A DNA stretch of 64,000 bases from an uncultured Prevotellaceae bacterium (GTDB lineage: Bacteria; Bacteroidota; Bacteroidia; Bacteroidales; Bacteroidaceae). This document shows, one piece after another, positions 1 to 64,000 of this stretch. Numbering within the stretch: position 1 is the first letter of the stretch; every line of letters starts with the position of its first letter. The position numbers were made by a program, and so were the translations under genes. Location of the stretch: contig CADAKX010000001.1 in assembly GCA_902788605.1 (NCBI GenBank), forward strand, positions 62,001 through 126,000, in the 5' to 3' direction. The notes under the pieces are model-generated. The model ran no database searches, was not told the DNA's origin, and worked only from the letters and a program-made list of their open reading frames with translations.

Positions 1-641
1 TGAATCTTAATACGCTCAGCCATACGCTCAGACACCTTGACATTATGCTGACGTGACATGTATTCCTGGATGTCGGCTGTCAGATCGTCACCAGCCGTAC
101 GGATGGAGTTGTTTGACACGATACCACCCAATGAAATAACGGCAATCTCTGTAGAACCGCCACCGATATCAACAATCATATTGCCCTCGGGAGCCTCTAC
201 ATCAACGCCAATACCAATAGCTGCTGCCATCGGCTCGAAAATCAGATAGACATCGCGGCCGTCTGCATGCTCAGCAGAGTCGCGCACAGCACGAAGCTCC
301 ACCTCAGTAGAACCGCTGGGCACGCCAATCACCATACGCAGCGAAGGCGAGAAGAAATGACGGCCCGTGTGAACCATCTTTATCAGTCCGCGCATCATCT
401 GCTCACAGGCAGAGAAGTCGGCAATCACGCCATCACGCAAAGGACGGATGGTGCGGATATTGTCGTGTGTCTTTTCATACATCATCTTGGCCTGCTGTCC
501 CACGGCAATCATCTTATCCGTGCGACGGTCGAGTGCAACAACCGAAGGCTCGTCTACCACGATCTTGTCATCACTGATGATAATCGTGTTGGCTGTGCCA
601 AGGTCCATGGCCAGCTCTTGTCTGAAACTAAAAAATCCCAT
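1..641 (-). CDS. mreB: Rod shape-determining protein MreB, N-terminal part (cut by window start)
   Basis: This is the N-terminal part (about 213 codons) of the bacterial actin homologue that forms membrane-bound filaments and guides lateral peptidoglycan synthesis. The start ATG is at 641. The protein begins MGFFSFRQELAMDLGTANT, in which DLGTANT is the actin-type phosphate-binding loop. It continues with the EPSVVALD and GVIADF stretches that are characteristic of MreB. The C-terminal part lies to the left of the window. It begins 5 nt after the stop of the purine gene at 647-1240, so the two are probably cotranscribed, with mreC and mreD expected further on. I am confident of the family; only the end is missing. 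Confidence 0.95.
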   Translation of the reverse strand, partial: MGFFSFRQELAMDLGTANTIIISDDKIVVDEPSVVALDRRTDKMIAVGQQAKMMYEKTHDNIRTIRPLRDGVIADFSACEQMMRGLIKMVHTGRHFFSPSLRMVIGVPSGSTEVELRAVRDSAEHADGRDVYLIFEPMAAAIGIGVDVEAPEGNMIVDIGGGSTEIAVISLGGIVSNNSIRTAGDDLTADIQEYMSRQHNVKVSERMAERIKI

Positions 642-646
642 TCTAA

Positions 647-1240
647 TTATTTTGTAAACCAACTGTGAATAGCGGTGTCATAATGACTGCTGACACCAAA
701 GGCACGAGCTGCGAACATCTTACGGTCCTCAATATCTGTTTGAGCGCCTTTCTTGTTCAGGATATCAAGCAGCACGCTGTACTCAGCCTTCGAAGGAACA
801 ATAACAACGTCCTTGAAGTTCTTGGCACCAGCACGAATCAGAGAAATGCCGCCAATATCAATCTTCTCGATGATATCGGCCTCGTCAGCACCACTGGCCA
901 CGGTCTGCTCAAAGGGATAGAGGTCAACAATAACCAGATCAATCTCGGGAATCTCATACTGAGCCATCTGCTCACGATCGCCTTCATTCTCACGACGTCC
1001 CAAGATACCTCCGAACACTTTGGGATGCAGCGTCTTTACACGACCGCCCAGAATTGAAGGATAGGTTGTTACGTCCTCAACCTTCTGGCAATCATAACCT
1101 TGCTCTTCGATGAATTTCTGCGTACCGCCTGTCGACAAGAAGCGTACGCCCTCTTCATTAAGTTTCTTCAACAACTCGTCCAACCCGTCTTTGTGGAACA
1201 CAGAAATCAATGCTGTTTTAATCTTTCTAACTTCAGCCAT
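647..1240 (-). CDS. purH: IMP cyclohydrolase, stand-alone PurH N-terminal domain
   Basis: The protein is 197 aa and matches the MGS-like IMP cyclohydrolase domain of PurH, which closes FAICAR to IMP in the last step of purine synthesis. Visible family signatures are ALISVFHKDGL near the N-terminus, FLSTGGTQ, GGRVKTLHPKVFGG and IDIGGISLIRAGAKN. The usual bifunctional PurH is about 500-590 aa, because an AICAR formyltransferase domain follows. Here the frame stops after AIHSWFTK and mreB starts 5 nt later, so that domain is absent, not frameshifted. AICAR formyltransferase would have to be encoded elsewhere in the genome. The start is the ATG at 1240; a TACCTTTG -7 box lies at 1276-1283 on the same strand. 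Confidence 0.9.
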   Translation of the reverse strand: MAEVRKIKTALISVFHKDGLDELLKKLNEEGVRFLSTGGTQKFIEEQGYDCQKVEDVTTYPSILGGRVKTLHPKVFGGILGRRENEGDREQMAQYEIPEIDLVIVDLYPFEQTVASGADEADIIEKIDIGGISLIRAGAKNFKDVVIVPSKAEYSVLLDILNKKGAQTDIEDRKMFAARAFGVSSHYDTAIHSWFTK

Positions 1241-1275
1241 ACCTATTTTTATATAACGTTATATATTTGAGGGTG

Positions 1276-1283
1276 CAAAGGTA
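1276..1283 (-). promoter_or_regulatory. -7 promoter box for purH-mreB
   Basis: On the minus strand this reads TACCTTTG, a match to the Bacteroidetes -7 consensus TAnnTTTG, followed by GC. It lies about 35 nt upstream of the purH start. No good TTTG -33 element is visible at the usual 19-21 nt spacing. Confidence 0.55.
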
Positions 1284-1386
1284 CAAAATAATTCGTTATT
1301 AGCCATTCATTATCCATAATTATTTTGCGAAACATCTATTTTTTTTATTGCAAATCAAAGACGACTGCAAATAATTCTTAAAACGT

Positions 1387-1417
1387 TTTGCAATTCACCC
1401 ATTTTATAGTACCTTTG
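1387..1417 (+). promoter_or_regulatory. Promoter for the ftsX-uppP-truB-queA-folK run
   Basis: TTTG at 1387-1390 and TACCTTTG at 1410-1417 are separated by 19 nt, as in the Bacteroidetes sigma-70 promoter. The ftsX start follows after about 43 nt. The next genes are tightly spaced on the same strand without another clear promoter, so they probably form one transcript. Confidence 0.65.
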
Positions 1418-1460
1418 CAGAATTATTTTACGAATTTGCCTATATAGGCTCATTTTTCAA

Positions 1461-2339
1461 ATGAGAAAAGGAAAAAAAATGAATAAACGCAGACATCGTC
1501 TGCAGATGGTGACACTCTGCATCAGTGCAACGATGGTTCTGGTTTTATTGGGTTTAGTAGTACTTTCCGTGCTCACCGCCCACAACCTCCAGAAGAACCT
1601 GCGTGAAAATATTGAAATAAGCGTTATTTTGGAAGATACGGTATCTGTCAAAGACGGAACCGTTCTGGGTTCGTATATCAAGACCAAGCCTTATGCTCGC
1701 GAGGTGGTTTACATCAGCAGCGAAGACGCATTGAAGACTGCCAAGGACGAGATGGGCATTGACCCCACCGAGTTTGCTGGCTGCAACCCCTTCTCTGCCG
1801 AACTGACGGTGAAGTTGGAAGCCGAATATGCCAACACCGATTCACTGCAGAAGATTGCCAACACACTACGCAAGAACAGCAAGGTTGTTGACGTGGCCTA
1901 TACAAAAGACGAGATAGAGGGAATGAATCGCATCCTTGAGCCCATCAGCATTGCATTGCTTATCCTGTCGGCATTGCTTATATTCATTTGCTACACGTTG
2001 ATTAGCAACTCCGTACAGCTAAGTATCTACTCGCGGCGCTTTATCATCCACACGATGAAACTTGTGGGAGCCTCATGGGGTTTCATCCGCAAGCCATTCC
2101 TAAGGCAAGCCATCTTCGTGGGACTGATATCAGCCACGCTGACATGCATCCTGCTGGGAGCCATTATCTATGGCCTACTGCCATACATGCCGCATGTTCA
2201 GGAGATTATGACATGGCACGAGTTGGCATTCACAGCTGCCTGCGTCTTTATTTTCGGATTTGTGATCATGGTGCTATGCACCTATCTCTCCGTCAACAAG
2301 TTCCTGCGCATGACTGCTGGTGAGCTATATAAGATTTAA
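1461..2339 (+). CDS. ftsX: Cell division protein FtsX
   Basis: This 292-aa membrane protein has the FtsX layout: one transmembrane segment near residues 20-42, an extracytoplasmic domain of about 120 residues, then three membrane segments (about 164-190, 215-240 and 258-282) that belong to the FtsX permease domain. FtsX pairs with the ATPase FtsE and couples cell division to activation of peptidoglycan hydrolases. No ftsE is adjacent. An in-frame ATG at 1479, preceded by a purine-rich stretch, is an alternative start that removes six residues. The length is normal for Bacteroidetes FtsX. Confidence 0.88.
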   Translation: MRKGKKMNKRRHRLQMVTLCISATMVLVLLGLVVLSVLTAHNLQKNLRENIEISVILEDTVSVKDGTVLGSYIKTKPYAREVVYISSEDALKTAKDEMGIDPTEFAGCNPFSAELTVKLEAEYANTDSLQKIANTLRKNSKVVDVAYTKDEIEGMNRILEPISIALLILSALLIFICYTLISNSVQLSIYSRRFIIHTMKLVGASWGFIRKPFLRQAIFVGLISATLTCILLGAIIYGLLPYMPHVQEIMTWHELAFTAACVFIFGFVIMVLCTYLSVNKFLRMTAGELYKI

Positions 2340-2374
2340 GGTTCAAAAATTGAAATTTAAACTTTCTAAAATAC

Positions 2375-2596
2375 ATGGACAAGAGTAATTTTGCGTTCGG
2401 AAGAACAAACTTCATTCTGCTGGCAATAGGTATGGCCATCGTTGTCATCGGTTTCATATTAATGGCCGGCGGTGGTTCCACTCAGGAAGCTTACAACCCT
2501 GAGATTTTCAGTGCTCGCCGCATCAAGGTAGCTCCACTGGTGTGCCTATTTGGCTTCGTTTCTATGATTTATGCCGTTGTGCACAAAAGCAAGTAA
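2375..2596 (+). CDS. DUF3098 family small membrane protein
   Basis: This 73-aa protein has two predicted membrane segments, about residues 13-32 and 52-69, joined by a short loop containing YNPEIFSARRI. This layout and the FSxRRI loop match the DUF3098 family of Bacteroidetes, which is usually encoded between ftsX and uppP as here. Its function is unknown. It lies 3 nt before uppP and is probably cotranscribed with ftsX and uppP, which suggests a role in the cell envelope; that last point is inference from position. Confidence 0.8.
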   Translation: MDKSNFAFGRTNFILLAIGMAIVVIGFILMAGGGSTQEAYNPEIFSARRIKVAPLVCLFGFVSMIYAVVHKSK

Positions 2597-2599
2597 GAC

Positions 2600-3457
2600 A
2601 TGGATTGGTTAGAGACTATTATCATTGCTATTGTAGAGGGACTCACCGAGTTTCTGCCAGTTTCATCAACTGGCCACATGATTATTACCCAAAACCTATT
2701 AAATGTGCCACAAGGCGACCCCTTTGTTCACGCCTTCACATTTATCATCCAGTTCGGAGCCATCCTGTCCGTAGTCTGCTTGTATTGGAAGCAGTTCTTC
2801 CAGTTCAATCATACGCCCACACCAGAGGGCAGCAACATGATACAAAAGCTGAAGCACAAGTACAATTTCTACTGGCTGCTTATCGTAGGCGTCCTGCCTG
2901 CTGTCGTGATAGGACTGGTCGCAAAGAAGTCAGGATTACTCGACTGGCTCCTTGACAGCGTCGAGGTGGTGGCAGTCATGCTCGTCATTGGTGGTGTCTT
3001 CATGCTCTACTGCGACAAACTGTTCAACAAGGGGACTGACGAGACAAAGCTGAACGAAAAGCGAGCCTTCAACATTGGTCTTTACCAGTGTATCTCGGTC
3101 ATTCCTGGTGTATCGCGTTCTATGGCAACCATCGTTGGTGGTATGACGCAAGGACTGACTCGCAAGCGTGCTGCTGAATTCTCTTTTTTCCTGGCGGTTC
3201 CCACGATGGCAGGCGCCACATTGCTCGACTTGCTTGATTTGCTGAAAGAAGATGCCGCATGGGCCACTCCCCACAACATCACAATGCTTATCTTAGGCTG
3301 TGTGGTGGCATTCATCGTGGCATTATTGGCCATGAAGTGGTTTGTGGCCTTCCTCACCAAATATGGTTTCAAGGCATTTGGCATCTATCGCATCATCGTT
3401 GGCAGCATCATCATTATATTACTGCTGACAGGGCACTCACTCGCAATGGTTGATTAA
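2600..3457 (+). CDS. uppP: Undecaprenyl-diphosphatase UppP (BacA family)
   Basis: This 285-aa integral membrane enzyme removes a phosphate from undecaprenyl diphosphate to recycle the lipid carrier for peptidoglycan and O-antigen synthesis. The two catalytic signatures are present: EGLTEFLPVSSTGHM near residues 12-27 and PGVSRSMATI near residues 167-177. The rest is a series of hydrophobic segments, and the length is normal for the family. It starts 3 nt after the DUF3098 gene and ends 4 nt before the truB ATG, so it lies in the middle of the ftsX-folK run. Confidence 0.95.
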   Translation: MDWLETIIIAIVEGLTEFLPVSSTGHMIITQNLLNVPQGDPFVHAFTFIIQFGAILSVVCLYWKQFFQFNHTPTPEGSNMIQKLKHKYNFYWLLIVGVLPAVVIGLVAKKSGLLDWLLDSVEVVAVMLVIGGVFMLYCDKLFNKGTDETKLNEKRAFNIGLYQCISVIPGVSRSMATIVGGMTQGLTRKRAAEFSFFLAVPTMAGATLLDLLDLLKEDAAWATPHNITMLILGCVVAFIVALLAMKWFVAFLTKYGFKAFGIYRIIVGSIIIILLLTGHSLAMVD

Positions 3458-3461
3458 CATC

Positions 3462-4163
3462 ATGAACTTTCACGAAGGAGAATTCATCTATATCAACAAG
3501 CCCTATCGGATGTCATCATTCGGTGCGCTGGCCTATGTCCGCACCCGTCTGTCGAAAGCACTTCGCGTCAAGCGACTGAAGACTGGACACGCAGGTACAC
3601 TCGACCCGCTGGCCACAGGTGTGCTAATCCTCTGCACAGGGAAAGCCACCAAGCGCATTGAATCGCTTCAATACGCATCGAAAGAATACACGGCCACCCT
3701 GCAACTGGGAGCGACGACCCCCAGCTACGATATGGAGCACACCGTGAATATGACCTACCCCACTCGCCATATCACCCGCGAGCTGATTGAACAGACGTTA
3801 CCCAAGTTTCTGGGTGAGATACAGCAGGTGCCACCCGAATACTCCGCCTGCAGTATTGGTGGCGACCGCGCCTATAAACTGGCCCGTCGTGGCGAGAAGG
3901 TGGAACTGAAACCCAAGACGTTGTGCATCGACGAGATTGAGTTGACAGACTTCAACCCCACCACCATGCAGATGAGCATCCGCGTGGTTTGCGGAAAGGG
4001 CACCTATATCCGCGCCTTGGCCCGCGACATCGGTGAAGCTCTGGGAAGCGGCGCATTCCTCACCGCCCTGTGCAGAACCCGTTTAGGCGATGTACGCATC
4101 GAAGACTGCCTGACGTTGGACGAGTTTCCAGAATGGCTCAAAAAACAAGAAATAGAATTTTAA
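3462..4163 (+). CDS. truB: tRNA pseudouridine(55) synthase TruB
   Basis: This enzyme makes pseudouridine at position 55 in the T loop of tRNAs. The signature KTGHAGTLDPLATGV contains the catalytic aspartate, Asp48 from this start. The later VRVVCGKGTYIRALARDIG stretch is also typical. I chose the ATG at 3462 over a TTG at 3450, because the TTG lies inside the end of uppP and adds only four residues. The protein is 233 aa, on the short side for TruB because the C-terminal PUA-like part is reduced, as in other Bacteroidetes. Confidence 0.95.
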   Translation: MNFHEGEFIYINKPYRMSSFGALAYVRTRLSKALRVKRLKTGHAGTLDPLATGVLILCTGKATKRIESLQYASKEYTATLQLGATTPSYDMEHTVNMTYPTRHITRELIEQTLPKFLGEIQQVPPEYSACSIGGDRAYKLARRGEKVELKPKTLCIDEIELTDFNPTTMQMSIRVVCGKGTYIRALARDIGEALGSGAFLTALCRTRLGDVRIEDCLTLDEFPEWLKKQEIEF

Positions 4164-4180
4164 ATTTTATAGTACGATAT

Positions 4181-5323
4181 ATGAAACTATCGCAATTCAA
4201 ATTCAAACTCCCCGAGGACTTGGTGGCTCTCTATCCACCTCACCGTGCTTTTGAAAACGAGGACGGCACCATAGACCGCGTCTACAACCGCGACCAGTGC
4301 AAGCTCATGGTGGTTCACCGTAAGAGTCAGAAGATTGATATCTTCAAGAAAGACGCTGAGGGCAACGACACGGAGGAGTTCATGACTTTCCGTAATCTAG
4401 TTGACTACTTTGATGAAGGAGACACCTTCATCTTTAATGACACTAAGGTATTCCCCGCTCGCCTCTATGGCACCAAGGAGAAGACCGATGCTAAGATTGA
4501 GGTGTTCCTGCTGCGCGAGCTTAATGAGGAATTGCGTCTGTGGGACGTATTGGTAGAGCCCGCCCGCAAGATCCGTATTGGCAACAAGCTTTTCTTCGAC
4601 GGCGACGGCCCCATGGTGGCTGAGGTTATCGACAACACCACCTCACGTGGACGCACACTGCGTTTCCTTTACGACTGCCCCCACGACGAGTTCAAGCAGG
4701 AACTCTTCGCATTGGGTTCTGCTCCCCTGCCCCGCTATATTGTAGATCGCCGCAAGGCTGAGCCCGATGACATGGAGCAGTTCCAGACCATCTATGCAAA
4801 GAACGAGGGTGCCGTCACAGCTCCTTCAACCGGCTTGCACTTCAGCCGCGAGCTGATGAAGATGATGGAGATTCGCGGCTATCAGTTTGCCTACATCACC
4901 GTTCATTGCAGCTTGGGCTCTTTCGACCCCATCGAGGTTGAGGATCTGACCAAGCACAAGATGAATTCCGAGCAAATGATTATCTCTGACGAGGCTTGTA
5001 AGATGGTGAATGAAGCCAAGCAGGCAGGTCATAAGATTTGTGCCGTAGGCATCAGCACCATGCGTGCCACAGAGAGTGCAGTAGGCACCGATGGAATGTT
5101 GAAGGAGTTTGAGGGATGGACCAACAAGTTCATCTTCCCTCCCTACGAGTTCGGCCTGGCCAACTCTATCATCACCAACTTCTATCATCCTGAGTCAACC
5201 ATGATGATGGCAACAGCAGCCTTTGCTGGCTATGAACTCACAATAGAAGCATACAAGCTAGCTCTCAAGCACAAATTCATGTTTGGCTGCTATGGCGACG
5301 CCATGCTGGTGGTAGACGATTGA
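4181..5323 (+). CDS. queA: S-adenosylmethionine:tRNA ribosyltransferase-isomerase QueA
   Basis: QueA moves the ribosyl group of S-adenosylmethionine onto 7-aminomethyl-7-deazaguanine in tRNA, the penultimate step to queuosine. The N-terminus KLSQFKFKLPEDLVALYP, the DTFIFNDTKVFPARLYG segment and GAVTAPSTGLHFS are strong family signatures. The start ATG at 4181 is 17 nt after truB. The open frame extends upstream into truB, but those codons are a shadow of that gene. The protein is 380 aa. It sits next to truB, another tRNA-modification gene. Confidence 0.95.
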   Translation: MKLSQFKFKLPEDLVALYPPHRAFENEDGTIDRVYNRDQCKLMVVHRKSQKIDIFKKDAEGNDTEEFMTFRNLVDYFDEGDTFIFNDTKVFPARLYGTKEKTDAKIEVFLLRELNEELRLWDVLVEPARKIRIGNKLFFDGDGPMVAEVIDNTTSRGRTLRFLYDCPHDEFKQELFALGSAPLPRYIVDRRKAEPDDMEQFQTIYAKNEGAVTAPSTGLHFSRELMKMMEIRGYQFAYITVHCSLGSFDPIEVEDLTKHKMNSEQMIISDEACKMVNEAKQAGHKICAVGISTMRATESAVGTDGMLKEFEGWTNKFIFPPYEFGLANSIITNFYHPESTMMMATAAFAGYELTIEAYKLALKHKFMFGCYGDAMLVVDD

Positions 5324-5342
5324 TGACTTTAAGATTTGAGAT

Positions 5343-5837
5343 TTGAAGTCTAAGGTTTTGCATCAGGTGTATCTCGGACTTGGCTCTAATCTGGGAGACA
5401 AGGAAGAAAACATACGCAAAGCCATCATCTTGATAAACGAGCAGATTGGCACCGTGGTGCGCCAGTCTGCTCTTTTCTATTCTGAGCCATGGGGTTTCGA
5501 TTCCCCCAATCAGTTTGTCAATGCCGCCATCTGCGTCAGCACCACACTCACACCTCACGAGGTATTAAAGGCCAACCAGCGCATCGAGAAGCAATTAGGT
5601 AAGACCGAGAATCATTCTACCGAGCGCATCCTCCAGCCATCAGACACCAACTATCAGCCATCAGCCATCACCTACCACGACCGTCCTATCGACATCGACA
5701 TTCTGCTCTACGACGATCTGCATATCGACGAGCCGGAACTAAAAATCCCCCATCCGCTGATGCAGATGAGGGACTTTGTGATGATTCCTCTTCGTGAAAT
5801 CTGGATTACTTACGCAGACCCAGAGCCTTCACGATAG
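5343..5837 (+). CDS. folK: 2-amino-4-hydroxy-6-hydroxymethyldihydropteridine diphosphokinase FolK
   Basis: FolK transfers pyrophosphate from ATP to 6-hydroxymethyl-dihydropterin in folate synthesis. The N-terminal VYLGLGSNLGDKEENI, the LFYSEPWGF loop and HDRPIDIDILLYDD near residues 113-126 are diagnostic. Two things are odd. The first usable start is a TTG at 5343, because an in-frame stop lies at 5337-5339. About 17 residues (TERILQPSDTNYQPSAI) separate LGKTENHS from the RPIDIDIL motif, where relatives usually have only a few; the DNA there is a catcag-type short repeat. The gene overlaps the convergent rpsO by 32 nt. Confidence 0.88.
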   Translation: MKSKVLHQVYLGLGSNLGDKEENIRKAIILINEQIGTVVRQSALFYSEPWGFDSPNQFVNAAICVSTTLTPHEVLKANQRIEKQLGKTENHSTERILQPSDTNYQPSAITYHDRPIDIDILLYDDLHIDEPELKIPHPLMQMRDFVMIPLREIWITYADPEPSR

Positions 5838-6075
5838 CACGATAACGATTGATATCGTTAACGTAGAGATACTTCAGCAACTTACGACGACGACCTACCA
5901 TCTTAGTCAGTGAACGAGCGGTAGCATTGTCCTTGTGATTCTTCTTCAGGTGCTCCGTCAGGTGCTTAATACGATAGGTGAACAGTGCAATCTGGCTCTC
6001 TGCGCTACCAGTATCAGTAGCACCCTTGCCAAACTCAGTGAAGATCTCTACCTTCTTTGCTTGATTGAGATACAT
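5806..6075 (-). CDS. rpsO: 30S ribosomal protein S15
   Basis: This 89-aa protein binds 16S rRNA in the platform of the small subunit. The sequence has the S15 pattern: DTGSAESQIALFTYRIKHL, then HKDNATARSLTKMVGRRRKLL and a tail ending YRAIVKALGLRK. The length is exactly that of most S15 proteins. Its promoter is at 6190-6221, which leaves an mRNA leader of about 105 nt. S15 often controls its own translation through leader structure, and a small stem TCGG-AAAA-CCGA can be drawn near the leader 5' end, but regulation here is only inferred. Confidence 0.97.
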   Translation of the reverse strand: MYLNQAKKVEIFTEFGKGATDTGSAESQIALFTYRIKHLTEHLKKNHKDNATARSLTKMVGRRRKLLKYLYVNDINRYRAIVKALGLRK

Positions 6076-6189
6076 AATTGTTTGTGTAATGATTAATAAT
6101 TTGTTGCCATAACATTCTTCCCATGTCTGTCGCCTTAATCACAACGAGTCAACATCGTCGAATGCATCGGATTTTCCGAAAAGCGGGTG

Positions 6190-6221
6190 CAAAGGTACGC
6201 AATTTATTTGGAATTTACAAA
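6190..6221 (-). promoter_or_regulatory. Promoter for rpsO
   Basis: On the minus strand TTTG (plus 6218-6221) and TACCTTTG (plus 6190-6197) are 20 nt apart, a full Bacteroidetes promoter. It overlaps the oppositely directed promoter at 6207-6238, so rpsO and the radical SAM gene are read divergently from interleaved promoters. Confidence 0.65.
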
Positions 6222-6238
6222 TTTTTTGAGTACTTTTG
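6207..6238 (+). promoter_or_regulatory. Promoter for the radical SAM gene, nearly leaderless
   Basis: TTTG at 6207-6210 and TACTTTTG at 6231-6238 have 20 nt between them. Transcription should start near 6244, only about 2 nt before the ATG at 6246, so the mRNA would be almost leaderless. This also argues against the longer frame that runs back to 6123. Confidence 0.6.
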
Positions 6239-6245
6239 CATTCGT

Positions 6246-7022
6246 ATGTCAACAATTATCTATCCATCGCCCATCTTTGGGCCCGTACATAGCCGTCGTT
6301 TAGGCATTTCACTAGGTATCAACCTGTTACCTGCCGACGGCAAGGTTTGTTCCTTCGACTGCATCTATTGTGAATGCGGCTTCAATGAGGACCACCGTCC
6401 CCAGAAACCCATGCCCACTCGCGAGGAGGTTGCCAAGAAGCTGAAAGAGAAACTGCAGCAGATGAAAGCCGAGGGACAACTGCCCGATGTGCTCACATTT
6501 GCTGGTAATGGCGAACCCACCTGCCATCCACATTTTGCCGAGATTATCGACGATACTATCTGCCTGCGTAACCAGTATTGTCCTCGGGCCAAGGTATCAG
6601 TACTCAGCAATTCCACGATGATTCATCGTCAGCAGGTGCACGATGCCCTGATGCGCGTCGACAACAATATTTTGAAACTCGACACCGTGGACCCCATATA
6701 TATTAATAAGGTGGACCACCCTGCAGGCACCTATGACGTCAACGTTATCATCGAACGCATGAAAGCGTTCAAGGGGCACATCATCATACAGACCATGTTT
6801 ATGCGTGGCGAGTGCAAGGGCGAAAGCGTCGACAACACCAGTGAGGCCTTCGTTGCGCCTTGGCTGAAGGCCGTCGAAGCCATTAAGCCCCAGCAGGTGA
6901 TGGTCTATACCATCGACCGCGAGACACCAGCTCAGGGTCTTTTGAAGGCCACTCATGAACAACTTGATGGCATACGCGATCGCGTTATTGCCTTGGGCAT
7001 CCCCTGCTCAGCCAGTTACTAA
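6246..7022 (+). CDS. Radical SAM protein (COG0731-like)
   Basis: This 258-aa radical S-adenosylmethionine enzyme has the iron-sulfur cluster motif CSFDCIYC (Cys35, Cys39, Cys42; CX3CX2C) just after GISLGINLLP. The FAGNGEPTCHPHF stretch fits the SAM-contact region. The short N-terminus with GPVxSRRLG is shared with the group annotated as wyosine-like radical SAM proteins (COG0731), but bacteria do not make wyosine and the substrate is unknown. The start at 6246 is set by the promoter at 6207-6238. The next gene, an amidohydrolase, follows after 20 nt and is probably cotranscribed. Confidence 0.85.
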   Translation: MSTIIYPSPIFGPVHSRRLGISLGINLLPADGKVCSFDCIYCECGFNEDHRPQKPMPTREEVAKKLKEKLQQMKAEGQLPDVLTFAGNGEPTCHPHFAEIIDDTICLRNQYCPRAKVSVLSNSTMIHRQQVHDALMRVDNNILKLDTVDPIYINKVDHPAGTYDVNVIIERMKAFKGHIIIQTMFMRGECKGESVDNTSEAFVAPWLKAVEAIKPQQVMVYTIDRETPAQGLLKATHEQLDGIRDRVIALGIPCSASY

Positions 7023-7042
7023 CACTACAAAACATACTCCCA

Positions 7043-7933
7043 ATGGAAAAACTCATCATCGATGCTCACTCGCATCTCTGGCTCCGCCAGGATACCGTCG
7101 TCGACGGTCAACCCATTCGTACCACAACCAACGGACGCAGTCTCTTCTTTGGCGAGGAGGTACAGATGCTACCCCCCTTTATGATTGACGGCAAGAACAC
7201 GGCCGAGGTCTTCCTTTCTAATATGAACTACGCCCAAGTGGCTGCTGCCGTAGTAGTGCAAGAGGTCATCGATGGCTGTCAGAACGACTATCTGACACAG
7301 GTTCAGAAGCAATACCCCAACCGTTTCTTCTGCATGGGTATGGCGTGGACCGAGGAAGAGGCAAAGGCTGTCATCAATGCTGGATTAAAAGGTATCGCCT
7401 TCCCTGGCCACCGCATGCACGAACCGCTGCAGACGCTGATGCCCATCTTCAAGTTGATGGAGGAGAAGGGCATGGTGCTCTCGATGTGCTTGGGCGATGA
7501 CGAGAAGCAGATAGCCCAGATGGCAGAGGTTATCCAGGAGTGCCCCAACCTGAAGGTGGCTATCGGCCATTTTGGCATGGTGACCACACCGTCGTTCAAG
7601 AGTCAGGTTCTGCTAGCTCGCCAGGGTAAGAACGTAATGATAGAGAGTGGTGGCATCACCTGGCTCTATAACGCCGAGTTCTATCCCTACCCCTCAGCTA
7701 TCCGCAGCATTCGTGAGGCTGCAGACTGGGTGGGCATGGACCGCCTGATGTGGGGATCCGACTATCCACGCACCATCACCGCCATCACCTATAAGATGTC
7801 GTATGACTTCGTGGAGAAGAGCAACGAACTCACAGCAAAAGAGAAGGCACAGTTCCTGGGCAAGAATGCCCTCCAGTTCTATGGTTTCCACGACCTGCCC
7901 TCACTGCCCTACGTCAAAAACATGTCGGAATAA
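7043..7933 (+). CDS. Amidohydrolase family protein (TIM-barrel metal hydrolase)
   Basis: The 296-aa protein begins MEKLIIDAHSHLW with the metal-binding HxH motif (His9 and His11). Later AIGHFG and the WGSDYP motif near residue 238 supply a metal ligand and the catalytic aspartate expected for the amidohydrolase-2 group (PF04909), which includes lactonases, decarboxylases and sugar-acid hydrolases. The substrate cannot be told from the sequence. It follows the radical SAM gene by 20 nt and ends at a strong hairpin terminator. No signal peptide is visible, so it is cytoplasmic. Confidence 0.8.
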   Translation: MEKLIIDAHSHLWLRQDTVVDGQPIRTTTNGRSLFFGEEVQMLPPFMIDGKNTAEVFLSNMNYAQVAAAVVVQEVIDGCQNDYLTQVQKQYPNRFFCMGMAWTEEEAKAVINAGLKGIAFPGHRMHEPLQTLMPIFKLMEEKGMVLSMCLGDDEKQIAQMAEVIQECPNLKVAIGHFGMVTTPSFKSQVLLARQGKNVMIESGGITWLYNAEFYPYPSAIRSIREAADWVGMDRLMWGSDYPRTITAITYKMSYDFVEKSNELTAKEKAQFLGKNALQFYGFHDLPSLPYVKNMSE

Positions 7934-7947
7934 GACGTCATAACAAC

Positions 7948-7988
7948 AAAAAAGAATAGCCGCTGATTATTCAGTGGCTATTCTTTTT
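7948..7988. terminator. Bidirectional hairpin terminator that embeds a stop codon
   Basis: A near-perfect stem of about 19 bp (left arm AAGAATAGCCGCTGA, right arm TCAGTGGCTATTCTT, with one G-T pair) around the loop TTAT is flanked by A and T runs, so it can stop transcription in both directions. It lies between the convergent amidohydrolase gene and the TonB-domain gene. The last codons and the TGA of the latter (stop at 7971-7973) lie inside the hairpin. Confidence 0.85.
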
Positions 7989-8474
7989 AGGGTCAATCAC
8001 GTATTGAAAAGAATCCGTTTTATTATTATCCAGTTTAAAATTTATGGGAATCGTATATTTGATTCTCTTCAACTCCGTTTTGCCTTTACTCATCAGCCCA
8101 CCAGGCTTCCACCTTGGCATGGACTTGACAATACGCACTGCCTCATTATTCAGTAAGGAGTCAACGGGTTTCACCACCTTGACATCCGAAATGCTGCCAT
8201 CAGTCTCAATAATAAAGCGAACGATTACGCGACCCTGTATGCCTTTGTTCTTTGCTTCTAGGGGATATCTTAAATTCTTCTTAATATAGTCAAACAAAGC
8301 TGCATCTCCACCAGGGTATTGAGGCATAATCTCACCATAGTCACCATCCCATATCTTAGCACTCACAGAGTCTTGAGCACTATTCTTTGTAGGCGTGTTC
8401 TGGGCATTTGCTGACGGCAAGCACATCAGCAACATCATTAATAGTACAAATAGATTTTGATGTTTCATATTCAT
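7971..8474 (-). CDS. Secreted TonB C-terminal-domain protein (copy A)
   Basis: This 167-aa protein has a signal peptide ending ...LPSANAQ and one TonB C-terminal domain (about residues 50-155). The domain shows the family pattern MPQYPGGDAALFDYIKKNL, RYPLEAKNKGIQGRVIVRF, SDVKVVKPVDSLLNNEAVR and MPRWKPG. It lacks the N-terminal membrane anchor and long periplasmic linker of a true TonB, so it is likely a periplasmic TonB-like protein of unknown role, not an energiser. A related gene lies at 9641-10471. The two share an almost identical 110-bp upstream region and point away from the regulator gene between them. An ATG at 8468 is an alternative start. Confidence 0.8.
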   Translation of the reverse strand: MNMKHQNLFVLLMMLLMCLPSANAQNTPTKNSAQDSVSAKIWDGDYGEIMPQYPGGDAALFDYIKKNLRYPLEAKNKGIQGRVIVRFIIETDGSISDVKVVKPVDSLLNNEAVRIVKSMPRWKPGGLMSKGKTELKRIKYTIPINFKLDNNKTDSFQYVIDPKKNSH

Positions 8475-8500
8475 TTAGGTTTTAGTTATTAACCATGCTG

Positions 8501-8532
8501 CAAAGGTAAACGTTTTGTGCCTTCCCTCCAAA
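8501..8532 (-). promoter_or_regulatory. Promoter of TonB-domain gene copy A
   Basis: On the minus strand TTTG (plus 8529-8532) and TACCTTTG (plus 8501-8508) are separated by 20 nt. The surrounding bases, GGAGGGAA and GCACAAAACGTTTACCTTTG, are almost the same as at 9578-9609. Confidence 0.75.
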
Positions 8533-8545
8533 TATCTAAGGAGAA

Positions 8546-8589
8546 ATGATTAAACAACAAGTAAACAGCTAGTAAACAGATACTTAACA
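8546..8589 (-). promoter_or_regulatory. Operator A: four 11-bp TGTTTA direct repeats
   Basis: On the minus strand four consecutive 11-nt units read TGTTAAGTATC, TGTTTACTAGC, TGTTTACTTGT and TGTTTAATCAT. The first is degenerate. The period of 11 places each core on the same face of the helix. The array ends 13 bp upstream of the -33 box, a usual place for an activator. The same array occurs at 9521-9564. No known factor is assigned; the nearby TPR-HTH protein is the obvious candidate by position. Confidence 0.7.
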
Positions 8590-8628
8590 AAAAACACAAC
8601 CAACTTATTATCAATCACTTGATTCAAT

Positions 8629-9441
8629 CTATAACTCTTGTATCAATTGATCAAATTCCTGGGGTTTACCTATCACATGAAACACATTACTCAATAACTG
8701 CTTGCGACGCGAATACAAATTCTGAAGTGTGATGTCCAGGAATACAGCAATCTCAGAAGGTGAGAAACGCAGACGGATGAGCATGCAGATACGATAATCG
8801 GCATCCTTCATACTGTGACTCGGGTCAACCTTCTTTCTGAAATCAGGCAAATACTCATCAACCATCGCTTCAAGAGAAGTCCAGTCTTCCTTTCTGATAC
8901 TTTGTTGAGGATGTTTGCTCAAATCCTTGAAACGGAGATAGGCTTCCGTCTCCGTCATCTTTTCATAGACAGACGTCTCCTCTGGCATGACTTCTTGTGG
9001 CAAGTCTACTTCAACCTTTTCAGCCTTTTTCCTCCTCAGCAACAACATGGCACCAACACACAAGACAACGAATCCACCAATCAGAAGCCAAAGATAAAGG
9101 TGTGAAGCCCCAGAAGACTGTTCTTTCAGCAAACTAGCTTGACGATGTACTCTGGCAAGCAAACGTTGGTCGCAATCGGCAGCAGTGGTGTCAGCGCTTG
9201 CTACAGCCTTTTGAAGTTCTTCTAGAGCCTGAGGTATCTCGTTCATATCGACATAGGTTCGAGCCAGAATATAGTGGGCCAGCATGCGCTCGTTGGGCGT
9301 GCCTCGTCCATCGAAATAGTCACAAAGACCGATGGCCAACGTATCATTGGTCATCAGACTGTCTTCCTGATTCTGTTGGTCTTTGCAGCCCAGTAGGACA
9401 AGACAAAGGAATATGCCGATTATGGTAAGCAATTTATGCAC
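8629..9441 (-). CDS. TPR-helix-turn-helix membrane regulator (short form, lipobox)
   Basis: The protein starts with a lipoprotein-like signal (IIGIFLCLVLLGC), followed by about two TPR-like helices (RMLAHYILARTYVDMNEIPQALEELQKA), a transmembrane segment near residues 115-137 and a cytoplasmic part ending in a LuxR-like helix-turn-helix (RFSPSEIAVFLDITLQNLYSRRKQLL). This matches the Bacteroidales TPR-TM-HTH regulator type, but those are usually about twice as long, with many TPRs; here most of the sensor is missing. I place the start at the GTG at 9441, because the -7 box at 9446-9453 lies inside the longer open frame that begins at 9483. It lies between two TonB-domain genes. Confidence 0.75.
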   Translation of the reverse strand: MHKLLTIIGIFLCLVLLGCKDQQNQEDSLMTNDTLAIGLCDYFDGRGTPNERMLAHYILARTYVDMNEIPQALEELQKAVASADTTAADCDQRLLARVHRQASLLKEQSSGASHLYLWLLIGGFVVLCVGAMLLLRRKKAEKVEVDLPQEVMPEETSVYEKMTETEAYLRFKDLSKHPQQSIRKEDWTSLEAMVDEYLPDFRKKVDPSHSMKDADYRICMLIRLRFSPSEIAVFLDITLQNLYSRRKQLLSNVFHVIGKPQEFDQLIQEL

Positions 9442-9445
9442 GGTG

Positions 9446-9477
9446 CAAAGGTAAGCAAAAAATCCGACATACTCAAT
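9446..9477 (-). promoter_or_regulatory. Promoter of the TPR-HTH regulator, nearly leaderless
   Basis: On the minus strand TACCTTTG lies at plus 9446-9453, with ATTG (near-consensus -33) at plus 9474-9477 after 20 nt. The predicted transcript starts at about 9440, essentially at the GTG codon at 9441. Operator B lies 44 bp or more further upstream. Confidence 0.55.
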
Positions 9478-9520
9478 AATCATTTCGTTTTTTATTGTTT
9501 TTTATGCCGACAGAAACCCT

Positions 9521-9564
9521 TGTTTATTGCTTGTTTACCCGCTGTTTACTTGTTGTTTAATCAT
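9521..9564 (+). promoter_or_regulatory. Operator B: four 11-bp TGTTTA direct repeats
   Basis: Four consecutive units read TGTTTATTGCT, TGTTTACCCGC, TGTTTACTTGT and TGTTTAATCAT. Every unit starts TGTTTA and the period is exactly 11 bp. The last two units are identical to those of operator A. The array ends 13 bp before the -33 box of the TonB-domain gene at 9641 and also sits upstream of the divergent regulator promoter, so it could serve both. Confidence 0.75.
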
Positions 9565-9577
9565 TTCATCCTAATTA

Positions 9578-9609
9578 TTTGGAGGGAAAGCACAAAACGT
9601 TTACCTTTG
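9578..9609 (+). promoter_or_regulatory. Promoter of TonB-domain gene copy B
   Basis: TTTG at 9578-9581 and TACCTTTG at 9602-9609 are 20 nt apart, followed by GCAG. The leader to the ATG at 9641 is about 26 nt. Confidence 0.75.
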
Positions 9610-9640
9610 CAGCGTGATTAATAACTAAAAGCCCAAAACA

Positions 9641-10471
9641 ATGAAAACAAGAATGAAAACGATGTTGATGAGTCTGCTGATATGCTCAGTTTGTTGTGCT
9701 CAGCATATCAAGCCGAGACCATCTTTTCCTGGAGGGTATAAAGCCTTGCAGGAATTCATAGAGAAAGAAAAGAAATACCCCGATGAAGCCTTAAAGAAAA
9801 GAGAGGAAGGAGCAGTTTACGTTGTTTTTACCGTCGACACACTTGGTAATGTAGTTCATCCCAAGGTCGCTACCAGTGTCTCACCCTCGTTAGACAGAGA
9901 GGCACTACGCATCGTTAGCAAAATGCCGAAATGGATACCCTCAAGGGAAGGGGGCAAAAATATCAACATGGATTTCACCCTAATCATCAGGTTCAGCGCA
10001 CCACCATTACCACTAGATCCTGAAGAACATGTAATTAGGATGATATGTAACGATCTTCCAAAGGAGCTAGAGCCACCAGTTGACCCCTTCAAGATTTACG
10101 ATGTTGTTGACACCATGCCGTCTTTCCAGGGCGACCTGATGACCTATTTATACAATGAAACGCGTTATCCCGCTATTGCAGAAGGGACGGGTGCAGAAGG
10201 GCGTGCTGTCGTAAGGTTTGTCGTAGAGAGAGACGGCTCTATCAGCCACATCAAGATAGTCAGATCATTGGTCTCTAAATCTGCCATTCCCATCATAGAC
10301 AGCATGACTGCCGAATATCGCTTGAAAGCCGAGGCACACAACAAAGCACTTCAGGCCATGGACGATGAAGCCGTCCGCGTCATCAAAGCCATGCCTAAAT
10401 GGAAACCAGGCAAACAACACGGCGAAAATGTTCGCGTTTGGTATATGCTCGCCATTTCTTTTTTGCATTAG
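9641..10471 (+). CDS. Secreted protein with two TonB C-terminal domains (copy B)
   Basis: This 276-aa protein has a signal peptide (ending ...VCCAQ) and two TonB-C-like domains. The first (about residues 25-118) has PSFPGGYKALQEFIEKEKKYP and MPKWIPS. The second (about 150-276) has MPSFQGDLMTYLYNETRYP, GAEGRAVVRFVVERDGSI and MPKWKPGKQ. The second domain carries an extra stretch of about 30 residues (from SKSAIPIIDS to KALQAM) between the VVRS strand and the usual D-EAVRVIKAMP helix. There is no membrane anchor. Expression is probably shared with the gene at 7971-8474 through the duplicated control region. The function is unknown; a periplasmic binding or adaptor role is inference. Confidence 0.8.
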   Translation: MKTRMKTMLMSLLICSVCCAQHIKPRPSFPGGYKALQEFIEKEKKYPDEALKKREEGAVYVVFTVDTLGNVVHPKVATSVSPSLDREALRIVSKMPKWIPSREGGKNINMDFTLIIRFSAPPLPLDPEEHVIRMICNDLPKELEPPVDPFKIYDVVDTMPSFQGDLMTYLYNETRYPAIAEGTGAEGRAVVRFVVERDGSISHIKIVRSLVSKSAIPIIDSMTAEYRLKAEAHNKALQAMDDEAVRVIKAMPKWKPGKQHGENVRVWYMLAISFLH

Positions 10472-10518
10472 GGGTATTTGATTTGGTTGTTCGAGGGTCT
10501 TATATACGATTAAAGACC

Positions 10519-10593
10519 AAAGAGACACTTATAGATTACAGTAAACAAGAGTTTGAACGTCTATTCAAAGACAACTATCAAAAAAACAAATAA
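10519..10593 (+). pseudogene. Possible remnant of an ECF sigma factor N-terminus
   Basis: The short frame ending at 10593 reads KETLIDYSKQEFERLFKDNYQ before lysine-rich codons and a stop. The EFERLFKDNYQ part resembles the first helix of ECF sigma factor region 2. There is no further sigma homology, and the next gene starts 1 nt later. It could be a gene fragment or a chance match; the evidence is weak. Confidence 0.25.
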
Positions 10594-10594
10594 T

Positions 10595-11479
10595 ATGAAA
10601 CAACTAAATCTATTCACACTTGCAATTGCTTTGCTGACTGCCTCAAACACATTTGGGCAGGCAGAAAATGTTAAACCCATATCGTTTGACCAACTTGGAA
10701 AACAATGGTCGGACTACGAAAAGAGCGAAGTGGACAAGAACTTCCTGTCCCTCTATAGCGGACTGTATAAGGAGACCGTGAGTGTTGATGAGATGAAGCA
10801 GGCCTTCTATAAGAATAGGAACGCGAAGGCGAAAGACAAGGAGATTCTTTATGAGGACTTCATCGTGATAAAGCCGCAACTCCATCCTGGCGACACCTAC
10901 GTGAGAACGTATCCCACGCTGAAAGACCATCCAGAGAAAAAGGTTAGCGAAGGCGAGGAAATTATGTTAGTTAACCCCAAATGGTATATGGGATTCGCCG
11001 TGTCGCCAAGGGCTTACTACGAGGTTTATAACGGTGGTAAAAGGACTATTGCTGCACCTGATGCCTGGTATTCAGATTTCTTTGCGTATGCCGCCTACAA
11101 GCCAATCCTACAGCTTGACGGACCATACAATTGGCATCAAAACACAGGTTGGGGAGCCCATTTGATAGGAACCTTGCACGCCATGAGGACAGCAGAGCAT
11201 TGGTGGCTGAAAGGTGAGAAGCAATTCTCCGTATTGTTATACACAAAGACATACCCCAGAAGCCACAGGGTGTCCTACTCACTTGAACTCCTAGAACCAC
11301 AGGAACCAGATGGGGAAACACAAAAGCTCTTTGAGGATTTGAAAGATTTCGTAGAGCAGATTCCCTCCAAAGGCTTTGCCCCCTACTTCACCACCGACTT
11401 ACGCCAGATGACAGGCCGCTACTATCGGGTGACAGTAAACAAATGCGGTTGGCTGATAGAGGACTATCTGGATCTATAA
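10595..11479 (+). CDS. Secreted protein of unknown function
   Basis: I do not recognise this 294-aa protein. It has a clear signal peptide (MKQLNLFTLAIALLTASNTFGQ) and a mixed polar and aromatic mature part, with many Trp and Tyr residues (PDAWYSDFFAYAAYKP, YNWHQNTGWGAHLIG). That suggests a beta-rich periplasmic or surface protein. The open frame extends to 10553, but the signal peptide marks the ATG at 10595 as the start. It follows the TonB-domain gene by about 120 nt and ends at a strong hairpin. Its part in the neighbouring system is unclear. Confidence 0.65.
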   Translation: MKQLNLFTLAIALLTASNTFGQAENVKPISFDQLGKQWSDYEKSEVDKNFLSLYSGLYKETVSVDEMKQAFYKNRNAKAKDKEILYEDFIVIKPQLHPGDTYVRTYPTLKDHPEKKVSEGEEIMLVNPKWYMGFAVSPRAYYEVYNGGKRTIAAPDAWYSDFFAYAAYKPILQLDGPYNWHQNTGWGAHLIGTLHAMRTAEHWWLKGEKQFSVLLYTKTYPRSHRVSYSLELLEPQEPDGETQKLFEDLKDFVEQIPSKGFAPYFTTDLRQMTGRYYRVTVNKCGWLIEDYLDL

Positions 11480-11484
11480 TAAAG

Positions 11485-11524
11485 GATTTCGGGGCCTTGG
11501 ATTTGTTTCCAAGGCCCCGAAATC
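11485..11524. terminator. Hairpin between convergent genes
   Basis: A perfect 16-bp stem, GATTTCGGGGCCTTGG and its complement at 11509-11524, surrounds an 8-nt loop. It lies between the ends of the genes at 10595-11479 and 11532-12758. There is no T run after the stem, so termination may be less efficient or the hairpin may protect 3' ends. Confidence 0.7.
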
Positions 11525-11531
11525 GTATGAG

Positions 11532-12758
11532 TTATTCATCAATCGGCTCAAAACTTCGTGTTTCAGTCATCGTAAATTCCGACGTTCTTGATCTGGCCTC
11601 TAAAGGCGTCATCGCCTTTGCAGCTTGCTTGTCGTAAGTCACCTTGCCGTTCTTCCAACTCTTTATGATGGCCCACTCCATGGGTATCATCATGTTGCCC
11701 GTGCCTTCCACGATGATGATATTGTATTCCTCACCATAGCAATGCAGATAGACGCGATAGAACTCTGGAATCCGTTTGTAGTCAAGGTTCTCGAAGAATT
11801 CGCTCAGTCGTCTGTCTCTGAATTCATGAAACTGATTGAAGGTGAAACGCATATATGGATTCTCGTCAAGGAAATCCCATGTGGCCGCCTGCATCTGAGC
11901 GAGTAATGAGTAGGCTTGTTCACGTGAGTGCAGGGTATAGACGGTGCCCCAGGTCTCACTCTTTAGAATCTTGGGGTCCACGGTAATCACCCTGTATGCA
12001 AAATCCTTTTTACTATTGTCTACGGTATTGTCTATGGTATAGGTGCTGTCATGATAAACATAGAACTGACGACTAGTGATGCCCTTCTGATTCAATAGCG
12101 GCAGGAGTTTCTGCTTATAGCCTTCTTTGTTGAAAAGCCTGATGTCCCTCTTAGGCCTGGACACGCTGTCGGGCGTGTATTCATATCTGAAAGAGCCAAA
12201 TCCCTTAGGTCTCCCCTGACGTTCATCATTATATGGATACGAATCATATCGGAAAGAGAGCAGCTCAGGAGCATTATAATAGAACACCTCTCTTTGACGC
12301 TGATAGGTCATCAAAGAATCGCCATTCTGATATGTTCCAATGGCAATGGCATAGCGTATACTGTCCACCCCACCCCGATGAGATTCCCAGACGTAGCTCT
12401 CCAAAGCGCCATCGGTCAAAGACAGACAGGTGCTGCGTAATACATTATAAATACTGTCTTGACGGAGGACCTGTATCTTTCGGAGGCTGTCGAGCTTCAG
12501 ATTTGTGGCATCTCTTTTCGAATCACCAGTTAAAGGCGTAGGCTGGAAGTCATTTGTCCTTGCGAAGTTGACACTAACCGTTTTATGGAGTTTTCCGTCA
12601 TAATAATAACTCACTTGAGGATGAGCGCCCAAGTTATACAACACCGACGTGAGACTTTCAATCTTTGGATTACCCTGCAGTCCCTGGAAGGATTTTGGTT
12701 GCGCCAGGGCACCAAGAGAGATACAAGCAGTACAAAGTACAAATACGATTCTTTTCAT
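11532..12758 (-). CDS. Secreted protein of unknown function in the ECF sigma operon
   Basis: This 408-aa protein has a signal peptide (VLCTACISLGALAQ) and no family I recognise. The mature part is rich in Tyr, Arg and Asp, with no clear catalytic motif. It is the third gene after an ECF sigma factor and its membrane anti-sigma partner, 23 nt downstream of the latter, so it is probably the output or an accessory of that regulatory unit. It ends EPIDE just before the hairpin at 11485-11524. An exported regulator or envelope-stress protein is possible but not shown. Confidence 0.7.
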   Translation of the reverse strand: MKRIVFVLCTACISLGALAQPKSFQGLQGNPKIESLTSVLYNLGAHPQVSYYYDGKLHKTVSVNFARTNDFQPTPLTGDSKRDATNLKLDSLRKIQVLRQDSIYNVLRSTCLSLTDGALESYVWESHRGGVDSIRYAIAIGTYQNGDSLMTYQRQREVFYYNAPELLSFRYDSYPYNDERQGRPKGFGSFRYEYTPDSVSRPKRDIRLFNKEGYKQKLLPLLNQKGITSRQFYVYHDSTYTIDNTVDNSKKDFAYRVITVDPKILKSETWGTVYTLHSREQAYSLLAQMQAATWDFLDENPYMRFTFNQFHEFRDRRLSEFFENLDYKRIPEFYRVYLHCYGEEYNIIIVEGTGNMMIPMEWAIIKSWKNGKVTYDKQAAKAMTPLEARSRTSEFTMTETRSFEPIDE

Positions 12759-12781
12759 ATCCTTATCTGAATTTTTAGTTA

Positions 12782-13420
12782 CTATTCTTCGTTGCTCAGG
12801 GCAATCTCCACCTGTCGAGCTGTGTGTTCACCACGCCTGCGAATCTCTTGTATAATCGATTCGAAGTCGTCCTGGAGACTGCTTTTGGTTTCGTTTTCAG
12901 CCATCACCTGCATCAGGGCCTGTTGTTCTTGCTCAAAAAGGGCTCTTGCCATGAGCTCTGTATCATCAATCTGTGGCTCAGGCGTCTTTTCTACCGTCTC
13001 TGCCTTTGCCATGTAGTGCCTGGGCGGACGAGGCATTCTGTATTTCTCTTTCATCAGTTTCAGCGTATCAACCACCTCGATGGTCTTCGCCTTCTGCAAA
13101 GGGCGTTCCTTCACGGTGCTGGCCTTGGGTGCTGTTTTGACGCTATCCGTCTGTGCCATGAGGATAGGCTCCCCATCCTGCTGAGGGATGAGATGTATGC
13201 CCACAGAAAGCAAGAGGACGATGCTGGCAGCAACGGCTCCTATGGAGACGTAGGTCCACAATCGGCGGCGCTTGGACTGCGGAGCGACCTCAGAGGCCTG
13301 TATGCGTGACATCAGACTGTCGGCAAAGTCGGCCGAGGGCGTCAGCTTTTCAGCAGCCTCATTTCTGTGCTGCAGGGCCTGTCGGAGGCCTTTGTCTCTA
13401 TGGAGTTCATCTTTCTTCAT
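12782..13420 (-). CDS. Membrane anti-sigma factor-like protein
   Basis: The 212-aa protein has a cytoplasmic N-terminal part of about 70 residues, one membrane segment (WTYVSIGAVAASIVLLLSVG) and a periplasmic tail of about 120 residues rich in charged residues and Gln. That is the architecture of an anti-sigma factor. I chose the ATG at 13420 because it overlaps the end of the sigma gene by 14 nt, a usual arrangement for translational coupling. The open frame extends upstream, but only inside the sigma gene. No classic zinc-binding anti-sigma motif is visible, so the assignment rests mainly on position and layout. Confidence 0.7.
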   Translation of the reverse strand: MKKDELHRDKGLRQALQHRNEAAEKLTPSADFADSLMSRIQASEVAPQSKRRRLWTYVSIGAVAASIVLLLSVGIHLIPQQDGEPILMAQTDSVKTAPKASTVKERPLQKAKTIEVVDTLKLMKEKYRMPRPPRHYMAKAETVEKTPEPQIDDTELMARALFEQEQQALMQVMAENETKSSLQDDFESIIQEIRRRGEHTARQVEIALSNEE

Positions 13421-14006
13421 TGCTTTCAAGGGTTTTGATGATAATAGCCAGTTTCTTTCGTATCCATTGCAACCGCGAGTAGAGATAGGGCTCGTCATGG
13501 CTGGTGATGACGGCGATGTCCCTGACGGGCCGGTTGTCGAAGTAATAGAGGTTGAGCAGCATCTGGTCGTCGGGCTTCAACTGGTCGATGGCCTTCTCCA
13601 TGAGTGCCACGCGATGGGCGGTAGTATCATCGAGCAGGGCGTCGGCCTCAGCATCAGGAATGGCATCAAGCCATTGTTGTTCCACATCGATGGTGGCAAT
13701 ATGCTTTCGGCGCTGCCTGTAGTGCTTCAATGCCGTATGGTAGGCAATGCTCAGGAGCCAAGTTTGAAAACTGGCCTTTTGCGCATCATAGCGGGCAAGA
13801 CTTTGGTAGGCTTCGAACAGAACATCCTGTGTGACCTCCTCTGCTTCTTCTGGCGAAGGAATCAGTCGAGCCACCATCCGCAACACCTGTCCGGCATATC
13901 GGCCAGCAAGTTGGCGGAAGAGCGCTGTCTGTCCGTCAAGGATGCGACGTATGAGGAGCGTCTCATCCCGTAAGGCTACGGCTGAAGTGACTGTTTCTTT
14001 TTCCAT
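13407..14006 (-). CDS. ECF-family RNA polymerase sigma factor
   Basis: This 199-aa protein has sigma region 2 (ALFRQLAGRYAGQVLRMVARL, then EEAEEVTQDVLFEAYQSL and FQTWLLSIAYHTALKHYRQ) and a region 4 helix-turn-helix (LKPDDQMLLNLYYFDNRPVRDIA). It lacks regions 1 and 3, as expected for the extracytoplasmic-function class. It is the first gene of a three-gene unit with the anti-sigma-like gene and a secreted protein. ECF units often control their own promoter; I see no standard -7 box just upstream, which would fit self-regulation but does not prove it. Confidence 0.92.
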   Translation of the reverse strand: MEKETVTSAVALRDETLLIRRILDGQTALFRQLAGRYAGQVLRMVARLIPSPEEAEEVTQDVLFEAYQSLARYDAQKASFQTWLLSIAYHTALKHYRQRRKHIATIDVEQQWLDAIPDAEADALLDDTTAHRVALMEKAIDQLKPDDQMLLNLYYFDNRPVRDIAVITSHDEPYLYSRLQWIRKKLAIIIKTLESNEER

Positions 14007-14137
14007 TCGCTTGTTGTCTTCTACATATATATTACCACCTTTCAGGGTAATCTATAATCTCATCATCAATTTATTTTCAGAAATTATATGGTTATATCGT
14101 GAAAAATCAAAAAAGTGACTCCCATTCCTAAATGCGC

Positions 14138-14171
14138 AATGCCGAGCAAACGCTCCTGTTTGCTCGGCATT
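14138..14171. terminator. Hairpin after the LpxA-like gene
   Basis: A perfect 14-bp stem (AATGCCGAGCAAAC with GTTTGCTCGGCATT) and a 6-nt loop lie between the end of the LpxA-like gene at 14199 and the ECF operon start. It is the likely 3' end of the efflux operon; no strong T run follows. Confidence 0.65.
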
Positions 14172-14198
14172 ATTATAGTATCATCATTCATACAATTT

Positions 14199-14978
14199 CT
14201 ACATCTTCGTGATGATGCCCAACTTCGTATTGCGCATAAACTCGATGATGTGACGTATCTCGGGACTGTCGGGCACCTGCTCCTCAATCTGAATCACAGC
14301 ATCGAAGAGGGAGGTCTGACCGTGGAACACCAAACGATAGGCGTTGGCCATATGCTTCATCACCTTGTCGTCGACGCCATAGAACTTACACATGGTGGTG
14401 TTGATGCCGCCAAACTCCACGCGCTTGGTACAGATGATGCCCGGTGGCACGTCCTTCGAGAAGGTGGTACCGGCCTGCACCATCGCAGCACGACCTACGC
14501 GAACACCAGCATTAGCAATGACGCTGGAAGAGAAGATGGCACCATCCTCAATCTCGCAGTCACCGGCAATCTTGGTGCCGTAGCCGAAGACACAGCGGTT
14601 GCCCACCTTGGTGTCATGAGAGATATGGGCACCTTCCATCAGCACGTTCTCGTTGCCGATAACGGTCTGTCCACCGGTATGGGTGGCACGGTTGATGACC
14701 ACATTCTCGCGGATGATGTTGCCATCGCCGATGATGCACTCCGACTTCTCGCCACGGAAATCAAAATCCTGAGGCAGAGCAGCAATCACAGAACCCTGGT
14801 ACACCATATTATTCTTACCCATGCGCGTACCACTAAGGATGCTAACAAAGGGGAAGATGATACAGTTGTCACCAATCTCCACGTCGTCCTCGATATACAC
14901 GAAGGGATATATCTTACAGTTGTCGCCAATCTTCGCCTTGGGCGATATCTCAGCTCTTGGACTAATTTCGCTTGCCAT
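14199..14978 (-). CDS. LpxA-like acyltransferase (left-handed beta helix), divergent
   Basis: The 259-aa protein is built of hexapeptide repeats (such as IGDNCKIYPFVYIEDDVEIG) followed by a helical C-terminus (KVMKHMANAYRLVFHGQ), as in UDP-N-acetylglucosamine acyltransferase, the first enzyme of lipid A synthesis. The HISHDTKVGNRC stretch keeps the two histidines that match His122 and His125 of E. coli LpxA. The segment around E. coli His144 reads SSSVIANAG here, and the QGNHATPFGVN region reads CTKRVEFGGIN, so substrate contacts differ. It is the last gene of an efflux operon, not next to lpxC, lpxD or fabZ, so it may be a paralogue. An ATG at 14987 is an alternative start. Confidence 0.75.
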   Translation of the reverse strand: MASEISPRAEISPKAKIGDNCKIYPFVYIEDDVEIGDNCIIFPFVSILSGTRMGKNNMVYQGSVIAALPQDFDFRGEKSECIIGDGNIIRENVVINRATHTGGQTVIGNENVLMEGAHISHDTKVGNRCVFGYGTKIAGDCEIEDGAIFSSSVIANAGVRVGRAAMVQAGTTFSKDVPPGIICTKRVEFGGINTTMCKFYGVDDKVMKHMANAYRLVFHGQTSLFDAVIQIEEQVPDSPEIRHIIEFMRNTKLGIITKM

Positions 14979-14982
14979 AATT

Positions 14983-15012
14983 GTCAATTATCCATTATCA
15001 ATTATCCATTAT
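14983..15012. repeat. Short tandem tcaattatccatta repeat
   Basis: Between the outer-membrane factor gene and the LpxA-like gene, the phrase tcaattatccatta is repeated about twice in tandem. A similar phrase lies near 1300-1320. Such short phrase repeats are common between Bacteroidales genes and have no known function. Confidence 0.5.
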
Positions 15013-16451
15013 TTACTTCCGCCTCCCAAGGCCTGATAGAGGTTCACTACAGCCTGCATTTTGTTGAAGTCGTCGGTGACCTTAGAGATGCGGGCGTTCA
15101 GCAATCCGTTCTGAGCCTGGATAACCTCCAGATAACTGGAGCCCTTAGAGGTGTAGAGCAACTTGGTGTCTTCCACATTCTGCTCGTAGATCTTCACCTG
15201 CTTCTCGTCGAGTTTACTCTTCTCGTCACAAGTATTATAGGCCAGAAGGGCATTGCTCACCTCGTTGCCAGCCTTCAGGATGGTGTTCTGGAAGGTATTC
15301 AGGGCCTGCTCCTGCTGAGCCTTAGCCACCTTCAGACCAGCCACAATCTGTCCGTGCTGGAAGATGGGCTGTGTGAGTGAACCGACAGCAGAGAGAATCC
15401 ACTTACCAGGATTGACGATAGCTGTACCAAGACTATTGGTAAACATCGCCGTACCAGTGACGCTCAGGTTGGGATAGAAGCGTGAGCGGGCGGTCTCTGT
15501 GTCATAGAAGCACTGAGCCAACGCCATCTCGGCTGCGTGAACATCGGCACGGTTAGAGAGCAACTGGATGCCTACACCGGCAGAGAATGTGGTGGGCAGG
15601 CTCTGGTTGTAGAACTTACCGCGGGCAATCTGATGACCAGCCTCGTTGAGCAGGAGCGACATTGAGTTCTCCATCTCACGAATCTGCTTCTTCAAATCGG
15701 CCTTCTTTGCCTGCACGCTGTAGTAGTTGGCCTCTGCCGTCTGCACACTGGTAGAACGAGCACGGCCCAACTGCATCTGCAACTGCATCATGTCCCAGGT
15801 ATCCTTGGTGAGTCCCTCCATATCGGTGACGATAGCCAGCTGCTCGTCGAGCATCATCAGCGTATAGTAGAGGTTGGCCACGCCACAGATAATCTGTGTC
15901 TGCACAGCCACCTGATAATCCTTAGTAGCCAGCAGTTTCATCTGTGCCGAGCGCTTCTGCGAGAGCAGGTTGCCAAAGAGATCGAGGTTCCATGTGGCAG
16001 CAATGGGCAACTGATAGGTCTTGTTGACCGATGCGCCATCCATCTGCACCTGACTGATAGTTCCCTGAGGAGCAAAAGCCACTGAGGGGAGGAAAGCCAA
16101 CTTTGCACAAGTCAGCGCCGTCTCCATCATTTTCACGTTGAGGACAGCATTACGCAAATCCACGTTATTCTCCAGAGCTTGTTCGATAAGACTCTGCAAC
16201 TGGGGGTCAGTAAAGACCTCACGCCAGGGCAGGTTACCGAAGTTCTCGTCGCTGTTCACAGCCAGGGTGTCGCCATCATTCTGGATGTCGCGCACCAAGC
16301 CCTGTGTGTTCACGTCGGGACGCTCGTATTTGTTGTAGAGTCCGCAGCTGGTCAACATCAAGCTGAGCAACAGACCCACCCCCAGACCCCTCCCTATATG
16401 GAGGGGAGTAGACGCCTTTTTCTTTAATATCTTATTCATCTTTATCTTCAT
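15009..16451 (-). CDS. Outer-membrane efflux channel lipoprotein (TolC/NodT family)
   Basis: This 480-aa lipoprotein (lipobox LMLTSC, Cys at about residue 36) is the outer-membrane channel of an RND efflux pump. Two OEP repeats of coiled helices (about residues 70-250 and 280-470) include SLIEQALENNVDLRNAVLNV and PNLSVTGTAMFTNS. The n-region of the signal peptide holds an odd insert, STPLHIGRGLGVG, encoded by a GC-rich repeat also found at 16464-16503. An ATG at 16439 is an alternative start. It lies downstream of the pump gene in the same operon. Confidence 0.88.
   Translation of the reverse strand: MKIKMNKILKKKASTPLHIGRGLGVGLLLSLMLTSCGLYNKYERPDVNTQGLVRDIQNDGDTLAVNSDENFGNLPWREVFTDPQLQSLIEQALENNVDLRNAVLNVKMMETALTCAKLAFLPSVAFAPQGTISQVQMDGASVNKTYQLPIAATWNLDLFGNLLSQKRSAQMKLLATKDYQVAVQTQIICGVANLYYTLMMLDEQLAIVTDMEGLTKDTWDMMQLQMQLGRARSTSVQTAEANYYSVQAKKADLKKQIREMENSMSLLLNEAGHQIARGKFYNQSLPTTFSAGVGIQLLSNRADVHAAEMALAQCFYDTETARSRFYPNLSVTGTAMFTNSLGTAIVNPGKWILSAVGSLTQPIFQHGQIVAGLKVAKAQQEQALNTFQNTILKAGNEVSNALLAYNTCDEKSKLDEKQVKIYEQNVEDTKLLYTSKGSSYLEVIQAQNGLLNARISKVTDDFNKMQAVVNLYQALGGGSK
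16371..16412 (-). repeat. GC-rich palindromic repeat inside a signal-peptide region
   Basis: The plus strand contains CCCCTCCC-TATAT-GGAGGGG next to CCCACCCCCAGA. The same pattern, inverted, is at 16464-16503. It is translated as part of the N-terminus of the outer-membrane factor. It looks like an invasive short palindrome that has been tolerated in frame. Confidence 0.6.
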
Positions 16452-16463
16452 TATATTATTCTA

Positions 16464-16503
16464 CCCATTCCCCTCCCTCGCAGGGAGGGGGCAGGGGAGA
16501 GTC
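16464..16503 (+). repeat. GC-rich palindromic repeat between pump and channel genes
   Basis: CCCCTCCCT-CGC-AGGGAGGGG, followed by GCAGGGGAGAGTC, forms a strong stem. It is the inverted partner of the copy at 16371-16412. It could act as a weak attenuator or stabiliser of the operon mRNA between the pump and the channel. Confidence 0.6.
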
Positions 16504-16505
16504 TT

Positions 16506-19500
16506 TTATTTTTCCAATTTATAATCTACAGGACGCTTGGCATACTGCTGCAACTCGGTGGTCACATCAGGATTCTCCTCGTCACCTTCGAACTTCATCG
16601 GAGAGATCTTCTCCTGCAGACTCTGGAAGAGCACAAACAGGGCGGGCACAACGAAAATCTGACACAGCGTACCAATCAACATACCACCAATAGCAGCGGC
16701 ACCCAGCGTCTGGTTACCATTCTTACCTACGCCCGATGCGAACATCATAGGCAGCAGACCGATAACCATAGCCAGAGACGTCATCAGGATAGGACGCAGA
16801 CGGGCAGCGGCACCCAGCACGGCCGACCATGAGATGGCCATACCCGTCTGACGACGCTCAAGCGCGAACTGCACAATCAGGATGGCGTTCTTTGCCAACA
16901 GACCGATCAGCATGATGAGTGAAATCTGCATGTAGATATCGTTGGAGTGACCAAACAATGCCGTGAAGCCGAAACAGCCAGCCAGACCAAACGGTACAGA
17001 GAGCACCACGGCCAGAGGCAGGATGTACGACTCGTACTGTGCCGACAGAATCAGATAGATAAAGAGGAAGCAGAGCACGAAGATAATCCACGTAGAGTTA
17101 GATGCCTTGGCCTCCTCACGGGTCAAACCAGAATAATCGTAGGTATAACCTGTGGGCAGCGTTGTGGCAGCTACTTCCTGACAAGCCTTGATGGCCTCAC
17201 CAGAAGAGAAACCGTCGTTCACCGTTGCCGTTACGTTGATAGAGGTAAACAGGTTGAAACGGTTGATGTTTGAAGGACCATAGACACGCTCCAGACGACA
17301 GAACTCCTTCACTGGCGACATGCCCGACGGCGTGCGCACATAGATGCTGTTCAGCGACTCCTCTGTCTGACGTGTCTCGGGTGAACCCTGAATCATCACA
17401 CGGAACAACTTACCATAGGCATTGAAGTTAGAGGCATAGAGACCACCATAGTATCCCTGCAGCGTGCTGAGAATGGTTGCAGGCGACACACCAACCTGCT
17501 TACACTTAGCCACATCGACATGTACCATGTACTGTGGATAGGCAGGGTTGTATGATGTCTGAGCCATCTGAATCTCAGGACGTTTGTTCAACTCCGATAT
17601 ATAGTTCTTCACAATCTCATAGAACTTGTTCAGGTCGCCACCAGTACGGTCCTGCATCACCAACGATACACCACTACTCAACGAGTAACCAGGAATCATT
17701 GGGGGCGAGAAGGCCAAAATAGAGGCATCCTTGATGTGAGCCGTCTTGATAAAGATCTGAGCAATCACCATCTGGGCATCCAGCGGGTTCACGAAGAAAC
17801 GATAGATGCCATCACCCTCCCACAGACCTGAGAGTTTCCACCAGAAACCTTTCTGACGCTGAGAGAAGGGCTTCAGCTTGATGATGAAGGTAGCCTGGTC
17901 TGAACCAGAACCGGCAATGAAGTTATAACCCTGAATCTGCTCACGTGCCTGAATAGCAGGATCGGCAGCCAGGATACTATCTACCTCGTTGATAATCTGA
18001 CGGGTGCGGGCCACAGAAGTAGCGGGAGGCATAGAGATGGTACAGAACACCGTACCCGTATCCTCACTGGGCACCAGTCCACTCTTGGTGGTATACATCG
18101 TGCCAACCAATGCGGCGATACCAACCAGTGTGGCCAGCATCACTCTGAATGGCTTGCGCACGGTCTTCTCGATGCTGTTCTTATACTTACCCAGAATCTT
18201 GTTATAAGAGGTGTTGAATGCCAGGTGGAATCGGTCAATGCGACTCAGTTTCTTCTCACCGTCCTTATTGTGAGGCTTCAGGAAGATAGCACACAGGGCA
18301 GGCGACAGCGTCAAGGCGTTCAGAGCCGAGATGAAGATAGACACAGCCATCGTCACACCAAACTCACGATAGAACGTACCCGTGGTGCCACCCAGGAACG
18401 ACACGGGGATGAACACAGAGGCCATCACCAGGGTGATTGAAATAATTGCACCCGAGATTTCGTTCATGGCATCGATAGATGCTGTCAGCGCGCTCTTATA
18501 GCCCTGGTCCAACTTGGCATGCACAGCCTCGACCACCACGATGGCGTCGTCTACCACAATAGCGATAGCCAGCAGCAGGGCCGACAGCGTGAGCAGGTTG
18601 ATAGAGAAGCCCATCACGTTGAGGAAGAAGAACGTACCTATCAGTGACACAGGTACAGCAATCAGAGGAATCAGCGTTGAACGCCAGTCCTGCAGGAACA
18701 CGTAAATCACGATGAACACCAGAATCAACGTGAAGAACAGGGTGAAGATAACCTCTTCAATAGAGGCATACAAGAACTCCGTCACATCATAGTTGATCTT
18801 ATAGGTCATGCCCGGGGGGAACAGTTTTGCCTGCTCCTCGAGCTCGGCCTTCACCTGCTTGGCAATCTCGTTGGCGTTAGAACCGGCAATCTGCTGTACC
18901 ATACCCAGTACAGATGGCAGGTTGTTGTTTCTCATGGACACAGAATACATCTGGCCACCCAACTCGATACGTGCCACGTCCTTCAGCTTCAGAGTCTGAC
19001 CATTGGCATCACTGGAGATGATAATGTCACCAAACTCCTCGGCCGACTTCAAGCGACCAGTGTAGCGCAGTGAATACTCGTAGGCCACATCCGACTGTTC
19101 ACCAAAGGTACCAGGGGCAGCCTCGATGTTCTGTTCAGCCAACACATTGCTAATGTCGGAGGGCATCAGGCCGTACTGTTTCATCACATCGGGCTTCAGC
19201 CAGATACGCATGGCATAGGTCTTCAAGCCTGGGCTCTGCACATCACCCACACCCTGAATACGCTTGATAGCAGGGATAATATTAATGTTGTTGTAGTTGG
19301 TCAGGAACTCATCGTCGTAACGACCGTCCTCAGAGGTCAGTGTAAACATCAGCACCTGAGAGGTCTGACGCTTCATCACCGTCACACCGATACGGGTTAC
19401 CTCGGCAGGCAACAGGGCCAGAGCCTGCTGCACGCGGTTCTGTACGTTCACAGCACACATATCAGCATTCATGCCCTGACGGAACAGGATGCTTATCTGC

Positions 19501-19763
19501 GCCGAACCGGCACCGGCTGTTGACGAGATATAGTCCATGCCTTCCACACCGTTGATACTCTCCTCCAACGGGGTGATAACCGAGTTTTTCACCGTCTCGG
19601 CATCGGCACCGGGATACTGAGTATGCACCACAACAGTAGGCGGTGCAATATCCGGATACTGCTCAATAGGCAGTGAGAAAAGTCCGATGACACCCAGGAC
19701 AACGATGAGGATAGAAATCACCGTCGACAATACTGGGCGCTTGATAAAATTCGTAAATGTCAT
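16506..19763 (-). CDS. RND efflux pump permease (AcrB/MexB, HAE1 type)
   Basis: The 1085-aa inner-membrane pump is proton-driven and exports hydrophobic drugs or bile-like compounds. It has the HAE1 start (MTFTNFIKRPVLSTVISILIV) and two large periplasmic loops. The AIAIVVDDAIVVVEAVH segment carries the paired aspartates of the proton relay in TM4. The second half contains QYESYILPLAVVLSVPFGL and GLLAKNAILIVQFA, matching TM10-type motifs. It lies 29 nt after the adaptor gene. The length and features are complete. Confidence 0.95.
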   Translation of the reverse strand: MTFTNFIKRPVLSTVISILIVVLGVIGLFSLPIEQYPDIAPPTVVVHTQYPGADAETVKNSVITPLEESINGVEGMDYISSTAGAGSAQISILFRQGMNADMCAVNVQNRVQQALALLPAEVTRIGVTVMKRQTSQVLMFTLTSEDGRYDDEFLTNYNNINIIPAIKRIQGVGDVQSPGLKTYAMRIWLKPDVMKQYGLMPSDISNVLAEQNIEAAPGTFGEQSDVAYEYSLRYTGRLKSAEEFGDIIISSDANGQTLKLKDVARIELGGQMYSVSMRNNNLPSVLGMVQQIAGSNANEIAKQVKAELEEQAKLFPPGMTYKINYDVTEFLYASIEEVIFTLFFTLILVFIVIYVFLQDWRSTLIPLIAVPVSLIGTFFFLNVMGFSINLLTLSALLLAIAIVVDDAIVVVEAVHAKLDQGYKSALTASIDAMNEISGAIISITLVMASVFIPVSFLGGTTGTFYREFGVTMAVSIFISALNALTLSPALCAIFLKPHNKDGEKKLSRIDRFHLAFNTSYNKILGKYKNSIEKTVRKPFRVMLATLVGIAALVGTMYTTKSGLVPSEDTGTVFCTISMPPATSVARTRQIINEVDSILAADPAIQAREQIQGYNFIAGSGSDQATFIIKLKPFSQRQKGFWWKLSGLWEGDGIYRFFVNPLDAQMVIAQIFIKTAHIKDASILAFSPPMIPGYSLSSGVSLVMQDRTGGDLNKFYEIVKNYISELNKRPEIQMAQTSYNPAYPQYMVHVDVAKCKQVGVSPATILSTLQGYYGGLYASNFNAYGKLFRVMIQGSPETRQTEESLNSIYVRTPSGMSPVKEFCRLERVYGPSNINRFNLFTSINVTATVNDGFSSGEAIKACQEVAATTLPTGYTYDYSGLTREEAKASNSTWIIFVLCFLFIYLILSAQYESYILPLAVVLSVPFGLAGCFGFTALFGHSNDIYMQISLIMLIGLLAKNAILIVQFALERRQTGMAISWSAVLGAAARLRPILMTSLAMVIGLLPMMFASGVGKNGNQTLGAAAIGGMLIGTLCQIFVVPALFVLFQSLQEKISPMKFEGDEENPDVTTELQQYAKRPVDYKLEK

Positions 19764-19792
19764 ATATTTACTCTTTTACTATTTTTTCCTTT

Positions 19793-20974
19793 TTACTTTG
19801 TCTTCGTTGCATTCACGATGTCGCTGACAGACATAGCCTTAGCCTGCTCCTGAATCTTTTCCTCGTAGCGCTGAGGTGTGATAGGCACAATCTCCATCTT
19901 GTCGGTCAACTTCGTGATACCGTTGGTCACATACTTGTCACCAACCTTCAGTCCGCTAGTCACAATGTAGTTCATACCATCGTTCTGTGGGTCAACAGTA
20001 ATCTCGGTGTAAGCCACCTTATTACTATCTTTCAGCACATACACAAACTTCTTGTTCTGAACCTCCATCACCACACGCTGGGGAATCACAATAGCAGCAT
20101 CGGCCGAACGGGGGATGATGATTGAGCCAGAGCCACCGCTCTTCAGCAACTTCTCGGGGTTGGGGAACTGAGCCTTCACCTGTACAGAACCAGTAGAACG
20201 GTCAATCACACCGCTGATAGAACTGACATGACCCTCATAGGCGTACATCGTACCATCAGCCAACTGCAACTTCAAAGGAGGGAATTTCTCCACAGCAGCC
20301 TTCAGGCCACCCTCGCTCTGAGACATCGCAAGCATATCTTTCTCTGTCATTGAGAAATAGACATCCATTGTGCTGATATCTGATACGTGGGTCAGTACAT
20401 TTGAAGCACTCACCAGCGCACCCTTCTTGAAAGGCAGCGTACCAACCACACCTGCGGCAGGACTCTTCACATAGCAGAAACTCAAAGCCTCCTTAGCAGA
20501 AGCCAGGGCTGCCTGAGCCTGAGCCAGTTGAGCCTGAGCACTCTGGAAAGTATTCTCGGCAGTCTGCAACTCATAGTCACCCACCACCTTGCTGGCATGC
20601 AACTGCTTTGTATTCTCAAATGTCAGCCTGGCTGTGTTCACGGCGCTCTGTGCAGTGTTCACTGCAGCCTGAGCCTGACGAACCTGAGCCTGGTAAGTCT
20701 CATTGTCAACAACAAACAACACCTGTCCGGCACTAACCGTCTGACCTTCCGTCACATTAATCTGGGTCAGGAAGCCTGACACTTTAGGACGGATTTCCAC
20801 ATCCTGAATACCATTAATGGTGGCAGGATAGGTGCTCTGAAGCGCAGCGCTTGACTCAGCAACCGTCTCAATAGGATACTCGTTGTCGCCAAATGTAGGA
20901 CGACCACCGCCGCCACCACACGACATCAACACTGTTGCAGAGAATGCAACCATCAGCATTTTGTTCATTTTCAT
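19793..20974 (-). CDS. RND efflux periplasmic adaptor lipoprotein
   Basis: This 393-aa membrane-fusion protein links the pump with the outer-membrane channel. A lipobox (VLMSC, Cys near residue 19, then five glycines) anchors it. A lipoyl/hairpin region includes IRPKVSGFLTQINVTEGQTV and a long coiled hairpin with repeated Ala-Gln (SAQAQLAQAQAALASAKEAL), and a beta-barrel domain follows. It is the first gene of the operon adaptor-pump-channel-LpxA-like. A CAAAAGTA (minus TACTTTTG) -7 box lies at 21054-21061. An ATG at 20968 is an alternative start. Confidence 0.92.
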   Translation of the reverse strand: MKMNKMLMVAFSATVLMSCGGGGGRPTFGDNEYPIETVAESSAALQSTYPATINGIQDVEIRPKVSGFLTQINVTEGQTVSAGQVLFVVDNETYQAQVRQAQAAVNTAQSAVNTARLTFENTKQLHASKVVGDYELQTAENTFQSAQAQLAQAQAALASAKEALSFCYVKSPAAGVVGTLPFKKGALVSASNVLTHVSDISTMDVYFSMTEKDMLAMSQSEGGLKAAVEKFPPLKLQLADGTMYAYEGHVSSISGVIDRSTGSVQVKAQFPNPEKLLKSGGSGSIIIPRSADAAIVIPQRVVMEVQNKKFVYVLKDSNKVAYTEITVDPQNDGMNYIVTSGLKVGDKYVTNGITKLTDKMEIVPITPQRYEEKIQEQAKAMSVSDIVNATKTK

Positions 20975-21053
20975 ACCTATTCTAACTTATAAACTTGATA
21001 TTAATTACATTTTTATGTGAAAACCAAAGTACACAATTTAAGTTTTCAAATTG

Positions 21054-21061
21054 CAAAAGTA
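21054..21061 (-). promoter_or_regulatory. -7 box for the RND efflux operon
   Basis: On the minus strand this reads TACTTTTG, about 80 nt upstream of the adaptor start. It sits next to the terminator of the upstream LRR gene. No -33 element is clear and no local operator is evident. Confidence 0.45.
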
Positions 21062-21102
21062 CAAAAAAAGAGCGTAAGTCATGACACTTACGCCCCTTTT
21101 TT
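21062..21102. terminator. Terminator of the LRR gene
   Basis: GCGTAAGT and ACTTACGC form an 8-bp stem with a 6-nt loop, with A runs on the left and T runs on the right of the plus strand. On the minus strand it ends in a run of T, a standard intrinsic terminator for the gene ending at 21131. Confidence 0.75.
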
Positions 21103-21130
21103 ACATATTATTAATACAATATGAAGCGAT

Positions 21131-22102
21131 TTATCTCAGTTCTTTAACATCCTTGAAGCGTTTCCACTCCTTATCACGGAAATATTTATTCTCCTGACCT
21201 TCGGGCACATAGACCGTGGCATTAAACGAATCGAAAGCATTTTCGATGATGGGAACATAGTGACGAGGACAAACAATCTTCTCCAAAGAAGAACAACCCT
21301 TGAAAGAATCCTGACGCAGACGCTCAATGCTCTTGGGTAGCGTCACGACAGTCAAAGCCTTACATCCCTTGAAGGTTGACTCCTCCACAAAACGGATATT
21401 CTTGGGAATGTCGATTACACGCAGACTGGCACAATCCATGAATGCCTCAGCACCGAGAGACTCCATGCGCTCCGGGAAAGTAAGCTCTTTCAGCGCGGTG
21501 CAGCCTTTAAACGCCTGAGGAGCGATATATACCATATCCTTACTCAGCACGGTATTCTTACAACCAGCCACAAGCATCAGTTTGCCCTTCCATGTGCAGA
21601 CAATGCCATTGCAGTCGCCACGCGAGTCATAGTGCGTATTGGCACTATCCACGGCGATACTCTCCAATGCCGGACAATAGGCCAGAACACCATCTTCAAT
21701 TGCTTCCACGCTCGAAGGAATCACAATATCCTTTAACTCATCAGCGTGAGCAAAGGCACCGCTCTTCAGTTCCTTCAAAGCCACGAAATACTGAAGTTCC
21801 TTCAGACTCTGGATGTCGCTGCCTACGAAAGCCTCACCCAAGCTATCCACCTCAGCCGCATCAACGCTGGTCATCTCGGTAGCATCGGCCTCAATCCATC
21901 CCTGCTGACGAGCAATTATAATCAGTGGCTCATTGGTATGAACGCTGGCAATAACCTTGTTCTCAACCTCGGGAGCCTTGGGCTCATCGGGCTGACTTAC
22001 ATAATCAATCGCGAAAAAACACAGCGCAAAAACAGCCAAGGCAGCCACTCCGCCCAGAAACCAAATCTGCTTGTAAAACGGTGTCTGATACTCTGTCTCC
22101 AT
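21131..22102 (-). CDS. Membrane-anchored BspA-type leucine-rich repeat protein
   Basis: The 323-aa protein has one membrane segment near residues 12-34 (FLGGVAALAVFALCFFAIDYV) and an external part with about six BspA/TpLRR-type repeats of 22-23 residues, for example AFKGCTALKELTFPERMESLG and TFKGCKALTVVTLPKSIERL. This repeat class mediates binding to proteins or surfaces in Bacteroidetes and Treponema. I use the ATG at 22102, because a TATTTTTG -7 box at 22136-22143 overlaps the longer frame start at 22138. The role is unknown; it stands alone between terminators. Confidence 0.85.
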   Translation of the reverse strand: METEYQTPFYKQIWFLGGVAALAVFALCFFAIDYVSQPDEPKAPEVENKVIASVHTNEPLIIIARQQGWIEADATEMTSVDAAEVDSLGEAFVGSDIQSLKELQYFVALKELKSGAFAHADELKDIVIPSSVEAIEDGVLAYCPALESIAVDSANTHYDSRGDCNGIVCTWKGKLMLVAGCKNTVLSKDMVYIAPQAFKGCTALKELTFPERMESLGAEAFMDCASLRVIDIPKNIRFVEESTFKGCKALTVVTLPKSIERLRQDSFKGCSSLEKIVCPRHYVPIIENAFDSFNATVYVPEGQENKYFRDKEWKRFKDVKELR

Positions 22103-22135
22103 ATTCTTTAAATAGTTTAAAATTTTATTCGGCTG

Positions 22136-22143
22136 CAAAAATA
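22136..22143 (-). promoter_or_regulatory. -7 box for the LRR gene
   Basis: The minus strand reads TATTTTTG followed by GCAGCC, about 34 nt upstream of the ATG at 22102. It decides the start of that gene. No good -33 box was seen. Confidence 0.5.
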
Positions 22144-22256
22144 CAAATTAAATCTGAAAAACGTTAGAAGTTTACTTAATTTTTGCAAGGTTTTTAAAGT
22201 GGGGTTAAAAAAGATTAATTGTTTCCCCACAATAGACGAACGTAACAAAAATTTCC

Positions 22257-22264
22257 TATCTTTG
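22257..22264 (+). promoter_or_regulatory. -7 box for gdhA
   Basis: TATCTTTG followed by GCA lies about 84 nt before the gdhA ATG. The leader of roughly 75-80 nt is A/T-rich with no clear fold. Confidence 0.55.
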
Positions 22265-22347
22265 CATCAGAAATAAATAATACGAAACTAACAAAGCGAT
22301 TCTTTAAGGATTGCAATACCTTTTTAACATTTATAATACTAAAAACT

Positions 22348-23685
22348 ATGGAAGTTGAAAAAATCATGCAAGCCCTGGAACGTAAACACCCGGGCGAATT
22401 AGAGTACCTGCAGGCCGTTCGCGAAGTGCTGGAATCTATTAAGGATGTATATAACCAGCACCCAGAATTCGAGAAGGCCAAGATTGTAGAGCGCATTGTG
22501 GAGCCAGAGCGCATCAGTACATTCCGCGTGCCCTGGGTCGACGATAAAGGCGAGGTTCAGGTGAACATCGGCTATCGCGTGCAGTTTAACAGTGCCATTG
22601 GTCCCTATAAAGGCGGACTTCGTTTCCACCCCTCGGTAAACCTGTCTATCTTGAAGTTCCTCGGCTTCGAGCAGACCTTCAAGAATGCACTGACCACGCT
22701 GCCCATGGGTGGCGGCAAGGGCGGTTCCGACTTTGCCCCTCGCGGCAAGAGCGATGCCGAGATCATGCGTTTCTGCCAGGCCTTCATGTGCGAGCTGTTC
22801 AAGGTTATCGGTCCTGATATGGACGTGCCCGCTGGTGACATCGGCGTTGGTGGCCGCGAGATAGGCTATCTGTTTGGCATGTATAAGAAACTCACCTCGC
22901 AGTTCCATGGTGCCACTCTGACTGGCAAAGGTTTGGAATGGGGCGGCTCTATCCTGCGTCCTGAGGCCACAGGCTATGGTGCTCTCTACTTTGTGCACCA
23001 CATGCTCGATGCCCACGGACTCGACATCAAGGGCAAGACCGTGGCACTCTCTGGCTTCGGCAACGTGGCTTGGGGTGCTGCCAAGAAGGCCACCGAACTA
23101 GGCGCTAAGGTTATCACCATCAGCGGACCCGACGGTTATATCTACGACCCAGCCGGTCTGGATGCCGAGAAGATTGACTATCTGCTGGAGTTGCGTGCCA
23201 GTGGCAACGACGTCTGCGCACCCTATGCCGAGGAGTTTGATGGAGCCCAGTTCTTCGAAGGCAAGAAGCCTTGGGAGCAGAAGGCCGACATCTATCTGCC
23301 TTGCGCCACCCAGAACGAGTTGAATGGTGACGATGCCGACAAGATCCTGGCCCAGAAGCCCCTGTGCGTAGCCGAGGTATCAAATATGGGTTGTACAGCC
23401 GAGGCTGTCAACAAGTTCATTGCTGCCGGCCAGCTGTTTGCTCCTGGCAAGGCCGTGAATGCCGGTGGTGTGGCCACCTCTGGTCTGGAGATGACTCAGA
23501 ACTCCATGCGTATGTCGTGGACAGCCGAGGAGGTCGACCAGCGACTGCACCAGATTATGCAGGGCATCCACGAGCAGTGCGTGAAGTACGGCAAGGAAGG
23601 CAACTATATTAACTATGTGAAAGGTGCCAACGTGGCTGGTTTCATGAAGGTAGCCAAGGCCATGCTTGCACAGGGCATCGTATAG
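22348..23685 (+). CDS. gdhA: NADP-type glutamate dehydrogenase
   Basis: This 445-aa enzyme makes glutamate from 2-oxoglutarate and ammonium, a main ammonium-assimilation route in Bacteroidales. It has the hexameric GDH signatures: GPYKGGLRFHPSVN, then LPMGGGKGGSDFAPRGKS with the catalytic lysine, DVPAGDIGVGGREIGYL, and the Rossmann segment VALSGFGNVAWGAAKKATEL. The length and start (MEVEKIMQALE) match the NADP-dependent class. It is read alone from its own promoter. Confidence 0.97.
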   Translation: MEVEKIMQALERKHPGELEYLQAVREVLESIKDVYNQHPEFEKAKIVERIVEPERISTFRVPWVDDKGEVQVNIGYRVQFNSAIGPYKGGLRFHPSVNLSILKFLGFEQTFKNALTTLPMGGGKGGSDFAPRGKSDAEIMRFCQAFMCELFKVIGPDMDVPAGDIGVGGREIGYLFGMYKKLTSQFHGATLTGKGLEWGGSILRPEATGYGALYFVHHMLDAHGLDIKGKTVALSGFGNVAWGAAKKATELGAKVITISGPDGYIYDPAGLDAEKIDYLLELRASGNDVCAPYAEEFDGAQFFEGKKPWEQKADIYLPCATQNELNGDDADKILAQKPLCVAEVSNMGCTAEAVNKFIAAGQLFAPGKAVNAGGVATSGLEMTQNSMRMSWTAEEVDQRLHQIMQGIHEQCVKYGKEGNYINYVKGANVAGFMKVAKAMLAQGIV

Positions 23686-23718
23686 AATCTCATCTATAGA
23701 TGCTCCAGTAAAAAACGT

Positions 23719-24183
23719 ATGAATTTTAAGCGATACATATTCATCATATTAACGCTAACAATAAGCCTTACCGTTCTGGGCCAAATCCAGATCGGTAAGG
23801 CTTCATTTTATTCCAAGAAGTCCACAGGACGCATGACAGCGAGTGGTGAGCGATTGCATCACGACAGCCTGACCTGCGCACATCGCACCTATCCCTTTGG
23901 CACCTTACTTCAGATTACCAATCCCTCTAACAGTCGAATGATTGTGGTGAAGGTCAACGACCGCGGCCCCTTTGTTCGTGGACGCATTGTTGACCTCTCA
24001 TGGGCTGCTGCCAAGGTCTTGGGCATCCTGTCCACAGGTATTGCCAACGTCATTGTAGAACCGTTGGAGCATTTCCATATTCCCATGAGGCGGGACCGCG
24101 ACCACATCATGCCAAAGGTCAGCGAGGCCATCGAGACCGAGGAGTTTCCTTGGAAACCTATCAACGGCTCTTCTTTGCCGTAG
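23719..24183 (+). CDS. RlpA-like double-psi beta-barrel protein
   Basis: The 154-aa exported protein (signal peptide ending near VLGQ) has the RlpA core: GKASFYSKKSTGRMTASGERL, HRTYPFGTLLQITN, VKVNDRGPFVRGRIVDLSWAAA and a final VxVEPL strand. RlpA proteins are lytic transglycosylases that act on glycan strands lacking stem peptides at the septum. The SPOR domain of E. coli RlpA is absent here, as in many short homologues. The catalytic Asp (DRGPF) is present. The gene overlaps the convergent gene at 24161 by 23 nt. Confidence 0.85.
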   Translation: MNFKRYIFIILTLTISLTVLGQIQIGKASFYSKKSTGRMTASGERLHHDSLTCAHRTYPFGTLLQITNPSNSRMIVVKVNDRGPFVRGRIVDLSWAAAKVLGILSTGIANVIVEPLEHFHIPMRRDRDHIMPKVSEAIETEEFPWKPINGSSLP

Positions 24184-24847
24184 GCACTCGGAACTCGCGT
24201 GTCTGCGAGGCTACCTCTCGTCCACCCTGCACAACACCCAGGCGCACAACAATCTCTCCATCTTTCAATCGTTTGTCGGCCAGTATCGTGGCAGTATAGC
24301 GCACGCCCTGACGCGGCCCGATATTCTCTATCCAGAGATTATCTGATATCTTGACGTGCTTGTTGCCAGTAGCATCCTCGACAAACGGCTGCACGTTGAA
24401 CACGGGATTATCCGAGGTATTCATAATCTCGAAGACAACCGTACACTCCTCGCCACGCACCAGCACGCCGTCGTTATGCGTCTCGGTGATAACGGCATTA
24501 CGAACCACCAACGGAGCCTCGGCGGGCTCTATCATGATACGATCGTCGCCGCGGCCCTGCGGATCAAAGCCACTGTCATCGTGGTGGCGACGGTCCTCAT
24601 AGCGCTCCATCTTGCGTTCTTGCGACTTGTCTATGGCCGAGCCGATGGCAGCACCGGCCACAGCCCCTCCAATGGTGCCAATGAGCGAACCAGTGTGATG
24701 ACCTCTCCAGCCACCAGCAATGCCGCCGATAGCCGACCCGATGATATGACCAAACTCGCCGCCTACATAAGCGCCGCTGGCGGCATTACTCGTGCAGGCA
24801 CTCACTATGAGCGTCCCACACATCAACCACAGAAAAGCCTTTTTCAT
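24161..24847 (-). CDS. Glycine-zipper lipoprotein of unknown function
   Basis: This 228-aa lipoprotein (lipobox LIVSAC) has a glycine-rich segment of about 50 residues (GSAIGGIAGGWRGHH, then SLIGTIGGAVAGAAIGSAID) that resembles Gly-zipper membrane domains. A C-terminal beta-rich domain of about 120 residues follows, with a CARDB-like look (GEECTVVFEIMNTSDNPVFNV). Gly-zipper lipoproteins usually sit in the outer membrane; the role is not known. It starts 10 nt after the YfhO gene and is probably cotranscribed. The last 23 nt overlap the end of the rlpA-like gene. Confidence 0.75.
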   Translation of the reverse strand: MKKAFLWLMCGTLIVSACTSNAASGAYVGGEFGHIIGSAIGGIAGGWRGHHTGSLIGTIGGAVAGAAIGSAIDKSQERKMERYEDRRHHDDSGFDPQGRGDDRIMIEPAEAPLVVRNAVITETHNDGVLVRGEECTVVFEIMNTSDNPVFNVQPFVEDATGNKHVKISDNLWIENIGPRQGVRYTATILADKRLKDGEIVVRLGVVQGGREVASQTREFRVPTAKKSR

Positions 24848-24857
24848 CTTTCTCCTC

Positions 24858-27440
24858 CTATTTATTGGTTTTCTTCTTTCTAAACTGCAGCACAACCACC
24901 AGCACCACGAGCAGCAACAGGATGGTCAAAGCCACATAAGCCAGTGTCTCGGTGGTCTTCACCGACTGGGGGAAGAAGCTCAGCACCACCTCATGCTTGC
25001 CAGCATCGATATGCAGGGCACGCAGTACGTAGTTCACACGACCCAATTCCACCTCCTGACCATCGACGGTAGCCGTCCAGCCAGGATAGTAGATCTCCGA
25101 GAGCACCAGCACACCACCCTTACCATCGACGGTATAGGTCAGCTTATTGGGCTGATACGAAGTCATTTGAACGGTGGCGGTAGAGTCCTGAGCCACAGCT
25201 TGACCCAACACGGCCTCAAACTGCTTATCGGCCACAGCCTCATGACGCAGGTTCAGTTTGCCCAGAGCGTCAATCTCCTCGTTGGCGTTGTTCACATAGT
25301 TCACACGGTCCACCATCCACGCATTGCCATAGGCATAGGGGTTCTGTACCGCGATGTTCTGCTGAGCCATCAGGAAATACTTGGTGTTCAGCATATTGAT
25401 AACAGGCCAGATGCTATCGCCATTCACCACACTCAGGTCGGTACCTGTGGTAGAGAGCGTCTGACGCACGGCATTCAGCTGATTAGAGATGTAATACTCA
25501 ATCAATTCCTGATAACGGCGCAGTTTAGCGGGATGATAGCCACCCACGCTCTTATGATAGTATGAGGTCTCGTTTTCATTAAACACATTACCGGCCAGAT
25601 TCAGCACACGATAGTCCAGCGACGTGTCGGCCAGTATCTGACGGTCGGCATCGGTCATTGGGCGCACCTGCTGACGCTCCACCTTCTTCACAAACTGCTT
25701 GGTATCGTTAGGATTCAGGTAACGACGGTTCACCGTCCATAGGTCTGTGAGACACAGCACCAGCAAACCAGCCACCAGCATCCATCCCTTGAACTTCTTG
25801 GTGCAATAGGCCAGGAGCATCAAGGTACCCACAACGATGATGAGGAACGAGCGCCAGCAGTCAGCCGTAAACACAGCCTGACGGGCCTGACTCAAGGCTT
25901 CGAGCAAAGCACCGGCACTGGCTGGCGGAGGCAGTATCTGATTAAACAGCTTAGCTTCAGCATCGGTATAGAAGTCAAAGAACGAAGTGGGTGCCACAGC
26001 AAACAGCAGGGCTATGCCACCTGTCAGGGCGAAGGCCACCAGGACTGCCTTGAAGACATACTGGCGATCCTTCACGGTGCCGTTCTCCACCTTCTGCCAT
26101 ACCTCCCTCAGGGCCAGCATGGCCATCAGGGGGATAGTGAACTCGGCAATCACGAGGATAGACTCTACCGCACGGAACTTGGCATACATCGGGATATTGT
26201 CGATGAAGAAGTCCGTCAGGCCCATGAAGTTCTTACCCCACGCCAGCATGATGCTGAGCCATGTGGCAGCCAACAAGCCCCATGTCAGCGGATTGCGATA
26301 GCAGACCAGCAGACACAGCACAGCCAACAGCAGCACAAAGGCACCCACATAGACAGGACCCATCGTACCGTTGGCCCCTTCTTCCATGTTGTCGTTCCAA
26401 TATTGTGTGAAATAAAGTCCGTTCTGACTCAGGTAGTCAAACACCTGCGTGGCAGGCATCGTCTGTCCAGGACCCACGTTGACGCTGATGCCCTGAATAG
26501 CCTTGCTGGCATTCTCATCGTCCCACAGCAGTTTCATCGACGTGCCACCCTTCACATTGGGCACCAGCAACGACCACGTCTCGCCAATGCCATAGCTATA
26601 GTCGGTGATATACGAGCGCTCCAGTCCGCTGTCAGTCTGATTGTCGGCATTCTGCTTCACCAACTCACTCTTGCCACGCATGGTCTCCTTTGAGAACTCC
26701 CACGTATGATAGAGGTTCGAAAGGTTGACCATCACGCCTAGCAATCCGCCCACGATACATACGCCCGTGGCCTTGAGGAAACGCACATAGTCCTTCTTGA
26801 TGATGGCATCCACCAGGAAGGCGATGATCATCAGCAAGATGACAAACAGATAGTAATAGGTCATCTGCACGTGGTTGGCATTGACCTCCATTGCTGCAAA
26901 CAGGGCCGTCACAATGAGACCCCACATATATTTTCCGCGATAGGCCAGCACAATACCGCCAATCATCGGAGGCAGATAGGCCAGGGCCATCACCTTCCAC
27001 AGGTGGCCGGCGGCGATGATAATCAGGAAATAGGTCGAGAAGGCCCACAACACAGAGCCCAGCGCTGCCAGATGCTGACGGAAGTCAAAGGCGCGCAGCA
27101 TGATATAGAAGCCCAGCAGATAGACAAACAGATACCACACATTATCGGGCAGCCACAGGTGATAGGCCTTTTCTACGGCCGACAGCGTTGCGGTACTGCC
27201 ATACGACGGGGCAATCTGATAGGTGGGCATACCCGAGAAGATGGCATTGGTCCATCGCGTGCGCTCACCCGTACTGTTATAATATTGCGTACTCTCCTGT
27301 CCCAGTCCGATGCCGGCAGACACGTCACCCTGGTTCAGCACTCTGTTCTGCACGTCGGCTGGATAGAAATAAGCGAAGGCCAATACGGCAAAGAACACTA
27401 CTGCCAGCACGTCTGGCAGCCATTGTTTTAGAATTTTCAT
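24858..27440 (-). CDS. YfhO-family polytopic membrane protein
   Basis: The 860-aa protein has about a dozen membrane segments, then a C-terminal beta-rich domain (about residues 740-830, with KLTYTVDGKGGVLVLSEIYYPGWTATVDG) and a last membrane helix with a basic tail (RKKKTNK). This domain order is that of the YfhO family, which is related to GT-C glycosyltransferases and in Gram-positives helps glycosylate lipoteichoic acid. The early GDVSAGIG loop fits a GT-C-like active site. In Bacteroidales its acceptor is unknown. The ATG at 27440 is preferred over a start at 27449. Confidence 0.85.
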   Translation of the reverse strand: MKILKQWLPDVLAVVFFAVLAFAYFYPADVQNRVLNQGDVSAGIGLGQESTQYYNSTGERTRWTNAIFSGMPTYQIAPSYGSTATLSAVEKAYHLWLPDNVWYLFVYLLGFYIMLRAFDFRQHLAALGSVLWAFSTYFLIIIAAGHLWKVMALAYLPPMIGGIVLAYRGKYMWGLIVTALFAAMEVNANHVQMTYYYLFVILLMIIAFLVDAIIKKDYVRFLKATGVCIVGGLLGVMVNLSNLYHTWEFSKETMRGKSELVKQNADNQTDSGLERSYITDYSYGIGETWSLLVPNVKGGTSMKLLWDDENASKAIQGISVNVGPGQTMPATQVFDYLSQNGLYFTQYWNDNMEEGANGTMGPVYVGAFVLLLAVLCLLVCYRNPLTWGLLAATWLSIMLAWGKNFMGLTDFFIDNIPMYAKFRAVESILVIAEFTIPLMAMLALREVWQKVENGTVKDRQYVFKAVLVAFALTGGIALLFAVAPTSFFDFYTDAEAKLFNQILPPPASAGALLEALSQARQAVFTADCWRSFLIIVVGTLMLLAYCTKKFKGWMLVAGLLVLCLTDLWTVNRRYLNPNDTKQFVKKVERQQVRPMTDADRQILADTSLDYRVLNLAGNVFNENETSYYHKSVGGYHPAKLRRYQELIEYYISNQLNAVRQTLSTTGTDLSVVNGDSIWPVINMLNTKYFLMAQQNIAVQNPYAYGNAWMVDRVNYVNNANEEIDALGKLNLRHEAVADKQFEAVLGQAVAQDSTATVQMTSYQPNKLTYTVDGKGGVLVLSEIYYPGWTATVDGQEVELGRVNYVLRALHIDAGKHEVVLSFFPQSVKTTETLAYVALTILLLLVVLVVVLQFRKKKTNK

Positions 27441-27466
27441 AACTTGCAAGTTTCTTATTTTGGGTG

Positions 27467-27474
27467 CAAAATTA
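27467..27474 (-). promoter_or_regulatory. -7 box for the YfhO gene
   Basis: The minus strand reads TAATTTTG, a variant -7 box, about 27 nt upstream of the ATG at 27440. It is divergent from the peptidase promoter at 27549. Confidence 0.4.
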
Positions 27475-27548
27475 CGATTTTTTTTATAAAATGCAACAAG
27501 ATTTCATAAAAAACGCCACGCATCGTGCCACCTAATGAAAATAATCCC

Positions 27549-27556
27549 TATCTTTG
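27549..27556 (+). promoter_or_regulatory. -7 box for the M16 peptidase gene
   Basis: TATCTTTG followed by GCGGCACC lies 53 nt upstream of the ATG at 27610. No -33 match is seen. Confidence 0.5.
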
Positions 27557-27609
27557 CGGCACCAAAGCATGATAACGACTCAAAAATCAACAGTTAACAC
27601 ATAAACAAC

Positions 27610-30498
27610 ATGAAACGTATCTCTTTCGTCCTGGTGGCAGTCATGGTCTGCCTTTGCGCCCAGGCCCAACTGCAAGTCAAGGAACTTAAACTCAGCAACG
27701 GCATGACCGTCTGGCTGAATGAAGACCACTCACAGCCCAAGGTCTTTGGTGCTGTCGTCGTCAAGGCAGGTGCCAAGGATTGTCCCAACACGGGCATCGC
27801 CCACTATTTCGAGCATATCATGTTCAAGGGCACCGACCGCATTGGCACCATCGACTACGACAAGGAAAAGCCTTGGCTCGACAGCATCTCGGCACAATAC
27901 GACCTGCTCTCGCAAACCAAGGACGAGGCCGAGCGCACGCGCATCCAGAAGCATATCAACGAACTGAGTCTGAAGGCTGCCGACTATGCCATTCCCAATG
28001 AATACAACCGCCTCATCTCTAAATATGGTGGCAGCGGACTGAATGCCGGCACGGGCTTCGACATGACCTACTATCACAACTCGTTCCTGCCCCAGTTTAT
28101 CGAACAGTGGTGCTGGCTGAACTCCGAGCGACTGATGAACCCCGTCTATCGTGGCTTCCAGGGCGAGTTGGAGAACGTCTATGAGGAGAAGAACCGTTCG
28201 GCCGATGACATGGGCGACGCCTTGGAAAAGGTGCTCAGCGCCGTCTTCAAGGACCAGCCCTATGCCTACCCCATCCTCGGTTCTACCGAGAATCTGAAGA
28301 ACCCACGCCTATCGGATATGGCAGTTTTCTATAAGAAATACTATGTGGCCTCGAACATGGGCCTCATCCTGTGTGGCGACATCACGCCCGATGTCAAGTT
28401 GACTGCCCTGCTGGAGCAGACCTTCGGACGTGTGCAGACAGGTCCCGCACCCCAGCGAGGCCGCAGTCCGATGCCCGAGATCACCGCTGGCGAGGCCCAT
28501 CAGATCAAACTGCCCATCCCCCTCATTGGTGTCGAGGCCCTCATCTATAAGGGTCCCACGGAATACGAGGCCGATGCCAGCGCCCTCGACCTGGCCAACA
28601 AACTGCTGTATAACGGCAAGGCCGGCCTGCTCGACTCGCTGGTCAACGAGCACCAGGTGATGATGACACTGGCCGAGAGTGCCTCACTCGACGATGCTGC
28701 CGGCACTGCCATCGTCATCATTCCCAATCTCTTTGGCAAGATGAAGAAAGCCGAGGGACGCGTGATGGAACAGATTCAGAAAGTGATGGATGGCCATTTC
28801 ACCGACGAACAGGTGGAGACGCTGAAGCGCGAGATGGTGATGGAGGCCGAACAAGACCTGGAGACCATCAGCAGTCGTGCCTATACCTTGGTGGATCTCT
28901 TCTCAAAAGGGCGCACCTGGCAGGACCTGCTCAACAAGATTGATAACATCAAACGCCTGACCAAGGCCGATGTAGTGGCAGCTGCCAAGAAATACTATGG
29001 TGGCAACTACATCAAACTGTCGAAGAAATACGGCACGCCCGACAAGGAGACACTCAAGCAGCCAGGCTACAAACCCATCAGCCCCAAGAATGCTGACGCC
29101 AAGTCGGCCTTCGCCCAGCAGCTGGAGCAGATGCCTGTCAAGCAGTCGGCCGTACGCACGGTGAGCTTCGAAGGCGACATCGTCATCAAAGACATCAAAG
29201 TTCCTCAGAGTCCTAAGACTGCTCCCCTCTACTACAAGGAGAACCCCGTCAACGACATCTTCACCTTCACCCTCCGCTTCAAGGACGGCACACTCCACAC
29301 CCCTGCCCTCAGCATCCTGGCACCCTATCTCTCGTCGCTGGGCACCGACTCACTGAAAAAACAGCAACTGGAGCAGGCCTGGCAGCGCATCACCACCACG
29401 ATGGAGGTGGTTCCTGGCGACGTGGCTTTCAGCATCAACCTCACGGGCCCCGACCATCAGCTGCGTCCAGCCCTCGAACTGCTGGCGCATTTCCTGCGCT
29501 CGGCCAAGGGCGACGACAAGGCTCTGAAGGAGGCAAAGGATGAAGACAAGGTGGAGCGCAAGAGCTTTGGCAAGCAGAAGGACACCGTGCTGCGCCCCAT
29601 GATGCAGCGCATCCTCTATGGCGAGAAGTCTGCCAACCTGACCCAGCTGAGTCAGAAGGAGGTCAAGGCCCTGAAGAGCGACGACCTGATAGCCATTTTC
29701 CACGAACTCCAGCAATACGAGTGCGAGTATTTCTACTGTGGCCGACAGCCTATCAATGATGTAGCGAGCGTGGTGCTTCAGACCCTGAACCTCCGTCCTC
29801 ACGACATGCCTTATATCCCTGCCGACACCTATCGTCCCTTGCAGCAATATACAGAGCCCACCGTCTTCTTCTACAACGTGCCCAAGTCGCGCCAGAACTA
29901 TGTGGTGAGCTACGACGCCATCAGCGCCCTGCCCACCGTCAAGGAACGTGCGCAGTTCAAACTCTGGGACGAGTACTTTGGTGGCAACATGTCGTCGATA
30001 CTCTTCCAGAACGTGCGCGAGTTCCGCTCTCTGGCCTACTCCACCAGTGGCTACAGCACCACCACGAGTCTGGCGCTGCACCCACAGGAGCCGCAGGGCT
30101 ATATCACAGCCACTGGCACCCAGGCCGACAAGACCCTTGAGGCCCTTGCCACCATCGACTCGCTGTTGCGCCAGATGCCTATGAAGGAGGAGAACCTCGA
30201 GGCTGCCCGACAGACAGTGCTCAACGATATCCAGAACGCCTATCCCACATTCCGCACCATCGGCAAATATATTGCCAACAAAAAGCGGGATGGCTATACC
30301 ACCGACCCCGATGCCGAGATAGCACGCGTGATACCCACGCTCTCTGCCAAGGACATCGAGCAGTTCCATCAGCAGCATGTGGGCAGCAACACCCATCGCG
30401 TCTGGATAGTCATTGGCGACAAGAAACGCACAGACATGAAGGCCTTGGCCCGCTTTGGCAAGGTCGTCGAACTGAAAAAGGAAGATATCTACAGATAA
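27610..30498 (+). CDS. M16 family zinc metallopeptidase, two-half exported form
   Basis: This 962-aa exported protein (signal peptide ending ...CLCAQAQ) belongs to the M16 (pitrilysin) peptidases. The inverted zinc motif HYFEH lies near residues 65-69 (GIAHYFEHIMFKG), and the third ligand glutamate follows in GELENVYEEKNRSADD. The second half (about 530-950) is a second M16 domain pair without the zinc motif, the usual inactive partner that closes the chamber. It probably degrades peptides in the periplasm. It ends at the hairpin at 30502-30566. Confidence 0.93.
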   Translation: MKRISFVLVAVMVCLCAQAQLQVKELKLSNGMTVWLNEDHSQPKVFGAVVVKAGAKDCPNTGIAHYFEHIMFKGTDRIGTIDYDKEKPWLDSISAQYDLLSQTKDEAERTRIQKHINELSLKAADYAIPNEYNRLISKYGGSGLNAGTGFDMTYYHNSFLPQFIEQWCWLNSERLMNPVYRGFQGELENVYEEKNRSADDMGDALEKVLSAVFKDQPYAYPILGSTENLKNPRLSDMAVFYKKYYVASNMGLILCGDITPDVKLTALLEQTFGRVQTGPAPQRGRSPMPEITAGEAHQIKLPIPLIGVEALIYKGPTEYEADASALDLANKLLYNGKAGLLDSLVNEHQVMMTLAESASLDDAAGTAIVIIPNLFGKMKKAEGRVMEQIQKVMDGHFTDEQVETLKREMVMEAEQDLETISSRAYTLVDLFSKGRTWQDLLNKIDNIKRLTKADVVAAAKKYYGGNYIKLSKKYGTPDKETLKQPGYKPISPKNADAKSAFAQQLEQMPVKQSAVRTVSFEGDIVIKDIKVPQSPKTAPLYYKENPVNDIFTFTLRFKDGTLHTPALSILAPYLSSLGTDSLKKQQLEQAWQRITTTMEVVPGDVAFSINLTGPDHQLRPALELLAHFLRSAKGDDKALKEAKDEDKVERKSFGKQKDTVLRPMMQRILYGEKSANLTQLSQKEVKALKSDDLIAIFHELQQYECEYFYCGRQPINDVASVVLQTLNLRPHDMPYIPADTYRPLQQYTEPTVFFYNVPKSRQNYVVSYDAISALPTVKERAQFKLWDEYFGGNMSSILFQNVREFRSLAYSTSGYSTTTSLALHPQEPQGYITATGTQADKTLEALATIDSLLRQMPMKEENLEAARQTVLNDIQNAYPTFRTIGKYIANKKRDGYTTDPDAEIARVIPTLSAKDIEQFHQQHVGSNTHRVWIVIGDKKRTDMKALARFGKVVELKKEDIYR

Positions 30499-30501
30499 GC
30501 C

Positions 30502-30566
30502 AAGAATCATGGGAACAGGTATTTGATTCCGGCAGGCCGAGAATCAAACCTGTCCCCACGATTCTT
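30502..30566. terminator. Long REP-like hairpin after the peptidase gene
   Basis: Left arm AAGAATCATGGGAACAGG plus TTTGATTC pairs with GAATCAAA plus CTGTCCCCACGATTCTT, with two mismatches and a 2-nt bulge, around the loop cggcaggccga. It is too elaborate for a simple terminator and lacks a T run. A related hairpin at 33759-33787 shares AAGAATCATGGG and GTCCCC. This resembles REP elements moved by IS200-like RAYT transposases; that link is inference. Confidence 0.6.
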
Positions 30567-30577
30567 AAATAAATAAC

Positions 30578-31048
30578 ATGAAAATTAACAACTTAAAAAA
30601 GGATTCTGATTATTCAGTTCTAAGACAATGGTGTGTAACCATTTGCGATTTTTTATTATCCATAAACTCCGAGCTTTCAAATTTGGTATATGGCAAATAT
30701 GGCGTAATGGAAGTTATAGGCAATATCGACAAGACTCATAGCCTTAGAAAGATGAAGGCTTTATATAAGGAAATGAACATCTTGGTTGGAGAAGATATGT
30801 TGTCCCCAAAGCAGACGGATGACCTAAACCAGTTGCTGAAAGAAAAGTTTGGCCATAACATAGCAGATGAGAAGGACAAGGAGACAGAAATCATCCAAAA
30901 GATTATCAAGCGCGGCAAAATACGCAACGACCGTGAGTTCGAACTGGTTAAACGTCGTGAGGAAGAGATATGGGAAGACGGCAGTCAGATGGAATATGCT
31001 GAAACCTTGCGACGCATGATGGGTGATTATGAAGTACCTGAAGTTTAA
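30578..31048 (+). CDS. Unknown 156-aa protein of the accessory cassette
   Basis: I do not recognise this protein. It has no signal peptide or membrane segment and appears mostly helical and charged, with a Lys/Glu-rich second half (EKDKETEIIQKIIKRGKIR). It starts 12 nt after the long hairpin and has no clear promoter. Its last codons, MGDYEVPEV, are encoded by a 37-bp stretch that recurs at 32672-32708, where the next homologous start ATG lies. An ATG inside the stretch at 31029 opens a 13-codon frame (MKYLKFKMLP...) similar to the start of the gene at 32684. The gene is A/T-rich compared with the neighbouring peptidase. Confidence 0.55.
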   Translation: MKINNLKKDSDYSVLRQWCVTICDFLLSINSELSNLVYGKYGVMEVIGNIDKTHSLRKMKALYKEMNILVGEDMLSPKQTDDLNQLLKEKFGHNIADEKDKETEIIQKIIKRGKIRNDREFELVKRREEEIWEDGSQMEYAETLRRMMGDYEVPEV

Positions 31049-31053
31049 GATGC
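31017..31053 (+). repeat. 37-bp direct repeat, left copy
   Basis: This segment reads TGATGGGTGATTATGAAG and then TACCTGAAGTTTAAGATGC. Its partner at 32672-32708 differs at four positions by eye. It overlaps the end of the gene at 30578-31048 and a truncated copy of the start of the gene at 32684. Confidence 0.8.
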
Positions 31054-31122
31054 TTCCAGCATATCAATGAACTGTCCTAGTGATTTTTCCTACTTTCAGG
31101 AATATTATATTCATTAGTTTTT

Positions 31123-31152
31123 TTTGTTATACATAGGAATTTTGTACCTTTG
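31123..31152 (+). promoter_or_regulatory. Promoter of the AlbA/Schlafen-type gene
   Basis: TTTG at 31123-31126 and TACCTTTG at 31145-31152 have 18 nt between them, slightly short of the usual 19-21. The leader to the ATG at 31221 is about 63 nt. The gene thus has its own promoter inside the cassette. Confidence 0.55.
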
Positions 31153-31220
31153 CATTCGCTAATCAAAAGCGATAAATTAATCATAAGAAACTCCCCTTTG
31201 ATCAAGAGAAATTAGTTTAA

Positions 31221-32687
31221 ATGATGACAATAGAAGAAATACAGGCACGCAAGGAATCTCAGACATTCGACTGTAAGAGCATTCAGATTGACCCCAAAGC
31301 ATTGGCAATACCCATTGTGGCTATGGCTAATGCAGATGGTGGCGTACTTGCTATTGGTGTTTCTGACAAAACACGACGTGTGGAAGGCATTGATGGGAAT
31401 GAGGAACGACTGAATGAGTTGCTTCGCGTTCCTTTCGACTTCTGCAATCCGTCTGTCAAAGTGAAGTGCGAGTATCTGCCTTGCACGGACCATAGTGGTA
31501 AGGAGAATCGCATTCTGCTTATGCATATTCCTGCAAGCAGCCAACTTCATACCAATCAGGCTGACGAGTGTTTTATGCGTGTAGGTGACAAAAGTAAGAA
31601 ACTTAGCTTCGATGAGCGCATGCAACTTCTCTATGACAAAGGGGAACGCTACTACGAAGACAAGGATGTTTTTGGTGCCACAATGGATGATATAGACATG
31701 AACCTCGTCAATGATTACATGAGTGTCATTGGCTATGGAAAGTCGGGCATGGAGTTTCTTAGAGAGAACAATGATTTTGTGGCAGAAATAGATGGACAAC
31801 AGAAGATAAGTACAGCCTGCATTCTTCTCTTTGGCAAGAATCCACAACGCTTCTTTCCTCGCGCCCGTACCCGTTTCATCCGCTACGAAGGGAAAGAGGA
31901 AAAAGTTGGCAGGGAAATGAACGTAGTCAAAGATGTGACGTTTGAGGGAGCTATTCTTCAGCAAGTAAGAAGCACGATTGACTATCTGGAGACGCAGGTT
32001 CGCGAACATTCCTTCCTTGGAGAACACGGGCAATTCGTCACTCGTCGCAACTATTCAAAGTATGCCATACAAGAGATGGTGGTTAATAGTTGTTGCCACA
32101 GAGCCTACAACATCAAGGGAACTGAGATACAAATAAAGATGTTCGACGACCGTATCGTTTTCGAGACTCCTGGCGATTTACCTGGGCTGGTGCGACCAGA
32201 CAACATTCGTCATACCCATTTCTCTCGCAATCCCCAAATTGCCCAATACCTTAAGGCTTACAAGTATGTCAAGGAGTTTGGCGAGGGTATTGACCGTATC
32301 TGTAATGAGTTGGAAACAAAAGGTTGCGCTATCCCATCATTCCATGCCGATGCCTTCATTCTAAAGGCTACTTTGATGGCAGAGTGGACTTCAGAAAATG
32401 AGTTCGACCGCCCAAGTGCCGCCCAAGTACCGCCCAAGTACCGCCCAAGTACCGCCCAAGTAGAAAAATTGATTTCCGTAATGAGCAGCGAGTATATTGG
32501 TGTACAAGAGATTATGAATTTATGTGGAATAGTAAGACGTAAAACCATTCAGGACAGTTATATTACTCCTGCACTTGCAGACGGCAGTATAGAACGTAAA
32601 TATCCCAATCAACCCAAAAGGCCAGATCAGAAGTACCGTCTTACAGATCTTGCTATGGAATGGAAAAAGTCTGATGGGGGATTATGA
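31221..32687 (+). CDS. AlbA_2/Schlafen-type ATP-binding protein with an out-of-frame tandem repeat
   Basis: The 488-aa protein has an N-terminal AlbA_2 (Schlafen core) domain, about residues 1-130 (SQTFDCKSI then PIVAMANADGGVLAIGVSD). A GHKL-like ATPase segment (about 285-380) has IQEMVVNSCCHRAY, VFETPGDLP and VKEFGEGIDRI. A winged-helix-like C-terminus follows. Such proteins are called transcriptional regulators or defence-related ATPases; the true role is unknown. The linker RPSAAQVPPKYRPSTAQV is encoded by five 11-bp units (32408-32462), so gain or loss of one unit shifts the frame and removes the last 75 residues. The stop codon overlaps the next start (ATGA). Confidence 0.8.
   Translation: MMTIEEIQARKESQTFDCKSIQIDPKALAIPIVAMANADGGVLAIGVSDKTRRVEGIDGNEERLNELLRVPFDFCNPSVKVKCEYLPCTDHSGKENRILLMHIPASSQLHTNQADECFMRVGDKSKKLSFDERMQLLYDKGERYYEDKDVFGATMDDIDMNLVNDYMSVIGYGKSGMEFLRENNDFVAEIDGQQKISTACILLFGKNPQRFFPRARTRFIRYEGKEEKVGREMNVVKDVTFEGAILQQVRSTIDYLETQVREHSFLGEHGQFVTRRNYSKYAIQEMVVNSCCHRAYNIKGTEIQIKMFDDRIVFETPGDLPGLVRPDNIRHTHFSRNPQIAQYLKAYKYVKEFGEGIDRICNELETKGCAIPSFHADAFILKATLMAEWTSENEFDRPSAAQVPPKYRPSTAQVEKLISVMSSEYIGVQEIMNLCGIVRRKTIQDSYITPALADGSIERKYPNQPKRPDQKYRLTDLAMEWKKSDGGL
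32408..32462 (+). repeat. Five-unit 11-bp tandem repeat within coding sequence
   Basis: Units of CCGCCCAAGTA are repeated five times without gaps; the first unit ends in G. Because 11 is not a multiple of 3, unit number sets the reading frame downstream. Three units encode 11 residues. It is a candidate slipped-strand phase switch for the AlbA-type gene. Confidence 0.9.
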
Positions 32688-32708
32688 AGTACCTGAATTT
32701 TAAAGTGC
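32672..32708 (+). repeat. 37-bp direct repeat, right copy
   Basis: This is the partner of 31017-31053. It contains the end of the AlbA-type gene (stop at 32685-32687) and the start ATG of the next gene at 32684. The two copies enclose about 1.6 kb with one promoter and one gene. Confidence 0.8.
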
Positions 32709-33085
32709 CCTCAGAAGAGGGAAAGGAGAGTTCTAAAACCTCTGCTCTTGAAAAGATACTTGTATGGATTTTAGAAAAGTTTATTCCCAAGGCCAATCCT
32801 GATTTCGACACCAAATACGATGATGTCGAAACATGGTTTATTGAGTATGATGAAGAGAATGATTATACCAACCGTGAGATAGGTTTGGACAAGGATGGAC
32901 ATGTTGTTGTCTTAGGTCCTTTCCAAAGTAATCTTGGTTACTGGGTGGACAATGACTTTACTCTTCAAAATTACGAAGATCATTTTGATGTTCAGTACAT
33001 AGATAAAGCTGTCTTTGAAGAATTGTGGAGGGAAATAGAAACAAAACAAGCAAATGAATATCGAGAAATGTTTGGATTATTATAG
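32684..33085 (+). CDS. Unknown 133-aa acidic protein of the accessory cassette
   Basis: I do not recognise this protein. It is acidic and cytoplasmic by sequence, with no signal peptide. Features are DDVETWFIEYDEENDYTNREIGLDKDG near residues 46-72 and a GYWVDNDFTL strand. Small acidic proteins with this look are often immunity proteins of toxin systems, but no toxin was found nearby, so this is only a suggestion. Its ATG overlaps the AlbA-type stop by 4 nt, which implies coupled translation. It overlaps the next gene by 32 nt. Confidence 0.6.
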   Translation: MKYLNFKVPSEEGKESSKTSALEKILVWILEKFIPKANPDFDTKYDDVETWFIEYDEENDYTNREIGLDKDGHVVVLGPFQSNLGYWVDNDFTLQNYEDHFDVQYIDKAVFEELWREIETKQANEYREMFGLL

Positions 33086-33749
33086 CGAATCTTTCAATCA
33101 CGAATTTTGGAGCATTGATCCTCAAATTGTTGATGAGAATGTTTTAAGGCGTCAGGCATTGGACTTTTTGCGCCATTATGCAATGAGTGATTCTGAGTAC
33201 AAAGACCATTGTACTCCTGTGATGCAGACGGTATTCCGTTTTTCTCCTGAAAGGACTTTTAAAATTGGTTCAATGGCATTGGATGAGATGTTTGAAGATG
33301 GATTTGAATACTTCTCATACAATTCTTCACCATTGTTTTGGAAAGAGAGTTATGAACTCATTATGAAAGTCTGCATGGAATATGGAGATAAAAACATTTT
33401 TATTGTAGAAGAGGAGAGTTGCGAAAAAGATCCAGAGGTGGCATTTAAAATAAAAATTCCAGTCGGCAAATCATGGGAAGAAATATCAAAGGGTGGCTAT
33501 ATAACCGATGTGCTTTTCAATATGCCAAACCATAATTATTATGTCCTTGGAGATAGCGGGATGTGGGGCAAATGGTGTGACTATGATAACAGATTCTCAG
33601 ACTACGAAACGTTTTGCTTTAAGCGTATGTCTCCAGTCGTGCTAGAGTATAAAGACTATTTTTCTGAATATATCACAGAGCAACTCGTTCCTAAAAAGAA
33701 AAGCAAAGGACTTAGTGGAATATTGAGACAACTCTTTAAAAAGAAGTGA
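33054..33749 (+). CDS. Unknown 231-aa protein of the accessory cassette
   Basis: I do not recognise this protein. It is rich in Tyr, Phe and acidic residues, with no signal peptide or membrane segment. The segment YYVLGDSGMWGKWCDYDNRF resembles the kind of strand-turn motif seen in small immunity-like proteins, but that is a weak likeness. It ends in a basic tail (SGILRQLFKKK). The start at 33054 lies inside the previous gene and may instead be a later ATG. It is followed by a hairpin at 33759-33787. Its A/T-rich codon use differs from the housekeeping genes around it. Confidence 0.6.
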   Translation: MNIEKCLDYYSESFNHEFWSIDPQIVDENVLRRQALDFLRHYAMSDSEYKDHCTPVMQTVFRFSPERTFKIGSMALDEMFEDGFEYFSYNSSPLFWKESYELIMKVCMEYGDKNIFIVEEESCEKDPEVAFKIKIPVGKSWEEISKGGYITDVLFNMPNHNYYVLGDSGMWGKWCDYDNRFSDYETFCFKRMSPVVLEYKDYFSEYITEQLVPKKKSKGLSGILRQLFKKK

Positions 33750-33758
33750 TGAAAGAAG

Positions 33759-33787
33759 AATCATGGGGACTGTTTGTCCCCGTGATT
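33759..33787. terminator. REP-like hairpin at the right edge of the accessory cassette
   Basis: AATCATGGGGAC and GTCCCCGTGATT form a 12-bp stem with one mismatch around TGTTT. The outer bases AAGAATCATGGG also start the hairpin at 30502-30566, so related elements bracket the cassette. It separates two convergent genes and may terminate both. Confidence 0.65.
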
Positions 33788-33789
33788 GA

Positions 33790-34980
33790 TTAGAATCCGC
33801 TATTGCTCAGCTGTTCAAAGACATAGGGGATGGATGCGAAGGTGTTGTCCTGCTTACCCATCCTCACCATGATAAGGCGCTTATAAGGATTGACGTAGAG
33901 CACCTGACCACGAATGCCGTGAGCATAATAGCCTGGATACTGCGCCTTGTCGGCCCCGATGTTACTCATGTTATACCAGTTGAAGTGATAGCCGTCGTTA
34001 TCCTCAGAATAGTCGGTGGTCTGTCGTATCCAATTCTCGCTGACGATGCGCTTGCCGTTCCACATGCCACGATTCAGGTAAAGGCGGCCTATCTTGGCCA
34101 GGTCTCGCATTGAGGTCGATATACCTCCAAAGGCATGGGCCACACCATGCTTATGACTGTCGATGTTGACGACAGCAGGCGACTCCATCTGCAGGGGTTG
34201 CCACACCTTCTCGCTGAGATAGTCAATATAGCGCTTGCCAGTGGCCCGCTCGATGACGACGCCGAGAATCTGGGATGTCATGCTCTCATAGCGATGCTCC
34301 GTGCCTGGCTCGCATCTGAACTTCAGTCCGCGAATCTGCTTCATCAGGTTGTGGCCATAGTTCAACTTCGCCATAGCGTTGAGACGTTTCAAGTCCTTCA
34401 ATCGCAGAGAGTAGGTATCGTCGAAGTCCAGTCCGCTACACATGTCGAGCAGGTGGCGGATGGTGAGCTTCTGCCACATGGGGTCTTTCTTCTTGAGTTC
34501 AGGCAGATAGTCTGTCACTGCGTCGTCCACGCTCTTGATAAAGCCCTCGTCAACAGCAATGCCGCACATGAGCGAGGTGATGGACTTTGAGACAGAGAAT
34601 ACGGTGCCCAGTCTGTCGATGGCGATGTCGCCCACGTAGTGCTCATAGACGATGCTGTCGTTATGGATGATAAGCACGCCCTGCGTATCCGTCTTTCCCT
34701 TCAGGGACTCCCACAGTGTCACGTTCTTATAGCGTTTTCCCTGATTAAAGAAGTGCAGGGTGTCTATCCATGCTGCCTGTTCCTTGGCATATGGAAAACT
34801 GAAGGTCGTCGTTCCGTTGGGGATAGTGTCGTGAATATGATGCTCAAAGCTATAGATGTCCGGTCCACTTTGTCCGTCGGCCCGATAGCCTCTTATAATG
34901 GAACATGATGTCAGGAGAAGGTAGCATGCGCAAGCCAGAGCGGTCAATGGTCTCATTGAGATAAAAGTTCGTTGTTTCAT
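33790..34980 (-). CDS. Serine hydrolase lipoprotein (beta-lactamase class C/esterase fold)
   Basis: This 396-aa lipoprotein (LLLTSC lipobox) has the serine beta-lactamase-like fold: the SVSK motif (SxxK, catalytic Ser and Lys) in GTVFSVSKSITSLM near residues 129-142, a YES triad in place of the Y-x-N (EHRYESMTSQILG), and a late HGIRGQVLYV strand as third motif. Such proteins are often esterases or D-Ala peptidases, not true beta-lactamases. An ATG at 34962 is an alternative start. It stands alone, facing the accessory cassette. Confidence 0.85.
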   Translation of the reverse strand: MKQRTFISMRPLTALACACYLLLTSCSIIRGYRADGQSGPDIYSFEHHIHDTIPNGTTTFSFPYAKEQAAWIDTLHFFNQGKRYKNVTLWESLKGKTDTQGVLIIHNDSIVYEHYVGDIAIDRLGTVFSVSKSITSLMCGIAVDEGFIKSVDDAVTDYLPELKKKDPMWQKLTIRHLLDMCSGLDFDDTYSLRLKDLKRLNAMAKLNYGHNLMKQIRGLKFRCEPGTEHRYESMTSQILGVVIERATGKRYIDYLSEKVWQPLQMESPAVVNIDSHKHGVAHAFGGISTSMRDLAKIGRLYLNRGMWNGKRIVSENWIRQTTDYSEDNDGYHFNWYNMSNIGADKAQYPGYYAHGIRGQVLYVNPYKRLIMVRMGKQDNTFASIPYVFEQLSNSGF

Positions 34981-35164
34981 CGTTCATGTCTAATTTGCGT
35001 ACAAAGGTACTACCCTTTTTTCAAACGACAAAATATTCTGTTACAAAATATTCGCATGATGCCGCGTTTTTCCTCCATCCTACACTGGCCTCAAGACCTT
35101 TGGTGCAGGGCCTTTCCAGCGATTTGAGTGTAGGGTGACCGAAAAAACTGTATGGCTCAGAGAA

Positions 35165-35296
35165 ACGTCGTTTCTCAACACGCAATACGACGTTTCTCTA
35201 ATTGCGATACGACGTATCTCTAATTACTATGTCGTTTACGAGCGCTAAGTATGGTGTTTACGATGTCTAAGTATGGCATTTACAAGTGCTAAGTGA
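35165..35296. repeat. Six degenerate 22-bp tandem units
   Basis: Six consecutive 22-bp units can be cut without gaps: they begin ACGTCGTTTCTC, ACGACGTTTCTC, ACGACGTATCTC, GTCGTTTACGAG, GGTGTTTACGAT and GGCATTTACAAG. Neighbouring units are most alike, so the sequence drifts along the array. The last three end in CTAAGTAT or CTAAGTGA. There are no unique spacers, so it is not a CRISPR array. Two more units follow in inverted orientation as the right arm of the hairpin. Confidence 0.8.
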
Positions 35297-35326
35297 TATA
35301 CTTAGCACTTGTAAATGCCATACTTA
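35268..35326. repeat. Perfect 27-bp hairpin
   Basis: Left arm 35268-35294 (starting TAAGTATGGCATTTAC) pairs perfectly with right arm 35300-35326 around the loop GATAT. It has no T run and is not next to a gene end, so it is unlikely to be an ordinary terminator. It is made of the last 22-bp unit plus part of the preceding one and their inverted copy. Confidence 0.85.
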
Positions 35327-35327
35327 T

Positions 35328-35435
35328 GGACAGTGGACAGTAAATATAGTGAAAATAGAAAAATTACCGCGTACGTACATATGCGCACGTACGCAAAGAG
35401 CTTTTGAAAACTACTGTTTTTTCTGTCCAGTGTCC
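35328..35435. repeat. 108-bp element with GGACAGTGGACAG inverted ends
   Basis: The left end GGACAGTGGACAGTAAAT and the reverse complement of the right end GGACACTGGACAGAAAAA agree at about 15 of 18 positions. In the middle GCGTACGT and ACGTACGC form an 8-bp stem around a 10-nt loop. No coding sequence is present. The layout is that of a miniature inverted-repeat element; no target duplication is evident. Confidence 0.6.
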
Positions 35436-35462
35436 TGTGATTCTCATTTATAGACACACAAG

Positions 35463-35500
35463 AAAGCCAGGAGATAGCGAAACGTTATTCTCTTGTTTTC
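35463..35500. repeat. AGCCAGGAGATAGCG hairpin repeat, copy 1
   Basis: AAAGCCAGGAGATAGCGAA and then ACGTTATTCTC match the left part of the terminator at 38205-38246, but the right arm has changed, so the stem is weaker. It overlaps the last codons of the small membrane protein gene. Confidence 0.5.
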
Positions 35501-35688
35501 TTTTTTCTTGATTCCTCCCACAAGTTCCAATATCGTAATATTAGCACAGTAATGGAAAGTACCAAGAAGTAATGTCGTACTTCTGACGCGTCAATAAAAC
35601 CAATCAGTACGCCAATACCGACTACAGCAATGGAGATGAGGACTGCTATAAGAATGTTCTTAACGGCTGTAATTAGAATCTTTTTCAT
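35485..35688 (-). CDS. Small membrane protein downstream of luxS
   Basis: The 67-aa protein has two hydrophobic segments (ILIAVLISIAVVGIGVLIGFI and YFLVLSITVLILRYWNL) and a basic tail (ESRKKKTRE). I use the ATG at 35688; the open frame reaches 35742, but the longer version runs into luxS. It is the third gene after the nucleosidase gene and luxS, 28 nt from luxS. The function is unknown. Similar tiny membrane proteins are common and hard to place by sequence. Confidence 0.55.
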   Translation of the reverse strand: MKKILITAVKNILIAVLISIAVVGIGVLIGFIDASEVRHYFLVLSITVLILRYWNLWEESRKKKTRE

Positions 35689-35716
35689 AAACGTTATAGA
35701 AACAAATTCAAAAGAT

Positions 35717-36211
35717 TTATGCGTCGGCAAAGACCTTGCCATCGTCGAGCGTAATCTGGAGCTTGGTGTACTCTGAGTGGAAATCGTTCTTCAGGCGATC
35801 CAGATAGCGACGACATTCCCAAATACACATGGGCAGGTCGTGGAGCAGGTAGTTGCCGCAAGCCTCTGGACGTGCGGCAGGCACTTCGGTCTGGGTGATG
35901 ATCCACTCCAGACATTCGATGGTGAGCTGGCGCATGTCCTCAACGGTATAGGTGCCAGTCATGATGATATACATGCCAGTGAGACAGCCCATGGGACCTA
36001 CATAAACCACATCCTCCTTGACTCGGCTATTGCGAAACCAGGTGGCCATAAGGTGCTCGATGCTGTGGATGGCAGCAGGAGCAACAGCTGGCTCTTTGTT
36101 GGGCTCCGTGATGCGCAGGTCGAACGTGGTAAAACCCTTATCTACACGCGAAACATAGATGCCGGGCTTCAACTGTGTGTGGTCTATCGTAAAACTTTGT
36201 ATAACTTCCAT
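35717..36211 (-). CDS. luxS: S-ribosylhomocysteine lyase LuxS
   Basis: LuxS cleaves S-ribosylhomocysteine to homocysteine and DPD, the precursor of autoinducer-2. The metal motif HSIEH (residues near 54-58) and the GPMGCLTGMY segment with the catalytic cysteine are present, as is the N-terminal IDHTQLKPGIYVSR. The 164-aa length is normal. It follows the nucleosidase gene by 19 nt, so the two consecutive steps of the activated methyl cycle are in one operon. Confidence 0.97.
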   Translation of the reverse strand: MEVIQSFTIDHTQLKPGIYVSRVDKGFTTFDLRITEPNKEPAVAPAAIHSIEHLMATWFRNSRVKEDVVYVGPMGCLTGMYIIMTGTYTVEDMRQLTIECLEWIITQTEVPAARPEACGNYLLHDLPMCIWECRRYLDRLKNDFHSEYTKLQITLDDGKVFADA

Positions 36212-36230
36212 TGTAATTGAGGGTTTGTGA

Positions 36231-36875
36231 TTAGAGACTTTCTACGAAAGCGCGAGTAGTCTGGAATGAGTTCTCAGCCACGGTGTTCCAAAAATCGTGA
36301 TACTGCGAGGCATCCGTGTCGCGCAGGGGGATATCGCTCACCACGCGGAACGAGATGAACTTCACATTGTTGATATAGCAGGTCTGGGCGATGGCACACG
36401 ACTCCATATCTACGGCCTTGGCCTCAGGGAAGTGGCCGATGATCTCGCGCATCTTGTCCTTCGAGTCTACAAACCAGTCGCCAGTGACGATGAGGCCTGG
36501 GTGAAGTTTGGTGTTTGATATCTGAAGGCAGATGGCCTTGCGCAACAGCTCTGGGTCGGCCTGATAGCGGGCTGGAAGACCCTGCACCTGACCATAGACG
36601 GTGGTGTCGTCGATGGCCTTGCCGCAATACACGTCGTGATAGCACAGCTCTGAGCTCACCACGATATCCTGCACATTGATGTCGTCACCATTGCCACCAG
36701 CACATCCGCTGCTGATGATGACGTCAGGATGAAACTCGTTGATCATCTTCTGAGCACCCAATGCCGCATTCACCTTACCGATGCCGCACTTCTGCACCAA
36801 CACGTCGCTGTTCTTGAAGACCTCCTGGAGCTGGCGCAGCTCCTTGTCCATTGCCACGATAATTCCTATTCTCAT
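36231..36875 (-). CDS. mtnN: 5'-methylthioadenosine/S-adenosylhomocysteine nucleosidase
   Basis: The 214-aa enzyme removes adenine from SAH and MTA, producing the substrate of LuxS. The start MRIGIIVAMDKEL keeps the catalytic glutamate at position 12 although the usual AMEEE reads AMDKE. Other family parts are IISSGCAGG, the AVDMESCAIAQTC substrate loop and VVSDIP with the catalytic aspartate. The start ATG at 36875 is fixed by the promoter at 36899-36930; the longer frame to 36962 passes through the promoter. Confidence 0.95.
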   Translation of the reverse strand: MRIGIIVAMDKELRQLQEVFKNSDVLVQKCGIGKVNAALGAQKMINEFHPDVIISSGCAGGNGDDINVQDIVVSSELCYHDVYCGKAIDDTTVYGQVQGLPARYQADPELLRKAICLQISNTKLHPGLIVTGDWFVDSKDKMREIIGHFPEAKAVDMESCAIAQTCYINNVKFISFRVVSDIPLRDTDASQYHDFWNTVAENSFQTTRAFVESL

Positions 36876-36898
36876 AATCTTGTTTTTTTCTTTGGCTG

Positions 36899-36930
36899 CA
36901 AAGATACAACTTTTTTGGTTGAAAACCAAT
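36899..36930 (-). promoter_or_regulatory. Promoter of the mtnN-luxS operon
   Basis: The minus strand has TATCTTTG (plus 36899-36906) and a near-consensus ATTG (plus 36927-36930) separated by 20 nt. It is divergent from the promoter at 36993-37024. Confidence 0.55.
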
Positions 36931-36992
36931 AGAATAGGCGATATTCTTGATAAGTTCAACAAGAATAATTGTGAAAGAAAGATGAAAGAATA

Positions 36993-37024
36993 TTTGGTTG
37001 ATTAGATAAAAATGCTTAACTTTG
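36993..37024 (+). promoter_or_regulatory. Promoter of the outer-membrane lipoprotein gene
   Basis: TTTG at 36993-36996 and TAACTTTG at 37017-37024 with 20 nt between. It shows that the frame start at 37012 lies inside the promoter and that the ATG at 37066 is the real start. Confidence 0.65.
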
Positions 37025-37065
37025 CAAAAATTTTTAATCAACAAGAACAGTTCAAAAATAAAAAG

Positions 37066-38184
37066 ATGAAAAGATTGTTTTATATTTTGGCTACGGGCAT
37101 CTTGGTAGGATGTTCTCCCAAAGTGACATCTGAGATGATGACAAAAGATTTTCAACCACAGCCAACAAACCACGTGATGATTATTGGTGCTGCCGACGAC
37201 ATTCCTGCTGGAACGGGAGCCATCGGACGCGTTGTCGTGGATGGTAAGGGTACGTCGGTCAGAAAACAGTATGGCAGAATGCTGAATATGGCTGTGAAGG
37301 AAACGGCCCAGAAGGGTGGCAACGTGCTGGTGATAGATACTGTTGACACGAAAAAGAACAGTGTAAAGGCAACGATAGGCTATACGAATGAGACTGCAGA
37401 CCTATCGCTTACGCTTTCACCTTTCCGCATAGATGTGCTGCAGAAGATGACGACCATCCGCCGAAAGCCTTCTGCCCAGCCTATGGACGAAGTGCAACAG
37501 GCAGGAATTGCGCAGCAGCAGGACTCCGTCAAACAGTTGGAAATGGAGAAGTGGCAGGTGGCTACCCAGAACATGGCTGCCCAGAAGGTGGTTGATGACA
37601 ATAACGATAATGGTGATAATGGTTATAATGGCGGCGATGTTATCAATGCCGAAACCCAGAAGGCTGATGATGTCTTCTTCAAGCTCAGTCTTGGCTCTGC
37701 AGAGACCGTATCGGAGATTCTTGTGGATAATGGCTACACACTGCCCAAACAGCGTGGCTTTGGTGCATCGATGACCTATGGCAGATTCACCAATTCAAAG
37801 TGGCTGGGCTGGGGATTGGACTTTTTCTACAGTCACACCAATATTAGCGAGACGGTAAGGGGCTACCATTACGAAGGCAGCTATACACTGGGATACATGG
37901 GACCAAGCGTCATGCTGAAGGCCAATTTCACAGACAAATTCCGCTTGCTGTTCTCTCTCGGAATGGGCGTTGCCTTCTGTAATGACCAAGAGAGCAGATT
38001 CGGATATGGTTCGAAGGCAGACCTGGGTCTGGAATTCATGGTTTCTGATGCGATTGGCATTGGAATCGAATCGATGGGCTTCGCCAGCAGTTTCAAGGCT
38101 CCCAAGAACGTCAAACTGAAGGACGGAGAGCGTTATGGCTACGACCAGAGTGCCGTCATGCTCTCAGCAAGATACCACTTCTAA
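37066..38184 (+). CDS. Lipoprotein with a beta-barrel-like C-terminus, unknown function
   Basis: The 372-aa protein has a lipobox (ILVGC, Cys near residue 16). An N-terminal domain of about 100 residues (NVLVIDTVDTKKNSVKATIG) is followed by a Gln- and Asn-rich linker (DDNNDNGDNGYNGGD) near residues 180-200. The C-terminal part of about 160 residues has alternating hydrophobic strands (GFGASMTYGRF, FRLLFSLGMGVAF) and ends in a terminal phenylalanine (ARYHF), as outer-membrane barrels do. I do not know its function. It ends at the terminator at 38205-38246. Confidence 0.7.
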   Translation: MKRLFYILATGILVGCSPKVTSEMMTKDFQPQPTNHVMIIGAADDIPAGTGAIGRVVVDGKGTSVRKQYGRMLNMAVKETAQKGGNVLVIDTVDTKKNSVKATIGYTNETADLSLTLSPFRIDVLQKMTTIRRKPSAQPMDEVQQAGIAQQQDSVKQLEMEKWQVATQNMAAQKVVDDNNDNGDNGYNGGDVINAETQKADDVFFKLSLGSAETVSEILVDNGYTLPKQRGFGASMTYGRFTNSKWLGWGLDFFYSHTNISETVRGYHYEGSYTLGYMGPSVMLKANFTDKFRLLFSLGMGVAFCNDQESRFGYGSKADLGLEFMVSDAIGIGIESMGFASSFKAPKNVKLKDGERYGYDQSAVMLSARYHF

Positions 38185-38204
38185 CAATTAGAGACAAACA
38201 AAAA

Positions 38205-38246
38205 CAAAAAAGCCAGGAGATAGCGAAGCGCTATTCCCTGGCTTTC
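38205..38246. terminator. Terminator between convergent genes (AGCCAGG repeat, copy 2)
   Basis: AAAGCCAGG plus ATAGCG pairs with CGCTAT plus CCTGGCTTT around AAG, with a small internal loop, and A and T runs on the two sides. It can end both the lipoprotein gene and typA. The same phrase occurs at 35463-35500. Confidence 0.8.
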
Positions 38247-38261
38247 TTATTTCGTAATGTC

Positions 38262-40064
38262 TTACTGACGACTGGCCTTCTTACGCTGGTCGTGGTCCAG
38301 GATGGCCTTGCGCATACGCATTGACTTGGGAGTAACCTCAACCAACTCGTCCTCCTTGATGTATTCCAAGCACTCCTCAAGACTCATGATGACCTTGGGG
38401 ATGATGCGAGCCTTATCGTCGGTACCAGAGGCACGAACGTTGGTGAGCTGCTTGGCCTTGCAGACGTTGACCACCAGATCGTTGTCGTGAACGTGCTCGC
38501 CGACCACCTGACCCATATAGACGTCCTCACCTGGGTCGATGAAGAACTTACCACGGTCCTGCAGCTTGTCGATGGCGTAGGCAAAGGCGTTACCTGTCTC
38601 GAGAGCAATCATCGAACCATTGACACGGCGCTCAATCTCACCCTTATAGGGCTGATACTCCTTGAAGCGGTGAGCCATGATGGCCTCTCCCTGAGAAGCG
38701 GTGAGCACATTGGTACGCAGACCAATGATACCACGTGAGGGGATATCAAACTCGATGTTGGTGCGCTCGCCCTGACTCTCCATAGAGGTCATTTCGCCCT
38801 TACGGCGTGTCACCATATCAATCATCTTAGAGGCAAACTCCTCGGGCACGTTGATGGTGAGTTCCTCAATAGGCTCGCACTTCACGCCGTCAATCTCCTT
38901 ATAGATAACCTGGGGCTGGCCAACCTGGAGCTCGTAGCCCTCGCGACGCATGGTCTCGATGAGCACAGAGAGGTGGAGCACACCACGGCCAGAGACAATC
39001 CACTTATCGGTAGAGTCCTCAAACTGCTTAACGCGCAGGGCGAGGTTCTTCTCGAGTTCCTTCTCCAGACGGTCGTTGATGTGGCGAGAGGTCACAAACT
39101 TACCTTCCTTACCAAAGAAGGGCGAGTCGTTGATCATAAAGAGCATCGACATCGTAGGCTCGTCGATAGCGATAGGAGGCAGAGGCTCAGGATTCTCGAT
39201 ATCACAGATGGTGTCGCCAATCTCAAACTTGTCGAGACCGATGACAGCGCAGATATCACCACACTCCACCTCGTCGATACGCTGGTGACCCATACCATCA
39301 AAGGTGTGGAGCTCCTTGATCTTGGTCTTCTCCATAGAGCCATCACGATGGGCAATGGTGACCTGCATGCCGTCCTTCAGGGTGCCACGATGCACGCGAC
39401 CCACAGCAATACGGCCAGTATAGCTCGAATAGTCGAGCGAGGTGATGAGCATCTGAGGCGTACCCTCCATCTTCTGGGGAGCGGGGATAACCTCGACAAT
39501 CTTATCTAATAAATAGGTGATATCGGTGGTGGGCTTGTTGTAGTCCTCACTCATCCAACCATTCTTGGCAGAGCCATAGACCACGGGGAAGTCCAACTGG
39601 TCTTCTGTGGCATTGAGCGAGAACATCAGGTCGAAGACCATCTCGTAGACCTCCTCGGGACGACAATTGGGCTTGTCGACCTTGTTGACCACCACGATGG
39701 GTTTCAAACCAATCTGCAGAGCCTTCTGCAACACAAAACGGGTCTGAGGCATAGGACCTTCGAAGGCATCGACCAACAACAGACAGCCATCGGCCATGTT
39801 GAGCACACGCTCCACCTCGCCGCCGAAGTCTGAGTGGCCCGGAGTGTCAATGATATTGATCTTGGTACCCTTCCAGTTGATAGAAACGTTCTTGGAAAGG
39901 ATGGTAATGCCGCGTTCGCGCTCGAGGTCGTTGGCATCGAGCACCTGATTACTGAGATTCTGTCCCTCACGGAAGAGATTACCAGCCAGCATCATCTTGT
40001 CGACCAGGGTTGTCTTACCGTGGTCTACGTGTGCAATAATTGCAATGTTTCTAATGTCTTGCAT
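38262..40064 (-). CDS. typA: Ribosome-associated GTPase TypA/BipA
   Basis: The 600-aa translational GTPase binds the ribosome, helps 50S assembly and is needed in stress. It has the G motifs [34 protein letters not shown] and [10 protein letters not shown], and the BipA-specific C-terminal domain ([21 protein letters not shown]). I use the ATG at 40064 ([16 protein letters not shown]); the open frame runs on through a tRNA gene. The start lies only 17 nt downstream of the terminator of the tRNA-Met gene. Confidence 0.97.
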
Positions 40065-40081
40065 AATCCTAATACCTTTAA

Positions 40082-40110
40082 AAAAAAAGTGCCGAAGCAT
40101 CCCTCGGCAC
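40082..40110 (-). terminator. Intrinsic terminator between tRNA-Met and typA
   Basis: On the minus strand GTGCCGA and TCGGCAC form a 7-bp stem, followed by a run of eight T. It ends the tRNA transcript, yet lies 17 nt before the typA start with no other promoter between, so typA may depend on read-through or on regulated termination. Confidence 0.8.
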
Positions 40111-40129
40111 AATCTTACATTTTGTTGTC

Positions 40130-40206
40130 TGGTAGCGGGAGCCGGGATTGAACCGGCGACCTCATGATTATGAATCATGCGCTCTAACCAGCTGAGCTAT
40201 CCCGCC
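40130..40206 (-). tRNA. tRNA-Met (anticodon CAT)
   Basis: The minus strand gives a complete cloverleaf of 77 nt with the 3' CCA encoded. The acceptor stem starts GGCGGGA and ends TCCCGCT with a G-T first pair. The D arm is in GCTCAGCTGGTTAGAGC. The anticodon stem CATGA/TCATG holds the loop TTCATAA, and the T arm includes GGTTCAATCC. The CAT anticodon fits elongator Met; initiator is unlikely because position 1-72 is G-T, and tRNA-Ile2 with lysidine cannot be fully excluded. Confidence 0.93.
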
Positions 40207-40225
40207 ATCTGCTCTTAAGCGGGTG

Positions 40226-40233
40226 CAAAGGTA
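40226..40233 (-). promoter_or_regulatory. -7 box for tRNA-Met (and typA)
   Basis: The minus strand reads TACCTTTG followed by GCACCC, 20 nt upstream of the tRNA. No good -33 box is seen. Confidence 0.55.
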
Positions 40234-40349
40234 CTGCTAAAAAACGAGAAACACGTCATGAAGGGCGAGAAATTTGTCGAACTTAACGTTTTTTATGAAT
40301 TAAGATACATTTTTTCGGCACTATCGTTGGCTTTTTGAAGCCTTTTTCG

Positions 40350-40357
40350 TACCTTTG
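40350..40357 (+). promoter_or_regulatory. -7 box for the START-like gene
   Basis: TACCTTTG followed by GCC, 49 nt before the ATG at 40407. A weak GTTG lies at 40326-40329, 20 nt upstream. Confidence 0.5.
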
Positions 40358-40406
40358 CCAACGGAAAGACCTAATTCGTCACAAACGAAAAGCTAACTAA
40401 AACATT

Positions 40407-40805
40407 ATGCGGAAACAACGATTAAGTTTAGAATATCCACTCTCAGCACGCAAGCCCGACCTCCTGTGGCAGCTACTCAGTACTGACCACGGATTGGAAC
40501 GTTGGCTGGCCGATCAGGTGACTGAAGAGAACGGCGTGATGAGACTGACATGGGGAGACATATTCGGAGAACACCATACACTGAGTGCTAATATCATGGA
40601 GCGGCAGAAGAACAGTCACATCCGACTGCAATGGGTGGACGAGGACGACCCAGATGCCTACTGGGAGATGCGCATCGGACAGAGCGAACTGACAGAGGAA
40701 CTGTGTCTCTTCGTCATCGACTATGCACCAGCGGAAGATATTGACGACCTTCATGAGCTGTGGGATGGCAATTTGGACCGCCTGCACTTGGCCAGTGGAT
40801 TCTGA
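40407..40805 (+). CDS. START-like (SRPBCC) domain protein
   Basis: The 132-aa cytoplasmic protein resembles the short START-like/AHSA1-type proteins of Bacteroidetes: a beta-grasp around a long C-terminal helix, with the YPLSARKPDLLWQLLSTDHGLERWLAD start, then GDIFGEHHTLSANIM and a final helix DDLHELWDGNLDRLHLASGF. These proteins bind hydrophobic ligands or client proteins; the ligand is unknown. It precedes the LptF/G gene, a frequent order in the phylum. Confidence 0.75.
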   Translation: MRKQRLSLEYPLSARKPDLLWQLLSTDHGLERWLADQVTEENGVMRLTWGDIFGEHHTLSANIMERQKNSHIRLQWVDEDDPDAYWEMRIGQSELTEELCLFVIDYAPAEDIDDLHELWDGNLDRLHLASGF

Positions 40806-40810
40806 AGATT

Positions 40811-40917
40811 AGAGGTTGGAGATTTGAGGTTTAAGATTTGCGGGTTGAGATTTGACTTGTGTTAAAAAATAACAAGGTACACGAGAAATCTCAAACCTCA
40901 AACCTTAAACCTCAAAA
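40811..40917. repeat. Inverted phrase repeats gaggtttaagatttg / caaacctcaaacc
   Basis: Between two genes the plus strand has gagatttgaggtttaagat near 40819-40840 and the complementary phrases aaatctcaaacctcaaacc and ttaaacctcaaa near 40885-40917. They can pair over about 100 nt. Related phrases lie near 5331-5358. They look like drifting low-complexity repeats of Bacteroidales intergenic DNA. Confidence 0.55.
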
Positions 40918-40925
40918 ATTTTTGC

Positions 40926-40933
40926 TACCTTTG
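40926..40933 (+). promoter_or_regulatory. -7 box for the LptF/G gene
   Basis: TACCTTTG followed by GCAG lies 12 nt upstream of the ATG at 40946, at the edge of the phrase repeats; the leader would be very short. Confidence 0.5.
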
Positions 40934-40945
40934 CAGCCTGTTAGT

Positions 40946-42889
40946 ATGTTTAGAATAAAAAAGTTAGACATCTTTATCACCAAGCAGTTCGGGCTGCTAT
41001 TCGTGGGAACGTTTTTCATCTGCCTCTTCGTATTGATGATGCAGTTCCTATGGCGTTACGTCGACGAACTGATAGGCAAGGGACTGTCGCTGGAAATCCT
41101 GGCTCAATTCTTCTGGTATATGGGCCTCGGACTGATGCCTCAGGCTTTCCCGTTGGCCATCCTGCTGTCGTCACTGATTGCATACGGTAACCTGGGTGAG
41201 AGCAGTGAGCTGACAGCCATCAAGGCGGCAGGCATCTCGCTGATGCAGTCGATGCGCTCACTCATCGTCATCACCTCGCTCATCGCATGCATCTCGTTCT
41301 TCTTTCAGGACGTGGTGGTGCCCCATGCCAACGTACAGTTCTCTCAGCTGCTCATCTCTATGAAGCAGAAAAGTCCGGAGCTGGAGATTCCCGAGGGCAT
41401 CTTCTACGACGGCATTCCTGGTTCCAACCTTTACGTAGAGAAGAAAGACCTGAACACAGGACATCTCTACGGCATCATGATCTATCGACAGTCAAACTCA
41501 TACGAAGACCAGACCATCATCCTGGCTGACTCGGGCATGCTGCAGTCAACGGCAGAGAAGAAGCACTTGTTGCTGACGCTGTGGAGTGGCGAGTGGTTCG
41601 AGAACATGCGTTCACAGGATATGGGCGGAACTGCCGAAGTGCCTTATCGTCGCGAGACCTTCGCCCACAAGACCATCCTATTGGACTTTGACGGCGACTT
41701 CAACCTGGCCGACATGGCTGGTATCGCTGGCGACGCGAAGGCGAAGAACCTGAGCAAGATCCTGACTGACCTGGACTCTATCAGACAATCAAACGACTCT
41801 ATAGGCAGGTCGTTCTATAAAGAGGCCTGCAACTACACCATCTTTGCCAATGACCTTTCGGCCAAGGACTCCACACGACTGCTGAGCGTCAAGGCTGAGG
41901 AGAGGCCCGTCATGGACAGCATCTTTGCCAAACTGAGTCAGGACCAGCAGCGAGAGGTAACCCGTACGGCTGCACGTCAGGCTCAGAATGCCGCCAATGA
42001 CCTGAGCTTCAAGAAGGACTATGCCGACCATATCCATCGTAACGAGCGCTCACACCTCATCGAGGCCATCGGCAAGTTCACACTGGCGCTGTCGTGCGTC
42101 ATCTTCTTCTTTATCGGCGCACCGCTTGGCGCCATCATCCGCAAGGGCGGTCTGGGTGTGCCCGTCATCATCTCGGTCCTGGTGTTCATCGTCTATTACA
42201 TCTTCGAGAACTCGGGCATGCGTATGGCGCGCGATGACAACTGGACAGTGTGGTTTGGCAAGAGCATTTCGACAATGGTGCTGGCTCCGCTGGCCATCTT
42301 CTTCACCTACAAGGCCAACCGCGACTCAACGGTATTCAACATCGACGCTTATAAGGCACTGATGATGCGCATGCTGGGATTGAGAACTCACAGAAACATC
42401 ACCCGCAAGGAAGTCATCATCGAGGATCCGAAATACCTATTGGACGCCGACATGCTGACCAACATCAACAAGGATATAGACAGATACTCAAAGCAACACA
42501 AGCTGTTGAGATGGCCCAACCCCATCAACGTGTTCTTCCGTCCTGGCGACGACCACGACATTGAACACATCTACCATGTACTGGAAGTGGCCATCGAGGA
42601 TTTGTCGTTCACACGCAACAACCACGTGCTGCTCCTGCTGAACGAGTTGCCTATCATTGCCACCCACGCTCACACCCGTCCGTTTGAGCGCAAATGGCTG
42701 AACATCGTCACGGGACTGTTCCTGCCCACAGGCCTGTTCTTCTATTTCCGCATGATACGCTTCCGTGTCAGACTCTATAAAGATTTACAGAATATCATCC
42801 GCATCAACCAGGAATTGATACCGAAAGTCATCGAACTTGGTGATATCAAGGCTGAAGCGAAAATGTACGTTGAACCAACTAGTAATTAA
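40946..42889 (+). CDS. LptF/LptG-family permease (YjgP/YjgQ)
   Basis: The 647-aa inner-membrane protein is a subunit of the LPS extraction ABC transporter, which with LptB and LptC moves lipopolysaccharide to the outer membrane. It has three N-terminal membrane segments (first about residues 18-41), the typical [11 protein letters not shown] start of the periplasmic beta-jellyroll, a coiled insert (about 290-390) and three more membrane segments. It ends with a C-terminal cytoplasmic extension of about 180 residues, longer than in Proteobacteria but usual for Bacteroidetes. Whether it is LptF or LptG cannot be told from sequence. The ATG at 40946 is preferred over 40859. Confidence 0.87.
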
Positions 42890-42896
42890 AAAGAAA

Positions 42897-44105
42897 ATGG
42901 ATACACTGAAACTCAATACGATAGAAGAAGCCATTCAGGACTTCAGCGAAGGAAAGTTTGTGATTGTCGTTGACGACGAGGATCGCGAGAACGAGGGCGA
43001 CCTGATCTGCGCTGCCGAGAAGATTACGCCAGAGATGGTGAACTTCATGCTGAAATATGCACGCGGCGTACTCTGCGCACCCATCACCATCAGTCGCAGC
43101 ATCGAACTGGATCTGCCAAGACAGGTGGTCGAGAACACCAGCGTGCTGGGCACGCCATTTACGGTGACGGTTGACAAACTGGAAGGATGCACCACTGGTG
43201 TATCGGCGCACGACCGTGCTGCCACCATCCAGGCACTGGCCGACCCGAAGTCCACACCAGAAACATTCGGACGTCCTGGCCATATCAACCCGCTCTATGC
43301 TCAGGACAACGGCGTTCTGCGTCGCAGTGGTCACACCGAGGCTGCCATCGACCTCTGTAAGTCGGCTGGCCTCTACCCTGCCGGTGCCCTGATGGAGATC
43401 ATGAACGACGACGGCAGCATGGCTCGCATGCCAGAACTGATGGCCTTTGCCAAGGAGCATCAGCTGAAGATCATCACCATCAAAGACCTGATTGCCTATC
43501 GTCTGAAAAAAGAATCGCTCATCGAGGTAGGCGAAGAGGTGGACATGCCCACGGAATACGGACACTTCCGCATCATCCCCTTCCGTCAGAAGAGCAACGG
43601 ACAGGAGCACTTTGCCCTGATTAAGGGTGAGTGGAAAGAGGACGAGCCCATTCTTGTGCGCGTACATTCTTCTTGTATGACGGGTGATATCCTGGGGAGT
43701 CGCCGCTGCGACTGTGGCGAACAGCTCCACAAGGCCATGCAGAAGATTGAGCAGGAGGGCAAGGGCGTCATCGTCTATATGCAGCAAGAGGGTCGCGGCA
43801 TCGGACTGATGAACAAGTTGGCTGCATACAAACTCCAAGAGGAGGGATACGACACCGTAGATGCCAACCTCTGTCTGGGCTTCAAAGCCGACGAGCGCGA
43901 TTATGGCTGTGGAGCACAGATGCTGCGCCAGCTGGGTGTCCACAAGATGAGACTGATGACCAACAACCCCGTGAAGCGCGTGGGACTGGAGGCCTACGGA
44001 CTGGAAATCGTAGAGAATGTACCCATCGAGGTAACCCCCAACCAATATAACTTGCGCTATCTGAGAACCAAACAGGAGCGCATGGGACACACTTTGCACC
44101 TGTAA
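42897..44105 (+). CDS. ribBA: Bifunctional 3,4-dihydroxy-2-butanone-4-phosphate synthase/GTP cyclohydrolase II
   Basis: This 402-aa fusion carries out both entry steps of riboflavin synthesis. The first half (residues 1-200) is Rib[15 protein letters not shown] with acidic metal ligands, then [20 protein letters not shown]. The second half (about 205-402) is RibA, GTP cyclohydrolase II: the zinc cysteines lie in [20 protein letters not shown], followed by [13 protein letters not shown] and a late [14 protein letters not shown]. It starts 7 nt after the LptF/G gene and is probably cotranscribed. No FMN riboswitch was seen upstream. Confidence 0.97.
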
Positions 44106-44161
44106 TAGGGGCAGAAATTGAAAAAATGACAGAAAGTTTTCGTTATAACGAATAAAATGAT

Positions 44162-44169
44162 TACTTTTG
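44162..44169 (+). promoter_or_regulatory. -7 box for the aminotransferase gene
   Basis: TACTTTTG followed by GCAGG lies 30 nt before the ATG at 44200; a TTTC lies 20 nt upstream. Confidence 0.5.
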
Positions 44170-44199
44170 CAGGCTGAAAAAGAACATTTTGATAAATAT

Positions 44200-45396
44200 A
44201 TGGCACAATTATCCAACCGTTTGCAAAGACTTGCGCCCTCTGCCACACTGGCTATGTCGCAAAAAAGCTCTGAGATGAAAGCTCAGGGTATTGACGTGAT
44301 TAACTTGAGCGTCGGTGAACCCGACTTCAACACGCCCGACCGCATCAAAGAGGCTGCCAAACAGGCTGTAGACGAGAACTACTCGCGCTACTCTCCCGTT
44401 CCTGGCTACCCCGAACTGCGAAAGGCTATCGTTGAGAAGTTAAAGCGTGAGAACGGACTGGACTATACCACCAACGAGATCCTGGTGAGCAACGGTGCTA
44501 AGCAGAGTGTCTGCAACACCGTGATGGCACTGGTGAACCCTGGCGAAGAGGTAATTATCCCTGCTCCCTATTGGGTGAGCTATCCTCAGATGGCCTTGCT
44601 GGCAGGTGGCACACCCGTATTTGTAGAGGCTACCTTCGACCAGAACTTCAAGATGACACCCGAGCAGCTGGAGGCCGCTATCACACCTAAGACCAGACTG
44701 ATCATCCTCTGCTCGCCCAGCAACCCTACGGGTTCTGTATATAATAAAGAGGAACTGCGCGCGCTCGCAAACATTATATTAAAGCACGAAGACCTGTTTG
44801 TACTGGCCGACGAGATCTATGAGCACATCAACTACGTGGGTCACCACGAGTCTATCGCTCAGTTCCCTGGCATGAAAGAGCGCACCATCATTGTCAATGG
44901 TGTATCTAAGGCTTATGCCATGACTGGCTGGCGCATCGGCTACATCGCTGCACCCGAGTGGATTGTCAAGGGCTGCAACAAACTGCAAGGCCAGTATACC
45001 AGCGGTCCTTGCTCTGTCAGCCAGAAAGCTGCTGAGTTTGCCTATACCGACAGTCAGGAGTGTGTAGAGGAGATGCGCAAGGCGTTCGAGCGCCGTCGCG
45101 ACCTTATCGTGGACCTGGCTCGCCAGATTCCCGGACTTGAGGTTAACGTACCTGAGGGTGCCTTCTACCTGTTCCCCAAGTGCTCAAGTTTCTATGGCAA
45201 AACCACACCCAACGGCAAGGCCATCAACAACAGCACCGACTTGGCTATGTATCTGCTGGAAGAAGGACATGTGGCTACCGTAGGCGGCGACGCCTTTGGT
45301 GACCCAGACTGCTTCCGCATGAGCTATGCCACCAGCGACGACAACATCAGAGAAGCAATGAAGCGCATCGGCAATGCGCTAAAATCATTAAAATAA
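44200..45396 (+). CDS. aspC: Pyridoxal-phosphate aspartate aminotransferase (class I)
   Basis: The 398-aa enzyme is a fold-type I aminotransferase of the AspAT Ib group. Visible parts are LSVGEPDFNTPDRIKEA, the YWVSYPQMALLAGGTPV segment, CSPSNPTGSVYNKEEL, LADEIYEHINYVG and the PLP lysine in NGVSKAYAMTGWRIGY near residue 239. Arg in SYATSD-region alignments binds the substrate carboxylate. It converts aspartate and 2-oxoglutarate to oxaloacetate and glutamate and may take other amino acids. It has its own promoter; the ATG at 44200 lies downstream of the -7 box. Confidence 0.93.
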   Translation: MAQLSNRLQRLAPSATLAMSQKSSEMKAQGIDVINLSVGEPDFNTPDRIKEAAKQAVDENYSRYSPVPGYPELRKAIVEKLKRENGLDYTTNEILVSNGAKQSVCNTVMALVNPGEEVIIPAPYWVSYPQMALLAGGTPVFVEATFDQNFKMTPEQLEAAITPKTRLIILCSPSNPTGSVYNKEELRALANIILKHEDLFVLADEIYEHINYVGHHESIAQFPGMKERTIIVNGVSKAYAMTGWRIGYIAAPEWIVKGCNKLQGQYTSGPCSVSQKAAEFAYTDSQECVEEMRKAFERRRDLIVDLARQIPGLEVNVPEGAFYLFPKCSSFYGKTTPNGKAINNSTDLAMYLLEEGHVATVGGDAFGDPDCFRMSYATSDDNIREAMKRIGNALKSLK

Positions 45397-45441
45397 GCGT
45401 TAAATGTAGTTAAACACTACGTTTATAAACGTTTTATTTGC

Positions 45442-45449
45442 TACCTTTG
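45442..45449 (+). promoter_or_regulatory. -7 box of the exbB operon
   Basis: TACCTTTG followed by GCGAGG lies 118 nt upstream of the exbB ATG at 45567. No -33 box is obvious. Confidence 0.55.
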
Positions 45450-45456
45450 CGAGGTC

Positions 45457-45500
45457 AAAGCCCCCATTGGCTGAAAGCCAGTGGTGGTTTTTGGCGCTTT
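45457..45500 (+). promoter_or_regulatory. Structured leader of the exbB operon
   Basis: CATTGGCT-GAA-AGCCAGTG forms an 8-bp stem (with one T-G pair) near the mRNA 5' end. The flanks AAAGC and GCTTT can extend it. The leader before exbB is about 112 nt. It could stabilise the mRNA; no known riboswitch class was recognised. Confidence 0.4.
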
Positions 45501-45566
45501 ACTAACATATTATTGAACAACATACAATTTATTCATTTAATAACTCAAAAACAAAAAAACAAAATT

Positions 45567-46397
45567 ATGGCAACAACAAAACCTGCTGCTCCTGCAGCAA
45601 AAAAAACAAGCAGCGTTGGTATTAAGGACGCTATCTGGGTGATTGTTATTTGCGGTGCTCTCGCATTCTGCAACTTCTTCCTGAACTTCGGTCAGGCTGA
45701 CAACTTCGAGGGTGGCGATCCCGCAGGTTCTCCTCTGAACATCTGGGGTACCATCTATAAGGGTGGTGTTATCGTGCCTGTGATCCACACACTGTTGCTC
45801 ACCGTTATCTTCATGGCTATCGAGCGCGTATTCGCTCTGAGCAAGTGTATCGGTAAGGAGAAGCTCGCTAACTTCCTCGCTAAGATTAAGGCTGACCTGA
45901 AGGCTCTGAACTTCGACGCTGCTCTGCAGCACTGCAACGCTCAGGGTGGTTCTGTAGCTAACGTTGTTCGCGCTACTGTTATGGCATACAAAGAGGCTGA
46001 CGCCGCTCAGGGTGTAAAGAAGGAAGTGAAGATTGCTCGCATCCAGGCTGCTCACGAGGAGGCTATCGCTGTTGAGATGCCTACTCTGACAATGAACCTG
46101 CCTATCATCGCAACTATCGTTACTCTGGGTACTCTGACTGGTCTGCTCGGTACTGTGGTTGGTATGATCAAGTCATTCCAGGCCCTGGCACAAGGTGGTG
46201 GTGGTGACTCAGTTGAGCTGTCTGCCGGTATTTCTGAGGCTCTGATTAACACCGCCTTCGGTATCGGTACTTCTTGGCTCGCTGTTGTATCATACAACTT
46301 CTTCACCAACCGTATCGATAAGATTTCGTTTGCACTGGACGAGATTGGTTATTCACTTGCTCAGACCTACAACGCTACACACGCAGACGAGGCTTAA
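45567..46397 (+). CDS. exbB: MotA/TolQ/ExbB proton channel protein
   Basis: The 276-aa inner-membrane protein forms the proton channel that powers TonB. It starts with an Ala/Lys/Pro-rich tail (MATTKPAAPAAKKTS), a first membrane segment (AIWVIVICGALAFCNFFL), another near residues 64-86, and the core TLTMNLPIIATIVTLGTLTGLLGTVVGMIKSFQALA, plus GISEALINTAFGIGTSWLAVVSYN. The start is the ATG at 45567; the longer frame crosses the promoter. Codon use is strongly biased, which suggests high expression. It is the first of six genes. Confidence 0.93.
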   Translation: MATTKPAAPAAKKTSSVGIKDAIWVIVICGALAFCNFFLNFGQADNFEGGDPAGSPLNIWGTIYKGGVIVPVIHTLLLTVIFMAIERVFALSKCIGKEKLANFLAKIKADLKALNFDAALQHCNAQGGSVANVVRATVMAYKEADAAQGVKKEVKIARIQAAHEEAIAVEMPTLTMNLPIIATIVTLGTLTGLLGTVVGMIKSFQALAQGGGGDSVELSAGISEALINTAFGIGTSWLAVVSYNFFTNRIDKISFALDEIGYSLAQTYNATHADEA

Positions 46398-46415
46398 TTT
46401 TGTCTAACCCTTACT

Positions 46416-47084
46416 ATGGGTAAGATAAAAATTAAGAAAACTGACGTCTGGATTGACATGACGCCCATGTCGGACGTGATGGTGTTGCTGCTGACGTTCT
46501 TCATGCTGAGTGCAAACTTCACGAAGAACGAAGTGGTGAAGGTCGTGACGCCTGGTTCTACCACCATGGCTAAGGTTGCTTCATCGGCAGTACTCGACAT
46601 CACTATCGACCCCGAGGGCCGCGTGTTGATGGGAACAGACAAGACCGTGACGTTGGAGAAGGCTCTGGAGCAGATGCTCAAAGAGCGCGAAACCACACTC
46701 ACGCCTGACCAGAAGAAAGAATTCCTGGTAGGTACTCAGATTGGTATCCCCGTAAAGAGTCTGCCCGAATACCTGAGCAGAACACACGAGGATCAGGTGA
46801 AACTGCTGAAGACTACCGGTATTCCTACCGATAGCTTGCAGAATCGCGAGGACAAGATGAGTGAATTCCAACTCTGGGTGAAAGCAATGAAGAATGGTTA
46901 TAAGGAGTGGTACAACGATCTGGCTGATGCCGAGAAGGTCGGTGTTGCCAACAAGCTCGAAATCTGCATCAAGGCAGATAAGGCTACTCCTTACAGCGCG
47001 GTTAAGATGGTGATTGCAGAACTGCAGGATATCAACGAGAGCCGTTACAAGTTGGTTACACAGTTAAAGAAATTGGAGGAATAA
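46416..47084 (+). CDS. exbD: ExbD/TolR biopolymer transport protein (first)
   Basis: The 222-aa protein has a short cytoplasmic N-terminus, one membrane segment with the essential aspartate (IDMTPMSDVMVLLLTFFML, Asp near residue 20) and a periplasmic domain that is longer than in E. coli ExbD, ending in the SAVKMVIAELQDINESRYKLVTQL helix. It forms the channel complex with ExbB. It starts 18 nt after exbB and 3 nt before the second exbD. Confidence 0.9.
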   Translation: MGKIKIKKTDVWIDMTPMSDVMVLLLTFFMLSANFTKNEVVKVVTPGSTTMAKVASSAVLDITIDPEGRVLMGTDKTVTLEKALEQMLKERETTLTPDQKKEFLVGTQIGIPVKSLPEYLSRTHEDQVKLLKTTGIPTDSLQNREDKMSEFQLWVKAMKNGYKEWYNDLADAEKVGVANKLEICIKADKATPYSAVKMVIAELQDINESRYKLVTQLKKLEE

Positions 47085-47087
47085 GAT

Positions 47088-47816
47088 ATGGCTAAACAAA
47101 AAGAAAGCAAGCAGAAAAAGATGAATGTCCGCGTCGACTTCACGCCGATGGTGGATATGATGATGCTTCTTATTACCTTCTTCATGCTGTGTACGACTCT
47201 GGCTAAGCCTCAGGCTATGCACCTGACCATGCCTGCCAAGGACGAGAACATGAGCGCCGAGGATAAGGATAAGTCAAAGACCGAGCAGACCATTACACTC
47301 TATCTGGCTGCTGACAACAAGCTGTACTACTACATCGTGGACCACAAGGAAGACTTCGGTAAGCCCGAGTTCCTCAAGGAGACCACATGGGGTAAGGAAG
47401 GTATCCGCGAAGTGCTTCGTAACCACCGTCACGCACCTGCAAAGGTTCTGATGGACGCCAAGAAGCAGTTGGACAACTGGTTTAACGCTCTGCCCAAGAG
47501 CCAGCAGGAGGCCAACGACTCTATCTATAACCGTGCTATGATCATGATTAAGAAGGGTCACGTGGATATTGTCAACAACGATCAGCTCGACAAGGCTCGC
47601 TATGACAAGGTTGACAAGGATATGAGAGACTACACAGAGAGCAACATGGTGCCCACACTGGCTGTGAACATCAAGCCTCTGGATAACTCTAACTACGACA
47701 ACCTCGTAACGATCCTCGACGAGATGCAGATTTGCTGTATCGGTAAGTACGTGATTGATAAAGTCAACGAGAAGGACATTCCCATTCTCACTGAAAACGG
47801 TATCTCTCTCGAATAA
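47088..47816 (+). CDS. exbD: ExbD/TolR biopolymer transport protein (second)
   Basis: The 242-aa protein is a second ExbD: the membrane segment FTPMVDMMMLLITFFMLCTT keeps the proton-carrying aspartate near residue 24, and a long periplasmic domain with charged helices follows. It shows little sequence likeness to the first ExbD beyond the membrane segment. Two different ExbD proteins per ExbB are usual in Bacteroidales. It lies 3 nt after the first exbD. Confidence 0.9.
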   Translation: MAKQKESKQKKMNVRVDFTPMVDMMMLLITFFMLCTTLAKPQAMHLTMPAKDENMSAEDKDKSKTEQTITLYLAADNKLYYYIVDHKEDFGKPEFLKETTWGKEGIREVLRNHRHAPAKVLMDAKKQLDNWFNALPKSQQEANDSIYNRAMIMIKKGHVDIVNNDQLDKARYDKVDKDMRDYTESNMVPTLAVNIKPLDNSNYDNLVTILDEMQICCIGKYVIDKVNEKDIPILTENGISLE

Positions 47817-47836
47817 CCCATTAAAACGAAAGAACT

Positions 47837-48673
47837 ATGTCTAAGATAGACCTTTTAGATCAAAAATGGATTGACCTCGTATTTGAAGGTAAAAACGAGG
47901 CTTACGGTGCTTATGCCATTCGTCAGGATACCAACAAGCGCAACCTCTATGCTATGCTGGCCCTCTTTGCCGGTATCATCGCTATCGTGGGTAGTTTCCT
48001 GCTGGTTAACGTGGCTTCTGAAGCCATCGCAGCAGCACAGGCTGAACACGAGACCGAGGTGACTCTTGAGCAGATTGAGGAAGAGGCTGAGGAACAGGAA
48101 GAGGAAGAGGTGGTCTACGAAGTTGAGGAGCTGGAGCAGCTCGTGGCTGAAGAGACTGTCATGAACTCTGAGAAGTTCACCGCCTACGAAATGGAAGATG
48201 ACGCTCCCGATCAGGTGACAAAGACACAGGATGAGGTCGCACAGAGCGACGTTGCCATCGGTGCCATTGACTATGATAAGGGTAGCGACGAGGCTGAGCA
48301 CGTGCTGAAGATTAACGAGAAGGTGGTGGACGAGGTTCCCCCCGCAGTTGAAGAGACCAAGGTATTCGACGTCGTAGAGCAGATGCCTACCTTCAAGGGT
48401 GGCGACGACGCTCTGATGGCATACCTCCACAAGGCTATCCGCTATCCCGCTATCGCTGAGGAGAACGGTATCCAGGGTCGCGTTGTTTGTACGTTCGTCG
48501 TAGAGCGCGATGGTGGAATCACTGACGTGAAGGTTGTACGTTCAGTAGACCCCTCACTCGATAAGGAAGCTGTACGCGTGCTGAAGGCTATGCCTAAGTG
48601 GATTCCTGGTAAGCAGAACGGTTCTGCTGTGCGTGTGAAGTTCACTCTGCCTGTAACCTTCAAACTTCAGTAA
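47837..48673 (+). CDS. tonB: TonB energy transducer with an acidic linker
   Basis: The 278-aa protein has a cytoplasmic N-terminus (KIDLLDQKWIDLVFEGKNEAYGAYAIR), one membrane segment near residues 37-58, a periplasmic linker and the TonB C-terminal domain (about 185-278: QMPTFKGGDDALMAYLHKAI, GIQGRVVCTFVVERDGGI, AMPKWIPGKQNG). The linker is rich in Glu (EQIEEEAEEQEEEEVVYEVEE) instead of the Pro-Lys and Pro-Glu repeats of classic TonB. It carries energy from ExbB-ExbD to outer-membrane receptors. It follows the second exbD by 20 nt. Confidence 0.92.
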   Translation: MSKIDLLDQKWIDLVFEGKNEAYGAYAIRQDTNKRNLYAMLALFAGIIAIVGSFLLVNVASEAIAAAQAEHETEVTLEQIEEEAEEQEEEEVVYEVEELEQLVAEETVMNSEKFTAYEMEDDAPDQVTKTQDEVAQSDVAIGAIDYDKGSDEAEHVLKINEKVVDEVPPAVEETKVFDVVEQMPTFKGGDDALMAYLHKAIRYPAIAEENGIQGRVVCTFVVERDGGITDVKVVRSVDPSLDKEAVRVLKAMPKWIPGKQNGSAVRVKFTLPVTFKLQ

Positions 48674-48687
48674 GCATCAAAAACAAA

Positions 48688-49644
48688 ATGAACAGAACTC
48701 AATTCAATATTTTATTCATTGGATTGTCACTCTTTATAGGCTTGTTCCCCTCTTGTGGGAACAAGCCTTCTGACGATACCTACAACCAGCAAAGTAAGTA
48801 CTTTGCGGCTGACGAGAGTCTGAGTCCTATCATCAATGAGGAACTGGACATCTTTAACATGAAGAACAAACGCGACTCCATCTATCCGCTCTACATCAGT
48901 GAGCAGGAGGCCGTAGAGAAACTGATGAACCAGGAAGTGCTGCTGGTATTCACCACTCGCAGACTTACCCCCAACGAAGAAGAAACGCTTAAGCAAATGA
49001 AATATAGGCCAACATGCACCGAACTGGCTTACGATGCGTTGGCTCTCATCGTCAACAAGGAAAACAGCGATACGCTTATCACCGTGGATACCTTCCGCAA
49101 GATTATGGCTGGAGAGGTGACGCAATGGAGCGATATCTACCCTGACTCAAAACTGGGAAAGATCAAGGTGGCCTTCGATAACCCCAAGTCTGCCACCCTC
49201 CGCTATGTCGTTGACTCCATCATGCAAGGCAAGGAACTAAAGACTGACGGTAACGTGAAAGCCGCCATGACAAGTGCCGAGGTGGTGGAATATGTAGAAA
49301 ACAACAAGAACGCCATTGGTGTGGTGGGATCTATCTGGCTCAACGACCAGCGCGACACCACCAACCTTACATACAATCGCAATATCACCGTCATGAAGGT
49401 AGGCAGAGCATCAGAGGCACGCCGCGAGAATACCTACAAGCCCTCGCAGTGGAACATCGCCTACAACTACTACCCCTTCATCCGCACCATCTACGCCATC
49501 TGTATCGACCCTCGATCAACGGGCGTTCCTCGTGCATTCAAGAACTTCTGTTGGCTCCCCAACCCTGGCCAGCTGATATTCTTCAACGCAGGTCTCTTCC
49601 CAGCCAGGGCAGAGTATTCTGTGAGAGACGTTGTCATTGACTGA
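48688..49644 (+). CDS. PstS-like phosphate-binding lipoprotein
   Basis: This 318-aa lipoprotein (lipobox LFPSCG, Cys near residue 24) has a periplasmic-binding-protein fold of the PstS type: LVFTTRRLTPNEEETLKQM, AYDALALIVNKENSDTLITVDTFRKIMAGEVTQWSDI, and the long NAIGVVGSIWLND. Phosphate-ring residues look altered relative to true PstS and no pst genes are near, so the ligand is unsure. Its place between tonB and a TPR gene recurs in Bacteroidales and suggests a task linked to the TonB system. Confidence 0.8.
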   Translation: MNRTQFNILFIGLSLFIGLFPSCGNKPSDDTYNQQSKYFAADESLSPIINEELDIFNMKNKRDSIYPLYISEQEAVEKLMNQEVLLVFTTRRLTPNEEETLKQMKYRPTCTELAYDALALIVNKENSDTLITVDTFRKIMAGEVTQWSDIYPDSKLGKIKVAFDNPKSATLRYVVDSIMQGKELKTDGNVKAAMTSAEVVEYVENNKNAIGVVGSIWLNDQRDTTNLTYNRNITVMKVGRASEARRENTYKPSQWNIAYNYYPFIRTIYAICIDPRSTGVPRAFKNFCWLPNPGQLIFFNAGLFPARAEYSVRDVVID

Positions 49645-49723
49645 TTAAACGAATTGAAAGTATTAACATCAAAGGTATAAAAGATAAAGGTTTAAAGGAT
49701 ACAAGTCTAACTATCAAACCCGA

Positions 49724-51169
49724 ATGATTATGAAGACAATGAAATATTTTATGATGGGTGCCCTGCTGTTTGGATGCAGCGTTGGCACAATGGCACAGGA
49801 CGGCTCAAGCGCCGACGTTGATGCCCTGAAGAGTTTGATTAAGAGCAAGCCTGCCGACTATAGCAAGCAGGTGAAGAACTTCATCAACAAGAACAAGAAG
49901 AACGTAGATAACCTGATGGCTTTTGGCCGTGCATTCTTCGAGGCAGAGGATTCTGTTAACGCAAAGGAATGTGCTAACAAGGCTTTGTCACTGAAGAAGA
50001 ATGAATACGCTCCTGCTTACATCCTCCTGGGTGACTTGGCTTCTATGAGCAACAATGGTGGTGAGGCTGCCAAGAACTATGAGATGGCTATCTATGCTGA
50101 CCCCAAGAATCCTGAGGCTTACCGTAAGTACGCTATCGTATATAGCCGAGTAAGCCCCGAGGGTGCTGTCGCTAAGCTCGAAGAGCTCCGTAACGAGTTG
50201 CCCAACTACCCCGTTGACCGTCTGATTGGTCATATCAGCTACTCACAGCAGCGCTATGCTTCTGCCATTGAGGCCTACTCAAAGGTGGCTGTAAGCGATC
50301 TCACCCGCATGGACTTCATCGAGTATGCACGTGCCTTGCAGCTGGCTCGCAAGTTTGACGAGTCACAGCGCATCGTACAGGCCGGTCTGAGCAAGGAGCC
50401 TCTCAATGCTACATTGAACCGCTTCGCCCTGATGAACTGCAACGATCTGAAGAAGTTCGATGAGTCACTGAAGTATGCTGAGGTTTTGTTCACCAAGGTT
50501 GATAAGGATAGCGTGAACCTCTCTGACCTGGACTACATGAACTACGCTAAGGCTTTCTATGGCAATAACCAGTTTGAGGAGGCTATTGCTAAGTATAAGG
50601 AAGCACTGGCTCAGCCTGCAGAGGACAAGAGCATGCACGCTGACCTCTATAAAGGCATCTCTGACTCATATAAGGGCATGAAGGACTATCCCAACGCTAT
50701 TGAAAGCTATCAGTCGTTCCTGAACGCAAAGGCTGACGCCGATGCAACAGACCACGCTGGTCTGGGTCTTCTGCAGAACAGCTATGCACGTTCACTGGAA
50801 GGCGATGCTCGCGTAGAGGCTTTCGACAAGGCTGACCAGATGTGGGCAGACATGATAGCCAAGTTCCCCGATGCAGAGGAATATGCTCTGCTGCAGCGTG
50901 GTAACCTGAAGGCTCAGATGGACACCGAGCTGAAGGGCACTGCTAAGGCTTTTTACGAGCGTCTGATTGAGCTCATCAAGGCTCACGAGACTATTGACGA
51001 CACCGACAAGGGCCGTCTGTTCAATGCCTACTCTTATCTGATGCGTTACAACGTGAAGCAGAAGAACTCTGCTGCCGCTCTGAGCAACGCTGAGAGCCTG
51101 CTGGAACTCCAGCCCGAGGATGCTGAAATCAAGAAGGTTGTTGAGACCCTGAGAAAGGCAGCAAAATAA
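49724..51169 (+). CDS. Exported tetratricopeptide-repeat protein
   Basis: The 481-aa protein has a signal peptide ending MAQDG and about ten TPR-like helical pairs, for example EYAPAYILLGDLASMSNNGGEAAKNYEMAIYADPKNPEAYRKYA and YANFEEAIAKYKEAL-type units near residues 280-305. TPR arrays bind partner proteins. It is the last gene of the exbB run and ends at the strong terminator at 51192-51233. An ATG at 49730 is an alternative start. Codon use is biased as in the earlier genes, so it is likely well expressed. Confidence 0.82.
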   Translation: MIMKTMKYFMMGALLFGCSVGTMAQDGSSADVDALKSLIKSKPADYSKQVKNFINKNKKNVDNLMAFGRAFFEAEDSVNAKECANKALSLKKNEYAPAYILLGDLASMSNNGGEAAKNYEMAIYADPKNPEAYRKYAIVYSRVSPEGAVAKLEELRNELPNYPVDRLIGHISYSQQRYASAIEAYSKVAVSDLTRMDFIEYARALQLARKFDESQRIVQAGLSKEPLNATLNRFALMNCNDLKKFDESLKYAEVLFTKVDKDSVNLSDLDYMNYAKAFYGNNQFEEAIAKYKEALAQPAEDKSMHADLYKGISDSYKGMKDYPNAIESYQSFLNAKADADATDHAGLGLLQNSYARSLEGDARVEAFDKADQMWADMIAKFPDAEEYALLQRGNLKAQMDTELKGTAKAFYERLIELIKAHETIDDTDKGRLFNAYSYLMRYNVKQKNSAAALSNAESLLELQPEDAEIKKVVETLRKAAK

Positions 51170-51191
51170 GACAATAAAGTCATCCATATAC

Positions 51192-51233
51192 AAGATGCCG
51201 ACCTTGCGAATTTGCATGGTCGGCATCTTTTTA
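51192..51233 (+). terminator. Terminator of the exbB-TPR operon
   Basis: AAGATGCCGACC and GGTCGGCATCTT form a perfect 12-bp stem with a 14-nt loop, followed by TTT. Confidence 0.85.
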
Positions 51234-51292
51234 TATCAACAAATGAGATAAGCACTAAAAGTAAACACTGAAAGGAATATCCTTACATAAGA

Positions 51293-51327
51293 ATAAAAAA
51301 AGGAAGCACCTGATAGGTACTTCCTTT
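51293..51327 (-). terminator. Terminator of the ferredoxin gene
   Basis: AAAGGAAG-ACC and GGT-CTTCCTTT pair with one unpaired position on each side, and on the minus strand the stem is followed by a T run. It lies just downstream of the ferredoxin stop at 51350. Confidence 0.75.
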
Positions 51328-51349
51328 ATGGGTTTATGAAGCTAATGGA

Positions 51350-51520
51350 TTAGCCCAGGCTGATAGCCTCAGAAGGACAAACACTAGCGCAAGTGCCGCA
51401 CTCTGTGCAAGCATCAGCGTCGATTACATACTTATCTGCACCCTCAGAGATAGCCTCAACGGGGCACTCACCCTGACATGTACCGCAAGAGATACAGTCA
51501 TCGCCAATTACATATGCCAT
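51350..51520 (-). CDS. Small 2[4Fe-4S] ferredoxin
   Basis: A 56-aa protein is encoded on the minus strand; it is short enough to be missed easily. It begins MAYVIGDDCISCGTCQGECP, continues VEAISEGADKYVID, and the second half is ADACTECGTCASVCPSEAIS. The two CxxCxxCxxxCP cluster motifs are complete, so it binds two [4Fe-4S] clusters and carries electrons in the cytoplasm, as in clostridial-type ferredoxins. The length is normal. It stands alone, with its own terminator. Confidence 0.96.
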   Translation of the reverse strand: MAYVIGDDCISCGTCQGECPVEAISEGADKYVIDADACTECGTCASVCPSEAISLG

Positions 51521-51677
51521 AATTCTAAATGTTTTAAGAGTTAATACTTAATTATCGTGATGCAAAGATACTAACTTTTTCCGAACAATACCAAATTTTA
51601 GGTATCTTTTTTACCTATTTATACGATGTCGAAATAGATTTATAAACAATAACCAGCGCTTTTTTACGTTATAGATT

Positions 51678-52421
51678 ATGATGAGACGTTTCATAAGTAT
51701 CATGCTGCTCGTTATCATAGCGATAACAGCATCAGCGCAAAAGCGAAAGGTGCAGAACAAGCCATATATCGACCTGCGCCCCTTGCACTTCGGCATCAGT
51801 CTGGGATTGAACCTCCAGGATGCCGAAACCAGCAATGTGGGCCCACAACTCATGGAAGATGGAACCCTACGCACCATTACATGCGATGTGGACAATTGGA
51901 ATCCCGGTTTCAGCGTGGGCGTACTTGGTGACATGCGATTGAGCGACAACTTCAACATCCGCATATCGCCCACCCTGCATTTCGGTTCTAAGCATTTGGT
52001 GTTTCGCGACTTCGATAATCTGAATGATGCCGGACAGCCACGCGAAGAGACGCAAGACCTCAAGAACACATACCTGTCGGTACCTATCGACCTGAAGTTC
52101 TCGGCTCCTCGTTTCAACAACTATCGCCCCTACGTGATAGCTGGCGTTAGTCCCATGATTAACATGTCGAGCAAAGGACAGGACTATGTACAACTGAAAC
52201 GCTATGATGCCATGATCAACGTAGGTATGGGATGTGATCTCTACCTGCCGTTCTTTAAACTCATCCCAGAAATCAAGTTCTGCTATGGTCTCACTAATGC
52301 CCTTGACAAGAACCATGTCAACGAACTGACAGATGCCAGCAAGCGCGTCTTTTCCAATAGTGTCAACGGCATTGATGGCGTCAATACAAAGATGTTTCTC
52401 TTCACACTATATTTCGAGTAA
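51678..52421 (+). CDS. porT: PorT-family outer-membrane beta-barrel protein
   Basis: The 247-aa exported protein (signal peptide ending SAQ) has the pattern of PorT: GISLGLNLQDAETSNVGPQ near residues 40-58, then repeated amphipathic strands (NFNIRISPTLHFGSKHLVF, YRPYVIAGVSPMINM) and a terminal FTLYFE. PorT is a component associated with the type IX secretion system in Porphyromonas; in Prevotella it is present also where other Por genes are unlinked, and none of them is next to it here. The assignment to true PorT, not just a PorT-like barrel, is probable but not certain. Confidence 0.72.
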   Translation: MMRRFISIMLLVIIAITASAQKRKVQNKPYIDLRPLHFGISLGLNLQDAETSNVGPQLMEDGTLRTITCDVDNWNPGFSVGVLGDMRLSDNFNIRISPTLHFGSKHLVFRDFDNLNDAGQPREETQDLKNTYLSVPIDLKFSAPRFNNYRPYVIAGVSPMINMSSKGQDYVQLKRYDAMINVGMGCDLYLPFFKLIPEIKFCYGLTNALDKNHVNELTDASKRVFSNSVNGIDGVNTKMFLFTLYFE

Positions 52422-52448
52422 GCTAACCAATAATTAACTTACTCGAAA
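52412..52448. terminator. Hairpin after porT
   Basis: TTTCGAGTAAG and CTTACTCGAAA form a perfect 11-bp stem with a 15-nt loop; the left arm overlaps the last codons of porT. A second stem, AATAGACT and AGTCTATT, lies at 52453-52484, next to the end of the convergent gene at 52480. Confidence 0.75.
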
Positions 52449-52479
52449 TCTTAATAGACTATTTCTATGTTTTGAGAGT

Positions 52480-53322
52480 CTATTTCTTCTCAAGCGTCAA
52501 CAGAATCTTACCCACAAAGACCGCATGTTTGCCCTCATGGTCCACAGGAACCTGACGTCCTGTTTTATCTGTCTCATAGCCCAGAGTCTCCAGATACGTA
52601 TGGCTATGACCTCCCAAGATTAAATCGATGCCGCTTGTTCGCTTAATCAACTCATTGTCTGGATAGTCCGACACTTCCCATCCCAGATGGCTCAGGCAAA
52701 TCACCACATCACACTTCTCCCGATTGCGAAGCACATCTACCATGCGGTCTGTCACCTCTACCGGGTCAAGGAACTTCAATGGGCCGTAGTTCTTGCGTGA
52801 TACCAATCCCTCCAGGGGCGGACACAAAGCAAAGACACCAATCCTCACGCCTTGGCGCTTCAATACAAGATATGGCTTCACAATATCTTTCAGTTCGGTA
52901 TCGGCAAAGTCGTAGTTCGAGCATACAACGGGAAACTCTGCCATCTTAAACAGACGAATCATATTGTCAAGTCCGAAATCAAACTCATGATTACCTATCG
53001 TAACAGCATCATAGTGCATACGATTCATAAGTTCTACCTCCACGTCACCCTTGAACATCGTATAGTAGCTCGAGCCCTGGGAGAAGTCGCCACAGTCAAA
53101 AAGCAAGAGGTCTGGGTCTTTACGGCGTTCCTGCTTCAGCATAGCTATACGACGCAGGAAACCTCCACGATCGGCCAGCATCGTATCGGCCAGGTTCTTG
53201 TTTAGTGGCAAGATACATGAATGGGTATCACTGGTATGCAAAACGGTAATCTTCTTGGGACCCTTGGCGCTGGCACTCACGGTGGCCAACAGCAGAGCTA
53301 TCATCAATATAACCTTTCTCAT
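52480..53322 (-). CDS. Exported metallophosphoesterase (5'-nucleotidase N-domain only)
   Basis: The 280-aa exported protein (signal peptide ending SASAKG) is the catalytic half of a UshA-type 5'-nucleotidase. It has the calcineurin-like metal motifs LHTSDTHSC, LLFDCGDFSQGS, TIGNHEFDFG and GGHSHTY. The C-terminal substrate-binding domain that normally follows is missing, and a separate upstream gene (53369-54130) encodes that domain. The two are in one operon (46 nt apart) and may work together on periplasmic nucleotides. Complete by its own motifs; not a truncation. Confidence 0.9.
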   Translation of the reverse strand: MRKVILMIALLLATVSASAKGPKKITVLHTSDTHSCILPLNKNLADTMLADRGGFLRRIAMLKQERRKDPDLLLFDCGDFSQGSSYYTMFKGDVEVELMNRMHYDAVTIGNHEFDFGLDNMIRLFKMAEFPVVCSNYDFADTELKDIVKPYLVLKRQGVRIGVFALCPPLEGLVSRKNYGPLKFLDPVEVTDRMVDVLRNREKCDVVICLSHLGWEVSDYPDNELIKRTSGIDLILGGHSHTYLETLGYETDKTGRQVPVDHEGKHAVFVGKILLTLEKK

Positions 53323-53368
53323 CTTTCTTGTATCATTTAACGGTAGGTAAACCTTATTCTTTCATGCT

Positions 53369-54130
53369 TCACTTAACAACAATTCGACCTTCTACTTTCG
53401 CGTCAACCGTCTTTCCAGCCTTCATCATCTCACGGAAATAATCAGTAATCACGTAGCGGGCATTGTTCTTACTATCAGAAGGAGAGTTCACGTCTGTAGC
53501 ACTCTTAAACGCTGTCATACCATCGTTGCCCTGGACCAGATAGTCAATAGTCGTGATGCGATAACGTGCTGCTGGATCAATCGGCTTGCCATTGAGGGTG
53601 GCCGACACCAGATGACCATCCTTGGTAATGACCAACTGCACGCCCTTGCTGACGCCCTCGCCACCACGGAAGGCAATCTGACCAAAGAGTGTCATCACCT
53701 GCTCACCTGTCATGGTCAAGAAACAAATTTTATTCTCAAAAGGAGCCACATCCAGCACGTCACCATAGGTAACATCACCCTTAATGAATGAAGAACGAAT
53801 ACCTCCCATGTTATAAACAGCAAAGTCAGGCTTCTCCTGATAATACTTCGCCATATACATAAAAATGTCAGGCAGCAGATTCGACAACGGACTCTCAGGA
53901 CGGTCAGCCACCAAGGTCTTGGCCACTCTTCCCACCACAGGTCCCATCACTGAATCTACCTTTTGCTTATAAGGTGCGAGAAATGCAGCAGCTGCTGCAT
54001 CAGGTGTTGCATCATAAGTGTTATCTACAACGATTCTCGTACGGGTTACATCCGTCAACGTGTAGTGCGAGGTGCAGGCCGAGAGCGATATCACAGCAAA
54101 CACGGTCCCTAAGAAAATGTTATTTCTCAT
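53369..54130 (-). CDS. 5'-nucleotidase C-terminal-domain lipoprotein
   Basis: This 253-aa lipoprotein (lipobox ISLSAC) matches the 5'-nucleotidase C-terminal domain, which binds the nucleoside part of the substrate. Features are LSNLLPDIFMYMAKYY, YNMGGIRSSFIKGDVTYGDVLDVAPFENKI and YLVQGNDGMTAFKSAT. It is normally fused behind a metallophosphoesterase domain; here the two halves are separate genes in reversed order, each with its own export signal, so it is a true split and not a frameshift. A TATTTTTG -7 box lies at 54148-54155 on the minus strand. Confidence 0.87.
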   Translation of the reverse strand: MRNNIFLGTVFAVISLSACTSHYTLTDVTRTRIVVDNTYDATPDAAAAAFLAPYKQKVDSVMGPVVGRVAKTLVADRPESPLSNLLPDIFMYMAKYYQEKPDFAVYNMGGIRSSFIKGDVTYGDVLDVAPFENKICFLTMTGEQVMTLFGQIAFRGGEGVSKGVQLVITKDGHLVSATLNGKPIDPAARYRITTIDYLVQGNDGMTAFKSATDVNSPSDSKNNARYVITDYFREMMKAGKTVDAKVEGRIVVK

Positions 54131-54147
54131 AGCTTTTATTTTTCCTG

Positions 54148-54155
54148 CAAAAATA
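54148..54155 (-). promoter_or_regulatory. -7 box for the split 5'-nucleotidase genes
   Basis: The minus strand reads TATTTTTG followed by CAGG, 18 nt before the ATG at 54130. A second A-rich near-match lies a few bases upstream. Confidence 0.4.
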
Positions 54156-54263
54156 GCAAAAATAGTTCAGAGTCTGCTACTTACGTTACAATTTTTAATA
54201 CTAAAAAACGTTAATAATGAGCACTTTTCACATCCCATCTTCATCTTTTCACCTAAAAAGCAG

Positions 54264-54271
54264 TACCTTTG
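54264..54271 (+). promoter_or_regulatory. -7 box for rplS
   Basis: TACCTTTG followed by GCACCCG lies 97 nt upstream of the ATG at 54368. The leader of about 90 nt has the phrases GGCAGGAAG and GTTGCCTGTT that can pair; an L19 autoregulatory leader is possible but not shown. Confidence 0.5.
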
Positions 54272-54367
54272 CACCCGCTTTCCGCGTAATCGCTGGCAGG
54301 AAGATAGGAGAGTTGCCTGTTATGTTGCGTTGGAACGATACAACAAATTTAATTTATCAATAAAACA

Positions 54368-54739
54368 ATGGATTTAATTAAAGTTGCTGAAGAAGCATTT
54401 GCAACCGGCAAGCAGCACCCCACCTTCAAGGCTGGTGACACTGTAACTGTCGCTTACAAAATTATCGAGGGTACCAAGGAGCGCATCCAGCTCTATCGTG
54501 GTGTAGTGATTAAGATTGCTGGTCACGGAGAGAAGAAGCGTTTCACTGTTCGCAAGATGTCAGGCACCATAGGTGTGGAGCGTATTTTCCCCATCGAGTC
54601 GCCCAACATTGACAGCATTGAAGTGAACAAGATTGGTAAGGTTCGCCGCGCTAAGCTGTACTACCTGCGCAAGCTCACTGGTAAGGCAGCCCGCATCAAG
54701 GAGAAGCGTTCGGCTATCGTCGCAAACAGCGAGGATTAA
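54368..54739 (+). CDS. rplS: 50S ribosomal protein L19
   Basis: The 123-aa protein lies at the 30S-50S interface. It has the L19 features [52 protein letters not shown] and a basic tail [23 protein letters not shown]. The length is usual. It is read alone from its promoter and ends at the terminator at 54762-54801. Confidence 0.97.
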
Positions 54740-54761
54740 GAATCACCTTCAACAAAAGAAT

Positions 54762-54801
54762 AAAGCACCGCAGTTCTCAAGGAATCTTGCGGTGCTTTTT
54801 T
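54762..54801 (+). terminator. Terminator of rplS
   Basis: AAAGCACCGCA and TGCGGTGCTTT form an 11-bp stem with a 15-nt loop followed by a T run. Confidence 0.88.
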
Positions 54802-54817
54802 CTATTCTCTTTAGATA

Positions 54818-55639
54818 TTAATTCAGGTATTCCTTTTGCAGCAGGTTGCACTTCGTTATATTCACATAATGTCCGTTGACAAAGAGTCCATGCTGACGTA
54901 GGTTCATGACGTCGTTAGCCGTCAGAATCATCCTATAGACAGCGGCACCCTTACTAATCAGCACACAGCCCCAGTCGTTCAGCTCATTGCTATTACCTTC
55001 AAGTGCCGTGTCTGTTCCATTATAGATGGTCTTAAGCAGCCAAAAGGTCACACTAGGATCTGCATTATCAACAGACAACACAAACTCCAGTTTATCACCC
55101 TCGTAGGCATCCTCAAACTTCTCGGGTGCAACAATGAAACCATCCTGCCAGTCGCCACATTGACAATTACCCGTCCAGAGGTTAACGGGGGTCCATGTCG
55201 CATCCTTTGGCGAGAGATAAACATTGCTGACCACCACGCGGCCTGAGTCAGCAGTCTGCAACACCACCTCACTTACCGACGTCACGTTCTGCCCATCAAA
55301 ATAGCTAGTCAACGAAGTGATGCCCTTCTTTCCCCAAGTCTTCAGACTGGGTGTCACCATAATCTGTGTAGGAACATTGGTAGGTTCGGCAAATTCAAAT
55401 GTTACCGATTCATAGTTCGACCAGTCCACAGGCATATTCTGCTCTTTGACAGTACCCACAAGTCCGCCCCAAGGCTGTGAATTGTAGGTAATTGTTCCGT
55501 CTTCGTTTCTTTCAAAACTCTCATAGATATTCCATGTATTGTCAAACTTTGACATCAGGTTCAGTTTGTCGACATCGTCGTTTTTGTCGCTACAGGCAAC
55601 TAGCAACACGATACCCATCAAGAACAGCAGTTTATTCAT
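54818..55639 (-). CDS. Lipoprotein of unknown function, beta-rich
   Basis: This 273-aa lipoprotein (lipobox VLLVAC, Cys near residue 17) has no family I recognise with confidence. The mature part is rich in Trp, Asn, Thr and Val and reads like a galactose-binding-like beta sandwich (NMPVDWSNYESVTFEFAEP; WGCVLISKGAAVYRMILT), so it may bind sugars. I use the ATG at 55639, which overlaps the stop of the small upstream gene (ATGAATAA). The rest of the frame, to 55678, lies inside that gene. Confidence 0.65.
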   Translation of the reverse strand: MNKLLFLMGIVLLVACSDKNDDVDKLNLMSKFDNTWNIYESFERNEDGTITYNSQPWGGLVGTVKEQNMPVDWSNYESVTFEFAEPTNVPTQIMVTPSLKTWGKKGITSLTSYFDGQNVTSVSEVVLQTADSGRVVVSNVYLSPKDATWTPVNLWTGNCQCGDWQDGFIVAPEKFEDAYEGDKLEFVLSVDNADPSVTFWLLKTIYNGTDTALEGNSNELNDWGCVLISKGAAVYRMILTANDVMNLRQHGLFVNGHYVNITKCNLLQKEYLN

Positions 55640-55835
55640 CTTCCGATTGTTTATGTGATTCATAATTAGTACGACCATCAGCCTCGCCTTGCAAAGCTTC
55701 CTGAAAAGAATCCCAATCCTGAAAGCCTACCAATAGCGACAGACGGTCCAACGTCTTGCGGTTAGGCTTGTGCAGCAGTTCTTTCTCAACGGCTGTCATC
55801 AGTTTCTTCAAAGCCAAGTGTTTCTTTTCCATCAT
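55632..55835 (-). CDS. Small protein of unknown function upstream of the lipoprotein
   Basis: The 67-aa cytoplasmic protein is helical and charged (HLALKKLMTAVEKELLHKP, then TLDRLSLLVGFQDWDSFQEALQGE). The last part looks like the short helix-turn-helix 'LGF-W-F-AL' type segment seen at the start of several Bacteroidales regulators, but DNA binding is not shown. It follows the glycosyltransferase gene by 9 nt and overlaps the next gene by 8 nt, so all three are probably one transcript. Confidence 0.6.
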   Translation of the reverse strand: MMEKKHLALKKLMTAVEKELLHKPNRKTLDRLSLLVGFQDWDSFQEALQGEADGRTNYESHKQSEDE

Positions 55836-55844
55836 ATCATTATG

Positions 55845-56987
55845 TTAAGTCGTTAGTTCTTTATACAACTCTGCAAAGCGCTGCGCTGCCCCTGTGTTCT
55901 CAAAGCGTTGCACATAGTCTCTGCTTCGCTCTATGCGACGCTCACGTCCTTCAGCTCCATAAAGCATCTGGCTTATGGCATGAGCCATCGCCTCGTCGTC
56001 ATCAGGTCCCACATACAGGCTATCCGGGCCACCGGCTTCCTCCAGACATGAACCTGTGCAAGCGACAACAGGAAGTCCCAAGCGAATCGCTTCGATGATG
56101 GGGATACCAAAACCTTCATAGCGTGAGGGATAGACAAAGGCATCAGCCATACGATAGAGCGCAGGCAGATCGTCGTCTGGCACCCCATGGAGCATCACCA
56201 CTCGTCCAAACAAGCCATGCTCTTTGACATACTGGCTCACCTGGTTGGCATAGGGTGTATGGCGTCCCACGATAACCAACGCCACATCTTCAGGCAAGCG
56301 ATGCAAAGCTTTGACAGCCAACAACACATTCTTGCGTTGCTCAATACTGCCCACATTCAATATATAGCGGTCGGGTAATCCATATTTCTGGCGCACCTGC
56401 CACATACCACGATTCTCAGGAAAGTCAGAGAAACGCTGAGCACAACTCTGATAGATGACGTCCACACGACTTGCATCCACCCCACCCAACTCGCAGATAT
56501 CGCGCTTGGTACACTCACTGATAGCCACAATACGATCGGCCTCTCGCAAAGCATGATTGAATTTCCGTGTGTAGACCTTCACATCCAAACTATTGTAGTA
56601 TTCTGGATGACGCATAAAAATCAGGTCGTGGATGGTCACTACCGTCTTGATGCCACACTTTCTGATACCCATGGGCAATTCGCCAGACAGGCCATGAAAC
56701 ACCTGCACGCCATCCCTCTGTATCTGGCCCACCATGCCTCTAGTACGCCAATACGACTTATAGAAAGGCATCCACGTCAGACCCTTCGGATAGCAGTAAT
56801 GCAGGTTCTGGCGCTCAGCCACCTGTCCGCGCAAGTCCATTCGACCTTTATCCGGTGCATAAAGGAGTAAATCCAGTCCGTCGACAGCTGCCAAATCATT
56901 GGCCAGCGTACGTCCGTAGCTACCCAGTCCTGTACCATTGCGTACAATGCGCTTGGCATCAAGTCCTATTTTTATGCTGTCGTTCAT
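55845..56987 (-). CDS. Glycosyltransferase family 4-type protein
   Basis: The 380-aa enzyme has the GT-B fold of family 4 glycosyltransferases: IGLDAKRIVRNGTGLGSYGRTLAND at the N-terminus, RYILNVGSIEQRKNVLLAVKAL at the start of the second domain, and YPSRYEGFGIPIIEAIRLGLPVVA with the E-x7-E nucleotide-sugar motif. The VVTIHDLIF and HALREADRIVAISECTKRDI stretches are also typical. It probably adds a sugar, such as mannose or glucose, in a surface glycan; donor and acceptor are unknown. The ATG at 56987 lies about 4 nt after the predicted transcript start. Confidence 0.88.
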   Translation of the reverse strand: MNDSIKIGLDAKRIVRNGTGLGSYGRTLANDLAAVDGLDLLLYAPDKGRMDLRGQVAERQNLHYCYPKGLTWMPFYKSYWRTRGMVGQIQRDGVQVFHGLSGELPMGIRKCGIKTVVTIHDLIFMRHPEYYNSLDVKVYTRKFNHALREADRIVAISECTKRDICELGGVDASRVDVIYQSCAQRFSDFPENRGMWQVRQKYGLPDRYILNVGSIEQRKNVLLAVKALHRLPEDVALVIVGRHTPYANQVSQYVKEHGLFGRVVMLHGVPDDDLPALYRMADAFVYPSRYEGFGIPIIEAIRLGLPVVACTGSCLEEAGGPDSLYVGPDDDEAMAHAISQMLYGAEGRERRIERSRDYVQRFENTGAAQRFAELYKELTT

Positions 56988-56996
56988 AATCGCGTG

Positions 56997-57004
56997 CAAA
57001 GTTA
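56997..57004 (-). promoter_or_regulatory. -7 box of the glycosyltransferase gene, nearly leaderless
   Basis: The minus strand reads TAACTTTG followed by GCACGCG. Transcription should start near 56991, about 4 nt before the ATG at 56987. The apparent longer frame starts inside this box, at a TTG. Confidence 0.5.
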
Positions 57005-57188
57005 CGAAATTTTTTCTTAATTCTTTCTATGAAAATAGGAAAAAAGATGGCTTATTTCACTAGAAAGTAAAGCATCCGTTATCTTTTTCAGTTTATTGAC
57101 AAACGTAAATAACTAAAAAGCAAGGTTAAATAAATAAAAAAACTGACAAACTTTTTAATACATCTTACATTTTTCACTCGTAACACAT

Positions 57189-57196
57189 TATCTTTG
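57189..57196 (+). promoter_or_regulatory. -7 box of the outer-membrane barrel operon
   Basis: TATCTTTG followed by GCAG lies 28 nt before the ATG at 57224; no -33 match is seen. Confidence 0.5.
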
Positions 57197-57223
57197 CAGT
57201 CGGTTCACTATAAACCAATAACA

Positions 57224-59938
57224 ATGAAGAAATCATCCATCATCCCCATTCTGTTTATCCTCGTTGCACTATGCACGAGTTCTATAACCATACATGCCGA
57301 CATCGTCAAAGGTCGTGTGGTTGATGCTGAGACCAAGGAGCCACTGCCTGAGGCACAGTTAACATTCAATAATCTCGACGACGGCTGGGTATGGGCCTAT
57401 CTGAAATCAGACTCGCTTGGTTGTTTTTCCATCAATGCGAGAGGACGCAATACAGTGACAGCCGAGATGTTAGGCTATTACTCCAAGACGAAAACATTCC
57501 TCGCCTTCAGTGACAGCAGAAAAGACACGCTCGACCTGGGCGACATCGAGTTGACTATGTCGTCCCAGATGCTGAAGATGGTCGAGGTGAAGGGCCACGC
57601 CCGTCGCTTCACGGTCAAGGGCGACACCATCGTCTTCCATCCTGAGGCATTCCACCTACAGGAAGGTGCACGCCTTGACGAGCTCATCCGCCAGTTGCCA
57701 GGCGTGCAGGTTGACGAAAACGGCAAACTCTCATGGAACGGCAAGCCCATTCGCATCACGATGGGCGGCCAGAGGCTCCTTGGGGACGATGATATCGTGG
57801 GACAGTTGCCTGCCGAGGCTGTGCAGGATATCAAGGCCTATAACAAACAGTCCACATTCAGCGAACGCACAGGCAAGGACGACGGCACAGAGGATATGGT
57901 GCTCGACCTCACCATCAAGCCCGGCTTTCTGGACCGTTGGTATGGCGACGTCACAGCCAGCGTACAGAGTCCTCAGCACTATGAAGGTATGATGGTGATG
58001 AATCGCCTGTCGAAGACTGACCCCTTCTTGGTCTTTGCCAATGCCAACAACACAGGAGTGGGACATGAACGCAACATGCACGACTGGACCATCTTTATGA
58101 ATGGGGGCAGGGGCTACGGCATCGAGCAAGGCCTTTCCACAGGCTATCAGCACAACTGGCCCAAGATGATGGGCACCCACAATCTGGAGAACTATTACGA
58201 TGTCACTGGCGGATTGGTTCATCATGATGAATGGAAAACCAACAACCAGATTACAGAAAACTATTTCCCCAATACCACTGCCACCCGTTCCACCTCTGAA
58301 AACTACCAGCGCAGCCATAGCTTGAGGCCAAGAATCAAAGCCGAACTAGAATGGAGTCCCGATACGCTTAACACTTTCTATTTGAAAGCTAGCGTGTACC
58401 ATTCAAAGACACACTCACACAGCAGTCAGACCGTAGAGGATGAGGAGATGCAGGCAGGCACCTCCGTCTATGCGCCAACGCTGTCGCAACTTACTTCCCA
58501 GCACGACGAAGGACACCAGACCAACCTATGGTCTCGCGGAGGATGGGAGCATTTTGTCAAAGACGGCTCCTTTGGCATCAACTACTACATCGGATCCAGA
58601 GAGAATAAGACTGATAGTTGGACCGAGCGTACCATCACCTCACATACCTCGTCTATCAGTTCCTCTCAGATGAGTCAGTACTATACCTTGCCCGACAAGA
58701 CCTTCATGACCTACGGCGAGGCCTTCTTCGATCGCTGGCTCACTCAGAAATGGCGAATGAAAACAACTTATAAACTGTCGTTTGAACGGAACCGTAGGGA
58801 CTGCGACTTCCTGACAGACGGTCTGGTTGACGACGCCAACAGCTATCAGGACCATCACACCACCCTGCTTCACGATTTTAACATCAGTCAGACCATCAAC
58901 ATCAAAACCCTCCAGCTGATGCCCAACGTATCAGCCCAATGGCAGCGCGAGAGGCAGGACTATACGCGTGGCAGTCTTGACACAGCAGCCGTACGTCACA
59001 GTTTCCAGATAGACCCATCATTGCGTGCTAACTGGAAAATCACCAAGACCATTGGCCTCGAAGTGAACTATAGCTTCAAGACCAAGATGCCCGAGTTGCT
59101 TAACACCCTGGCCTATCGCAACCTGACCAACCCGCTCTTCATCGTCGAAGGCAACCCCCATCTGAAAGATACCCACACCCATGATGCTTCTTTATCATAT
59201 AACATGGTATTGTCAAAGAGTCAGACCTCATTCAACCTCACCATGAGCTATCGCTCTTCAGACCGCGAGCATATCAGTGCCCTGAGCTACGACCCCACGA
59301 CTGCCGTCTATGTTAGCCGCACAGAGAATGTGAAGGGCAGTCAGACATGGTCGTTCCGTCTGAACCTCGATCAGGCGTTGGGCGATTACTTCCGTCTGCA
59401 AAACAACCTGGAAATCAGCACAGAGCAACGCTATGGCTATCTGACCTTGCTGCCCACGCAAACGGAGCGTACGCTCAACCAGCAAAGCAGCTTCCATCCA
59501 AAAGAAAAGATCAACCTCTCGTTCGACCACACCTGGCTGAAGACCTCCATCTTTGCCGAGATTGACGCCAACCGCCAGCGTTATGATGCCTCACCCGAGC
59601 AGAATACCACACTGTGGAACAACAGATTTGGCGTCAAGGGCGAGGTCACCGTTGGCAACTTTGTTTTCAACACCGACCTCACGGAAAGCACCCGCCGAGG
59701 CTACAACGTGCAGTCGATGAACAAGAACCTCCTGTTGTGGAATGGTTCTGTATCTTGGAAGATTCTCAAGAACAAAGCCCGACTGGGTCTGGAGTTCGAG
59801 GATATCCTCAACAACGAAGATGGCTTCCGTGCAGACCAGACAGCCTATCAGAAGACTACCTCGTGGAGCGACTTCCGTCACCACTACATCGGCCTCAGCT
59901 TCACCTATCACCTTGATGCCAAGAGTAAAGACAAATAA
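57224..59938 (+). CDS. Outer-membrane beta-barrel protein with carboxypeptidase-like domain (first)
   Basis: This 904-aa exported protein (signal peptide ending near HAD) starts with a carboxypeptidase regulatory-like domain (VKGRVVDAETKEPLPEAQLTF, about residues 28-110). A plug-like region follows (RLDELIRQLPGVQVDENGKL, about 150-240), then a large barrel of about 600 residues. It lacks the SusC-type and TonB-box motifs I would look for, so whether it takes up a ligand through TonB is unsure; it fits the OMP_b-brl_3-type receptors. The next gene is a relative, 12 nt downstream. The start at 57224 follows the -7 box. Confidence 0.8.
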   Translation: MKKSSIIPILFILVALCTSSITIHADIVKGRVVDAETKEPLPEAQLTFNNLDDGWVWAYLKSDSLGCFSINARGRNTVTAEMLGYYSKTKTFLAFSDSRKDTLDLGDIELTMSSQMLKMVEVKGHARRFTVKGDTIVFHPEAFHLQEGARLDELIRQLPGVQVDENGKLSWNGKPIRITMGGQRLLGDDDIVGQLPAEAVQDIKAYNKQSTFSERTGKDDGTEDMVLDLTIKPGFLDRWYGDVTASVQSPQHYEGMMVMNRLSKTDPFLVFANANNTGVGHERNMHDWTIFMNGGRGYGIEQGLSTGYQHNWPKMMGTHNLENYYDVTGGLVHHDEWKTNNQITENYFPNTTATRSTSENYQRSHSLRPRIKAELEWSPDTLNTFYLKASVYHSKTHSHSSQTVEDEEMQAGTSVYAPTLSQLTSQHDEGHQTNLWSRGGWEHFVKDGSFGINYYIGSRENKTDSWTERTITSHTSSISSSQMSQYYTLPDKTFMTYGEAFFDRWLTQKWRMKTTYKLSFERNRRDCDFLTDGLVDDANSYQDHHTTLLHDFNISQTINIKTLQLMPNVSAQWQRERQDYTRGSLDTAAVRHSFQIDPSLRANWKITKTIGLEVNYSFKTKMPELLNTLAYRNLTNPLFIVEGNPHLKDTHTHDASLSYNMVLSKSQTSFNLTMSYRSSDREHISALSYDPTTAVYVSRTENVKGSQTWSFRLNLDQALGDYFRLQNNLEISTEQRYGYLTLLPTQTERTLNQQSSFHPKEKINLSFDHTWLKTSIFAEIDANRQRYDASPEQNTTLWNNRFGVKGEVTVGNFVFNTDLTESTRRGYNVQSMNKNLLLWNGSVSWKILKNKARLGLEFEDILNNEDGFRADQTAYQKTTSWSDFRHHYIGLSFTYHLDAKSKDK

Positions 59939-59950
59939 ACCAAACTTATT

Positions 59951-62809
59951 ATGAGACAATTACTCATCACCATTCTCTTGGCCTTTACAACCCTAGCCAT
60001 CTTCGCACAGACGGACAGCACCAAGGTAAAGAAGAAAAAGAAGGTTGACTATGTTACCCTTTCTGGATATGTGGCCGACGGATTCACAAAGGCCGCCATC
60101 CCTGACGTGCAAGTGACTCTGATGCGCGAGGACTCCACCGTTTACGCATTCCAAAAGGTATACAAGAACGACTACGAATCATCGTCCGTCACCACGCAAT
60201 ATTACTTTGGCATTCCTCATGAGCCTGCCAAATATATCATAAAGTCAGAACATCCCAACTACGAGACAACCTATACCAACTACGAGATTAAGCACATCAG
60301 CAAACGAGCCACCAATATCGACGGCCCCAGAATCTATATGAAGAAGACGGCCAATGCCCACCATTTCGAAGGTGGCTTGCTGAAAGAGGTGGTGGTGCAA
60401 GCCACCAAGGTCAAGATGGTGTGGCGAGGCGACACGCTGGTGTTCAATGCCGACGCCTTCAATGTGCCAGAAGGCTCGATGCTCGATGGCCTCATCAAGC
60501 AGTTGCCAGGTGTAGAGTTGAATGACGACGGCGAGATCTTCGTCAACGGCAAGAAGATCGACAACCTGACACTAAACGGTGCCGACTTCTTCAAAGGCAA
60601 GAACAAGATTATGCTCGAAAACCTGCCCTACTTCACGGTGAAGAACGTCGAGGTGTATAAGAAGCAGACCGAGAAGAACAAGTTCCTGGGCATCGACAAC
60701 GAGGACCAGAAGGAATATACAATGGACATCATCCTCAAGCGCGAGTATAACATTGGAGGATCGGCCAACATCGAGACTGGTGGCGGAGCATCCGACGAAG
60801 GCGACTGGCGCTATAAGCTCAAGGCCTTTGGCCTGCGCTTCTCCGACAGGACACGAAGTGTACTCTTTGGTGGCTTGAACAACATCAACGAGTCGGCGGA
60901 GTTTTACGGCGGAGAAGAATATCATGACAGAACAAACCAGTCGGGCGACAACCACTTCAAACAGATAGGCGGTCAGTTTGTGTATCACGCACCAGAAGAC
61001 AAGTTTGAAAGCACCACTGAGGTGAATGCCACATGGAACGATGAACGCACTGAGCATCGCAGTCAGAGCGAGACCTATATGACCGATGCCAGCACCTTCG
61101 CCCTATCTGATGGCATAGGAAAGCGCCAAGCCAACAATCTCAGGTTTTCAAACACGTTGCGTGCCACAAGCAGCAAGTACCGTTTCTACTCAAACCTCCA
61201 AGCCAACTACAGCCAGTCAGACTACAAGAACGATGGATGGGATGTCAGCACTGCCGATATGCTGATGCTCGACAGCATCAACAGCTCGTGGTATCGTACG
61301 CACAACAAAAACAATAACTTTTTTGTCAACGGCCACTTTGAGCTCAACAGGCGCATGCAATCGGGCGACGCCATCACTCTCAACTTCGACGGCTATTATT
61401 ATAAGTTCCTCAAAGCCGAGTCATCAAACTTGAACTATTACACCTACCATAAACTGGGCACCCACGACATGCGCGACCAACTGGCCAAGAACCCAGGTCA
61501 CAGGGCCCAGGGAAAAGCCACACTGGAATATACCTATCACATAGGAGGGGCTTTCTATCTAACACCCACTGCCGGCTTCCAGATTGACGACGAGAAGAGT
61601 TGCAGTCACGAATTCTTGCGCGACAGCATCGACTATCTTTCCGACACCCAGAACAGCTACGACCAGCACACACAGACCATTGACAAGTCAGCTGGCGTGA
61701 GATTCAATTTCAGTAAGGGATTTCACAAGAACGACATCAGTCACAGCTTATATGTCTCTGGTCGCTTCCATACCAATTTCCAGCAAAAGAAGATGGACTA
61801 TATGAGCGATCCGCTCACCACCAACATCACACGCAACTATACGCTGTTCGATCCTGAGCTATATGCCAATTACTCACGATACGACTCCATCCAGACTCAA
61901 AGTATCAATCTTCGATACTCCGTCTGGAACTTCACGCCCGATGTCACCGACCTCATAGACCGCCCCAATACCAGCAATCCCCTCAACATCTATCAAGGTA
62001 ATCCTGATTTGAAGCCTTATTCCACACATAGTCTCTCAACAGAGTATTCCATACGTCGCGACAGCATCGACCAAGTCATCAGGTTCAACCTCAGCGGCGA
62101 ATGGACACACAACTCATGGGAGTCTGGCTATACCTACGACTTGACAACAGGTGTGCGCACCTATCGTCCTGAGAACATCAAAAGCGGCAACTGGTCAACC
62201 AGTTTGAAAACCACTTGGAACCGTGCCCTCGGCAAAAAGAAGTTCTGGTACATCGACAACTCGCTGACCCTGAGATACAGAAAGAGCACAGGCCTTTCCT
62301 TCTCCGCTGACAGTACTAATGCCGACCCCCTTCGTGTGGGAACATCTGAAATCACCTTCAGCACCAAGGCTCGCTTCCAGAACAAGAAGCTCAACCTCAA
62401 CATGAAGGGCGACGTGTCCTATCGCAACTTCCATCGCAACATCACCATCGGCGAGCAGCCCACTGACATCTGGGACTTCTCCTATGGCCTCAACGGCAAC
62501 TATAAACTGCCGTGGAACTTCACCATCGAAACAGACCTCACCATACATTCGCGTCGAGGCTATACCGACAGCGAGATGAACGACAACCGCCTTTATTGGG
62601 ACGCCACACTCACCAAGTCCATCCAGCAAGGACGATGGGTTTTCAAACTTCGTGGCTACGACATCCTTGGTCAGGTATCCAGTCTCCAATACTGGGTCAG
62701 CGCGCAAGGTCGCACAGAATACTGGACCAACTCCATGCGCCGCTATGCCTTGCTCACCGTCAGCTACCGCTTCTCGCAGAAACCAAAGAAAGATAAAAAC
62801 GCAGAATAG
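59951..62809 (+). CDS. Outer-membrane beta-barrel protein with carboxypeptidase-like domain (second)
   Basis: The 952-aa exported protein is a relative of the gene before it. It begins with a signal peptide (LAIFAQTDS), a carboxypeptidase-like regulatory domain (TLSGYVADGFTKAAIPDVQVTL) and a plug-like part with LDGLIKQLPGVELNDDGEI and FVNGKKIDNLTLNGADFFKG. A long barrel ends LLTVSYRFSQKPKK. The LPGVELNDDGEI region matches LPGVQVDENGKL of the first protein. The two may form a pair or bind related ligands. It ends 13 nt before the thioredoxin-like gene. Confidence 0.8.
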   Translation: MRQLLITILLAFTTLAIFAQTDSTKVKKKKKVDYVTLSGYVADGFTKAAIPDVQVTLMREDSTVYAFQKVYKNDYESSSVTTQYYFGIPHEPAKYIIKSEHPNYETTYTNYEIKHISKRATNIDGPRIYMKKTANAHHFEGGLLKEVVVQATKVKMVWRGDTLVFNADAFNVPEGSMLDGLIKQLPGVELNDDGEIFVNGKKIDNLTLNGADFFKGKNKIMLENLPYFTVKNVEVYKKQTEKNKFLGIDNEDQKEYTMDIILKREYNIGGSANIETGGGASDEGDWRYKLKAFGLRFSDRTRSVLFGGLNNINESAEFYGGEEYHDRTNQSGDNHFKQIGGQFVYHAPEDKFESTTEVNATWNDERTEHRSQSETYMTDASTFALSDGIGKRQANNLRFSNTLRATSSKYRFYSNLQANYSQSDYKNDGWDVSTADMLMLDSINSSWYRTHNKNNNFFVNGHFELNRRMQSGDAITLNFDGYYYKFLKAESSNLNYYTYHKLGTHDMRDQLAKNPGHRAQGKATLEYTYHIGGAFYLTPTAGFQIDDEKSCSHEFLRDSIDYLSDTQNSYDQHTQTIDKSAGVRFNFSKGFHKNDISHSLYVSGRFHTNFQQKKMDYMSDPLTTNITRNYTLFDPELYANYSRYDSIQTQSINLRYSVWNFTPDVTDLIDRPNTSNPLNIYQGNPDLKPYSTHSLSTEYSIRRDSIDQVIRFNLSGEWTHNSWESGYTYDLTTGVRTYRPENIKSGNWSTSLKTTWNRALGKKKFWYIDNSLTLRYRKSTGLSFSADSTNADPLRVGTSEITFSTKARFQNKKLNLNMKGDVSYRNFHRNITIGEQPTDIWDFSYGLNGNYKLPWNFTIETDLTIHSRRGYTDSEMNDNRLYWDATLTKSIQQGRWVFKLRGYDILGQVSSLQYWVSAQGRTEYWTNSMRRYALLTVSYRFSQKPKKDKNAE

Positions 62810-62822
62810 CAACCTAACAATC

Positions 62823-64000
62823 ATGAGATTTAAAACAATCATTACCTTTCTATTTGCCCTCACAGCAATGGCTGTCAAGGCGCAAAACACTGTAACCGTC
62901 TGCTTTCAGTTGGCCAGCAAGGCAAAGGGCGAGATGGCCACACTGATCTATCCAGATTTCTTCACTGGCAGCACTACCGCACTTCACCCCGTCACTAACA
63001 GCGAAGGACGATGGACTGTGACGATTCCCGCCTATCGCACACTACACATCCAGATATGGGACAGCAACAAGATACAAGGTGTCATCTGGGGGGCACTCAA
63101 TCTCTTCTGTCGTCCTGGAACGAAAGCGGAAATCCTGCTTGACGACATCAACGACCGATGCATCTTCTCGGGCGAGAACGCAGAGATGCATAATATCCAG
63201 ATAACACATCCCCTGAAAATGGAGTATTTCCACGGAAAAATGTTTAATATGGATATGCAAGAGGCCGCAGGGTACATCCGCAACATCTATAAAGACAACT
63301 GCCATCGTATTGACACGCTCAGCAAGGCTCACCCCGAACTTTCCAAGGCTTATGTGGAGTCCCTGCGGCAGTTGACACGGTACGGCTATGCCATGGATAT
63401 GACGCAGAATGTGTTGGGGCATTTCTTTGATTCGATGACCAAGATTATGGCGAAGAGGAATGATATGCCTGAAGAATATCTTGACCTGTTAAGGGAAGTG
63501 GAAACAGAAGCTCTGCTCTATCCGCAGAGTCCGCTTCCATGCGATGCGGTGACTTACTTCTGTGATATCGTCAGATTAGAAGAAATTGCCCGGAAAGGCA
63601 TTATACGTGAACTACCAGACGACATTAAAGACCCACAACTTTATGCTTTCTCACAAAAATGTGATGTCATCAATTCACTCAACGCATCCAACGATGTGAA
63701 GCAATTGATGAAGGTCTATTGTTCTGTCCAACATTTCAGACAGGAAATAACACCCGAGCGCGAGGCTTTCCTACGGAATCAACTCACAACAGAATCGCTC
63801 AATATGCTGCGTCACTATAGTGAAAACAAACAGAAGCAATTCGCCAACATTTCAGAGAAAGAAGTCGAAGCATTGGAAGAAGCCCCCATAGACAGTCTTG
63901 TTGATGGTAAGGACATTTTCCAGAAGCTCATTGCTCCTTATCGTGGCCGCGTCGTCTATATTGACGTATGGGGCACCTGGTGCGGCCCCTGTCGTGCAGA
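62823..64000 (+). CDS. Thioredoxin-like (TlpA-type) exported protein, cut by window end
   Basis: The frame starts at the ATG at 62823 and is open to the end of the window (about 392 codons). A signal peptide ends ...MAVKAQN. A region of about 320 residues of unknown fold (VCFQLASKAKGEMATLIYP) with DUF4369-like traits follows. The last residues seen, RGRVVYIDVWGTWCGPC, are the start of a thioredoxin domain with the WCGPC active site, so a TlpA-like disulfide reductase is expected. It is the third gene of the barrel operon. Its job may be redox control of the barrel proteins or of imported ligands; this is inference. Confidence 0.82.
   Translation, partial: MRFKTIITFLFALTAMAVKAQNTVTVCFQLASKAKGEMATLIYPDFFTGSTTALHPVTNSEGRWTVTIPAYRTLHIQIWDSNKIQGVIWGALNLFCRPGTKAEILLDDINDRCIFSGENAEMHNIQITHPLKMEYFHGKMFNMDMQEAAGYIRNIYKDNCHRIDTLSKAHPELSKAYVESLRQLTRYGYAMDMTQNVLGHFFDSMTKIMAKRNDMPEEYLDLLREVETEALLYPQSPLPCDAVTYFCDIVRLEEIARKGIIRELPDDIKDPQLYAFSQKCDVINSLNASNDVKQLMKVYCSVQHFRQEITPEREAFLRNQLTTESLNMLRHYSENKQKQFANISEKEVEALEEAPIDSLVDGKDIFQKLIAPYRGRVVYIDVWGTWCGPCRA

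Follow-up and report, generated by a model that had tools for sequence, protein, structure and literature searches.

Two arrays of four head-to-tail 11-bp TGTTTA units, each standing before the promoter of a TonB-domain gene, are probably (at about 80%, judged from sequence comparison) the operators of a membrane-anchored one-component regulator encoded between them. They lie in a stretch of 64,000 nucleotides from an uncultured Prevotellaceae bacterium, hereafter the window, whose own genome is designated G000. Binding of the arrays by this regulator is well supported, though unproven, and the window system is one of many paralogous regulator-repeat pairs. With a slight lean in its favour, it can further be proposed that in Prevotella and neighbouring genera a large membrane-anchored protein family reads helix-phased head-to-tail repeats, and that paralog-specific words before paired genes, often for secreted proteins, form a decodable code with dozens of insulated lines in one genus. 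The features concerned are as follows:

7971-8474, minus strand: gene for a 167-aa protein with a TonB_C domain and a signal-peptide-like start, standing where family members usually have their target gene
8480-8590, minus strand: promoter-array block A, inverted relative to block B
8501-8532, minus strand: promoter A, with -33 TTTG at 8529-8532 and -7 box TACCTTTG at 8501-8508
8589-8546, minus strand: array A, TGTTAAGTATC TGTTTACTAGC TGTTTACTTGT TGTTTAATCAT, one TGTTAA and three TGTTTA units upstream of the 167-aa gene
8629-9441, minus strand: regulator gene, 270 aa from a GTG, with the frame open from an ATG at 9483
9446-9453, minus strand: likely -7 box TACCTTTG of the regulator gene, from the sequence
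9520-9630, plus strand: promoter-array block B, inverted relative to block A
9521-9564, plus strand: array B, TGTTTATTGCT TGTTTACCCGC TGTTTACTTGT TGTTTAATCAT, four 11-bp TGTTTA units upstream of the 276-aa gene
9578-9609, plus strand: promoter B, with -33 TTTG at 9578-9581 and -7 box TACCTTTG at 9602-9609
9641-10471, plus strand: gene for a 276-aa TonB_C-domain protein (domain search) with more than one TonB_C stretch and a signal-peptide-like start

The boxes of these promoters were assigned according to the Bacteroidota promoter consensus (-33 TTTG and -7), and by subtraction of positions the two boxes are 20 bp apart in both A and B. As described in the first-pass annotation, the TGTTTA direct repeats have an exact 11-bp period with four units per array, unit 1 of array A being degenerate (TGTTAA); the coordinates give a gap of 13 bp between array and -33 box on both sides, and the final two units (TGTTTACTTGT TGTTTAATCAT) are the same in A and B. 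From the end of the last hexamer to the -7 box there are 42 bp. When three units were searched with up to three mismatches, four matches were obtained in the window against 0.02 expected from shuffles, all of them overlapping matches of arrays A and B, and the same four were the only ones in the whole 3.26 Mb genome at up to two mismatches (reversed control, 0). Besides the arrays, G000 has two exact two-unit sites, neither of which lies 40-46 bp before a -7 box. Blocks A and B form a 111-bp inverted duplication with 86% identity, so that the likeness of the two arrays is partly a matter of descent and does not amount to two independent observations, and the agreement of the last two units is weak evidence when taken alone. 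Independent evidence for the arrays comes from sequence comparison with relatives. Regarding the presumed targets, a TonB_C domain is present in both proteins, and no proline-rich spacer was seen by eye in either. Near the locus, window positions 12782-14006 hold an ECF sigma factor gene and an overlapping ORF with a weak match to an anti-sigma model, below the cut-off.

The regulator displays a lipobox-like LLGC start, a TPR-like part, a TM helix and a C-terminal HTH. No Pfam or NCBIfam match was obtained for the 270-aa protein at E 0.001, the TPR-like stretch reaching Pfam TPR_2 at E 0.065, and the TM helix (LWLLIGGFVVLCVGAMLLL at residue 117, hydropathy 2.66) is predicted by hydropathy only; membrane topology and lipidation are likewise predicted. 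No match was found in plasmids and no convincing one in the PDB. In its N-terminal part (residues about 22-105) and its C-terminal TM-HTH part (about 152-269) the window regulator resembles what is called here the TPR-TM-HTH family, and the middle part of the long members (about 500-680 aa) is missing from it; it is thus a shortened member of this family. A profile of 26 C-terminal parts, compared with a PDB set, finds RcsB, NarL, VraR and FixJ weakly (E 0.03-1.4); its best match is an archaeal regulator at E 8e-4, and designed TIM barrels match the same profile at E 0.003-0.02, so this level is noisy. The HTH of the family is thus likely to be LuxR-like, though not proven to be so. The likely -7 box of the regulator gene ends 4 bp before the GTG at 9441; the message may be leaderless, or the start codon may lie elsewhere.

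Close relatives of the regulator (E <= 1e-35) occur in three of 398 congeneric genomes, namely G000 itself, G265 (83% identity to the window protein) and G112 (58%). Arrays are present in both of the latter. In G265, four-unit arrays precede the TonB-domain gene adjacent to the regulator and also a TonB2 ortholog 5.7 kb away. In G112, a genome that is 71% complete, three exact units precede a gene for a 223-aa protein with a TonB_C-like C-terminus and a different start, on a contig other than that of the regulator, which does not adjoin the array. Between G000 and G265, all 48 hexamer positions are unchanged, the degenerate TGTTAA included, as against 25 of 40 spacer positions (hexamer versus spacer, Fisher p 1.3e-6). 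The regulator-adjacent TonB-domain gene of G265 (L067, 9877-11106) encodes a 409-aa protein which starts like the window 167-aa protein and over most of its length matches the 276-aa one (77%), giving it a chimera-like appearance.

Two units placed 40-46 bp before TAnnTTTG are found in seven of the 398 genomes (reversed control, one genome). Such promoter-placed sites are present in all three regulator-carrying genomes (5 sites) versus 4 of the 395 others, and the chance of finding three out of three among 7/398 is by arithmetic about 3e-6, although the three genomes are not independent. As only three genomes carry the protein, the co-occurrence of protein and sites is partly shared descent. 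In all three, promoter-placed sites lie before a TonB-domain gene, some of them distant from the regulator; besides the arrays, G265 has no exact two-unit site and G112 has one, not placed before a -7 box. The site of G073 precedes an operon whose second gene encodes another member of the TPR-TM-HTH family, that of G055 carries a TGTTTACGCA-type word, and no family gene was found within the 6-8.5 kb fetched around the sites of G024 and G261.

In the search of the genome and its relatives for three-unit arrays, proposed in the earlier annotation, the arrays of the regulator-carrying genomes precede TonB-domain genes, and 36 of the 299 genus genomes carry other TGTTTA arrays at up to one mismatch. 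Among the 31 loci of such arrays examined (L008-L036, L070, L071), no ORF was related to the window's proteins (blastp, E <= 1e-4), and of the 28 arrays meeting the criteria of the script none was followed by a -7 box at 40-46 bp from its last hexamer, the distance being 16, 27 or 51 bp in five of them; a second array of G261, on another contig, does show the 40-46 bp placement. The near-miss arrays with one mismatch in G132 and G137 (L011, 1501-1533; L012, 1496-1528) have a -7 box 16 and 27 bp further on and are possibly operators of another regulator; they indicate that TGTTTA arrays can stand at promoters without a window-type protein. Other repeats of the genus look like mobile-element repeats rather than operators of the window kind. 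These are the 11-bp TGTTTACGCA-type repeats of G184, G178, G179 and G044 (L020, L021 and L029 near 1496-1539, L022 near 1496-1528), with CTTCAGACTAT words nearby, and the TGTTTACCCA repeats directly before an integrase-looking gene, as identified by eye, in G060 (L027, 1501-1552).

Matches to the family at E <= 1e-15 can be found in 87 of 299 genus genomes, with up to at least 8 family genes per genome among the matches listed (8 candidates scored). Among these listed matches, which usually lie in frames of 500-700 aa, most cover about residues 20-105 and others about 150-269. Six members were scanned and showed no Pfam family beyond single TPR-type or weak matches; an internal TM-like stretch is present in 109 of 113 family proteins, and a lipobox-like motif, by a loose pattern, within the first 70 residues in 83 of the 113. 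From 86 family ORFs, three were dropped as shorter than 450 aa or duplicates. The next ORF after the remaining 83 long members lies on the same strand in 76 cases and on the opposite strand in 4, with none within the stretch in 3; the same-strand ORF starts within 320 bp in 65 cases, with a product of 100-140 aa in 44 of the 65. Signal-peptide-like starts were seen by eye in many of the 100-140-aa products. The window regulator conforms to this layout, with the same-strand 167-aa gene behind it and array A before the promoter of that gene.

Downstream promoters with a -7 box (TAnnTTTG) in the gap were scored for a direct repeat at lag 9-12, a score of at least 6 being required, and compared with 80 control promoters from the window and the fetched loci, those with TGTTTA pairs excluded; for lack of a usable TAnnTTTG in the gap, 12 of the 83 genes, and 13 of 30 in a second set, were left out. 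Repeats were present in 61 of 71 family downstream promoters, most of the first 24 genes having been inspected by eye before scoring, versus 23 of 80 controls and 26% of Markov shuffles; the fractions scoring at least 8 were 0.535, 0.088 and 0.059, respectively (family versus control scores, Mann-Whitney p 2.2e-14). Ten of the 71 promoters score below 6 and are exceptions to the rule. Lag 11 is dominant (36/71 vs 7/80 controls), followed by lag 10 (20/71 vs 12/80), the remaining lags from 5 to 25 accounting for at most 7/71 each, and by hand count 40 of the 61 repeats end 36-43 bp before the -7 box. For the Prevotella loci fetched after the idea had been formed, 40 of 49 reach score 6 versus 25% of shuffles, and 25 of 49 pass a score of 7 with a position filter versus 3.6%. 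The second set, mostly from other genera together with three G000 paralogs and two other congeners, gave 15 of 17 versus 27%, or 5 of 17 versus 3.7% with the position filter. Weak matches outside the family, some in frames of about 950-1030 aa, indicate general HTH kinship only, and of the loci from that search outside G000 only L183 and L205 entered the analysis. With each 45% identity cluster of the 113 proteins reduced to a single gene, 42 of 50 have a repeat versus 26% of shuffles. The promoters preceding the family genes themselves are at background (9/44).

A three-unit repeat scan of the gaps was tried as a diagnostic and rejected: at every period (10, 11, 12, 21, 22) it gave an excess over shuffles (19-39 counts near family genes vs 4-5), the gaps being rich in repeats of many kinds. 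It pointed to the repeated promoters of G145; two-unit repeats were then recognised when the gaps were inspected by eye, and these were the repeats scored with controls and later loci. In G145 (L074, 5572-16200), three near-identical family genes stand in a row, each followed by a TGTTACATTT repeat promoter, and a fourth copy of this promoter precedes the first gene; different secreted-looking proteins follow, several of which end in DLQGRR...GIYI or alike, so that the whole is an amplified cassette. G009 offers a parallel to the window: behind a family gene stand four 11-bp GTGTACTATTG-type units, and a TonB_C gene comes next. The G000 paralog on contig C16 (L239, gap after 1863) is followed by GTTCAC and, further on, GTGAAC direct repeats, which thus lie on both arms of an inverted repeat.

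The repeat words vary between members and include GGAAATT, GTAAAAT, GTGTACT, TGTTAC, TTGTCAAG, TGTAAAC, TGCAAA, TGTGAAC and others. Their relation to the putative recognition helix was examined by a Mantel test on the 55 clearest cases (repeats scoring at least 7 and ending 25-50 bp before the -7 box). Recognition segments that are at least 80% alike have a mean word similarity of 0.95 (14 pairs, several of them near-duplicate loci), as against 0.49 for segments less than 20% alike (441 pairs). The correlation with the helix is weak overall (rho 0.22), and the remainder of the protein gives 0.17; both values have p 0.002, which is the floor of 500 permutations. Since a correlation exists outside the helix as well, the effects of ancestry and of specificity are not neatly distinguished. 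L072, L106 and L107 have YLSKRRK and GGAAA words in common. In the three orthologs, whose whole proteins are 58-83% identical to the window's, the recognition segment DITLQNLYSRRKQLL is identical and the TGTTTA word is common. TGTTTA words are also found beside other helices in L152 and G073 (6 and 8 of 24 positions like the window's), which disfavours a one-to-one code. The designation of the protein between the arrays as their likely binder, made in the first-pass annotation, can thus be upheld from sequence: the co-occurrence, the family-wide link to repeats and the identical DITLQNLYSRRKQLL all argue for it.

Other origins of the arrays can be considered. Their word and spacing equal the PhoP box of enterobacteria, TGTTTAW-N4-TGTTTAW, in which TGTTTA hexamers likewise stand head to tail with an 11-bp period (extract of PMC2322996), and an OmpR/PhoB-type response regulator might bind them as PhoP binds TGTTTA-N5-TGTTTA; three Trans_reg_C matches were obtained in G000, including a fragment at the end of a contig. 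The window differs from the PhoP system in having four units, the last hexamer at 42 bp from the -7 box, and an adjacent regulator in which scans of the family libraries found neither a receiver nor a Trans_reg_C match. None of the three Trans_reg_C matches of G000 is on the window's contig, and such matches occur in all six genomes searched, among them G163, G132 and G117, which have no promoter-placed two-unit sites. The few extra exact two-unit sites (two in G000, one in G112, none in G265), none before a -7 box, are unlike the pattern of a global regulator. On this absence of a wider site set, and with Trans_reg_C also present where the sites are absent, a global OmpR-type regulator was rejected, and an OmpR/PhoB-type binder in general is unlikely. 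The claim that no Bacteroidales factor with such a site has been described needs the addition that the same word and spacing are known outside Bacteroidales.

It is quite improbable that a different, non-local member of the TPR-TM-HTH family binds the arrays, even though G000 encodes three or more further members whose HTHs are related and some distant members (L152, G073) adjoin TGTTTA words: it is the local protein that co-occurs with the sites in three genomes, and the C16 paralog adjoins GTTCAC/GTGAAC repeats of its own. The arrays could also be a passive by-product left by promoter duplication and by slippage at tandem repeats, as the 86% inverted duplication of the window promoters, the 11-bp TGTTTACGCA-type repeats elsewhere in the genus and the richness of family-gene gaps in repeats at every period tried might suggest. 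However, the spacers drift while the hexamers stay (G000 vs G265), in G112 the array is found again before another TonB_C gene with its distance to the -7 box kept, and the family shows the same design with other words; on hexamer conservation and the kept -7 distance, a passive repeat was rejected and is very improbable.

If the arrays are operators of the local regulator, the lipidated TPR-like part at its N-terminus would be periplasmic, with one TM helix crossing the inner membrane and the cytoplasmic C-terminal HTH binding TGTTTA(C) half-sites that follow each other head to tail at one per turn of the DNA. Several membrane-held protomers would thereby be aligned along a single DNA face immediately before the -33 box, where they could recruit or stabilise RNA polymerase and so activate transcription. 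We infer activation from the position of the array only; it would fit better than repression, since the core promoter that follows the array is intact. Target A, the gene immediately behind the regulator, would represent the standard family layout, and target B would be a duplicated promoter on the other side. As a guess, an envelope signal would suit the lipidation and the periplasmic TPR-like part, and the TonB_C targets would fit envelope transport.

With respect to known systems, weak similarity of the family HTH profile to RcsB, NarL, VraR and FixJ recalls the LuxR/NarL-type HTH proteins, from which the window family differs in its predicted membrane anchoring and its direct repeats, at E-values of only 0.03-1.4. 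Inverted sites are usual for the LuxR/NarL class. Among three small neighbour proteins tested, one resembles the DUF3244 proteins of Bacteroidota below the cut-off (E 0.0034) and the other two have no match; in the window, by contrast, the targets are TonB_C proteins. TTRs have been described as a class in which Bacteroidota are rich (extract of PMC10269533), and those of the ToxR type are likewise one-component proteins with an outer sensory part, a TM helix and a cytoplasmic DNA-binding domain. The internal TM helix between outer and DNA-binding domains that marks a TTR is found in the window regulator, by hydropathy only. One of the titles cited in PMC10269533 states that a direct repeat element is recognised by ToxR. 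Unlike ToxR, which has a winged helix (extract of PMC6733452), the window family has a C-terminal HTH of LuxR-like appearance, together with a lipobox-like start, a TPR-like outer part and a paralog-specific repeat by the paired gene. The words TPR and LuxR are absent from the available portion of PMC10269533, and no description of the TPR-TM-HTH family or its repeats was found in the open-access literature covered, which consisted mostly of titles and abstract beginnings and included PMC10269533, PMC10434189 and PMC2322996.

The window system is rated here as a variant of the transmembrane one-component regulators, and the general rule that underlies it is notable. With an operator visible beside the paired gene, the targets of the family would be predictable from sequence, and the dozens of natural protein-DNA pairs could allow a recognition code to be learned. 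The repeat promoters would be candidate orthogonal promoters for Bacteroidota, and the pairing would give a regulatory context to poorly known small secreted proteins and to the TonB_C proteins of the window.
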